DNA from: Anaerolinea thermophila
Lineage (GTDB): Bacteria; Chloroflexota; Anaerolineae; Anaerolineales; Villigracilaceae
Assembly: GCA_020721605.1 (NCBI GenBank)
Contig: DYML01000007.1
Span: 1 to 40,366, forward strand
DNA length: 40,366 nucleotides
Direction: 5' to 3'
This document shows positions 1 through 40,366 of this stretch, piece after piece (positions within the stretch are counted from its first letter, which is position 1; the number at the start of each line of letters is the position of its first letter). A program made the translations under genes and the position numbers. The notes below the pieces were generated by a model that saw nothing but the letters and a program-made list of their open reading frames with translations, was not told where the DNA came from and ran no database searches.

Positions 1-765
1 CTCACCCATCCACAAGGTGGATTAAAAAATATACCCGCCCAGGCGCGGCGCGTGGTTTTTCTCAACCAGGCAGATACCCCCACCCTGCAATCCATCGGCG
101 GGCGGATGGCGCGTGACCTGTTGAGCCACTTCGACTCGGCGGTGGTTGGCTCGCTTCAACAAGACAGCCTGCAAACATTTGAACCCAGTGCGGGAATACT
201 CCTCGCGGCAGGAGAATCCAGCCGATTTGGCGCACCCAAACAATTGTTAGACTGGAAAGGCAAGCCCTTTGTGCGGCAGGTGGCAGAAACCGCCCTGCGG
301 GCTGGGCTAGACCCAGTAATTGTGGTGACGGGCAGCCATGCCGCCGAGGTTGAATCTGCTTTGAGCGGGCTGCCGGTAAAAATAATTTACAACCCCAACT
401 ACCCGCAAGGGCAAAGCACATCCATTCACGCGGGGTTAACGGCGCTGGCAGGCAAGGCAGGGTCGGCAGTCTTTCTTTTGGCAGATCAGCCGCAAATTCC
501 TGCGGAGGTAATTCGGGCGCTGATTGAATCTCATGGGCAAGCCATGCACACCATTCTCGCGCCGCTGGTACTGGAAAACCGCCGCGCAAACCCCGTCCTC
601 TTTGACCGCAGCGCCTTCCCCGACCTGCTGAACTTAAAAGGTGACGTAGGCGGGCGCGAAATTTTTAGTAAATATGGGGTGCAATATCTGCCCTGGCACG
701 ACGAAATTTTATTGTTGGACGTAGACAAGCCGCAAGACTATCAAACGCTGAAGGATTTAGAATGA
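1..765 (+). CDS. YqeC-MocA fusion, 5' end missing: molybdenum cofactor cytidylyltransferase domain
   Basis: The reading frame is open from base 1, so the ORF-track start (GTG at 52) is only an internal codon and the gene begins outside the window. The first ~50 residues (LTHPQGGLKNIPA, then VVFLNQADTP) resemble the C-terminal end of YqeC, the accessory protein of selenium-dependent molybdenum hydroxylases. From AGILLAAGESSRFGAPKQLL onward the protein is a MocA/CoxI-type nucleotidyltransferase: the LAAGxSxRFGxPK nucleotide-binding loop, a metal-binding Asp in LLADQPQI, RRANPVLF, and GDVGGREIF. MocA enzymes transfer CMP to molybdopterin for xanthine dehydrogenase-type enzymes. The stop overlaps the next gene's ATG (ATGA), and that gene is a second MobA-like protein. 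The fused arrangement is my reading of the N-terminus; the MocA part is secure. Confidence 0.85.
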   Translation, partial: LTHPQGGLKNIPAQARRVVFLNQADTPTLQSIGGRMARDLLSHFDSAVVGSLQQDSLQTFEPSAGILLAAGESSRFGAPKQLLDWKGKPFVRQVAETALRAGLDPVIVVTGSHAAEVESALSGLPVKIIYNPNYPQGQSTSIHAGLTALAGKAGSAVFLLADQPQIPAEVIRALIESHGQAMHTILAPLVLENRRANPVLFDRSAFPDLLNLKGDVGGREIFSKYGVQYLPWHDEILLLDVDKPQDYQTLKDLE

Positions 766-1328
766 ATGTTTCTGCTGTAATTCTTGCGGCTGGAAAATCA
801 ACCCGCATGGGGCAGCAAAAAATGCTGCTGCCCTGGGGCGATACCACCGTACTCGGCAAGGTGATTAAAACCCTGCAAAACGCAGAGGTGAAAGACATTC
901 TCCTTGTCACCAATTCGAACATTGCGCCGCACATTGCAAATTACAACATACGGGTTACGCTCAACAACGAGGGCGAAATGCTCGAATCAATTCAGATCGG
1001 TTTGCGCGAACAAGAACCATCCACCACGGCAGCGCTCATTTGTCTTGGTGACCAGCCCCAAGTAGAGGAAGAAAACGTGCGCAAGGTGTTGGCTGGCTTC
1101 CATCAAAATCAATATCAAATTGTCGTACCCAGTTATCAAATGCGGCGCGGGCATCCCTGGTTAATTGCCAAAAAATTTTGGGATGAAATTTTGCAGTTAC
1201 GCGCGCCCCAATCCATGCGGAATTTTCTAAACACGCATCAAAGTGAAATATTTTATGTAAATTGCCATTCGGAGAAAATCTTACAAGACCTCGACAACCC
1301 TGCCGATTACTTGAAATACAAACCATGA
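762..1328 (+). CDS. MobA/MocA-like molybdenum cofactor nucleotidyltransferase
   Basis: This 188-residue protein has the MobA-like NTP-transferase fold from its first residues: VSAVILAAGKSTRMGQQKMLLPWG (nucleotide loop), CLGDQPQV with the metal-binding Asp, and RRGHPWLI near the substrate pocket. It is a paralogue of the nucleotidyltransferase domain encoded just upstream and overlaps it by four bases, so the two are almost surely co-translated. Members attach CMP or GMP to molybdopterin, and a pair could serve two cofactor forms or partner enzymes. The sequence does not show which nucleotide is used. The family call is firm; the exact substrate is not. Confidence 0.82.
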   Translation: MNVSAVILAAGKSTRMGQQKMLLPWGDTTVLGKVIKTLQNAEVKDILLVTNSNIAPHIANYNIRVTLNNEGEMLESIQIGLREQEPSTTAALICLGDQPQVEEENVRKVLAGFHQNQYQIVVPSYQMRRGHPWLIAKKFWDEILQLRAPQSMRNFLNTHQSEIFYVNCHSEKILQDLDNPADYLKYKP

Positions 1329-1357
1329 CGTGCTATTGTAAAGAAAAGGAGGCAGAC

Positions 1358-1645
1358 ATGTCTAACATAACCTTAATTGCCGAAGACATTCTCAATGCCA
1401 TGCACGCCACTGAAGATGCCTATCACGCCACACAATCGCTGCGCGAAAAAACCGATACTGCCGCATTTGATATGTTCCGCGCCAAAATGGTTGCACTACA
1501 AGACCGCCTGAGCAAGATCAAAATGGTGCTGGACAATGAAGAAGCGTTTGTGATAGATGAAATAGCGGACGCGCTCAGTATGGCAAACACCGGTCACCGC
1601 GCCGAGTACCGCAAAACACCGCGCATGAATGAAAAGATAGATTGA
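1358..1645 (+). CDS. Small hypothetical protein
   Basis: I start this gene at the ATG at 1358 rather than at the upstream start used in the ORF track (1262), because a near-perfect ribosome binding site (AAAGGAGG) lies just before it and the longer version would run through the end of the previous gene. The 95-residue product (MSNITLIAEDILNAM...) looks mostly helical and is fairly charged, with no signal peptide or membrane segment. It lies 29 bases after the MobA-like gene and may share its transcript. I recognise no family. Confidence 0.6.
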   Translation: MSNITLIAEDILNAMHATEDAYHATQSLREKTDTAAFDMFRAKMVALQDRLSKIKMVLDNEEAFVIDEIADALSMANTGHRAEYRKTPRMNEKID

Positions 1646-1697
1646 CAACCAAACTCACAAAAGATAAACTCGCCCCATTCAAAATTGGAGCGAGCTG

Positions 1698-2618
1698 ATG
1701 AAATATTTTATAATTGTGAATCCCACCTCAGGACATGGATTTGGTGAAAAATCCATTCCGAAAATCGAATCCAGCTTGCGCAAAAGCGGGCTGGATTTTA
1801 CATTGGCGCGTACCGAGCGTGTTTGGCACGCCGCAACCCTGGCAGAAAGCGCAGCGCGGGACGGCTACGATGTCATCGTCTGCGCCAGCGGTGATGGCAC
1901 AGTAAACGAAGCGATTAATGGAATTATGCTAGCCCAAAAAGCGGGGTTTCATGGCGCTGCATTTGGCGTATTAAGCATTGGCACAGGCAACGACTTTGCT
2001 GGCGGAACGGGCATTCCAGGCAATTTGGAAGACGGATTAAAAGCCCTGAAAGAAAACAAACGCAAGAAGATTGACCTGGGCTTCGTAACGGGCGGGGACT
2101 ACCCCCAAGGCAGATATTTTGGAAACGGCATTGGAGTTGGCTTTGACGCAGCAGTGGGCAACGAAGCCATTAAAGTGCGTTGGGCGCGCGGCATAACCGC
2201 ATACTTAATTGGCGTAATTAAAACAGTCTTTCTATATTACCAGCCGCCGCATGTGGAAATTTTGTTGGACGACAAGGAAACCATCAACCAAGTTTCGCTG
2301 ATGATCTCGGTGATGAACGGAAAGCGCATGGGCGGCGGCTTTAAAATGACCCCAGAAAGCAAACCCGACGACGGGCTTTTTGACCTGTGCATTGCAGAAA
2401 CAGCCTCCAAAGCGCGTATCTTTGGGCTCATTCCCCACTTTTTGCGCGGAACACAGGCAACCCAGCCCGAAGTAAAAATGCGCCGCGCCAAAAAAGTTTC
2501 CATCCGCTCGTTGGATAAACCCTTTCCCGCCCATGCAGACGGGGAATTTATCTGCCTGGATGGCAAATCCCTCACTTTGGAGATATTGCCGCGCACACTG
2601 GAAATTATCTGCGCTTAG
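1698..2618 (+). CDS. YegS/DagK-family lipid kinase
   Basis: The 306-residue product is a diacylglycerol kinase catalytic-domain protein of the YegS/BmrU/DgkB type, which phosphorylates diacylglycerol or related lipids with ATP at the inner face of the membrane. Visible family motifs are the N-terminal VNPTSGHG, the nucleotide-binding CASGDGTVNEAINGI (GGDGTxNE-type), and LSIGTGNDFAGG. The C-terminal half (HADGEFI, then a short beta-rich tail) matches the second domain. Length is normal for the family. It heads a lipid-metabolism group: a PlsC acyltransferase follows about 95 bases downstream and a phosphatidylcholine-synthase-like gene lies beyond. The exact lipid substrate cannot be read from the sequence. 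Confidence 0.85.
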   Translation: MKYFIIVNPTSGHGFGEKSIPKIESSLRKSGLDFTLARTERVWHAATLAESAARDGYDVIVCASGDGTVNEAINGIMLAQKAGFHGAAFGVLSIGTGNDFAGGTGIPGNLEDGLKALKENKRKKIDLGFVTGGDYPQGRYFGNGIGVGFDAAVGNEAIKVRWARGITAYLIGVIKTVFLYYQPPHVEILLDDKETINQVSLMISVMNGKRMGGGFKMTPESKPDDGLFDLCIAETASKARIFGLIPHFLRGTQATQPEVKMRRAKKVSIRSLDKPFPAHADGEFICLDGKSLTLEILPRTLEIICA

Positions 2619-2712
2619 ACCTGTGCTGGCATGATCCTATTCAAAAAAGGGGAGATAAAACCTTTTACCGCTTGGGTTTCCCCACAATCGAAAATGATAA
2701 AAATGGAAAAAC

Positions 2713-3387
2713 ATGAACTGGCTGATTAACTTTATTATTCGAGTCTACACACGCATTACCTGCAAAATAGACGCCCCCAACCTGCAAACTACGCCAATGC
2801 AGGGCCCGTTAATTATTATCACCAATCACACCGGGCAAATTGAAGTACCCATGCTATACGCCCATCTCCAACCGCGTAAATTAAGCGGCTGGGCAAAAAG
2901 TGAAACATGGAATAACAAATTTCTAAACTGGGTTTTCGGCGTGTGGGGCATTATCCCTGTGCGGCGCGGTGAAGCGGATCTGCGCGCGCTACGGGCTGCC
3001 TTGCGCGCGCTCGAACAAGGATACATCTTTGGCATTGCCCCCGAAGGCACACGAAATCACAACGGAATATTAAGACGCGCCCTGCCTGGCGCAGTTACAC
3101 TTGCCCTGCACACAAGCGCACCCGTTCTGCCCATTGCGCACTGGGGCGGCGAGAATTTTATGCAGAATTTCAAGCATTTTAAACGCACAGCGTTTCACAT
3201 TCGCGTGGGCGAGCCGTTTAAGGTACAGGTTGAAGGAGTAAAGGTAACAGCGGAAATTCGGCAGCAGATTGTGGATGAGATGATGTACAAAGTGGCAAAA
3301 CTACTCCCTGAGCAATATCGGGGAGACTATTCAGACCTGAGCCTGGCAACAGAAAAATTTTTGGTGGAATGTGAACTGAATAAATAG
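2713..3387 (+). CDS. Lysophospholipid acyltransferase, PlsC family
   Basis: This 224-residue protein belongs to the 1-acyl-sn-glycerol-3-phosphate acyltransferase superfamily, which adds an acyl chain to lysophosphatidic acid or a related acceptor at the membrane. Motif I appears as NHTGQIEVP, where the usual NHX4D ends in Glu rather than Asp. The remaining blocks are present: GIIPVRRGEAD (motif II), APEGTR (motif III) and PVLPIAHWGGE (motif IV-like). The NHxxxxE form makes the acceptor uncertain. A second PlsC at 22878 has the standard Asp, so the two may have different substrates. It lies in a small lipid gene group. Confidence 0.82.
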   Translation: MNWLINFIIRVYTRITCKIDAPNLQTTPMQGPLIIITNHTGQIEVPMLYAHLQPRKLSGWAKSETWNNKFLNWVFGVWGIIPVRRGEADLRALRAALRALEQGYIFGIAPEGTRNHNGILRRALPGAVTLALHTSAPVLPIAHWGGENFMQNFKHFKRTAFHIRVGEPFKVQVEGVKVTAEIRQQIVDEMMYKVAKLLPEQYRGDYSDLSLATEKFLVECELNK

Positions 3388-3392
3388 GGCAA

Positions 3393-3821
3393 TTACAACT
3401 TCATTTGATAGGCGTTTGTATCCCGCTTTTTGAAGCCCATTCGCAAGTACAAGCGATTTGCCGCCAGGCGCAAGGGGTTGGAAGTGAGCGAAATATTCTT
3501 TGCGCCCTTCTCTCTGGCTGTTTCAATGGCGCACTTCATTAAGGCTTCGCCAATGCCCAATCCGCGAGCGGCGGTATCTACGATAACATCTTCAATAATG
3601 GAACGAACGCCGGTGGGGACGCGGTACACGCAAAGACTTAAAGCGCCGACAATTTTACCTGAGTCATCACGGGCTACCATCAGCGTGGAGGATGTCTCGC
3701 GGACGAGATCAGCCAGGTCGGCTAGAGAAGGCGGCGGGTTATTCTGGGTCAGTTGCGGAATCAAGCGCTGAAAAGCGCTGTGCAGTTCCTCGTCTGCCTG
3801 AGTCACAAGATCAACTTGCAT
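3393..3821 (-). CDS. GNAT-family N-acetyltransferase
   Basis: The 142-residue product has the GNAT acetyltransferase core: a central strand (IIEDVIVDTAARGLGIGEALM) carrying the acetyl-CoA pyrophosphate loop RGLGIG, followed by LTSNPLRLAANRLYLRMGFKKRD, which is the typical C-terminal Asn/Tyr segment ending in the GF turn. The start at 3821 overlaps the end of the phosphatidylcholine-synthase-like gene by 11 bases, so the two are probably translated together. It converges on the PlsC gene with only five bases between stops. The acetyl acceptor cannot be predicted. Confidence 0.82.
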   Translation of the reverse strand: MQVDLVTQADEELHSAFQRLIPQLTQNNPPPSLADLADLVRETSSTLMVARDDSGKIVGALSLCVYRVPTGVRSIIEDVIVDTAARGLGIGEALMKCAIETAREKGAKNISLTSNPLRLAANRLYLRMGFKKRDTNAYQMKL

Positions 3822-4539
3822 GGTTTTTTCGCTTGGGGATTAAACTCAATACCAGGTAATACGCCACATAAGCCAGTGATACCCAGACGATCCAACCGGG
3901 TGTGTGGGGATAGAGCATTAAGCCCCAAATACCAATGACTGCATAAAGATAGGTTAAGCCGAGCGTGAGGCGCCGCAGATAATTATTGCGGCTGGGGTAA
4001 ATATATTTAACAGGAACAAAAACCAACACGTTAAAGAGCATAAGAAAGCCAAAGTTCACCCAGGGCGGCAGGTTCATCAGCAGCATATAAAGCGCGGCAA
4101 CATTCCAATAAGATGGAAAACCTTTGAAATGATGGTCGTCAGTTTTTGCATCGCTCTGTGTAAATTGATAAGCAGAAGTCAGCAAGATGGTGAAGGCGGT
4201 AAACAATTTAACGGTGTCTGGCAGAAAGTCGGCTTTGATGAGGAAGAGGACTGGCACAAGGACATAGTTGAGGTAGTCTAAAATATTATCGAGCAGTGCG
4301 CCATCTACCCCGGTGGCGTATTTTTTCACATCTGCCCAGCGCGCCAACATACCATCGAAACCGTCCACCAGCATGGCGATGATCATGTAGAGAATCATCA
4401 ACTTGTACTTTCCGTCAAAAATAGCAAGAATGCCGAGCAGCCCCCAAATTGCGCCAGTGGCGGTGAAGAGATGCACACCGTAAGCGGCAATTGAGCGCAG
4501 GAGATTTGTTTTTTCTTTGAAGATGTCTGAAGCATTCAT
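3811..4539 (-). CDS. pcs: CDP-alcohol phosphatidyltransferase, probable phosphatidylcholine synthase
   Basis: This 242-residue integral membrane protein carries the CDP-alcohol phosphotransferase motif DGFDGMLAR, followed after 12 residues by GALLDNILD. That G-x3-D-x3-D block sits further from the AR pair than in most family members, which is the spacing I associate with bacterial phosphatidylcholine synthases. FPSYWNVAALYMLL is also a Pcs-like signature. About eight hydrophobic helices cover the protein. Pcs condenses choline with CDP-diacylglycerol to make phosphatidylcholine in one step. It overlaps a GNAT gene downstream. The superfamily is certain; choline as substrate is likely but needs an assay or phylogeny. 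Confidence 0.78.
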   Translation of the reverse strand: MNASDIFKEKTNLLRSIAAYGVHLFTATGAIWGLLGILAIFDGKYKLMILYMIIAMLVDGFDGMLARWADVKKYATGVDGALLDNILDYLNYVLVPVLFLIKADFLPDTVKLFTAFTILLTSAYQFTQSDAKTDDHHFKGFPSYWNVAALYMLLMNLPPWVNFGFLMLFNVLVFVPVKYIYPSRNNYLRRLTLGLTYLYAVIGIWGLMLYPHTPGWIVWVSLAYVAYYLVLSLIPKRKNHAS

Positions 4540-4701
4540 GGCGATGTCCTTATCAGTTGGAGTTTCTCCTTATTTTAATCGCATTGTGAGATTTTTCCCG
4601 ACATAAAAGACCTGGCGAGTTTTACAAATCTCCGAGGTTTTAGAGAACCCATGCCGCCAAGCGCCCGAAAAAATCAACCGCACCCCGACGCCCCAGCCTG
4701 C

Positions 4702-4731
4702 TTGACAATGGCAATCGCGCAGTTATATACT
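4702..4731 (+). promoter_or_regulatory. Candidate sigma-70 promoter for the 4805 gene block
   Basis: A consensus -35 box TTGACA (4702-4707) is followed after 18 bases by TATACT (4726-4731), about 70 bases before the first gene of the multi-ATPase block. A perfect 10-base palindrome, AACAATTGTT (4738-4747), lies just downstream and could be an operator, but this is only suggestive. Confidence 0.5.
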
Positions 4732-4804
4732 GATATTAACAATTGTTGTAGTTATATTGGGTCTCTTCCTAATTTCATCGGCAATATACATATCGGGATA
4801 AAAA

Positions 4805-6259
4805 ATGAGCAATGCTTGGCAGACTTTCCTCCTTATCTCACCTTGGTTTTTATATTTGCTTTTAATCATAGGCTTGGCGTGGATTTATCTGGCAACCTCT
4901 GCAAACAGTGGCTTTAGGGGAGTGATAACCTACCTGACACATTTGCTTATTTTTGTTGTAGGGTGGGGTTTGGGAAAATGGCTGGGAATTTTACTAATTT
5001 CATTTCCTATATTAATTTACTATTACTATATGCTATTCCATCTTTCCATGGTGGTAGTCCCAATCTCTGACCCCGATATTTTTAGCGATTGGTGGCTACG
5101 TTTTTTAATCTTCGTTCGTTACCAATGGGGCGTTCAATATCCGCATTGGATGACAGCAGAAACAACAGGCGGAAAAATTGAAAAACGGATTAAAGGCGAT
5201 CAGTTTTCTTTTTTTACCCCTGGGTTGATCTCCGCACGTTCACATCAAGTAATAGGAATCACTACCGGCATGACGTTTTCTCGCGTGCCAAACCCAGGCA
5301 CGATCTTCACCAAGCGCTATGAAAGCCCCCTGGCAGTTGTGGATTTAAGAACCCAAATACGGTCTGCCTGGATTGAAGTAGTATCCAGCGATGGCATACC
5401 ATTTTGGGCATTATTATTTACTGCCTTCCGAGTAGACCAAGAAAATTGGAGCCGAGAACTGTATCACAAGTTGCGCAGACAAAACCCCCTATTTGAAAAC
5501 GCGCACAAGCCAGACTATCAACAAGGCGCCTATCCCTTTTCCAAACCGAGGCTTCAGGCTTTATTCAGCACCATCGGAGTCAGTTCACCTGAGAACATAA
5601 ATGAAGCGCCGCGAACCCTCTCATGGGATGAGCGGGCGTTTAATCAAATTGAAAAGACCGCACGCGAAGCGCTTTCGCAGCGCAAAATTAATGAATTATG
5701 GCAGCCCCAGAACGATAATGATGGCGCCAGCGCAATGGATGAAATTGCCATTGAAATTAAAGAAAACTGCACCGATGACCTTCGGCGGCGCGGAATTTTG
5801 GTATACGCTTCCAGAATTGTGGATGTTGAATTCCACAAAAATGGAGAGCCACACCACGAGGAACAGGAAAAAAATGGAGACGCTGAAATCAACTCACCGC
5901 AAAATACAGAACAAGCGGGAGAAGAAGACCCAATTGCACAAAAGCAAATCACAGCCTGGAGCATTGACTGGCAGCGCGAGGCAACCAAAACCCGCGCAGA
6001 AGGCAAGGCACATGCCGACTTTCTAACGCAAGAAGCACATGCCTATGCATACACCACCCTGCTAACCGCTTTTGCCGAAGGCATGGAAGAAGCCCGCCTG
6101 CTCGACCCTCAACTTCCCCGCTATGTCATCGCCGTCAGATTTGTCGGCGCCCTCGAAAAAATAATCGGGCAACAATCAGATACTCAAGCCATAAGTGAAG
6201 CGCGCGCTTCACTTGATCAAATAAAAAAAATGATACCCTGGGGTATGGATGGAGGCTAG
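4805..6259 (+). CDS. Membrane protein with SPFH/band-7-like domain (first of pair)
   Basis: The first ~90 residues hold three hydrophobic helices (LLISPWFLYLLLIIGLAWIYL, LLIFVVGWGLGKWLGILLISFPILIYYYY). A cytoplasmic part follows in which VPNPGTIFTKRYESPLAVVDLRTQIRS and then VVSSDGIPFWALLFTAFRV look like the start of an SPFH/band-7 domain: a PG turn, the VDLR strand, and the switch to a sequence 'for the substituted input'. The middle (residues ~330-390) is charged and low-complexity (HHEEQEKNGDAE), and the C-terminus is an Ala/Glu-rich helix (ADFLTQEAHAYAYTTLL) as in band-7 proteins. SPFH proteins form membrane scaffolds. It is the first gene of a nine-gene block and is followed five bases later by a second SPFH-like gene. 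Divergence is high, so the domain call rests on pattern. Confidence 0.65.
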   Translation: MSNAWQTFLLISPWFLYLLLIIGLAWIYLATSANSGFRGVITYLTHLLIFVVGWGLGKWLGILLISFPILIYYYYMLFHLSMVVVPISDPDIFSDWWLRFLIFVRYQWGVQYPHWMTAETTGGKIEKRIKGDQFSFFTPGLISARSHQVIGITTGMTFSRVPNPGTIFTKRYESPLAVVDLRTQIRSAWIEVVSSDGIPFWALLFTAFRVDQENWSRELYHKLRRQNPLFENAHKPDYQQGAYPFSKPRLQALFSTIGVSSPENINEAPRTLSWDERAFNQIEKTAREALSQRKINELWQPQNDNDGASAMDEIAIEIKENCTDDLRRRGILVYASRIVDVEFHKNGEPHHEEQEKNGDAEINSPQNTEQAGEEDPIAQKQITAWSIDWQREATKTRAEGKAHADFLTQEAHAYAYTTLLTAFAEGMEEARLLDPQLPRYVIAVRFVGALEKIIGQQSDTQAISEARASLDQIKKMIPWGMDGG

Positions 6260-6264
6260 CCAAC

Positions 6265-7590
6265 ATGTCTTTTGAACGCGGTAACGAATCTGTCAGCACC
6301 TGGCTGCGTTTCTATTTTGCCATTCGCTCCCTAAACCGCAGTTTTCGTCAAATTCTGCTTGTGAGCATTCCTTTAATAGCCATTGCCATGTGGGTTTCTT
6401 TTGTCTTCCTACTCTTTTTCCATCTTGACGGACATGCGCCCGAATTTACAGAAAAGCCGTCATTTTTTTCCTACCTGATCTTTACGCTGCGCTTTGCCCT
6501 GCCTGCAATACTATCAATTTTAATTGGCGTTTATTTTTTGTTAAACAGGGCGCATGAATATATTTTCACTCTCTACCAGCCTTTGCCTGAAACCAAATTA
6601 GAAATAAAGCAACGCATCTGGCATCGGCTTTGGGGCTGGCATGGACTTCTTCTATTTCAAAACTATATGGTTGTGAACAGCACCAACCTCGAACCGAGCA
6701 ATCATTGGAGCCTGTGGCTTGGCGGTCCTGCTTTTTTAATTATTTATGATGGATTCGCCGTTTACCTGGAACGCGGCAATCGCTTCTCGCGCATCGTTGG
6801 CGCCTTTCCCATTACCTATCTTGATGCGCGCGAAACGATAAAAGGAATCGTTGATCTGCGCCCTCACACACGCTGCGGCAAAGTGACAGCGTGGAGCAAA
6901 GACGGCATTCGCATTGAATTTAAAATATGTGTTGAATTTCAAATTGAACCTGGGCTGCCAACCCACAATGCAAATGAAAAACTACTCTACCCTTTCAACC
7001 CGCTCGCTGTGCGAAAAGCAGTTGAATACACGGCTGTCGGCGCGCACGATGGAAAATTGCAAGAAGTAGACTGGTGTGAAGGCGCCATGGGCAGAGTTAA
7101 AGGAATTATTGGACGGCACGTTTGCAGCCGCCGTATTGATGAATTATTCTTAAAAAACGGAGGCGGAGGACAAATGCTTTCGCCCACTGTAACTACAGAA
7201 TTAATGGAAAAAATAAACGCGCGTCTTGTCAAAGATGCGGGCACACGAATGCTCAGTTTACAAATTACAGATATTACCATCCCCCTCGGCGTGCGCCGTC
7301 AGCGGCTGGATGTGTGGGAGGCTGAAAAAGATAGTTTGATTACCCGTGTTCGGGGCGAATCACAGGCGTATGAAATACGCACAAATGAAGCCGCAGTGGC
7401 AAAAGGTCAGCGTGATCTCATTGTGGCAATTGCAAAAAATTTAAAGAGAATAGACCCATCCCACTTTCCCGAACCTTTGCTTTTATCTGTATCGGGCATT
7501 TTAGATCAAGGATTAAGAGACCCATTGGTTCAAACCTATATGGCAAAGGGAACCTTAGATTCTTTGAAAAAAATTCAAGATCTACTCTAA
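6265..7590 (+). CDS. Membrane protein with SPFH/band-7-like domain (second of pair)
   Basis: This 441-residue protein has two N-terminal membrane helices (ILLVSIPLIAIAMWVSFVFLLFF and FALPAILSILIGVYFLLN). A band-7-like domain then begins with GGPAFLIIYDGFAVYLERGNRFSRIVGAF and continues through GIVDLRPHTRCGKVTAWSKDGIRIEFKICVEFQIE, the VDLRPQ-like strand and the KDGI-containing strand pair expected of SPFH proteins. A helical region with GTRMLSLQITDITIPLGVRRQRLDVWEAEKDSL follows, again as in the family. The start has GGAGG nine bases upstream. It resembles the preceding protein in layout, so the pair may form a hetero-oligomeric scaffold for the ATPases encoded downstream. Confidence 0.72.
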   Translation: MSFERGNESVSTWLRFYFAIRSLNRSFRQILLVSIPLIAIAMWVSFVFLLFFHLDGHAPEFTEKPSFFSYLIFTLRFALPAILSILIGVYFLLNRAHEYIFTLYQPLPETKLEIKQRIWHRLWGWHGLLLFQNYMVVNSTNLEPSNHWSLWLGGPAFLIIYDGFAVYLERGNRFSRIVGAFPITYLDARETIKGIVDLRPHTRCGKVTAWSKDGIRIEFKICVEFQIEPGLPTHNANEKLLYPFNPLAVRKAVEYTAVGAHDGKLQEVDWCEGAMGRVKGIIGRHVCSRRIDELFLKNGGGGQMLSPTVTTELMEKINARLVKDAGTRMLSLQITDITIPLGVRRQRLDVWEAEKDSLITRVRGESQAYEIRTNEAAVAKGQRDLIVAIAKNLKRIDPSHFPEPLLLSVSGILDQGLRDPLVQTYMAKGTLDSLKKIQDLL

Positions 7591-7608
7591 CCTGTTTTCT
7601 ACGAGGAT

Positions 7609-8616
7609 ATGATGAACAATGAAATTACCGAGATATTGCAAGAGTATCTCCTCATTGAAGAAGATTCCTTAAAACATATTTTGCTGGATATATTGGATCT
7701 GTGCAAAAGCGAAAGGGGCGCCAGCGACGCCATTGTTCAACTTGAATCCACCCTGGAAGATTACTCTTCCGGTCTCGAATTTCTTGACCGCGTTCCCCTT
7801 TATTACATATTTTTATCGTATGCACAATATAAATGGGGCGAATTCCCCAACTCTATAAATTCGGCTTCCAACGCGCTTCAAGGCTTTAAACAAAAAAACA
7901 ACATTAGAAACAGCGTCATTGCCCTGTGGATGCGCGCACTACTCCACCAGGAAAGCGGTCATATTGACGCGGCGAGAGACGACACCGCCAGTGGAATTAA
8001 TTTGGCTGAGAGAGAATTGGAAGACAGCAAACGCACCAGTCATTATAAAGAATTAGAAGACTCCAAAATTATTTATTCACGAATGCTCGCTCTTCGTCAA
8101 TGCCTAAATTCCGGTTTTTCAAAATCATCGTACGCTCCCCAGCCGCAATTTTCATTCCTGTCTTTTCCAATTTACACACTTCACATCACACCCGAAGGAA
8201 AAATTGCATATGAAAACGCTCCCCAGGGTGAAGTAATTGTTCAAACTTTAACCATCAAAGGTTTGCCGCACACAATCCATAGCCTCAGCAATTGGTCCGA
8301 AGTAATTATGCGCCCGGCTGCCTATCGTTGGCTCCAAATTCAAGGGGACGGAATGGACAACGCCAGACCCATCCCCATTTTAGACGGAGATTGTGTCCTC
8401 GTAATAGACATCCCGCGCGGAGATTACAAACCGCACTACGGAGAAATTGTCATTGCCGCCAGACATACCACAGACAATAAAGAAGAACCCGCGCTGCTCA
8501 AACGCTTTAACCGTGAAGGGCTATGCTCTGAAAGCAAAGAAAACCACCCGATCATTGCGCTGCAAGATGTATCCCTTTATGGCTTGGTAATTGCAGTTGC
8601 AAAACAGGTTAAATAA
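7609..8616 (+). CDS. TPR-like protein with S24/LexA-like domain lacking catalytic Ser
   Basis: Residues ~55-150 form paired helices of TPR type (PLYYIFLSYAQYKWGEFPNSINSASNAL...). The C-terminal ~150 residues resemble the LexA/S24 fold: LQIQGDGMDNARPIPILDGDCVLVI, GEIVIAA, ALLKRF, NHPIIALQDVSLYGLVIAV. In S24 proteases the first block reads GDSM with the nucleophilic Ser; here it is GDGM, so the Ser is Gly, while the Lys of LLKRF is kept. It is therefore probably a non-proteolytic sensing or docking domain. A second ATG at 7612 has better spacing from the GAGGA site, so the true start may be one codon later. It lies between the SPFH pair and the ATPases in the same block. Confidence 0.68.
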   Translation: MMNNEITEILQEYLLIEEDSLKHILLDILDLCKSERGASDAIVQLESTLEDYSSGLEFLDRVPLYYIFLSYAQYKWGEFPNSINSASNALQGFKQKNNIRNSVIALWMRALLHQESGHIDAARDDTASGINLAERELEDSKRTSHYKELEDSKIIYSRMLALRQCLNSGFSKSSYAPQPQFSFLSFPIYTLHITPEGKIAYENAPQGEVIVQTLTIKGLPHTIHSLSNWSEVIMRPAAYRWLQIQGDGMDNARPIPILDGDCVLVIDIPRGDYKPHYGEIVIAARHTTDNKEEPALLKRFNREGLCSESKENHPIIALQDVSLYGLVIAVAKQVK

Positions 8617-8662
8617 ATTTTATAGCGCGGCTTATTGGTGAAAAACTCAAATCACCACAAGA

Positions 8663-8710
8663 CAACACATCAAAAATGAACTGAAACGCCAGTTCATCTT
8701 TGATGTGTTG
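8663..8710. repeat. Long hairpin, 21-bp stem
   Basis: CAACACATCAAAAATGAACTG and its reverse complement (one mismatch) flank the loop AAACGC. The stem is long and not followed by a T run, so it does not look like a classic intrinsic terminator. It could be a transcript-end or processing structure for the three upstream genes, or a remnant of a small repeat element. Confidence 0.65.
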
Positions 8711-8969
8711 AATATGATGCCATCGCCTCCTTTTGATCTTGAAAATTTGACTTTTTTCATACCATCGACTCAGGCGGAACTGCATTGTGTACCGCAACCC
8801 TGACTCGTTAGGCTCAACCTATTTGCGATGCTTTTTACTGCTGGTCTCAACTAACTACAGTGTACAGGGTTTCGGTCAGCCAAATCAGACGCCTTGCTTG
8901 GATATTTCTGGCGCACAAATATCTTGTATCTTACACAAATCTAACCAGTAAAAAAATAAATGGAAAATT

Positions 8970-8997
8970 TTGTGATTGTGTTGAACTGCTATATAAT
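8970..8997 (+). promoter_or_regulatory. Candidate sigma-70 promoter before the ATPase genes
   Basis: TTGTGA (8970-8975) and a perfect TATAAT (8992-8997) are 16 bases apart, about 90 bases upstream of a short leader ORF and 145 bases upstream of the membrane ATPase gene. The stretch is AT-rich and non-coding. This would give the downstream genes their own promoter. Confidence 0.5.
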
Positions 8998-9084
8998 AAA
9001 TTAAGAGTTGGAATAACAGCGCATTAAAATTCGCCGCCCAACCACAGGCTCATGTCATTAATCCCCATCAGGGAGATGTGAATT

Positions 9085-9141
9085 ATGCCGACTAAAAATC
9101 AAATAAAAATGTTTGAAAACATCATTTCAAAGGGGGCGTGA
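9085..9141 (+). CDS. Candidate 18-residue leader peptide ORF
   Basis: ATG at 9085 follows a GGGAG site by nine bases and encodes MPTKNQIKMFENIISKGA. Its TGA overlaps the ATG of the ATPase gene at 9141 (TGATG), an arrangement that often couples translation. It is too short for the ORF track. It might regulate the downstream gene, be a genuine small protein, or be chance; the Shine-Dalgarno site and exact overlap are the only support. Confidence 0.3.
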   Translation: MPTKNQIKMFENIISKGA

Positions 9142-11468
9142 TGAAATATACCAAATTTTGGACTCCGCCCGCCTGGCTGGAGCCATCCTTTATTTTTATG
9201 GCATTTTTTGTTGCCGCCACAGCAGCGATGGCGCTTGTATTGTGGTTTCTCGTCACCTTTGTGGTTCCTTTTAATTTATACACCAAACAAACTGACTCTA
9301 TTATTTTGAACAATGGTCAGACGCTTCAAGTTGAATATCCAAACTTGGTATTGGTTGAAAACACACCAGCATACATTACTTTCATACTCCACGGCGAATC
9401 AAACGCAGTCGTTCCCGCGTCTTTCACCGTACAAATTCCCGTGGGATTAACCGTCGTAGAACCCTCAGCGCAGGCTCACACCAACAGTTTAACCATAACC
9501 GCCTTCGGGCTGGGCAGCGCAACCAAGCCAGACCAAATAAAAATTGGGGTTACAAATTCACACTCAATGAACAGCCTTTTGCTTTTTGTTCGCCGCCCTT
9601 TGATCATTAACTCAAATTTATTTTTGAGCGCACAAAAAATCCAAATAGGAATTGAGACCATTCGCTGGGTATCTGCCCGTGAAATTGTAAAAAATACAAT
9701 TAATGAAAAAAGCACCCTCATTTTATTAGTAACCGGATTTTTATCTGGCGCGGGAGCATTAATACTTCAATACACCAAAACATATCGTGACCGTCTCCGC
9801 GAAGATCGACAAAAAAAGGAAGAAAGATTTTATAAACTTCTCCAGCAAGATTTTGAAGGCGCTATAAGCGCATTTTTGCGAACTGGAAACGGCAGCCAAT
9901 TGCAAGATGATGATTTCATCATGTACAAAACATTGGTGGAGCAATTTAATTGGTATCATAAATTATCCGCCAATATCCGTGAAAATCTTAAAAGAAAAAA
10001 ATTTACCGAAGCCAGACGGCGGGTGAAAAATTTAAAAGAACTGAGCAAACTTGTCTCCGAACTGCAGGATGAGGAAAAAAATGAAATACAGATTTTATAT
10101 GATCTGTGCGAACTCGCCTCCATTTATGACCGCAAAAATAAAACATTGTCTCTGCAAGAGGTCGGCATTCTCAAATCGGCTTATCGGCGTTGGAATGATC
10201 TAGCCTCCATCATCACCGACTTAATTCAAGACTTCTCCTCTTCTCCGGGAAATTATTTTTTATTGCGTGATGTATTTCAACAAGACAAAGACGGCAAAAA
10301 GGTCTTACAAAATTCAAACCTGCAATATGTGATGGGAAAATGGCCCCAAAAAAAATTTGACGAACTTGGCAAGGAAGCGCTTGAAATTGCATATTCGCTT
10401 CACTGGCGACTGTCATGGTCTGGCATGGAAAGAAATTTATCAGAGAAAATTCAACGATGGCTTTCAGGGCATCGGTGTGAAACGCCAGACGCTCATACCA
10501 ATTTGTATCTCGGCTCTGAATATGCAGAGTTGGACTACAAATTAACAGAAATTGCCATTCAACATCCCGTTTTTAACCAAATCCACGAACCCTCTCCCTC
10601 CATTGTTTTTGGCGCAGAAGGCATGGGAAAAACAGCCTCTGCGTTGCGATCCGTTAAGATGTGTCAAAATTGGGCAAACTCAGGCGGGCGGCTTCCAAGA
10701 GTCTTCCCTGTTTATGCTCCCTTTGAACCTGGCGTCAGCGCAAAAAATTTTCTGGTAAAAAAAATTTCACACACGCTGATTAATTTTATATCTGATAACC
10801 CCAGAAGATTTCTCAACGCCCCTTCTGCTCAAAAGACTGCGATGGGGAGGTTAATGTTGCATTACGCAAAAAACATGGACATTTTGCGTCTCAACTTTTT
10901 TAGTTCCCCGTTTGAAAATTTTTTTAGCGACACAGAGCAGGTTCTTCAGTATATTTCAAACCTTGGCTATTCACCCGCAAATAGAATGGAAAAGGATGAA
11001 ATGCTAAATCTTCTTTATCTGGCTCTACCAGACGGCTTTGATCATATTTATTTTTTTTGGGATATTCAGAGTTGCGCCCCGCAAGCCGATATGATCGGTC
11101 AGGTAAAAGAAATTGAAAACCTGGCACTGCCGCTCTCAAGACAGAATATCTTTATCAAAATATTTTGCCCGCTGACAGCAAAGTACGCCTTAAAAAAACT
11201 GAACGGATTTCACCATCTAAGCGATATTAACTGGACAGAATCTCAATTAAGAGAATTAATAGAAACACGGATCAAAATGTTTGATGTTCTCTGGGAACGT
11301 GGGGTTGAAGATTCGGTCAGCCTGGTGGTATCTGCCGCGTCCTCTTCGCCGCGCCTCGCCATTCGGCTCTTGATTGCCTTGTTTGATTATGTGGACAAAC
11401 ACTTTCAAGAAGGCGATAAATTAAGCAAATATATATTTGATGAAGTTGTATCCACCCTGCAAGAGTAA
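9141..11468 (+). CDS. Membrane-anchored P-loop ATPase with an extracytoplasmic domain
   Basis: I use the ATG at 9141 (AAGGGGG site upstream) instead of the GTG one codon before. Residues ~15-43 are a membrane helix and ~195-217 a second (LILLVTGFLSGAGALILQY). The ~150 residues between are beta-rich (FTVQIPVGLTVVEPS...) and presumably outside the membrane, like an Ig-type domain. Inside, a long helical region precedes a P-loop domain with Walker A GAEGMGKTA (~residue 490) and a Walker B-like strand FDHIYFFWDIQS (~632). The motif context (PSIVFGAEGMGKTASALRS) matches that of the next two ATPases, so the three look like paralogues of the AAA/STAND class. The topology suggests a transmembrane sensor that signals through its NTPase. 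Function unknown. Confidence 0.72.
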   Translation: MKYTKFWTPPAWLEPSFIFMAFFVAATAAMALVLWFLVTFVVPFNLYTKQTDSIILNNGQTLQVEYPNLVLVENTPAYITFILHGESNAVVPASFTVQIPVGLTVVEPSAQAHTNSLTITAFGLGSATKPDQIKIGVTNSHSMNSLLLFVRRPLIINSNLFLSAQKIQIGIETIRWVSAREIVKNTINEKSTLILLVTGFLSGAGALILQYTKTYRDRLREDRQKKEERFYKLLQQDFEGAISAFLRTGNGSQLQDDDFIMYKTLVEQFNWYHKLSANIRENLKRKKFTEARRRVKNLKELSKLVSELQDEEKNEIQILYDLCELASIYDRKNKTLSLQEVGILKSAYRRWNDLASIITDLIQDFSSSPGNYFLLRDVFQQDKDGKKVLQNSNLQYVMGKWPQKKFDELGKEALEIAYSLHWRLSWSGMERNLSEKIQRWLSGHRCETPDAHTNLYLGSEYAELDYKLTEIAIQHPVFNQIHEPSPSIVFGAEGMGKTASALRSVKMCQNWANSGGRLPRVFPVYAPFEPGVSAKNFLVKKISHTLINFISDNPRRFLNAPSAQKTAMGRLMLHYAKNMDILRLNFFSSPFENFFSDTEQVLQYISNLGYSPANRMEKDEMLNLLYLALPDGFDHIYFFWDIQSCAPQADMIGQVKEIENLALPLSRQNIFIKIFCPLTAKYALKKLNGFHHLSDINWTESQLRELIETRIKMFDVLWERGVEDSVSLVVSAASSSPRLAIRLLIALFDYVDKHFQEGDKLSKYIFDEVVSTLQE

Positions 11469-11525
11469 TGATAAAAATTATTTACACACGTACCGCAGCC
11501 ATCTATTGCCGGGTTTTATAAAAAA

Positions 11526-12869
11526 ATGCACAAAGATAAAGGTCTCTCAATTTTTATGACAAAAAATGCCGAGGCTGAACCCTGGCTAACTCAACACGCC
11601 TTTGTTGCCCCGCCAGATTTTGAATCCTTCACCAACTTTAACTCCAGTATTATTTATGTAAAAACAGGGGATGGAAAAACTGCCCTCTGCCAGGCTTTGT
11701 CTCAATATGCTCTTAATCAAATTCAATGTATGCCGGTTTCCTGGTCGCCCAATTTAACCTGCAATTTGCATGGTTCAGTCACAGACCTGGCTATGGCACA
11801 CTTCTCGAATATTCTTTCTGCCTGTGCCAGCCAAACTTTACATCGGTTGATGATTGCCCCCCAAAAACAGCAAAAGGAATGTCTGGCGGCTGGTTTTATC
11901 CCCCAGTTTCTACATCAATTTGCCATCGGCGAAGATCAAAAAATTATAAAAAAACAATTCAGCGCATCGAAGCCGTTTTCAATGAGCAAAAATATAGACC
12001 TGGTTACGCTTGCAACACAACTCATTAATGGCATTAAAAACATGGGGTTTTCTGGCGGAATTTGGATCATCGTGGACGGAGCAACGTGGACTTCCGCCAT
12101 CGAAAAACAAACCACGGTAGATGCTCTGCTCGCAATTCTCTCCACACTTCGCTTATTTGAAATTCAGGGTTTTCATTTTAAGATGGTTTTGCCCATTGAA
12201 TTGGAAAGAAACTTTTCTGAAATTCTCTCCAAAGATAAATGTCGGGTGATGATCTCCAGGGTTTCATGGGAAAAGAAACATTTGCAGCAGATGATTGAGA
12301 AACGCCTGCGGTTTGCCTTACAAGACACCGAAGCCAGCGTAGCGCAGATCTACGCTGCCGATGACTTATTTACCTGGCTTACCGCATGTAGCGGACTTTC
12401 GCCGCGCGGCTGGCTGGAATATTTCCGCCCCATATTTGCCACCGTTTGGGAAATTTATCAAACAGAGGGGCTGCGTATGCTGCAAAAAGATGAATGGATC
12501 GCAGCCCGAAAACGATCCTCTTTGCAATTAAGGTTTTACCCGGACTTAAATCAAATTGTGGTTGGGCAAAACGCCCCACAAACACTTTCGCAAGAAGAGA
12601 TGGCAATTTTTTCTTACTTGTATAAAAACGAAAATCAATATTGCACCAAACGCGAAATTTACAACAAGGCATATCTGCCATTTAATGTAAATAAGCAGAG
12701 CAAAGAAATAAGCGCACAGGACGATCTTCCAAAAGAATATGACGACCTCGTAAACACAGCCATTCACCGTTTGCGCAAATCCATAGAACCATTGCCCAAA
12801 GAACCTGTCTTTATTACCATGAAGAAAAACCTGGGCTACCGCCTTTCCCTTCAGGCATTTTACGAATAA
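11526..12869 (+). CDS. P-loop ATPase fused to an OmpR-type winged-helix DNA-binding domain
   Basis: The N-terminal part has a P-loop-like YVKTGDGKTALCQAL (~residue 45), in which the first Gly of GxxxxGKT is replaced, and a Walker B-like strand GGIWIIVDGATW (~177). The last ~110 residues match the OmpR/PhoB effector domain: LRFYPDLNQIVVG, LSQEEMAIFSYLYKNENQYCTKREIYN, a recognition helix around DLVNTAIHRLRKSIEP, and the wing FITMKKNLGYRL. There is no receiver domain. This makes it the likely transcriptional output of the block, with DNA binding tied to an ATPase that may bind nucleotide weakly. It shares ATPase style with the genes on both sides. An internal ATG at 11556 is an alternative start. 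Confidence 0.72.
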   Translation: MHKDKGLSIFMTKNAEAEPWLTQHAFVAPPDFESFTNFNSSIIYVKTGDGKTALCQALSQYALNQIQCMPVSWSPNLTCNLHGSVTDLAMAHFSNILSACASQTLHRLMIAPQKQQKECLAAGFIPQFLHQFAIGEDQKIIKKQFSASKPFSMSKNIDLVTLATQLINGIKNMGFSGGIWIIVDGATWTSAIEKQTTVDALLAILSTLRLFEIQGFHFKMVLPIELERNFSEILSKDKCRVMISRVSWEKKHLQQMIEKRLRFALQDTEASVAQIYAADDLFTWLTACSGLSPRGWLEYFRPIFATVWEIYQTEGLRMLQKDEWIAARKRSSLQLRFYPDLNQIVVGQNAPQTLSQEEMAIFSYLYKNENQYCTKREIYNKAYLPFNVNKQSKEISAQDDLPKEYDDLVNTAIHRLRKSIEPLPKEPVFITMKKNLGYRLSLQAFYE

Positions 12870-13013
12870 ACCATGTTAGTTTGTTGTTGGTTGGGCGCAA
12901 GATACATAAAAGACCCACAAGAGTTTTTTTCGCTACAATGATGCAATCTTAAGACCCTGTTAAAACGGGCGCTGTTTATATTTTATTTGCACTGTGATTT
13001 TGGCGCGGCTTGA

Positions 13014-14267
13014 ATGGTCTTTGACATGGACGAGATAAAAATAATGAGCAAAGAACAAAAAAAATCCATCCTGCCAGAAACCGCGCTCTCTAACTGGCTT
13101 TCCCGCATGGGATTGAATTTAAACCCTTTTGAATACATAGATGCCGGAAAAGACCCGCTGATTCCCAATTACCTGGTAGATCACGATCAATTTGCAAATG
13201 TGAGCGGCGACCAGCCATCTTTCATATTTGCGCCCGCCGGAGGCGGCAAGACCGCATTTCGCGTGCGGCTGGCGGGGGATTGCCGTGCGGGCAGGCAGGG
13301 TCACAAAATATTCCCTGTCATTTACCAGCCCACTGCGCCCGCTGTTCAAGGTCAAGATAACTATCAATTGGAAAAGACCCAGCGCACAGACCTGTTGCGC
13401 TTTGCCTGCCAGGAATTGCTCTTGTACCTGGTTTATCACCCATACTTGCTTGAAGAAATGCCCCTGGCGCTTCGCCAAAATTTTCTCCAAAATTTATCCT
13501 GGGGCTTGGATTTTCCACTTGCCTATTATCTTAACCAAATAAACAAAGCAAAGAGCCTCGAACCCATTCTCGCCGCATTTGATCCTACTGCCCGTTCATT
13601 GCCCAACCCGCCAGGCATGGAAGATATTAAATATCTTTATAAAAAATTAAACCACTCCCCCCCTCCGACTGGGCGTAAACCGAAAATTGAAAAAAGATTT
13701 AATATCCTATTTGACCTGATTCTCAACCAACTAAAGTTCGAATCTGTTTATCTTTTGATTGATGGCGTAGACGCATTCTTTGAAACCGCAAACAACCCCC
13801 AGTGCACACTTGGTACAATTTCCTGGCTGTTAAATAATGCGCCGCGTTGGCAGCAGGAGCATATTTACCCAAAATATTTTTTGCCCGATCAAATGTATTC
13901 CGCAGTGATGGCAGACCCAGGTTTTCATCTATTGACTTCGATGAGCAAAATCACTATCATTAAATGGAACGCAAAAGCGCTTGGCAAAGTAATTCAAAAA
14001 AGATTACAAGATGCCAGCGACGGCAAGTTTGACAGCCTAACAGCCATCAGCGACCGCGCCCTGCGCGCCTCTGGACATTCACCAGAAGAAGTAATAATCA
14101 CCGATTTTTGCAGGCTAAAAAAAATAAGCCCGCGCAGCCTAATTCGGTCTGTAGATTGGTTGTTCACCCACCATGTTCGGCATGAACAGCCGCAAGCCAA
14201 ACTTACCCCGCAAGACCTGCAAGCCGTGCGCAAATGGATTCGCAGCGAGTATTCTGCGAAAAAATAA
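13014..14267 (+). CDS. Predicted P-loop ATPase (AAA/STAND-like)
   Basis: Walker A is FAPAGGGKTAFRVRLAG (~residue 72) and Walker B is SVYLLIDGVDAFFE (~245). The N-terminal lead-in (NPFEYIDAGKDPLIPNYLVDHDQFANV) and the P-loop setting resemble the two preceding ATPases, but no membrane helix or DNA-binding domain is present. The C-terminus is helical (GHSPEEVIITDFCRLKKISPRSLIRSVDWLF) as in the lid/sensor region of this class. The start is uncertain: ATGs at 13026 and 13044 are in frame and none has a strong ribosome binding site. It may be the soluble partner of the membrane ATPase. Role unknown. Confidence 0.68.
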   Translation: MVFDMDEIKIMSKEQKKSILPETALSNWLSRMGLNLNPFEYIDAGKDPLIPNYLVDHDQFANVSGDQPSFIFAPAGGGKTAFRVRLAGDCRAGRQGHKIFPVIYQPTAPAVQGQDNYQLEKTQRTDLLRFACQELLLYLVYHPYLLEEMPLALRQNFLQNLSWGLDFPLAYYLNQINKAKSLEPILAAFDPTARSLPNPPGMEDIKYLYKKLNHSPPPTGRKPKIEKRFNILFDLILNQLKFESVYLLIDGVDAFFETANNPQCTLGTISWLLNNAPRWQQEHIYPKYFLPDQMYSAVMADPGFHLLTSMSKITIIKWNAKALGKVIQKRLQDASDGKFDSLTAISDRALRASGHSPEEVIITDFCRLKKISPRSLIRSVDWLFTHHVRHEQPQAKLTPQDLQAVRKWIRSEYSAKK

Positions 14268-14320
14268 TGTACCAAGCCGATTTTGATCGGCGGACAATCT
14301 GGTTTTGGCGACTGGGTTAA
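14267..14320 (+). CDS. Candidate 17-residue aromatic-rich peptide ORF
   Basis: The ATG overlaps the TAA of the preceding ATPase gene by one base (TAATG), and the ORF encodes MYQADFDRRTIWFWRLG. It fills much of the 94-base gap before the next gene. No Shine-Dalgarno site is obvious, but start/stop overlap can allow re-initiation. A perfect 6-bp hairpin (GCCGAT/ATCGGC, 14276-14291) lies inside it, which may be its real function. Coding status is doubtful. Confidence 0.2.
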   Translation: MYQADFDRRTIWFWRLG

Positions 14321-14361
14321 GGTTGCAGTTGCTCACATCACTGGCGTGGGGAGCGTTTTCA

Positions 14362-15564
14362 ATGGCTACTTTCAGTTCTGATGAGTTTGTAAACCGCGAA
14401 GAAGAACTTAAGCACATAAAAGATAAAATTGTTAGGCTGGCGCGAGGCGACCCTTTTGCCCCAAAAGAAAGGGTCTTTCACTTGGTTGGACCATCGGGAA
14501 TAGGCAAAAGTTGCCTGCTTGAGGAGTGTTATCAATTTGTCAATTCTCTCCCGCAATCCATTCCCATATTGATCAAGTCCTACCCGCTTAGAAAAAAAGA
14601 CGGAGAATTTATAGAAAATTTTCTATTGGCAGTCTGCGAAGAATTTTATAAAAATCAAAAAAAAATAGTTTTAAACAAAAGCGGAAGAACATTACTTAAA
14701 TTTGGCGCCGATATTACAAAGCGTATTAACGAATATGCTGAAGAGCATGTTGTTGTTCTTCTTTTAGATGAAATGGACATCCATCAAAAAGAAGTATTGC
14801 AGTCAATTGAAGAACATTTATTGGAAAATCTGCTCGAAAACAGCAAGCGCGTTATGCTCATTACCGCAGGCAGAGAACCCGCAGCGCTAAATGTTTTTTC
14901 TCTACGCCCCGGACCGGAGAATATATTCAAACTCGCTGTCTTTGACGAAAAAAATACAACCAGACAGTTGGAAAAACTCAATCCAAAATTAGTGCGCATC
15001 GCGGGCAAAATTAGAAAATTAGGCGGGGGAGTTCCTGGAAATAACAAAAGGTTGGCTGGGCTGGTATCTGGAGAACCTTTGGATATTTTGGATGACCTGC
15101 AAGCCATTCAATTTTTATTGATTGATATTAAGCAAAAAATTGAAAAGCCATTTCATTTCATAGTGGAAGCCATTTGCATTTTGTCCGATTTTCACCCCGA
15201 AGATGTTGCGCCCTTACTTGAAAATCACCCGGCGTTGGGCGGGCAATGGGACGAGATTCGAATTAGAGAAGTATTTACCAATCTCAGACAGGCTCGAATT
15301 GGACCAGGCGGTTTAATTAATTGGGATAAAGAAAAAAGAAGCTGGGTGATGGAAGAACCAACACGTAAAATATTTGAGTTGGAATTGCAGCTGCAAGATG
15401 TAAACTTATGGAAGCAGTTACATTGCACCGCGTATCAAATGTATCAAAAGTGGGGCGAGGAATTAAATTCGCAACTGTACAGACAAAAAGCAATATATCA
15501 TCGGCAGTGCCTGCAATCTATGGGGTACGATTGTCTTAATCTCCAAGCGAGGGATGACCAATGA
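14362..15564 (+). CDS. STAND-like P-loop NTPase
   Basis: I start at ATG 14362 (MATFSSDEFVNREEEL), preceded by GGGGAG, rather than the TTG at 14305 in the track. The protein opens with the FVNREEEL motif common at the front of STAND and AAA NTPase domains. Walker A HLVGPSGIGKSCLLEE (~residue 42) and Walker B VVVLLLDEMDI (~133) follow, then an Arg-rich helix ending a sensor strand (RVMLITAGREPA). The C-terminal part is helical without an obvious repeat. Its stop overlaps the start of the large STAND-TPR gene (ATGA), so the two are co-translated. Such NTPases act as nucleotide-driven switches; the ligand is unknown. Confidence 0.75.
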   Translation: MATFSSDEFVNREEELKHIKDKIVRLARGDPFAPKERVFHLVGPSGIGKSCLLEECYQFVNSLPQSIPILIKSYPLRKKDGEFIENFLLAVCEEFYKNQKKIVLNKSGRTLLKFGADITKRINEYAEEHVVVLLLDEMDIHQKEVLQSIEEHLLENLLENSKRVMLITAGREPAALNVFSLRPGPENIFKLAVFDEKNTTRQLEKLNPKLVRIAGKIRKLGGGVPGNNKRLAGLVSGEPLDILDDLQAIQFLLIDIKQKIEKPFHFIVEAICILSDFHPEDVAPLLENHPALGGQWDEIRIREVFTNLRQARIGPGGLINWDKEKRSWVMEEPTRKIFELELQLQDVNLWKQLHCTAYQMYQKWGEELNSQLYRQKAIYHRQCLQSMGYDCLNLQARDDQ

Positions 15565-18500
15565 AAAAACAAGAGCATGGAATGGAATACGCGAGCGCCC
15601 GCGCAACCCCCAGCCTGGTGGGGCGCAAAGAAATCCTCGGCATTATCAATAGAGCCATTGAAGATAAAAGTGACCAAACCCAGATCATCTATATCACTGC
15701 ACGAGGCGGCATGGGAAAGACCCGCCTGCTTGAGGAAGTATTAAAACATTGGAACACGGCAAATAAAAGCAAATCAAAAAAGACAACCAAACTGATCAGC
15801 GTTCAACACCTTATAGATTTGTATCACACGCATACGCATAGTGAAGAGGGCTTGATTGCCGAAATTGTAGATGCGCTGGACCCACAATCAAAATTGTTTA
15901 CCCGCTACCCTAAAAAACGAGCGGAACTCACACACATGAAATATCAAAAAGGAGAAATACAGCCCATTCAACGCCTGCGTAAAGAAATGGAAGATGTCTT
16001 TTTGGAAGAATTGAATGAACTGGGCGGAAAATACGCCAAGATTGTTTTGGTCTTTGACACAGCCGAAGTTCTAACCTATGAGACCGACCGAGTTCAAAAA
16101 GCGCTGGGTCTGGCAGATCACCCCATTGGCGTGGCACGCTGGCTCACACAGGGATTTCTTAATAAAATTCGCAACGCAGTGGTATTAATTGCAGGACGAC
16201 CAGAAGACACATCCAAACAATTGATGGCAGAATTGACAAAGACCGTCTCAAAGGTGCTGGAGTACCCCCTGCCTGGTTTTAGTGAAGACGAAACATTTGA
16301 GTATTTTAAAGTAGTCACCGAAGCGGTTCGCGCTGAAAATGCGCAAAGCGCAAAGCGTATTGAAAGTATTCCAGAACAAACATTGCGGGCAATTCATCAC
16401 CTTACCGGCGGAGAGCCGTTTGTCCTTGCTCTATTAATTGACTACCTCGCCATTGCAAAAGAAATTCCATCCTTGACAGACCGAAGCCCGGAAATTTTTC
16501 GTGAAGAACTGCGCGACCTGATCGTGCAGACCATTCAAGAGGATTGGCGCCCATTAGATCAGGTTGTTGAGGCGCTTTCGTGGGCAACAAAAGGCATGGG
16601 CGCCGAACTTCTTGCCTGGGTTCTTCATCACCACGAACCAACTGAAGAAGAGATTAATAATGCCCAAAATAACATCCACGCCTTGCGCCAGTGGGAACGG
16701 CGGCTATCCTTTGTAAAAATTCGCGCGGCAGATGACCTGGTTTTTCTTCAAGACGAAATGTATGCCTTAATGGAGAAAATTCACAAAGAACCAAACGAAC
16801 TTGTGAAACGAAACAAAACATATAAAGACATCCTCGCATTTTATGAATGGAAAATTGGTCAGGCTCGCGCCAAAATTGAAGAGATGGAAAGAAACCTGCA
16901 ACTAATAGGAGAAATTACATCAGACAAATTAGCGCAGCCAGAGCAAAGCAACATTGCGCCCGAAGAAGAGAAAATGCGCAGAGCACGCGCTCTTTTACAG
17001 GCGTATCAAGTAGAACAGGTATATTACACATTGCAGGCAAATGTGCTGGAAGGTTTTAGACTGTATTCTCAATACGCTGAAGAGTCTTTTCAAAGCCGCG
17101 ATTTAAACCTGTGGCTCTTATTGCGTGACGAATTACTTCGCTTTGCCAATAAACCCGGCAGCCAATCTTCACTGCCTCTGAATGACATTGAGTCAGACAT
17201 AGGAGTTCGATGGATAAAAATTAGCCTGGCGGATGATGATTATATGGAAGCACAGCGCCAAATTACGCGCTTTCGTGAAACTTGCGCCGACCTGTTGCAA
17301 GCAGGAAGTTACGCCGACTTAAATTTAAAAATATGGGAAGCGCAGATTTTAATATATACCGGAAAGCAAAACGAGAAGGCGCAAGAACTGCTACATGAGA
17401 TTTTAACAAAGTCAGACCGCCTGCCTTCTGAAACCAGCCTAGATCAGTGGCGCATCAGTTTCTTAAGAGCCTACGCTATTTATTGGCAAGGCTATTTATA
17501 TCGAATGAAAGGCGAATTTAAGCAGGCAGTGGATAAATACTTGCTGGGGCTGCCCATCTGGCGCAACCTGAACTTCAAACTTGAAGCAGCCACCAACCTA
17601 AATGACCTCTCGTGGGCAGAAGCGGAAATGGGGGCGTTTGAATCCGCGCTTGTGCATTGTAACGACGCATTAAATCTGCGGCGCAAATTGGGCAGGCGCT
17701 ATCTGGTTGCCTTTAGCCTAAACACCCTGGGCTTAATTGAAACGCGGGCTGGTGCCCCCGAAAAAGCGCGCTTTCGCTGCGAGCAGGCGCTAAAAATCTT
17801 TCGCGGAATGGAAGATGCGCGTGGAACAGGTCTGGCTTGTCACGCCCTCGCAGAATCTCTGCGTAGAATAACCAACGGCGATTTATTAAACTACGAACAA
17901 ACCATAGACCACTTGCGCTTAGCCGCCGCCCGCGCCGAAGAAGCCGTTGGGATTTTTAGCAAACAAGTCCTTGAACCATTGCGCCTGACAGAGGCTTATA
18001 TTGAAGTTGGCTGTGTCTACCGAGAATGGGCGCGACATTTACCGCTTCGTAATTTTGAATTACTGGACAAAGTTGAAAAATGCCGCGCCGCGTACGAATC
18101 TGCTGTCTCTGTTGCCCAAGAAGGCGGCTACGAATACCGCGCCATAGATGCCCTCGTCAATTTAGCTTGGCTTTATTATTATGTGGGCGATATTGAAAGC
18201 GCAAAAAATGTACTGCGATCCAGAGTGCGTAGTTACCTGGGAGATGAGCATCTGTACACAACTGCACACGGTGTAGATGAAAGCCAGGCGCCAACCTCCT
18301 GGAATTGGGTGCAACTGGGCAAAACCAATGTACTGCTGGGAATGATTCATTTTGATGAATACAAGCAGGTTAATGGATTAAAAGAAAAAAATATGGCAGA
18401 ACAAAAACTGCGGCAAGCAGCCCACAACTGGACACTTTCCATGGCATATAATAGTTTGTACGGCAAAGACTTCCGCGATTTTGCCAAAGGACGAGACAAA

Positions 18501-18647
18501 GTGTATGAACGCCTGGGGCAACTCAACACCGAGGAAATGCGTTGGATTGTAGAAAGCATGAAGCAAACTCATATTAACTATCACATAGCAGAAGAGCAGA
18601 GAGCCTTTGAACAATTGTTAAAAAATCGCTTTGGATTATTGGTTTGA
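15561..18647 (+). CDS. STAND NTPase with C-terminal TPR array
   Basis: The 1028-residue protein has SLVGRKEILGIINRAI, Walker A YITARGGMGKTRLLEE (~residue 48), Walker B KIVLVFDTAEVL (~162), an LIAGRPED sensor strand and TGGEPFVLALLIDYLA, the GxP motif typical of STAND NTPases. A helical linker follows, then TPRs from about residue 630 to 930 (AIYWQGYLYRMKGEFKQAVDKYLLGL, AATNLNDLSWAEAEMGAFESALVHCNDAL, AFSLNTLGLIETRAGAPEKARFRCEQAL). STAND-TPR proteins sense ligands through the repeats and oligomerise on ATP. No enzymatic effector domain is visible. Downstream is a radical SAM gene eight bases away, a pairing that resembles FxsT/FxsB of FxSxx-COOH systems. Confidence 0.85.
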   Translation: MKKQEHGMEYASARATPSLVGRKEILGIINRAIEDKSDQTQIIYITARGGMGKTRLLEEVLKHWNTANKSKSKKTTKLISVQHLIDLYHTHTHSEEGLIAEIVDALDPQSKLFTRYPKKRAELTHMKYQKGEIQPIQRLRKEMEDVFLEELNELGGKYAKIVLVFDTAEVLTYETDRVQKALGLADHPIGVARWLTQGFLNKIRNAVVLIAGRPEDTSKQLMAELTKTVSKVLEYPLPGFSEDETFEYFKVVTEAVRAENAQSAKRIESIPEQTLRAIHHLTGGEPFVLALLIDYLAIAKEIPSLTDRSPEIFREELRDLIVQTIQEDWRPLDQVVEALSWATKGMGAELLAWVLHHHEPTEEEINNAQNNIHALRQWERRLSFVKIRAADDLVFLQDEMYALMEKIHKEPNELVKRNKTYKDILAFYEWKIGQARAKIEEMERNLQLIGEITSDKLAQPEQSNIAPEEEKMRRARALLQAYQVEQVYYTLQANVLEGFRLYSQYAEESFQSRDLNLWLLLRDELLRFANKPGSQSSLPLNDIESDIGVRWIKISLADDDYMEAQRQITRFRETCADLLQAGSYADLNLKIWEAQILIYTGKQNEKAQELLHEILTKSDRLPSETSLDQWRISFLRAYAIYWQGYLYRMKGEFKQAVDKYLLGLPIWRNLNFKLEAATNLNDLSWAEAEMGAFESALVHCNDALNLRRKLGRRYLVAFSLNTLGLIETRAGAPEKARFRCEQALKIFRGMEDARGTGLACHALAESLRRITNGDLLNYEQTIDHLRLAAARAEEAVGIFSKQVLEPLRLTEAYIEVGCVYREWARHLPLRNFELLDKVEKCRAAYESAVSVAQEGGYEYRAIDALVNLAWLYYYVGDIESAKNVLRSRVRSYLGDEHLYTTAHGVDESQAPTSWNWVQLGKTNVLLGMIHFDEYKQVNGLKEKNMAEQKLRQAAHNWTLSMAYNSLYGKDFRDFAKGRDKVYERLGQLNTEEMRWIVESMKQTHINYHIAEEQRAFEQLLKNRFGLLV

Positions 18648-18655
18648 GGACTAAA

Positions 18656-20179
18656 ATGAAACCCCATCTCACCAACGCCTTAAACACAAGAAGGGTTAAA
18701 CGGGAGAAAATAATGAGCAGAAACCCAATAAAAGTATTAATGGCAAATTCCGCCAGCCCGCAACCCAAAGGCGAACAATGTGACTGCGCCTGCGCCGAAA
18801 GCACTTCTGCAATTTTGCCGGCTCTCAATTCAGGGACTTTTCTTGGCATCTCTAACTTGTACTATCAAAAAATAACCCCTGAATATGAAATGGCATTTAA
18901 CCCGAACATTGGAAACGGCATGATGTTAATCAATTCTTCGGCAAAAGAATTGCTGAAAGCGTTTTCTCCCCCACGACCAATTAAACCCGCCGACCAGTCT
19001 CAAATCGTCAATCAAATGATCGGCATTGGTTTATTAACAGCGCCGAATGTTGATTCTGAAATTCAACTTCACCCCACGCCAAACATGCTTGGCGCATGGC
19101 TTCATCTAACCGATCGCTGTAACTTGCGCTGTTCTTATTGCTACCTTCCCCACGCCCACCAAGATATATCACTTAAAACAGGACGCGCTGTGCTGGACGC
19201 TGTTTTTCGCTCTGCGGTTGTGAACGGATTTAAGCAGATTAAACTAAAATACGCGGGCGGCGAACCTCTGTTGCGTTTTTCTCTGCTGCAAGAATTACAC
19301 TCATACGCACAGCAATTGGCAGAATGGCACGGGTTACAACTGGACGGAATTGTGCTCAGCAACGGCACACTGCTCACCGCCGAAATGATTACGACCTTAA
19401 AAAAACTTGACCTGCGGTTGATGATCTCCCTCGATGGGCTGGGGCAGCATCACGATAACTTGCGCCCCTACCAAAGCGGGCGCGGGTCTTTTGCCGATGT
19501 AGCCGCCGCGATAGACCTTGCCATTTTACACGGGCTGCCACCCAATATTTCCGTTACCGTTGGCGGTCATAATGTAGAAGGGCTGCCAGATCTTCTGCAC
19601 TGGATTTTAGCGCGTAACCTTCCATATAATTTAAACTTCTACCGCCCCAATGACCTTTCTGCTTTATCAGGTGACCTGCAATTGGATGAGCGCAAGATGA
19701 TTCGCGGTATGCTGGCGGCATTTAAGGTGATCGAACAAAAAATGCCGCGCCAAAGTTTTTTAGCGGGGTTAATAGACCGTGCCGATTTTTCAACGCCGCA
19801 CACACACACCTGCGGTGTAGGGCAAAATTACCTCGTGTTTAATTCAATGGGGCAGGCTGCCAAATGCCAAATGCATATTCAAAAACCAATTACAGATGTT
19901 CATGCAGAAGACCCGCTTGCCGTCATTCGTGCCGATCAAACTGGAATTTCAAACTTGTCTGTTAAAGAAAAAGAAGGCTGCCAGACCTGTGAATGGAAAT
20001 ATTGGTGCGCAGGCGGCTGCCCTCTTACAACTTATCGCGCAACGGGGCGCTATGATGTTAAATCACCAAATTGCAATATCTATAAGGCGCTGTACCCTGA
20101 AGTTTTGCGGCTCGAAGGTCTGCGGCTATTAAAGTATCAAAACGACCCTGAAGTTGTCAGCGTATTTCAACCATCATAA
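18656..20179 (+). CDS. Radical SAM/SPASM protein with RRE-like N-terminus
   Basis: ATG 18656 has GAGGA five bases upstream; ATG 18713 with GGGAG is an equally good alternative. The first ~55 residues include the Cys cluster QCDCACAES. Residues ~65-140 (GISNLYYQKITPEYEMAFNP through SAKELLKAFSPP to MIGIGLLTAPN) look like a PqqD/RRE domain, which binds RiPP leader peptides. The radical SAM core starts with CNLRCSYC and continues through KYAGGEPLL. The C-terminal SPASM region has CGVGQNYLVFNSMGQAAKC, CQTCEWKYWCAGGC and a last Cys in SPNCNIY, enough for two extra 4Fe-4S clusters. Such enzymes modify peptides. No obvious precursor gene adjoins it. It ends the block. Confidence 0.85.
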   Translation: MKPHLTNALNTRRVKREKIMSRNPIKVLMANSASPQPKGEQCDCACAESTSAILPALNSGTFLGISNLYYQKITPEYEMAFNPNIGNGMMLINSSAKELLKAFSPPRPIKPADQSQIVNQMIGIGLLTAPNVDSEIQLHPTPNMLGAWLHLTDRCNLRCSYCYLPHAHQDISLKTGRAVLDAVFRSAVVNGFKQIKLKYAGGEPLLRFSLLQELHSYAQQLAEWHGLQLDGIVLSNGTLLTAEMITTLKKLDLRLMISLDGLGQHHDNLRPYQSGRGSFADVAAAIDLAILHGLPPNISVTVGGHNVEGLPDLLHWILARNLPYNLNFYRPNDLSALSGDLQLDERKMIRGMLAAFKVIEQKMPRQSFLAGLIDRADFSTPHTHTCGVGQNYLVFNSMGQAAKCQMHIQKPITDVHAEDPLAVIRADQTGISNLSVKEKEGCQTCEWKYWCAGGCPLTTYRATGRYDVKSPNCNIYKALYPEVLRLEGLRLLKYQNDPEVVSVFQPS

Positions 20180-20195
20180 AGGGGAGAATCAAATT

Positions 20196-21182
20196 TTAAA
20201 CGGTATGTTTTGGCGCTGTGCGCTGGCTTTGCGCCTCTTCTGGGTAGTGCGCGGGTGATGCGCTCCAGAAACGGCAGCCATACCGTTCTACTACCTGGGC
20301 TTTACCGCTTTCTTCAAGTTCCTTTAAAGTTTTATTTACATCAACGGGGGGCCAGCGATTTAACGTAGTTACCAATTCGTCTTCACGCATGGGGTGACGG
20401 GTAACAATGCTGACCACTGCATCTACCAGCGAGGTGAATCCGCTCAGGTCGAAGGTTCCGCTGGCAGAGTGAATTACGCTGGCAACATTGCCCAGAATGG
20501 CGCGCGCTCGCAATATTCCTTCTTCATCAGGTGGTTGAACCCAGGTTTCCACCGGCGGGCGCGTGGGCAAAATGATGTGTACTTCATCTGGTTGAATGCG
20601 TTTGAGCGTGGATGCAATTTCAATTAGAGCCTCTTCTGTGTCGTTTAAATTCCGCACCAACATCACCTCTACCCATAATTTGCCGTGATATTGTTTACGA
20701 AAGGCAATTAGCCCATTCACATGGCGCTCAAAAGTCACATCGGGATGAGGACGATTAATTTTGCGATAGAGCGCCGCATTGCCCGCATCCAACGTGGGCA
20801 GCACTGCATCTGCGGCAGAGAGTTCTTCTCGCACTTCGGGCAGATGCAATAGTGTGCCATTTGTAATGACTGCCACTGGAATGGTTGTCTGCGCTTTTAC
20901 CTGACGAATGAGCCAGCCCATGTCTTTGTGCAAGGTGGGTTCGCCAGAGCCAACAAAAGTGATCCAGTCAATTTCGCCGACTTTGTGCGATTCCAAAGCA
21001 GATTTTACTTCCGCCATAATTTCTTCGCGCAAAATATATTCGCGCCGCTCATTTGTAAGCGGCAGGGTACGCCCCAACTGGCAGTAAACACAGTTCCAGT
21101 TGCAGGTTTTTAGCGGAATGGTGTCAATTCCCAGAGATTGACCTAAACGGCGTGAAGGGACAGGACCGAAGACGTAGTTCAT
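20196..21182 (-). CDS. COG0731-type radical SAM protein
   Basis: I place the start at 21182 ([20 protein letters not shown]), which has GGAG seven bases upstream and begins with the family's conserved [10 protein letters not shown]. The ORF track adds eight residues. The radical SAM Cys triad is CNWNCVYC, and [12 protein letters not shown] follows at the SAM-binding strand. The C-terminal ~70 residues ([32 protein letters not shown]) look like a winged helix. The family is related to wyosine-base tRNA enzymes, but most bacterial members have no known substrate. It converges on the radical SAM gene of the ATPase block; the two are not close relatives. Confidence 0.8.
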
Positions 21183-21463
21183 CAGTTTGCTCCATATTTT
21201 CTGCATCGTTTACCCATGTGATAAGACACAGAATCAAAATTATATAATTTACAATTTAGACGCACTTGTACCACAAAATGTTACAGGGTGCGCAAAAATA
21301 ATGACAAATAAGTTGGGGTGCATAAACCGCGCGCGCAAGAAAGCAAGCCCTCCTCCTCCATTTTCAACATAGCCTTGACGAAACATCTGCCCAAGTATAC
21401 AATCTGAGCCGTTGTTAATTCTTTGCCTCCGCAAGGGGGCTTATTTTCTGCCAAGAGCCAGAA

Positions 21464-21985
21464 ATGCCCAAATTAATTGAACAGCCTGAAAACGACCAAC
21501 CGCAAGTAAATAATCTATCGCAGGTAGGGGTGGAAGTGGTCAATGCGGAATTGGTGCGAATGCACCAAAGTTCGGCGCAGGTGATTCATGCCCAAGATTT
21601 GGAATTGAATCAAAGCGCGGCATTCAAATTAAATGCCAACCATGTTCAAGCCCGCCAATCTGCCTTCCTATTTGCACAAGCCGATGCGCTAACCATGCAA
21701 GAGGGGCTGCTAGGCGCGGCGCGGGCTGAAACCATCGCTATGAATGGCTCCGCAGGCTTGGTTGCCGCAAAAAATGTTGAATTCGGCAATGCATCCGCTT
21801 TAATAATTGCCGCACAGCAAGTGCGTGCAGAGCGCATTAAGTCTGTCATCCTTTTATCTCGCAATGTGCAAGGCAATGTTACAACCATGTTAGATACACG
21901 CGGCGCATTAATTGTCGGGTTGGTCGGCGGGTTGTTTGCAGGGCTGGCGCTGCGATTGGGGCGCAGCTTATTTAACCGAAAATAA
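21464..21985 (+). CDS. Protein of 15-residue tandem repeats with C-terminal membrane helix
   Basis: The middle of this 173-residue protein can be cut into about seven consecutive 15-residue units without gaps, for example GVEVVNAELVRMHQS, SAQVIHAQDLELNQS, AAFKLNANHVQARQS. Each has an Ala near position 7, a hydrophobic residue about three further on and often Gln-Ser at the end. This periodicity suggests a beta-solenoid, similar in spirit to bactofilins. The last ~30 residues form a membrane helix (GALIVGLVGGLFAGLALRLGRSLF) followed by Arg/Lys, so the repeat is presumably cytoplasmic and tail-anchored. I do not recognise a named family. It precedes the bL25 gene. Confidence 0.7.
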   Translation: MPKLIEQPENDQPQVNNLSQVGVEVVNAELVRMHQSSAQVIHAQDLELNQSAAFKLNANHVQARQSAFLFAQADALTMQEGLLGAARAETIAMNGSAGLVAAKNVEFGNASALIIAAQQVRAERIKSVILLSRNVQGNVTTMLDTRGALIVGLVGGLFAGLALRLGRSLFNRK

Positions 21986-21996
21986 TTTAAATGTTT

Positions 21997-22015
21997 AGCG
22001 ACGCGGTCGCTTTTC
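21997..22015 (+). terminator. Weak terminator-like hairpin after the repeat-protein gene
   Basis: AGCGAC and GTCGCT form a 6-bp stem around the loop GCG and are followed by TTTTC. It is short, and stands 11 bases after the stop codon of the repeat protein. Confidence 0.4.
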
Positions 22016-22078
22016 AGAAATTCATATCACAGGGTGAAGGTAACCGTTAACACGGTGAGAGGCGCCCAAGGAGTAAAG

Positions 22079-22714
22079 ATGGATAAAATCGTATTAAAAG
22101 CAGTAAAACGAGATGTAACAGGCAAGCAAGTAAAGGCATTGCGGCGCGCTGGGCAGTTGCCCGCCGTAATTTATGGTCGTCATGTTGAGCCTATTTCCAT
22201 TTCACTAGATTCCCACTCAACCGGTCTGGCATTCTCCAAATTAACATCCTCCACCCTGGTAACAATTGACGTGGAAGGTGTGGAATACGCCGCGCTGGTG
22301 CGTGAAAAACAACGCGACTACATTAAAGGCGTTTTGACTCATATTGACTTTCTTGCTCTTGACCTTACCGAAAAGATTCGCACAAAAGTACGCCTCACAT
22401 TCACGGGCGTTTCTTCCGCAGTCAAAAACTACAGCGCAGTGCTTGTGCGGCGCATGGATGCCTTTGAAGTTGAATGTCTCCCCGCCGACCTGCCTGAGCG
22501 TATCGTCGTTGATATTTCTTCCCTGCAAGAAATTGGCAACAACATTCGCGTCTGCGATATTCCTTTGCCGGAGAATGTTTTAGTGCTGGGCGAGGCTGAC
22601 GACATTGTCATTATTGCCACGCTTGCCAAGGAAGAAACCGCTGAAGAAGGCGCAGCAGCTGAAGGCGCCCCCGGTCTTAGCGTAGAACGCGGCAAGAAAG
22701 ACGAAGAGAAATAG
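22079..22714 (+). CDS. rplY: 50S ribosomal protein L25 / general stress protein CTC
   Basis: ATG 22079 is preceded by AAGGAG and gives MDKIVLKAVKRDVTGK, the conserved start of the L25/CTC family; the track start (22034) is 15 codons too early. At 211 residues this is the long two-domain TL5/CTC form: an N-terminal 5S rRNA-binding beta domain (RDVTGKQVKALRRAGQLPAVIYG) and a C-terminal beta domain (VECLPADLPERIVVDISSL), with an acidic tail. It binds 5S rRNA in the large ribosomal subunit. It seems to be transcribed alone. Confidence 0.93.
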   Translation: MDKIVLKAVKRDVTGKQVKALRRAGQLPAVIYGRHVEPISISLDSHSTGLAFSKLTSSTLVTIDVEGVEYAALVREKQRDYIKGVLTHIDFLALDLTEKIRTKVRLTFTGVSSAVKNYSAVLVRRMDAFEVECLPADLPERIVVDISSLQEIGNNIRVCDIPLPENVLVLGEADDIVIIATLAKEETAEEGAAAEGAPGLSVERGKKDEEK

Positions 22715-22769
22715 GCTTACCCGTTTAAATCTACTTTCCCATCAATACAAATGGGCGATTGAAGAAAAC

Positions 22770-22821
22770 AGACCTTCTGGCGAAGTTTTGTGTAAAAAAC
22801 GCAAAACAAGCTGGAAGGTCT
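22770..22821. terminator. Large hairpin after rplY
   Basis: AGACCTTC (22770-22777) pairs with GAAGGTCT (22814-22821), and an inner GTTTTGTG/CGCAAAAC pair extends the stem. An AT-rich stretch (ATTTATAAAT) follows rather than a clear T run. It probably marks the transcript end of rplY. Confidence 0.5.
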
Positions 22822-22877
22822 ATTTATAAATATAAACACGGCTTTCTCCCCAGTTACAAACTGTGTAAAATTAACCT

Positions 22878-23546
22878 ATGAAAAAATTTCTACGCTGGCT
22901 GATTCATGCGGTACTAAAAATAATTACCACAATAGATGTCTCCGGTTATGAAAATCTGCCGCAGCAGGGCGGGTTTGTGATTGCCGTAAATCACCTGGGA
23001 ATTTTAGACGCCCCCATGGCATATTACGCTTTGAATGATTGGAATCTTTTTATTCCCGTTGCCGAAAAATGGGAGCAAAGCCCGTTATTACGCTGGCTGG
23101 CAAAACACCTTAATTTTATTTTTATTAATCGCTTTCAGCCAGATCTAAAAGCCATGCGCCAAATCATTAAACGGATGGAAGAAGGACAAACGCTGGTGAT
23201 TGCCCCCGAAGGCACACGCGCACGCGATGAAAAAATGGCACAAGGAAAATCTGGCGTGGCTTATCTTGCTTCCAAAATGGGCTGGCAGATTGTGCCTGTT
23301 GCCATCTCTGGCACAGAAGACCGACTCTTTTTGAGCAACCTCAAGCATTTTCGGCGCACACACATAAAAGTTAAGGCGGGAAAATCTTTTATGCTTCCAC
23401 CGTTTCCCAGGGAAAATCGTGAAGAAGTATTACAGGAATATACCGACGAGATCATGTGCCGCATTGCCATCATGCTGCCAGAGCGCAGTCGTGGATATTA
23501 CGCCAAACACCCGCGATTAATACACCTGCAAAATGTAGCAGAATAA
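22878..23546 (+). CDS. 1-acyl-sn-glycerol-3-phosphate acyltransferase (PlsC)
   Basis: This 222-residue protein has the canonical PlsC motifs: NHLGILD (NHX4D catalytic dyad), FINRFQPDLKAM (motif II position), APEGTRARDEK (motif III) and VPVAISGTED (motif IV). A hydrophobic N-terminus (FLRWLIHAVLKIITTI) probably anchors it. PlsC acylates lysophosphatidic acid at sn-2 to make phosphatidic acid. Unlike the PlsC at 2713 it keeps the catalytic Asp, so it is the better candidate for the housekeeping enzyme. It stands alone between rplY and an old gene remnant. Confidence 0.88.
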   Translation: MKKFLRWLIHAVLKIITTIDVSGYENLPQQGGFVIAVNHLGILDAPMAYYALNDWNLFIPVAEKWEQSPLLRWLAKHLNFIFINRFQPDLKAMRQIIKRMEEGQTLVIAPEGTRARDEKMAQGKSGVAYLASKMGWQIVPVAISGTEDRLFLSNLKHFRRTHIKVKAGKSFMLPPFPRENREEVLQEYTDEIMCRIAIMLPERSRGYYAKHPRLIHLQNVAE

Positions 23547-23554
23547 GCATTGAA

Positions 23555-23713
23555 AAGCGGCAGGCAAAATGCCCAGGTGTCGTGAGCAAGGTTCCGCACC
23601 CAGGTCTTTACTTGTAGATACGGGTCAATGGCTTTGGCGCACTCCAGTTCGTCCGCAGAATCAAATTTAGCAATGGCGTTGACGGGGTAACTGTTCAAGT
23701 TAAAGCAGAACAA
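23555..23713 (-). pseudogene. Remnant of a type III restriction-like helicase/nuclease gene
   Basis: Within the gap after plsC, the minus strand encodes SYPVNAIAKFDSADELECAKAIDPYLQVKTWVRNLAHDTWAFCLPL. FDSxxELExAKxID...VKxWVRNL...FxLP is the pattern I know from the C-terminal region of type III restriction (Res)-like and related DEAD-box proteins. Homology seems to stop abruptly at both ends: a stop codon lies just upstream in frame, and the downstream frame reads unrelated residues. No methylase or helicase motifs are nearby. It is therefore most likely a deletion scar of a lost restriction system, though recognition is from memory. Confidence 0.5.
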
Positions 23714-23898
23714 TGTTGCAGCGGTTTGAGATTTGCCTTATAAAAAATAATTTAAGACATTTCACATATAAAATAAGTGACAGATTGAGCGCAATGGCTT
23801 ATTATTTCGTCTTATAATAAAACAGTTTTGTGCTTACTTTCACAAACCAAACTGTAATCATTATTTCAGCCGCAAAGCGGCACACCAAAAGGAAAATT

Positions 23899-26655
23899 AT
23901 GACACTCCCCACTCCCCCAAAAGCAGAAGAATGGTCACGCCTTGACCCTTCACAAGATATTTACCAATACACAGGAAGCCCGCTGAAGAGCATTTTTGCC
24001 CCCAAAAATGTGGCTGTAATTGGCGCAACAGAAAAGGAAGGCAGCGTTGGGCGCACCATTTTGTGGAATTTAATCAGCAGCCCATTTGGCGGCGCCGTCT
24101 TTCCAATCAACCCCAAGCGACCCAGCCTGTTGGGAATCAAAGCCTACCCCAGCATTAAAGACGTACCAGATCAAGTTGACCTGGCGGTCATTGTCACCCC
24201 TTCGATCGGCATCCCCGATTTAATCACCGAATGCGTGGAAGCCGGAGTAAAAGGCGCCATTGTCATTTCGGCAGGGTTCAAAGAAACCGGTCCTGAAGGC
24301 GTGGAATTGGAAAGACGAATGCTCGAAAATGCCCGCAAAGGCAATATGCGCATTGTGGGACCCAACTGCCTCGGTGTGATGAGCCCCATCAGCGGCATTA
24401 ACGCCACCTTTGCCGCCGGCATGGCACGCAAAGGAAATGTGGCATTTATTAGCCAGTCGGGCGCGCTCTGCACCTCGGTACTCGATTGGTCGTTCAAAGA
24501 AGATGTCGGCTTCTCACACTTCGTTTCGGTTGGCTCCATGCTGGACGTAGACTGGGGTGATTTGATCTACTACCTGGGCGATGACCCGCACACCGAAAGT
24601 ATTGTCATTTACATGGAAACCATCGGCGATGCGCGCTCATTTATCTCTGCCGCGCGCGAAGTTGCCCTCACCAAACCGATCATCGTCATTAAACCTGGTC
24701 GTACCGAAGGCGCCGCCCGCGCTGCCGCATCGCACACCGGCTCACTAACCGGCTCAGACGAAGTCTTGGAAGCCGCCTTCCGCCGCGCGGGTGTGTTGCG
24801 GGTGGAACGAATTAGTGAAATCTTCTCCATGGCAGAAGTGCTGGGTCGCCAGCCGCGCCCCAAAGGTCCGCGCCTGACCATCCTAACCAATGCCGGCGGA
24901 CCTGGCGTACTCGCCACCGACACCCTGCTAACCACCGGCGGAGAGTTGGCTGAGGTCTCACAAGAAACAATGGACAAATTAAGCGAATTCTTGCCGGCAT
25001 CTTGGAGTCACAACAACCCAATTGACATAATCGGAGATGCCAGCCCAGACCGCTATGCGAAATCTCTCGAAGTTGCAGCGCAAGACCCCAACAGCGATGG
25101 TCTACTGGTCATTTTGACCCCGCAAGCCATGACAGACCCCACCGCCACCGCCGAGGCGCTCAAAGCCTACGCAAAAACCTACGACAAGCCCATTTTGGCT
25201 TCCTGGTCGGGCGGAAAGGAAGTTGCCGCGGGCGAAGCAATTCTTAATAAGGCAGGCATTCCCACCTTTGAATACCCCGACGATGCCGCGCAAGCCTTCA
25301 CCTACATGTGGCAATCCACATCCAACCTTAACACGCTCTACGAAACCCCCAGCCTGCCAGACGATGAAGGCGCCGGACCAGACCGCGAGAAGGCAAAAGC
25401 CATTATTGATCATGTGCGCGAAACAGGGCGCGATTTACTAACGGAAGCAGAATCCAAGCAACTATTGGCTGCCTACGGCATTCCCACCACCCCCACGCTA
25501 ATAGCCGCCAACGCCAAAGAAGCCGGACAAATGGCAGCCGAACTAGGCTTCCCCGTTGTGGTCAAACTTCACTCCGAAACCATCACCCACAAAACCGATG
25601 TCGGCGGTGTGATCTTAAATTTGCAAGACGCCGCCGCAGTCGAAGCCGCATTTGAGTCGATTCAAAACTCAGTCAGCAAATTGGCGGGCGCCGAACATTT
25701 TCTGGGCGTAACCGTTCAACCGATGGTCAAAGTTGAAGGCTATGAACTCATCATCGGCTCCAGCATTGACCCGCAATTTGGACCCGTGCTGCTCTTTGGA
25801 ACTGGCGGTCAGTTGGTTGAGGTCTTCAAAGATCGCGCACTGGCGCTGCCACCGCTCAACACCACCCTTGCCCGCCGCATGATCGAACGCACTAAAATTT
25901 ACACCGCCCTCAAAGGTGTACGCGGACGCAAGCCCGTAGATTTGGATGCGCTCGAAAAATTACTGGTGCGCTTCAGCCAATTGGTTGTGGAACAACGCTG
26001 GATTAAAGAATTAGACATCAACCCCTTAATTGCCTCACCCGATGGGCTAATGGCGCTAGACGGACGCGTCGTACTGCACCCCGCCCACATAACCGAAAAA
26101 GAATTACCCAAACTTGCCATTCGCCCTTACCCCAATCGCTACGTTAGTGAATGGACAACCAAGAAAGGTCTGCCGGTCATTATTCGCCCGATCCGCGCGG
26201 AAGACGAACCGCTGATGCAGCGTTTTCACGAGACGCTGTCTGACCGCTCGGTCTACCTGCGATACCTCTCGCCCATGTTGCTCAGCCAGCGCGTAACCCA
26301 TGAACGCCTCTCGCGCGTCTGCCACAGCGATTATGCGCGCGAAATTGCGTTGGTAGTTGAAGTGAAGCAGAATGACGAGCGCATGATTTCGGCTGTTGGA
26401 CGCTTGAGCAAATTCCGTGGCGATGATGAAGAAGCCCGCATGAGCATTCTGGTCAGTGATAAATTCCAGGGCGAAGGCATTGGCTTGGAATTAATCAACC
26501 GCCTGATTGCCGTTGCCAAACGAGAAAAAGTTGCCCGTATTATTGCGGTCATGTCCAAAGAAAATGAAACCATGAAAGTTCTGTGTGAAAAGACAGGCTT
26601 TTCCTTTGTGACAAATGCCAAAACAGAAATGATCGAAGCCTCAATCAGTTTATAA
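23899..26655 (+). CDS. ADP-forming acyl-CoA synthetase fused to GNAT acetyltransferase
   Basis: ATG 23899 with AAAAGGA upstream is a better start than the track's 23830. The 918-residue protein is a single-chain ADP-forming acetate-CoA ligase: an N-terminal CoA-binding domain ([20 protein letters not shown]), a ligase domain with [15 protein letters not shown], the phosphorylated His in [12 protein letters not shown], and an ATP-grasp part ([23 protein letters not shown]). The last ~170 residues ([30 protein letters not shown]...) are a GNAT domain as in Pat-type protein lysine acetyltransferases. The enzyme would interconvert acyl-CoA, ADP and Pi with acid and ATP, and may acetylate proteins. 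It is followed by a strong terminator. Confidence 0.9.
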
Positions 26656-26664
26656 GAATTAACC

Positions 26665-26705
26665 AAAAAGCGTGGGCGGGGTTTATCCCGCCCATGCTTT
26701 TTAGT
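26665..26705 (+). terminator. Rho-independent terminator after the acyl-CoA synthetase gene
   Basis: AAAAAGCGTGGGCGGG and CCCGCCCATGCTTTTT pair over 16 bp (one G-T) around the loop GTTTAT, and the T run completes a textbook terminator. The A run on the other side could allow bidirectional function. Confidence 0.9.
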
Positions 26706-26710
26706 TTTCT

Positions 26711-26990
26711 GACTGAGTTCGGGCAGCGCGAACGTGTGATCAAAATAATTGCGCCAGAATAGAGCCAGGCAAACACGAAGGCAATGTCCATGCGCTCCAA
26801 TTGAACCGCGAAGACAAAAAATAAAACCTGTCAGCGTGAACCCCAACGGCATTCTGCCTTTCGGAATTCCGACAATGGCGGGCAGACCAGCAGACGTAAA
26901 ACTTCATACCAAAAAAGAGGCGGGAATCAAGAAGCAGTTTTTAGCGAAGAAGGTAGGTTATACTCCCGCCCAACCCAACGGAGACTCACT
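26711..26990. other. Intergenic stretch before the methyltransferase gene
   Basis: About 280 bases without a supported gene. On the minus strand, two frames read hydrophobic stretches that would join across a frameshift (PAIVGIPKGRMPLGFTLTG, then FFVFAVQLERMDIAFVFAWLYSGAIILI), which could be the worn tail of a membrane-protein gene. I cannot name a family and treat it as non-coding. Confidence 0.35.
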
Positions 26991-27563
26991 ATGCCCATTT
27001 TTGACCATTTTGATTTTCTTGCCCCGCTCTACGAAAAATTTATCCCACCCAAAAACCCACAGGAAATTTGGGCGCTGGCAGACCTGCCCACTTCTGGCGC
27101 ACTGCTTGATGCAGGCGGCGGCACCGGGCGGGTGGCGCAGTTTATGAACGGTAAAGCCCACCCAATTATCGTGGCAGACCTCTCTTGTAAAATGTTATCT
27201 GAAACCCGTCAAAAAAACGGCTTGCGCCCGGTCTGTACGCATACCGAAAAACTACCCTTCGGCGATGAAACCTTTGCGCGCATTATTATGGTAGATGCCC
27301 TGCATCATGTTTACAATCAACGCGGCACGGTAGATGAACTATGGCGGACTCTTGCGCCTGGCGGAAGGCTGGTCATCGAAGAACCCGACTTGCGACTCTT
27401 TGGTGTAAAGATGCTTGCACTGGCTGAAAAATTAGCGCTCATGCGCAGTCATTTCCTATCGCCGCCGCACATTGCCGCCTTATTTCATTACCCCAATGCC
27501 CGTGTTCACATCGAAACGGGGGAATTTAATGCGTGGATCATTGCTGAAAAGCAGCGAGAATAA
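26991..27563 (+). CDS. Class I SAM-dependent methyltransferase
   Basis: The 190-residue protein is a small class I methyltransferase of the UbiE/Methyltransf_11 type. Motif I is LLDAGGGTGRVAQF, the acidic end of strand 2 is IIVADLS, then LPFGDETFARIIMVDALHHV (motif II region) and LAPGGRLVIEEPDL (motif III). The N-terminal FDHFDFLAPLYEKF is the substrate-facing lid seen in quinone or lipid methyltransferases. GGAG lies eight bases before the ATG. Substrate unknown; the lack of neighbours in a pathway gives no hint. Confidence 0.85.
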   Translation: MPIFDHFDFLAPLYEKFIPPKNPQEIWALADLPTSGALLDAGGGTGRVAQFMNGKAHPIIVADLSCKMLSETRQKNGLRPVCTHTEKLPFGDETFARIIMVDALHHVYNQRGTVDELWRTLAPGGRLVIEEPDLRLFGVKMLALAEKLALMRSHFLSPPHIAALFHYPNARVHIETGEFNAWIIAEKQRE

Positions 27564-27635
27564 AAAATAATCCACTGGAGTATACTTACCAAAAACGCCA
27601 CAAAATTACCATAACTTATAAAAAGGTCTGGAGCC

Positions 27636-27728
27636 ATGGATACATTTAATAGACTAATCATCGAAGATGATACCATCGTGGCGAGAACCATTGAACGCTG
27701 CCTGCGCGGAAATTAGTATCACATACAA
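27636..27728 (+). pseudogene. 5' part of the response regulator gene, cut by an in-frame TAG
   Basis: ATG 27636 (MDTFNRLIIEDDTIVARTIERCLRGN) starts the receiver domain, with the acidic pair of strand 1 in IIEDD. The frame then hits TAG at 27714-27716 and continues in the same frame with YHIQVTNTGVAGLRAARR, which is the expected next part of a receiver. The codon is therefore a single nonsense change in an otherwise whole gene, or a sequence error. The upstream AAAAGG...GGAG region suggests a normal ribosome binding site here. Confidence 0.7.
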
Positions 27729-28412
27729 GTGACAAACACCGGCGTGGCTGGGTTACGCGCCGCCCGCCGCAAAATACCAGATTTGGTTTTACTAGACGTA
27801 ATGATGCCGGGTATGGACGGCTACACAGTCTGCAAAGAAATGAGGGAAGACGCATTTCTCAAAGAAGTTCCCATCATCTTCCTAACGGCAAAGGGCAAAG
27901 TGGAAGATAAAATTGTGGGCTTAAGTGTTGGCGCAGATGATTATTTAACCAAACCTTTCAACCTGGACGAATTGCTGCTGAGGGTAAAAGCAATTTTACG
28001 CCGCACAACACGCGGCAATCAACAGGTAGATCAAACGACAGCCAAAAACTCCAAAGGCACAGATCGCAAAACCCAGCCCCTTGATCAGGCTGAAGTAGAC
28101 CCTGTGATCCGAATTGGCGAGTATTCATTAAACACACGCACATATGAATTTAGCAGCGCCAAGAAAGGCAAATTCCGACTTACGCCCGTACAATACACAC
28201 TGCTCTATCATTTGATGACACACCCCAACAAAATCTTCTCCCCCGCGCTGCTGCTCGATGAAGTTTGGGATTACCCATCAGATACGGGCAGCGCAGATTT
28301 GGTTCGCGTTCACATTAAAAATATTCGAGAAGCAATTGAAGAAGACCCCAAAAACCCGGTATTTATAAAAACAGTACAGGGATACGGCTACACCATACAA
28401 ACCGATGAATAG
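27729..28412 (+). CDS. OmpR-family response regulator, receiver domain interrupted upstream
   Basis: As an independent ORF it starts with GTG 27729, but the true gene almost certainly began at 27636 and carries an in-frame TAG. The receiver continues with the phosphorylated Asp in LVLLDVMMPGMDGY, the Thr of IIFLTAKGK and the Lys of YLTKPF. A charged linker leads to an OmpR-type winged helix (FRLTPVQYTLLYHLMTHPNKIFS... LVRVHIKNIREAIEEDP... IKTVQGYGYTI). Restart at GTG would drop strand 1 and the acidic pocket needed for phosphorylation. It lies just upstream of a sensor kinase, its probable partner. Either the regulator is dead, or the TAG is read through or is an error. Confidence 0.8.
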   Translation: MTNTGVAGLRAARRKIPDLVLLDVMMPGMDGYTVCKEMREDAFLKEVPIIFLTAKGKVEDKIVGLSVGADDYLTKPFNLDELLLRVKAILRRTTRGNQQVDQTTAKNSKGTDRKTQPLDQAEVDPVIRIGEYSLNTRTYEFSSAKKGKFRLTPVQYTLLYHLMTHPNKIFSPALLLDEVWDYPSDTGSADLVRVHIKNIREAIEEDPKNPVFIKTVQGYGYTIQTDE

Positions 28413-28436
28413 CGCGTAAATAACCAAACCAAAACG

Positions 28437-28458
28437 CCACCGCCATATATGGCGGTGG
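28437..28458. repeat. Perfect 22-base palindrome
   Basis: CCACCGCC-ATATAT-GGCGGTGG is fully self-complementary and lies 24 bases after the response regulator stop and 60 bases before the kinase start. It could form a GC-rich hairpin that attenuates transcription into the kinase gene, or be a binding site for a dimeric regulator. No T run follows. Confidence 0.6.
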
Positions 28459-28517
28459 TCTGCTATGCAAAGAACAAACCTTTAACCCCAAAACATTCCC
28501 GATGGGAAAAAACAAAC

Positions 28518-30527
28518 ATGTCCAGCCAACCCAAAATATTAATTGTTGATGACGAATCAAGCGCAAGAGTGACCATGGAAGCCCTGTTATCAGCGGATAA
28601 ATACGAACTACAGTTTGCCGAAAATGGCGCAGAGGCAATTTTAATGGCAAATAAATTTCAACCCAATCTTATTCTGCTGGATGTAATGATGCCGGGGATG
28701 AATGGGTTTGAAACCTGTGAGAAAATACGCGCAATCCCCAACCTGGCAAATATTCCAATCATATTAGTTACCGCCCTAGACGACCGCGAATCGCGCATGG
28801 CGGGTATAAAAGCAGGGGCAGACGATTTTGTTGCCAAACCTTTTGACGCACAAGAATTGCGGCTGCGCGTTCAAAACATGGCGCGCCTAAACCGTTACAT
28901 GCAGCAAACTTTATACAACTCAATTGAAATTAAATTTTATGAATCATTTGTAGACGAACAGAACAAATACAGAGATCAAAACGCCATGCAATTAAATACC
29001 ATCAGCAACATCTGCGACTATGTAGAAGCAGATGTTGCTGCATTAATCTTATTTGATGCTGAAAACCCCAGCTTGGCAACCAAAAAAATATTAGGGACAG
29101 GACCCGTCTGGGAATCTGAAGAGGTTTTTCTCATCAAAAACAGCAACCTTATCAGTTCCATGACGCCAACCATCACTATAATTAATAACAGCGCCAACCT
29201 AGGCGGCGATCTGGAGCCTGCGCTGCATGGCATAAATATATATCCCATTCAAAATATAATTTTGGCGCCACTAAGCATCAACACCTCATTTTTGGGAGCC
29301 ATCATTTTTGTTAATCCCCTGCTGGATTTCAAAAAAGATGATCGCCGAACACGCTTCCTCAAGTTGATGGTTAAGGGGCTGGCGAATGCCCTTTTTGCAA
29401 TAGAACATACCCGCCAATTAACGGTCAGCAAAGCCGCATTGGAGGCAGGGCAATGGGAAATTCTCAATTCACGAAACACACTGCGAACTTTTTTTGACAA
29501 TATTCCAACCTGCGTTTACATCATAGACCGATCATATACCATTCTGGCAATTAACAGCCGCCGCAGTAACCGAATAGGCATGGAACCCAACGAGCTTGTC
29601 GGCGGAAAGTGCTATGAAAAACTATTTGGAAATTCAACCCCCTGCCCGCTCTGCCGTGTTGCAGAGACGTTTAACGGCATTCCAACTGTTCGCAATTTTA
29701 GAGAATGGGGTCCCAAAGAGGCATTCACCCATTGGGAAATTACAACCATCCCCATTCGGGAAAACAATCATTTAATTAACCGAGCCATTATCTTTGATGA
29801 AGACATCACCGAAAAATGGGTGCTGGAAGCCGGTCTGATTCAATCTGAAAAAATGGCATCCATTGGGCAGCTGGCGGCAAGCATTGCGCATGAGATCAAC
29901 AACCCGCTGGCAACAATTATTGCCAACACACAACTAATGCTGCGCGATTTAAAAAACGCAGACGAAGATACCATTGAGTCGCTTAAGTTGATCGAAACCG
30001 CAGGAATGCGCGCCGCCAAAATAGTCAGCGGTCTGCTGGAAAGCGCCCACAAGGAAAACCACGCAGACTTTGAAGAAATCTCTTTAAATACAACCATTCA
30101 AGATGCGCTTTCGATGGTTAATTTTGAAATCAAAAATCGTCTAATTACTGTTAACCTCAACCTGGAAGAGATGCCAAATATTCTGGCGGACAGAAATAAA
30201 TTAATAGGAATTTGGATTAATTTATTCAACAATGCACTGGGGGCAATCGAATCGGAAAAAGGCATAATCTCTGTTTCCACCCACTATGAAAAACGCGAGT
30301 ACTGCGTTACTTTTTCGGACAACGGAAAAGGCATTGACCCAGAGCATCAGGAACAAATTTTCAAACCATTCTTTACCACCAAAGGAGTGGGCAAAGGAAC
30401 GGGCTTGGGGTTGTATGTCAGCCTTCAGGTCATTAAAGAGCATCGGGGCGAAATGCACTTCGAGAGCAATCCTGGCAAAGGCACAAAATTTATCATCATT
30501 CTGCCAGATATTAATCGCACAGAATAA
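28518..30527 (+). CDS. Sensor histidine kinase with N-terminal receiver (REC-GAF-PAS-HisKA-HATPase)
   Basis: ATG 28518 begins MSSQPKILIVDDESSARV, so the track's 23 extra residues are not needed. Domains in order: receiver (~5-120; Asp in LILLDVMMPGMNGF, Lys in FVAKPF), a GAF-like region (~150-300), a PAS domain (~330-450; TFFDNIPTCVYIIDRSYTILAIN, with CPLC, a Cys pair that could bind a metal or sense redox), HisKA with the phospho-His in SIAHEINNPL, and HATPase_c (N box FNNALGAI, G1 DNGKGID, G2 GKGTGLGLY). No membrane segment is visible, so it is cytosolic. The receiver at the front makes it a target of another kinase. It follows the response regulator gene. Confidence 0.88.
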   Translation: MSSQPKILIVDDESSARVTMEALLSADKYELQFAENGAEAILMANKFQPNLILLDVMMPGMNGFETCEKIRAIPNLANIPIILVTALDDRESRMAGIKAGADDFVAKPFDAQELRLRVQNMARLNRYMQQTLYNSIEIKFYESFVDEQNKYRDQNAMQLNTISNICDYVEADVAALILFDAENPSLATKKILGTGPVWESEEVFLIKNSNLISSMTPTITIINNSANLGGDLEPALHGINIYPIQNIILAPLSINTSFLGAIIFVNPLLDFKKDDRRTRFLKLMVKGLANALFAIEHTRQLTVSKAALEAGQWEILNSRNTLRTFFDNIPTCVYIIDRSYTILAINSRRSNRIGMEPNELVGGKCYEKLFGNSTPCPLCRVAETFNGIPTVRNFREWGPKEAFTHWEITTIPIRENNHLINRAIIFDEDITEKWVLEAGLIQSEKMASIGQLAASIAHEINNPLATIIANTQLMLRDLKNADEDTIESLKLIETAGMRAAKIVSGLLESAHKENHADFEEISLNTTIQDALSMVNFEIKNRLITVNLNLEEMPNILADRNKLIGIWINLFNNALGAIESEKGIISVSTHYEKREYCVTFSDNGKGIDPEHQEQIFKPFFTTKGVGKGTGLGLYVSLQVIKEHRGEMHFESNPGKGTKFIIILPDINRTE

Positions 30528-30541
30528 ACAAGATACCGAAA

Positions 30542-31363
30542 TCAACCGCCAGACCGCGCCAGGCGAAAACCAATGGAAGGTGAAAGATGGTCGGGTAAAA
30601 CCCCTTCGCGCACTGCGCAACGGGCAAGTTTGCGCGAGTAATACCACGCGCCGCCGCGCACAACATAACGCCCATTAATTTTCACTTCTTCACGATTTGT
30701 ATTTGGGCGATACGGGTAGGGCATAAACAGCGATTGCGTCCATTCCCAAACATTTCCAACCATATCTGCCGCGCCGCAAAGGCTGTCTCCACTGGGAGAA
30801 TAAAAGCCAACCGGGGTCGTTCCTTTTTTCATGCTTTCCGCGGTGTTACAGCGCCAGGGGTCAAATGTATTTCCCCAGGGGTAAATACGCCCATCTTCAC
30901 TACGCGCGGCGCATTCCCATTCGGCTTCGGTTGGAAGCCTGTAATTCATTTCCGTTTTTTGATTAAACCAGTGGATATATGCCTCAACATCCGTTTTAGA
31001 GACACCCACTACGGGATGACTGTCGGTGTCTTCGGGGTATGTATACCCGGGCCAATTGCGTGGAATTCGATAGCCCACGTCCCAGATGAATGTGTAATAC
31101 TCGGCATTGGTGACAGGGAATTGAGCAATTTCAAAGGCGGGAATAGTAATAAGGTGCTGCGGCTGTTCGGCAACAAACAATTCATTGTCGGACCATTCAT
31201 AAGCCCAGTCTGATTCTTTCAATTGCAATGTTTTGATGTTGTCGTCACTGGTTCCCATCAAAAAACTTCCTGCTGGAATGCCAATTAACAACGAGGGTTT
31301 TATTTTATGTGGGATTTTGGGGGTAATTTCCCAGCCTTCTGCGTTTAATTTAGAATCGGTCAT
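30542..31363 (-). CDS. Formylglycine-generating-enzyme (SUMF1) fold protein
   Basis: The 273-residue protein matches the FGE-sulfatase fold: IPAGSFLMGTS, FEIAQFPVTNAEYYTFI, HPVVGVSKTDVEAYIHWF, YRLPTEAEWECAARS, NVWEWTQSLF, VRGGAWYYSRKLARCAVREG and IGFRLAR. True formylglycine-generating enzymes have a Cys pair five residues apart near the end; here only the Cys of RCAVR remains, so it is probably not a sulfatase activator. Other family members are iron enzymes or protein-interaction modules. It lies downstream of two glycosyltransferase genes on the same strand and may share their transcript. Specific role unknown. Confidence 0.85.
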   Translation of the reverse strand: MTDSKLNAEGWEITPKIPHKIKPSLLIGIPAGSFLMGTSDDNIKTLQLKESDWAYEWSDNELFVAEQPQHLITIPAFEIAQFPVTNAEYYTFIWDVGYRIPRNWPGYTYPEDTDSHPVVGVSKTDVEAYIHWFNQKTEMNYRLPTEAEWECAARSEDGRIYPWGNTFDPWRCNTAESMKKGTTPVGFYSPSGDSLCGAADMVGNVWEWTQSLFMPYPYRPNTNREEVKINGRYVVRGGAWYYSRKLARCAVREGVLPDHLSPSIGFRLARSGG

Positions 31364-31377
31364 GCGGCACCTTCTTG

Positions 31378-32475
31378 TTAAGGTTGAGTAATAATGGAAG
31401 CGTACACTTTAATGACTTTATCAATATTCACGCTTACATCCTGGCTAATGGCAAAAAGAAACGCTTCGCGCGCGGCTTTTTTTTGACAGGTATCAATCTG
31501 ATCCACAGTATGCAAAATAGCAGTTTCCCAATCCGCCGCGCTGTTGGAAACAAATTGCCCGTATTGTGAAAATTCGTAAAACATTGATGGCTCACTGGCG
31601 ATCCAGGGAACTTTGGCTACCATAAACTCCAGCAGGCTGCCTGATCCAAGTCGCTGATCAAAACTACCGCGCATGGGAATTAAGCCAATATCCAATTTAA
31701 GAAGAATGCCTGCCCATTCTTCAAAAAAACGGGGGGCGTATCCCATCAATTGTTTGGGATTAATCTTCAGGTCAAAGCCATAGTCGGGTAACACCAACCG
31801 TACCTGCGAGCGTTCTTGACACACTTTTTCCAACGCCGAACCCAAGCCGCTTTTGTGAAAAGATTCAGATTGCGCATCATGCCCCAAGCCCACCCAAACT
31901 TCATCTTCATGGGTTGGGTGTAAAACAGGGTATTGATAAATGTTGATATAGTCCGGAATTACAGAAACATTGACACAGTGCGACCAGTCATCTGCCAGAC
32001 GAACAGAAGGCACGGTAGCGGCATGAACCATGCCCAGCCCCCACTTAAATTGTTCCAGCGGAGCGGGGTTTATTATTTTTCCTTCGCCGCCGCAGCCAGC
32101 CAGAGGCATGCCTTCAAACCAAAATGAATATTCCGGGGCGCTTTTGGGCAGATCATTAATTGCCTGATCAAAATCCACAATAATTTTTTTGTCACGCGCC
32201 TTCCAATATTGCAGAGATGTAAGAATGCCGTCATACAAATAACGATAAATGACAATCAGGTCAGACGCAGCGCAAATCTTTTGAGCCGCCAACGTATTAC
32301 GCGCAAAGGCATTAATGTTCAATAAATTTGCATGATGAATGCCGGTTCGATTAATCGCCTCTGCCAGGTTCTTGCATCGAAATTGAATTCTGATGCGGTC
32401 TTGAACGCAGTCGGAATACACATAAGTAATATTCACGCTATGACTCCAATACCGAATAAGATAAGGCGGCTTCAT
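31378..32475 (-). CDS. Glycosyltransferase-like protein (GT-B fold)
   Basis: The 365-residue product resembles GT4-type transferases: an N-terminal domain around AASDLIVIYRYLYDGILTSLQYWKARDKKIIVDFD, and a C-terminal nucleotide-sugar domain with VWVGLGHDAQSESF, LKLDIGLIPMRGSFDQRLGSGSLLEFMVAKVPWIAS, the last being the ExxxxGxPxxA-like donor-binding stretch. Sequence identity to any named subgroup is not clear to me. Its start overlaps the next gene upstream by 38 bases, so the two are translationally linked. The tail-end location beside flagellar genes suggests glycosylation of a surface protein. Acceptor unknown. Confidence 0.72.
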   Translation of the reverse strand: MKPPYLIRYWSHSVNITYVYSDCVQDRIRIQFRCKNLAEAINRTGIHHANLLNINAFARNTLAAQKICAASDLIVIYRYLYDGILTSLQYWKARDKKIIVDFDQAINDLPKSAPEYSFWFEGMPLAGCGGEGKIINPAPLEQFKWGLGMVHAATVPSVRLADDWSHCVNVSVIPDYINIYQYPVLHPTHEDEVWVGLGHDAQSESFHKSGLGSALEKVCQERSQVRLVLPDYGFDLKINPKQLMGYAPRFFEEWAGILLKLDIGLIPMRGSFDQRLGSGSLLEFMVAKVPWIASEPSMFYEFSQYGQFVSNSAADWETAILHTVDQIDTCQKKAAREAFLFAISQDVSVNIDKVIKVYASIITQP

Positions 32476-34090
32476 CTACTTTGGCTGCCTGGCGGATGGT
32501 TTGCAGCCACAAGCGCCCCAGATTATTCATCTCACGCAATTGAGCGGCTTGCCTGCCTGCCTGCCCCAAACTGCGGCGCAGTTCTTCATCCATCATCAAC
32601 TGTCTCAAATTAAAATGCCATTCGTCCAAAGATTCGGAGATAATTCCGCCCGCCTGCCAGCGGCGAAAGGAAGGAATTGCAGATGCCACCCAGGGGATTC
32701 CTTTTGCACACGCCTCAACCAAAATTGTATCTGGCAGAGAAGTGTTATATGGAGTATTGCGCAAAGGAACCAACAAAACATCTATCTGGCTTAATAGGTA
32801 GGGAAATTCTTCATGCGCCACAAACGGCAAATACATTCGCCTATTTTCGGATAAATTTTCAAACAAACGATACGCCTGAGGCTCGCCCACAATAACAACA
32901 CGGGTATTGGAAAATTCACGCACAATACGCACCATAAAACGGCGGATTAAGAGCAGGTCTTCCAACTGTCCACTTGCGCCCACCCAGCCAATATTAATAG
33001 TGGAGCGTTGATTGGAACTTTTATTCCAAAGTTTATTATGTTGAGACCACCCATCAGGAATTACGCAAACGGTTTGCGCCAGATTCTGCAAAGATTCCGC
33101 CATCGTTTCAGACGGAGCAGAAATCATGGCAGACATGGAAATTGCGGCGGCATAGGCGTTACTTCTTGCCTGATTGCCCAAGCCCTTGGTGTTGTAGTCG
33201 TGATGAGAAACAGGCTGTTTTTCAAAATCAGTGTCCAAGTCCGTAATCAGTGGAATGCCGTCAGATGCTAAAGCAGACAGGCTTTCAACAAGCGCCGGGT
33301 TTGTGTGCGGGTTGCTGGTGATAACCACATCCGGCTTGGCATCGCGCCCGGAAAGGTAGTCTTTCTTTTCTGTAACCCGACAGCCATAAAATTCCAGGGT
33401 GGATTTTAATAGCGCCATCCGTTTGGACTTATTTTCCAAATCGGGCAAGAGCAACAAGATATTGCCATTAAATTCAATGTTGGGCAATTCGGCAGTCTGC
33501 TGCCGCGCGAATGCGCCGCCTTCTTTTGCGGTCAGTTGATAATTAACATTAAGTTGCAGCGCGCGCAGAGAGTGCGCCATGTCAAAGCGCCCATCGGCGC
33601 GCGCCTGACGGACGTTCAACTCAATCAGGGCGGGCAGAAGCTCGTCAATTTCATCCAAATGAGCGGCGACCATTTCTGACGGGCTGTCGCTGTTGATAAT
33701 TTTTTCCAGCAAAAACGCCGCCCGCACAACATCCTCTTCACGAATGCGTTGTGTATCGCCGGTTAAACGCTGAAGCAAACGCGAGACAGCCGAAAGATCG
33801 GTTGGAATGGGTTCTACAACGCCATCCTTGTCGCACACTTCCTCCGCCAGCCGAATTTGATGTGAAATAATTACATTCTGCGGGTCTAATTGCTGGGCGT
33901 GTAAATAAATACTTTTGGCTGTTTTTCCATCTCCGCTTGCCAGATAAAAATTACCGAGGACATGAAGGGTTTCCAGGTCGTCGGGGTAGTCTGCCAAAAT
34001 TTTCGCAAAAATATCCAGCGCATCGGCAAGGCGGTTTTCATTCAAATAGGTTCTGCCTAAAATTTTTCTGGCGTTTAATTCTGGCTGCAT
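32438..34090 (-). CDS. TPR-glycosyltransferase fusion
   Basis: Start taken at ATG 34090 (MQPELNARKILGRTYL), with GGTG upstream; the track adds a TTG start four residues earlier. Residues ~1-70 are TPRs (LADALDIFAKILADYPDDLETLHVLGNFYLASGDGKTAKSIYLHA). The C-terminal half is a GT-B glycosyltransferase: INIGWVGASGQLEDLLLI, TRVVIVGEP, FPYLLSQIDVLLVPLRNTPYNTSLPDTILVEACAKGIPWVAS. TPR-glycosyltransferases often glycosylate proteins (for example OGT-like or flagellin enzymes), but this one's target is unknown. It leads a three-gene minus-strand unit and diverges from flagellar genes across 34103-34278. Confidence 0.82.
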   Translation of the reverse strand: MQPELNARKILGRTYLNENRLADALDIFAKILADYPDDLETLHVLGNFYLASGDGKTAKSIYLHAQQLDPQNVIISHQIRLAEEVCDKDGVVEPIPTDLSAVSRLLQRLTGDTQRIREEDVVRAAFLLEKIINSDSPSEMVAAHLDEIDELLPALIELNVRQARADGRFDMAHSLRALQLNVNYQLTAKEGGAFARQQTAELPNIEFNGNILLLLPDLENKSKRMALLKSTLEFYGCRVTEKKDYLSGRDAKPDVVITSNPHTNPALVESLSALASDGIPLITDLDTDFEKQPVSHHDYNTKGLGNQARSNAYAAAISMSAMISAPSETMAESLQNLAQTVCVIPDGWSQHNKLWNKSSNQRSTINIGWVGASGQLEDLLLIRRFMVRIVREFSNTRVVIVGEPQAYRLFENLSENRRMYLPFVAHEEFPYLLSQIDVLLVPLRNTPYNTSLPDTILVEACAKGIPWVASAIPSFRRWQAGGIISESLDEWHFNLRQLMMDEELRRSLGQAGRQAAQLREMNNLGRLWLQTIRQAAKVDEAALSYSVLES

Positions 34091-34278
34091 GATCTTCACC
34101 AATTGAGAGTCATCTTTTTTTGATTTCGGATTCAGTATAGTGTATTAATAAAGCAGCGCGTATAAAGCCTTTCTGAATATTGCGTAAAGATGAAGTAAAA
34201 CAATTTATGAACAAATCACATAAATTTTATGCGCCATTTACTCACAGTTTCAGGCATACGCTATAAAATAAAATCACC

Positions 34279-34947
34279 ATGACCTCTATCATCAGCCCAA
34301 TTCCCACGACATATTCACCTTCAGCAGCCAGCGCCCAGCCCGCAGGCAATGAATCATCCACAGCGGAGATGATTTCCTCTTTCAAAGAGATCATCTCCAG
34401 CATGATGTTAAGCGGCGGCGGGCTGGATTCGAGCCAACAAAGCAATTCCAGCATCACCGATTTAATGGCGCCGCTGATGATGATGATGCTGCTGGAAAAA
34501 TTGGTGGAAGGGCAAATGATTCAGGAGCCGACCACCGCCACCGCAACAGCAGAAAATTTAACGCAGACGCAAGGCGATTCCCAACCCATCCCCTCTGGGC
34601 GTCCTGTGGGCGGCGTATTAACCCAGGAATATCACACGGGTCACAACGGGTTGGACTTTGGCGTTCCCGTTGGCACACCCGTAGCAGCAACGATGGATGG
34701 CAAGGTGATCTACGCGGGCTGGAATAACCAAGGATATGGAAATTTAGTAATTGTGGAAAACGGCGGCTATAAAACCTACTATGCCCATCTTTCAAGCATC
34801 CCGATTGCAGTGGGCGATAGTGTGACCGCCGGAGCCACCATTGGGTTATCAGGAAACACAGGCAACTCGACGGGTCCGCATTTGCATTACGAAATACGCA
34901 AAGATAATTTTGCCATTGACCCAACCGCAGCCACACTAAACGCATAA
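34279..34947 (+). CDS. M23-family peptidoglycan hydrolase, no signal peptide, in flagellar context
   Basis: The last ~125 residues form an M23 (LytM) metallopeptidase: EYHTGHNGLDFGVPVGTPV holds the first zinc His and Asp, and PHLHYEI the HxH pair, with YYAHLSS between. Such enzymes cut peptidoglycan cross-links. The N-terminus has no signal peptide; it is Ser-rich, then Met-rich (LMAPLMMMMLLEKLVEG), much as FlgJ has an N-terminal rod-scaffold part rather than a Sec signal. Because a PilZ protein and flagellar genes follow, it may be exported through the flagellar apparatus and open the wall for the rod. That is inference; the peptidase domain is clear. Confidence 0.82.
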   Translation: MTSIISPIPTTYSPSAASAQPAGNESSTAEMISSFKEIISSMMLSGGGLDSSQQSNSSITDLMAPLMMMMLLEKLVEGQMIQEPTTATATAENLTQTQGDSQPIPSGRPVGGVLTQEYHTGHNGLDFGVPVGTPVAATMDGKVIYAGWNNQGYGNLVIVENGGYKTYYAHLSSIPIAVGDSVTAGATIGLSGNTGNSTGPHLHYEIRKDNFAIDPTAATLNA

Positions 34948-34970
34948 AAATCAATGCAGAGAGAATTCCA

Positions 34971-35774
34971 TTGACACCAAAGGTAGATTTACTTCAAATA
35001 TTTAAACAAATTGCCAGAAACAAATCTGAGATTAAACTGTTAAACATCTACAAGGGATTGCCCATCTCTTACGATACCCGCATAGACTCGGTCATTGGCA
35101 ATGAAATTCACATGCGCAGCAACAAGCCCCAGCTGGCATGTCTTTATTATCAGGGTGTATCGTATTTTCAGGGGGAAGAACTGCCCTTTGTGATTCGATC
35201 CCAGGTGCTTAGTTTGAACCTGGCAAAAGAATCTGCCGTCTTTTCAAATTTTGAAATGGTAAAAAACAACATTGGAAATAGAGCGCAAATTCGAGTGGAA
35301 CCGAGCGAACCGCTGGTTGTTTCCATTCAATTTAACGGCGCTGCTACTGAAAGCCTTGCGCCCATTGCCGATATTTCAGCAGGCGGCGCCAGCATCTATT
35401 TTGATACTTACATGTTTCCCTCGCGACTAGCCCAGCCAGGAAACGGCTTCTCCATGTCCATTTCACTGCCCGATTCAACTTCCAGCAAAGTTAAAAAAGT
35501 TTCGCAAAAATCTGGCGGCGAAAGCAGAAAAATAAATTTATCTTCACGCGCCGCGCTGCCTGAAAAACAGGACGGAAAAATTGTCATTACAACCCGTGGG
35601 AAGGTGATTGAAGTCATCCCTGAATTTTACTTAAAGCGCTACCGTGTCAGCGTGGAATTATTCTTCAAAGACCTAAGCCGCATGGTCATTTTGCAATACA
35701 TCTCACAACGTCAGGCAGAAATTATTCAAGACTTGCGCATATTGTCCGATGAGTTATATAGCTTAAAAAAATAA
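34971..35774 (+). CDS. PilZ-domain protein, YcgR/flagellar-brake-like
   Basis: Start TTG 34971 follows a GAGAG site. The 267-residue protein has an N-terminal beta-rich half of YcgR-N type and a PilZ domain whose c-di-GMP motifs are visible: RAQIR (RxxxR) and, ~40 residues on, DISAGGASIYFD (DxSxxG). A charged insert (SSKVKKVSQKSGGESRKIN) interrupts the PilZ sheet before KRYRVSVELFFKDLSRM. YcgR proteins bind c-di-GMP and act on the flagellar motor or export. Its place between the M23 peptidase and the FliK-like gene supports a flagellar role. The TTG start is moderately certain. Confidence 0.78.
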   Translation: MTPKVDLLQIFKQIARNKSEIKLLNIYKGLPISYDTRIDSVIGNEIHMRSNKPQLACLYYQGVSYFQGEELPFVIRSQVLSLNLAKESAVFSNFEMVKNNIGNRAQIRVEPSEPLVVSIQFNGAATESLAPIADISAGGASIYFDTYMFPSRLAQPGNGFSMSISLPDSTSSKVKKVSQKSGGESRKINLSSRAALPEKQDGKIVITTRGKVIEVIPEFYLKRYRVSVELFFKDLSRMVILQYISQRQAEIIQDLRILSDELYSLKK

Positions 35775-35777
35775 TTA

Positions 35778-37121
35778 ATGAGTTTCCCCGCGCCTCTTCG
35801 CGTTTCCAACATCAGCCCTGCCAATGTTCAAGGGGTTGAACTTCGCGCGTTTCAACGGGTGACCGCCCAAATTTTATCGGTGACAGGCACTACCGCAGTC
35901 CTCTCAATTGAGGGGCATTCCATTGTGGCGCAACTCACATCGCCCGATCAGGCAGCCGCACTGCTCACCCAACACAGCGCCCAATTTGTTGTAACTCAAA
36001 TGGGTGAAGAGACGATGACTCTAAAATTTATAAAAAATGAGCCTGCACCCGCACCTTTAACAACAAACGGCTTAAACCAACCCGACTTGGCGGCGCGCCT
36101 GCTGACGCAAAACAACATGCCGCTGACCACCCAGCATTTAATCATAGCGCGTTCAATGCTCAAACAGCATTTACCCGTTACAGCCCGCCTGCTAAATGAA
36201 CTGTATGATACGCTTTCAGAATACGGAACCTGGGGCGAGGAAGAAGCAGACCTGGCAGCAGCCGTGAAAGCCGATGGCGTACCCGTGACCGCTCAAAGCC
36301 TAAAACTGGCGGCACGGCAGGCGGCTGCAACGGGCGCAGGGGTATCTCAATTAATGGCAACACTTTCTCATTTAAGCAAACAAAATTTACCCGCCGAACT
36401 TTTAAAGCAGATTAATCAAAATTTGCAGATTTTAGACGCAACGATTTTAAAAGGAGAAGGGAATGCGGCACAGTTGGCGCAGGAACTAAAAGCCGCTGTG
36501 GATTTAATGGGCAGGTCATTGGAAAATATTTTACTGGCGCAGTCTCAAAACCCCGATCTGCCGCTTCCAGAAAAAAGCCTGCTGTCTTTGGCAAAATTAC
36601 AACAAATGCTGAAACAATTTGGGCAACAAGAAGGCGCGCAGGCAGTCAATCATTTTTTGGCAGACAGCCTGCAAAACCAATTTCTAAATATCAAACCCAA
36701 CCCGGCGCCAGGGCGGGGCGCATGGTCTAACGCTGAATTTATGATTCAGCGTGCGACCCAAAAAGCAGGTGAAAATTTTTCATCTATGCGGTTGCGAATT
36801 GCGCGCGAATCAAAAGCCGAAGCCGACCGAATTAATCCCGCCTATACCCGCCTGATCATTCAAGTGGATTTAGAATCGGGCGAAATGGTGGAAGTTGATC
36901 TTTCACTGGCTGGAAAACAAATCAAAACTTCGGTGATTGCGCCAGATACAGCATGGCGCGACTGTGCCGAACGCGAAGCGCCTTCTTTAATGGCTGCTTT
37001 GGAAATGCTGGGCTTTGCGCCAAAAGATATGCAAGTTGATGTGGGCAAGCCCCAGCCGTTTGACGGGGTTACAAAGAAAGCTGGCAGTGCGCCGCTGATG
37101 ACTGTCAATATTGAGGTATAG
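35778..37121 (+). CDS. FliK-like protein (YlqG-type), flagellar
   Basis: The 447-residue protein is Gln/Ala-rich and mostly helical in the middle. The C-terminal ~100 residues (YTRLIIQVDLESGEMVEVDLSLAGKQIKTSVIAPDTAWRDCAEREAPSLMAALEMLGF) match the FliK C-terminal domain, in which LESGEMVEVDL stands where FliK has LGxVxVxL. Immediately downstream is an FlhB-C-terminal homologue. The same gene pair exists in Bacillus subtilis as ylqG-ylqH. A second, more standard FliK is at the window end. It may help set hook length or regulate export switching. Confidence 0.68.
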   Translation: MSFPAPLRVSNISPANVQGVELRAFQRVTAQILSVTGTTAVLSIEGHSIVAQLTSPDQAAALLTQHSAQFVVTQMGEETMTLKFIKNEPAPAPLTTNGLNQPDLAARLLTQNNMPLTTQHLIIARSMLKQHLPVTARLLNELYDTLSEYGTWGEEEADLAAAVKADGVPVTAQSLKLAARQAAATGAGVSQLMATLSHLSKQNLPAELLKQINQNLQILDATILKGEGNAAQLAQELKAAVDLMGRSLENILLAQSQNPDLPLPEKSLLSLAKLQQMLKQFGQQEGAQAVNHFLADSLQNQFLNIKPNPAPGRGAWSNAEFMIQRATQKAGENFSSMRLRIARESKAEADRINPAYTRLIIQVDLESGEMVEVDLSLAGKQIKTSVIAPDTAWRDCAEREAPSLMAALEMLGFAPKDMQVDVGKPQPFDGVTKKAGSAPLMTVNIEV

Positions 37122-37122
37122 G

Positions 37123-37434
37123 TTGAATTACAAACGCTTCAAAATCTCACAACAAACAGGCACAGGCACAAAGCCAGTCACCGCCACCGCTTTGCAATAT
37201 GATCCCGAACAAAGCGGTGCGCCGCGCGTCATTGCCAGTGGACAACGCAAAGTTGCAGAAAAAATCCTCGCTGAAGCCAAAAAACATAATATTGCCATTT
37301 ACGAAGACGCCGCCCTAACTGCCGCCCTCTCCAACGTGAATTTGGGGGAAGAGATTCCCGCTGAACTTTACCAGGTCGTAGCCGAAGTTCTCGCCTATGT
37401 GTATCGCGTGACAAATCAGTCCAAGGGTCTGTAA
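37123..37434 (+). CDS. FlhB C-terminal domain homologue (YlqH/FhlX type)
   Basis: I use TTG 37123, six bases after a GAGG site and just past the stop of the FliK-like gene; the track start (37111) overlaps it. The 103 residues fit the cytosolic domain of FlhB: ATALQYDPEQSGAPRVIASGQRKVAEKILAEAKKHNIAIYEDAALTAALSNVNLGEEIPAELYQVVAEVLAYVYRV. There is no membrane part and no NPTH autocleavage site, as expected for the free-standing YlqH/FhlX family, which can substitute for the cleaved FlhB C-terminus in export. It closes the plus-strand flagellar set. Confidence 0.85.
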   Translation: MNYKRFKISQQTGTGTKPVTATALQYDPEQSGAPRVIASGQRKVAEKILAEAKKHNIAIYEDAALTAALSNVNLGEEIPAELYQVVAEVLAYVYRVTNQSKGL

Positions 37435-37489
37435 ATCATTCACGTTTTGCGGCAAGCCGCCGTTCTTGCTTGAATCGGCAGAGCCATAA

Positions 37490-37530
37490 AAAAACATCCA
37501 GCGCCCAATTGAGCGCTGGATGTTTTTCTC
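37490..37530. terminator. Bidirectional Rho-independent terminator
   Basis: AAAAACATCCAGCGC and GCGCTGGATGTTTTT pair over 15 bp around an 8-base loop, with A and T runs on both flanks. It sits between two converging gene sets (ylqH-like on plus, flgE on minus), so it serves both. A smaller GCGGCAAGCCGC hairpin precedes it at 37449-37460. Confidence 0.92.
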
Positions 37531-37551
37531 CCTGCGACAAGCGCAAAAGGT

Positions 37552-38805
37552 CTAGCGTTTCAAATTAACCAATTCCTGCAAAATCTCATCCGAGGTGGTG
37601 ATAATACGGGACGAAGCCTGAAAACCACGCTGCGCAAGAATCATATTGGTGAACTCCTGCGCCATGTCTACATTGGATGCTTCAAGATAACTGGAGGCAA
37701 TCGCGCCGCGCCCGCCGGTGGCGGCAGCGCCAATTTGAGGATCGCCAGAGTTAAGACCAGCAATGAAACTGGTATCATCCGCTTTGACCAAGCCGGTGGG
37801 ATTTGTGAAACGCGCCAGGGCAACCTGCCCAACCTTCTCTGCCATTCCATTGGAATAAATCAACGAGATAACGCCGTCATTGGGCGAGATGTACACATCC
37901 GATACTGAGCCGGCAGCCAGACCATCCTGACTGGTGGCAGAGGCGCTGCTGGCAGAAGCCAACTGTGTCAGGTTGGAAAAGTCGAGAGTTAAGGCAAGCG
38001 GGTCTGCGCCAGCCGAAACAGGAATATCAATTGCGGTGCCGCTGGTTGATGCGGTCAAGTCAATTTGACCATTGGCATCAAATGTGATCGTGCCATCGCC
38101 CGTTCCCGCCACAGGCGGATCCACAGTCGTGTCCATCACCTGCCAGGTCCACACGTTGGTTGGGACAGCCGCCGTACCGCCGCGTGTAAAACGGATCGAG
38201 GCGGTTTGCAAAGCGCCCAACGAGTCGTACATGCCCACCGCAACGGTATCCGTCCCGCCGCCCTCCGTGTTTGCGCTTAAGTTGCCGCCCAGCAAAACAT
38301 TTTCGGTCGCCTTCGCCAGAGTTTTATCGGTATCAATCTGAATATCATCCACAGTCAGATCGGTGTCAATATTTCCATCTGCATCTGCCAGCCAGCCTTG
38401 CGTGCGCAAACCAGAGGCAGAATTGACCAAATTTCCTTCCGAATCAAGACTCATCGAACCTTCACGCGAATAGCGCCGAACTGCGTCTTGTCCGTAGATA
38501 AAGAAGCCATCACCCTGCACGCCCAAATCCATATTTCTGCCCGTGCTTTGCAAGGCGCCCTGGGTAAAGTTGGAAGAGATGTACCCCAAATTTACGCCAA
38601 GACCAATTTGCGTGGGATTGGTGCCGCCCAGCGCATCGGTAGGTGCGGAACCCTGACTCAAAGTTTGAGCGAATTGATCCTGAGAAAGCACACGGCTGGC
38701 TTTGAAGCCTGTGGTGTTGGCGTTTGCCAGGTTGTTGGAAACAACATCCAAATACTTCTGTTGCAGGCTTAAAGAACTAATTGCGGTATACATTGAGCGA
38801 ATCAT
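37552..38805 (-). CDS. flgE: Flagellar hook protein FlgE
   Basis: The 417-residue protein starts MIRSMYTAISSLSLQQKYLDVVSNNLANANTTGFKASR, the conserved N-terminal helix of rod/hook proteins, and ends with SYLEASNVDMAQEFTNMILAQRGFQASSRIITTSDEILQELVNLKR, the C-terminal helix. The central GVQGDGFFIY and PNDGVISLIYSNG are hook-family motifs. FlgE forms the flexible hook outside the cell and is exported by the flagellar apparatus. AAGGAG stands in front of the ATG. Upstream on the same strand are the TIGR02530-type protein, flgD and fliK, the usual cluster order. Confidence 0.93.
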   Translation of the reverse strand: MIRSMYTAISSLSLQQKYLDVVSNNLANANTTGFKASRVLSQDQFAQTLSQGSAPTDALGGTNPTQIGLGVNLGYISSNFTQGALQSTGRNMDLGVQGDGFFIYGQDAVRRYSREGSMSLDSEGNLVNSASGLRTQGWLADADGNIDTDLTVDDIQIDTDKTLAKATENVLLGGNLSANTEGGGTDTVAVGMYDSLGALQTASIRFTRGGTAAVPTNVWTWQVMDTTVDPPVAGTGDGTITFDANGQIDLTASTSGTAIDIPVSAGADPLALTLDFSNLTQLASASSASATSQDGLAAGSVSDVYISPNDGVISLIYSNGMAEKVGQVALARFTNPTGLVKADDTSFIAGLNSGDPQIGAAATGGRGAIASSYLEASNVDMAQEFTNMILAQRGFQASSRIITTSDEILQELVNLKR

Positions 38806-38873
38806 GATATTTTCTCCTTGGTTGGTTTTCAGGCTTCCTCCAGGAGGGCCAGCCTGTGGGTTAAATAAACGGA

Positions 38874-39302
38874 TTATCCTTTTAGATCAATAGACGACTT
38901 CACGCTGTCTTCTGCGGGGTCAGCAAAAACAACACTGTCAATTTGGGTAAACACCCCTTCGCCGCGTTGATTTTTGTCCAGGGCGGTCACAACGGTTCGG
39001 CTCTGAATATTGACAATGAAAGCCAAATCATCCACCATGACCAGCGAAGATTTTCCACCGCGTTTTTCTGCCTTGTCAATGGCGCTCGAAAGGCGGTTTA
39101 CATTTTCACTGCTCATATTAATCTCACGGCTTTGCAGGCGGCTTTGCGCGTGGTTTGAAAATCGAACGCCCTGTACATTTTCAAGCGTCTCCAAAAAACT
39201 GGCTGCGCCCTGCACAGATGCAGCGGCTGTGCTGGCTGGTTTTACAGACTGTGCGCCAACACCATTTACCCGTCCGAGTTGAACGCCAAATGGCTCTGTC
39301 AT
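38874..39302 (-). CDS. TIGR02530-type flagellar operon protein
   Basis: The 142 residues contain VRFSNHAQSRLQSREINMSSENVNRLSSAIDKAEKRGGKSSLVMVDDLAFIVNIQSRTVVTAL, the core of a small family found between flgD and flgE in many bacteria. GAGGAG precedes the start. The function is unknown; the operon position suggests help with hook assembly. A hairpin (CAGGCT/AGCCTG with CCTCC/GGAGG, 38830-38856) lies between it and flgE and could influence expression of flgE. Confidence 0.88.
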   Translation of the reverse strand: MTEPFGVQLGRVNGVGAQSVKPASTAAASVQGAASFLETLENVQGVRFSNHAQSRLQSREINMSSENVNRLSSAIDKAEKRGGKSSLVMVDDLAFIVNIQSRTVVTALDKNQRGEGVFTQIDSVVFADPAEDSVKSSIDLKG

Positions 39303-39305
39303 ATT

Positions 39306-39713
39306 TCACGCTCCTCTTATTTCAAGAACATCACTCAAATCTACAGCTTCAGACCCAATCAAAACCTGGGGGCTATCGCTATCGGCAATCACGCCATCTA
39401 CAACGCCTTCCAAAACTTCGCCATCGGGGCGGCTCGCCTTGACCATTTTCCCGATCAGGCTGGCAAGATAATTGGTCTGATTGGAAACCGATACTTTGTC
39501 CATCGCCGTGTGAATATCGCGCAGTTCTTGCAGCGAATTAAGCTGCGAAAACTGACTCATCATCTCGTTACTGTCCATCGGTTCCAGTGGATTTTGATGG
39601 GTTAACTGCGCCATCAAAATCTGCATAAACTGATTCGAATCCAGCGCGGCGCTGCCGGAAGCGCCAACACGGCTGGCAGAAGGTTGCGCGCTTGAAATAC
39701 CACTAACTTCCAT
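39306..39713 (-). CDS. flgD: Flagellar hook cap / rod modification protein FlgD
   Basis: The 135-residue protein carries DSNQFMQILMAQLTHQNPLEPMDSNEMMSQFSQLNSLQELRDI, the N-terminal signature of FlgD, which caps the growing hook and is needed for FlgE polymerisation. It is short: the usual C-terminal FLG_D Tudor/Ig domains are reduced to ~50 residues (KASRPDGEVLEGVVDGVIADSDSPQVLIGSEAVDLSDVLEI), as in some Firmicutes and Chloroflexota. AAGGAG precedes the ATG, and the TIGR02530-type gene starts three bases downstream. Confidence 0.9.
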   Translation of the reverse strand: MEVSGISSAQPSASRVGASGSAALDSNQFMQILMAQLTHQNPLEPMDSNEMMSQFSQLNSLQELRDIHTAMDKVSVSNQTNYLASLIGKMVKASRPDGEVLEGVVDGVIADSDSPQVLIGSEAVDLSDVLEIRGA

Positions 39714-39779
39714 TTGCTTTCTCCTTTTGTTGCAAAAATAATCAGGGGGTCAGATTTCGCCCGCACGAGAAGTTATCCA

Positions 39780-40366
39780 TTAAATCCAATAATCAACTTC
39801 TGAAGCAGACCTGACCAACGGCTCCGGGCGACTTACTTCTGCGGCGACACTTTCAGCCTGCGATGGGTTGCGCTGAAAATTTGACCCGAAATACGCGCCT
39901 TGCTGTAAAAATCCTCCTTCCTGTTTGGGTTGATCGTGCTGGCTCACATTAAGACCTGTCAGTTCTACGCCAACGTCCTTTAGTGACTGGCGCAATTGAT
40001 TCATTTGGGTCTCAAGCAAATGTTCGGTACTTGCCTGCTCGGCAAAGAAGGTCACCTGAACGCCCTCTGCGCTTTTTACCATTCGCACCTCAATGCCGCC
40101 CAAATCTTTCGGGTTCAATTGCAGGCGCATGGATGTGCTTCCGCTTTTTATTTTCACCTTCATCTGGCGCGTCAATTGCTGAACCACATCAGCCGCCTGC
40201 GCCGCAGTCCATTTCTCCAGCGGCTTCAACCCCGTTTCATAAATTTCCCCAGCCGCAAGAGGGATGACAGGAAACTCTTGCTCGGATTCATCGGATATTT
40301 TTGGGCTAGGAGAAATTGAATCAAGGGGATGCCCCGCCGCGATAGATTCTTCAGCAGACTGCCCCA
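39780..40366 (-). CDS. fliK: Flagellar hook-length control protein FliK, 5' end outside window
   Basis: The frame is open to the window end, so the track's TTG start at 40229 is internal and the gene continues beyond 40366. What is visible is the C-terminal domain: RLQLNPKDLGGIEVRMVKSAEGVQVTFFAEQASTEHLLETQMNQLRQSLKDVGVELTGLNVS, the LxPxxLGxVxV and LxxxL(x)nG pattern of FliK. The preceding Ser/Pro/Glu-rich stretch (SPSPKISDESEQEF) suits the variable middle region. FliK measures hook length and switches FlhB. It heads the minus-strand order fliK-flgD-TIGR02530-flgE. Confidence 0.88.
   Translation of the reverse strand, partial: GQSAEESIAAGHPLDSISPSPKISDESEQEFPVIPLAAGEIYETGLKPLEKWTAAQAADVVQQLTRQMKVKIKSGSTSMRLQLNPKDLGGIEVRMVKSAEGVQVTFFAEQASTEHLLETQMNQLRQSLKDVGVELTGLNVSQHDQPKQEGGFLQQGAYFGSNFQRNPSQAESVAAEVSRPEPLVRSASEVDYWI

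Follow-up and report, generated by a model that had tools for sequence, protein, structure and literature searches.

A TPR-S24 protein without the catalytic serine and cut site of its relatives, encoded in an SPFH operon of Anaerolinea thermophila

LexA, lambda CI and UmuD (MEROPS family S24) carry their S24 domain, with its GxSM...K block, at the C-terminus of a two-domain layout; LexA, the SOS repressor, cuts itself at an Ala-Gly site. Related proteins that have lost these features are also described. The LexA protein of Synechocystis PCC 6803 reportedly has neither the Ala-Gly site nor the dyad Ser and yet regulates genes in a non-cleaving mode (PMC7567884), and Streptococcus SipA is a pseudo signal peptidase that has lost its dyad and acts in pilus assembly without catalysis (PMC4049620). 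Besides that, operons combining SPFH genes with NfeD/ClpP-type proteases (stomatin-NfeD/ClpP) are known (PMC2636767); S24 or LexA are not mentioned there, and no paper describing an SPFH operon with a TPR-S24 gene was found among the open-access papers searched. Here, we analyzed such a gene of Anaerolinea thermophila within a 40,366-nucleotide stretch of DNA (contig DYML01000007.1 of assembly GCA_020721605.1), referred to as the window.

The gene occupies the third position in the order SPFH-SPFH-TPR-S24, starts 18 bp after the end of the second SPFH gene and encodes a protein of 335 amino acids. The AlphaFold2 model of the full-length protein, built from 45 homologues, reached a mean pLDDT of 91.4 and divides it into helices (residues 2-168), a floppy linker (171-175) and a beta domain (183-333). 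Because a full-length Foldseek search returned weak TPR matches only, the C-terminal domain was modelled by itself (pLDDT 94.2). Its best PDB matches were C-terminal fragments of lambda CI, namely 2ho0 (E 5.8e-4, prob 1.00) and 1f39 (TM 0.72 by target, 2.8 A), along with LexA 3k3r, and the SipA structure 4n31 appeared as a weak match. For residues 2-168, the top PDB matches were TPR proteins, all with E above 1e-3; likewise, the family profile resembles TPR chains in its first half and LexA in its second. The Pfam Peptidase_S24 model (PF00717) matched the window protein with E 6.9e-4 and 19.8 bits, under its gathering score of 23.3 bits, while the closest orthologue scored 23.0 and another family member 47.3 bits. 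In contrast to this weak Pfam match, the homologue profile aligns the window protein end to end. No DNA-binding domain was seen in the protein, the LexA-type N-terminal winged helix being replaced by the TPR-like helices. The predicted structure confirms its place in the S24 (LexA/CI/UmuD) fold family, as the initial annotation, made from the sequence alone, had proposed together with the TPR-like N-terminus and the missing DNA-binding domain.

Table 1 Features of the TPR-S24 gene and its surroundings, in positions of the window.
Feature	Position	Strand	Basis
SPFH/Band_7-like membrane protein 1, conserved operon	4805..6259	+	weak Band_7; L075 homologue above cut-off; profile, synteny; N-terminal hydrophobic stretches
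SPFH/Band_7-like membrane protein 2, conserved operon	6265..7590	+	L075 homologue Band_7 1.6e-8; profile, synteny, hydrophobic stretches
TPR-S24 gene with putatively inactivated S24 domain, 335 aa	7609..8616	+	intact frame
TPR-like helical repeats of the N-terminal half, residues 2-168	7612..8112	+	AlphaFold2; PDB fold and profile matches to TPR
Low-confidence linker, residues 171-175	8119..8133	+	AlphaFold2
S24/LexA/CI-fold C-terminal domain, residues 183-333	8155..8607	+	Pfam (weak), AlphaFold2, Foldseek
Scissile Ala-Gly position, here Ile193-Thr194	8185..8190	+	alignment
Nucleophile position, Gly248 (codon GGA) instead of Ser	8350..8352	+	alignment, codon reading
General-base Lys298 kept, in LLKRF	8500..8502	+	alignment
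Membrane P-loop ATPase, C-terminal half weakly Sll1717-family-like, role unproven	9138..11468	+	
P-loop ATPase, weakly Sll1717/DS41_1-like, winged-helix C-terminus	11526..12869	+	
P-loop ATPase, DS41_1-antiphage/Sll1717-like under cut-off	13014..14267	+	

To compare the active-site residues, we used a homologue alignment of 45 rows including the window protein. At the nucleophile column, 43/45 rows carry Ser, and all 43 keep the Lys and an Ala at the scissile column; their scissile pair is mostly Ala-Gly, with Ala-Ser, Ala-His, Ala-Thr or Ala-Asp in the remainder. The window protein reads GDGM at residues 246-249, and its Lys298 aligns with the Lys of the 43 Ser homologues, so that both the replacement of the catalytic Ser by Gly and the retained downstream Lys motif LLKRF, noticed previously, are borne out. 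A second loss had been missed: the equivalent of the scissile Ala-Gly is Ile193-Thr194. Among the Ser homologues, 22 columns show a conservation of 80% or more and just five are invariant (scissile Ala193, Ser248, Met249, Lys298 and Ala329); the window protein retains three of these (Met249, Lys298, Ala329) and has lost two. The spacing from Ala to Ser in the family (53-62 aa) is near that in the LexA protein of the same genome (about 47). Judged from the alignment, the self-cleavage apparatus is dismantled in the window protein, with reading frame and predicted fold persisting. With the nucleophile and the cut site both gone, the protein is predicted to be unable to cleave itself by the S24 mechanism.

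Homologue searches covering genus, family, order, class and phylum located full-length TPR-S24 relatives mainly in one Chloroflexota family and rarely elsewhere in the class, and none in the viral contigs, plasmids or phages searched. A GTDB scan with the window protein alone gave no match; using a two-sequence alignment, the sole match was the already known closest orthologue. This orthologue, from genome G307 of another genus within the same family, shares the three-gene operon with the window, with 65-67% identity for the two SPFH proteins and 57% for the S24 protein, and carries GDSM, Ala-Gly and Lys. The Gly, for which fixation among homologues had been considered, is not fixed in the family, because even the closest orthologue has Ser. 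Only one further row has Gly at the nucleophile column, namely L113 from a genome of another genus (G350). Here, Asp-Gly is found at the scissile position and the Lys is changed to Arg, compared with Ile-Thr and a retained Lys in the window row. The two Gly rows lie apart in the tree, where well-supported branches force two separate changes; the Ser losses in the window lineage and in G350 are independent.

As a next aspect, we considered the genomic context. An SPFH profile was grown from the second operon gene of the window and applied to neighbours that had been fetched by the S24 search alone. An SPFH gene was found directly upstream of the TPR-S24 gene in 47 of 52 assessable loci, and four further loci end at contig edges. 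Several loci have a KAP NTPase/QatA-like gene ahead of the SPFH pair: a gene of 416-457 aa precedes the pair in L069-L073, L077, L078 and L080, and the L073 copy, the one tested, encodes a QatA-like KAP P-loop NTPase. A PHP-domain phosphoesterase gene adjoins the operons tested (L073, L075). In the window itself, the S24 gene is followed by five consecutive P-loop NTPase genes (9138-18647) and then two radical SAM genes; of the NTPases, three are weakly Sll1717/DS41_1 anti-phage-like, one is AAA_16 and one NACHT/TPR. We rejected a link between the Gly and a neighbouring Sll1717 ATPase as not specific, since the Ser members L152 and L158 carry the same ATPase. Two unusual architectures were observed in other loci. 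An ATPase-TPR-S24 fusion with GDSM and a TAAGEP site (L098:9475-12054) suggests S24 domains in STAND-like proteins, and at L087:2191-3192 the TPR-type half of the family apparently carries a fused TIR-like N-terminus and lacks an S24 domain, with an in-frame stop reported by the search. Upstream of the operon, the block 2713-4539 is matched in 51/57 congeners and homology ends near 4540 in the congeneric loci compared. Therefore, the operon and the following row of P-loop ATPases resemble an island that adjoins core genes.

Based on the substitutions seen, the predicted fold, the gene order and the second, independent loss in G350, we propose with moderate confidence that the window protein is an S24 pseudopeptidase. 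It would act as an adaptor bound to an SPFH scaffold at the membrane, self-cleaving in its relatives and permanently uncut here. The ancestors would have combined a TPR adaptor half with a LexA/CI-type self-cleaving domain and would have been expressed together with two SPFH scaffold proteins of the membrane. Throughout the family, the TPR half would most likely dock on the SPFH complex, which would serve as a membrane platform, or on a partner; upon a putative signal, the S24 domain of the relatives would cut itself at Ala-Gly, separating the TPR and S24 halves and thereby switching the complex. In the window lineage, the changes from Ser to Gly and from Ala-Gly to Ile-Thr would have fixed this switch in the uncut state, and the protein probably serves as a binding component that always stays uncut. 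The initial annotation had likewise suggested a former self-cleaving sensor turned into a binding or scaffold part. Here, the loss of cleavage is well supported by comparison with the 43/43 Ser homologues, whereas the "sensor" and "scaffold" roles are inferred, with some support from the SPFH operon context, to which that annotation had not referred.

Comparison of closely related genomes revealed sharp exchanges at this position of the operon. Genomes G020 and G072 (L075/L079) are 98-100% identical at the DNA level over both SPFH genes, the TPR half and the SPFH gene that follows, and differ only in the S24 half (50-80% DNA, 59% protein identity), in which Ala-Gly, Ser and Lys are kept in both; between L075:9808-11061 and L079:9503-10762, one domain has thus been replaced with sharp boundaries. 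G351 and the genome of the second Gly case, G350, share 97.5-98.6% identity to either side of the slot, but the stretch running from the end of SPFH2 through the S24 gene differs completely: it holds an Sll1717-family ATPase and the dead TPR-S24 gene in G350 (L145:4598-7625) and a 626-aa TPR protein without S24 in G351 (L160:7307-9983). In another pair, L121 and L122, the S24 halves are 85% identical and the TPR halves just 50%, and L005/L023 show the reverse pattern (99% and 59%); by these identities, the TPR and S24 halves evolve as modules of their own. Swaps with such sharp boundaries are a typical trait of conflict systems, though they do not prove one, and the swapping of the slot or of the S24 half suggests such a role. 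It is conceivable, and we put it forward tentatively, that one Chloroflexota family possesses, in the form of the SPFH-SPFH-TPR-S24 operon, a conflict system that is anchored in the membrane, probably directed against phages and so far undescribed. Its S24 half would be an exchangeable self-cleaving recognition domain and the window allele a non-cleavable one.

The window gene could accordingly be a swapped-in allele of a hypervariable conflict system, whose slot behind the SPFH pair takes interchangeable recognition domains, inactive S24 alleles among them. This is a possible though rather doubtful explanation; it is compatible with a permanently uncut adaptor and concerns the role of the whole operon. 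The exchanges in both genome pairs, the KAP/QatA-like and Sll1717 ATPases nearby and the start of the window operon just beyond the core block are in line with it. However, the swaps seen were all between loci of other genomes, and PADLOC and curated NCBIfam models gave no S24 or SPFH match of weight, with the neighbouring ATPases under cut-off.

Another explanation could be decay towards loss, with an S24 half that is no longer needed and a gene that is an early pseudogene with its frame still intact. The catalytic residues are gone, the other Gly case (L145) is separated from its SPFH genes by the inserted ATPase and has lost the Lys too, and SPFH-SPFH-TPR operons without any S24 domain exist (L157, L160). 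When differences were polarised, the C-terminal half showed 30 derived sites on the window side versus 12 on the orthologue side. However, the N-terminal half is not accelerated (19 versus 18), and the window lineage is faster in the SPFH genes as well (99 versus 57). The contrast between the C-terminal half and the SPFH genes is not significant (p 0.37), and the acceleration was rejected as proof of decay; at most, the counts point to a mild relaxation of the C-terminal half. Together with the full-length frame close behind SPFH2, the confidently predicted fold and the retained Met249, Lys298 and Ala329, this makes decay unlikely, and we infer that the uncut form is useful.

It is also improbable that the S24 domain of the family acts as a peptidase on another protein instead of as a self-cleaving switch, with the window copy as a decoy or an inactive regulator. 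Proteases (NfeD/ClpP type, FtsH; PMC2636767) are the classical partners of SPFH proteins, so an SPFH-linked processing enzyme would fit. Nevertheless, the family has a LexA-type Ala-Gly motif at the expected place before the Ser, and the Ala, present in 43/43 Ser members, is lost exactly with the Ser (2/2 versus 0/43, Fisher p 0.001, from few events); this conservation and joint loss point to cleavage in cis. A second S24-TPR copy acting in trans was not found in the same genome (86% complete), which yielded only LexA. Finally, the draft state of the genome (86% complete, 219 contigs) could be invoked for a Ser codon that was misread in sequencing or assembly. This is highly implausible, because GGA is at least two base changes away from every Ser codon (AGC in the closest orthologue), which excludes a one-base slip, and because the cut site, which lies 55 residues upstream, is altered as well. 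For the same two reasons Gly248 is not a trivial point mutation, even though homologues do have Ser at this site, which the initial annotation had regarded as a sign of a local mutation.

The loss of nucleophile and cut site under retention of fold and operon represents a natural experiment outside the SOS response, which separates the cutting role of an S24 domain from its binding role. Such an operon would link LexA-type self-cleavage with SPFH scaffolds at the membrane, a combination that the papers searched did not contain. With cassettes being exchanged between genomes that are nearly identical, a role in phage conflict can be tested directly.

In comparison with LexA, lambda CI and UmuD, the family shares the C-terminal fold, the GxSM...K block and the C-terminal placement of the S24 domain, and the Ala-Gly site is present in the relatives of the window protein. 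Unlike these proteins, the family has a TPR half in place of the DNA-binding domain and an SPFH operon, and the window protein has lost Ser and Ala-Gly. The LexA protein of the same genome (G000:C179) has an S24 domain with Ala-Gly, Ser and Lys, but is an ordinary SOS repressor with a DNA-binding domain. Synechocystis PCC 6803 LexA is similar to the window protein as an S24 homologue lacking both features; it differs as a DNA-binding transcription factor that is regulated by modification and has no SPFH link. SipA shares a related Ser-Lys protease fold with lost catalytic residues and has a non-enzymatic role in assembly, but belongs to family S26, is extracellular and has Asp and Gly in place of Ser and Lys. 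Finally, the SPFH-protease operons resemble the window operon in uniting membrane scaffold genes with a protease-type partner, which in the window is an S24-TPR protein.
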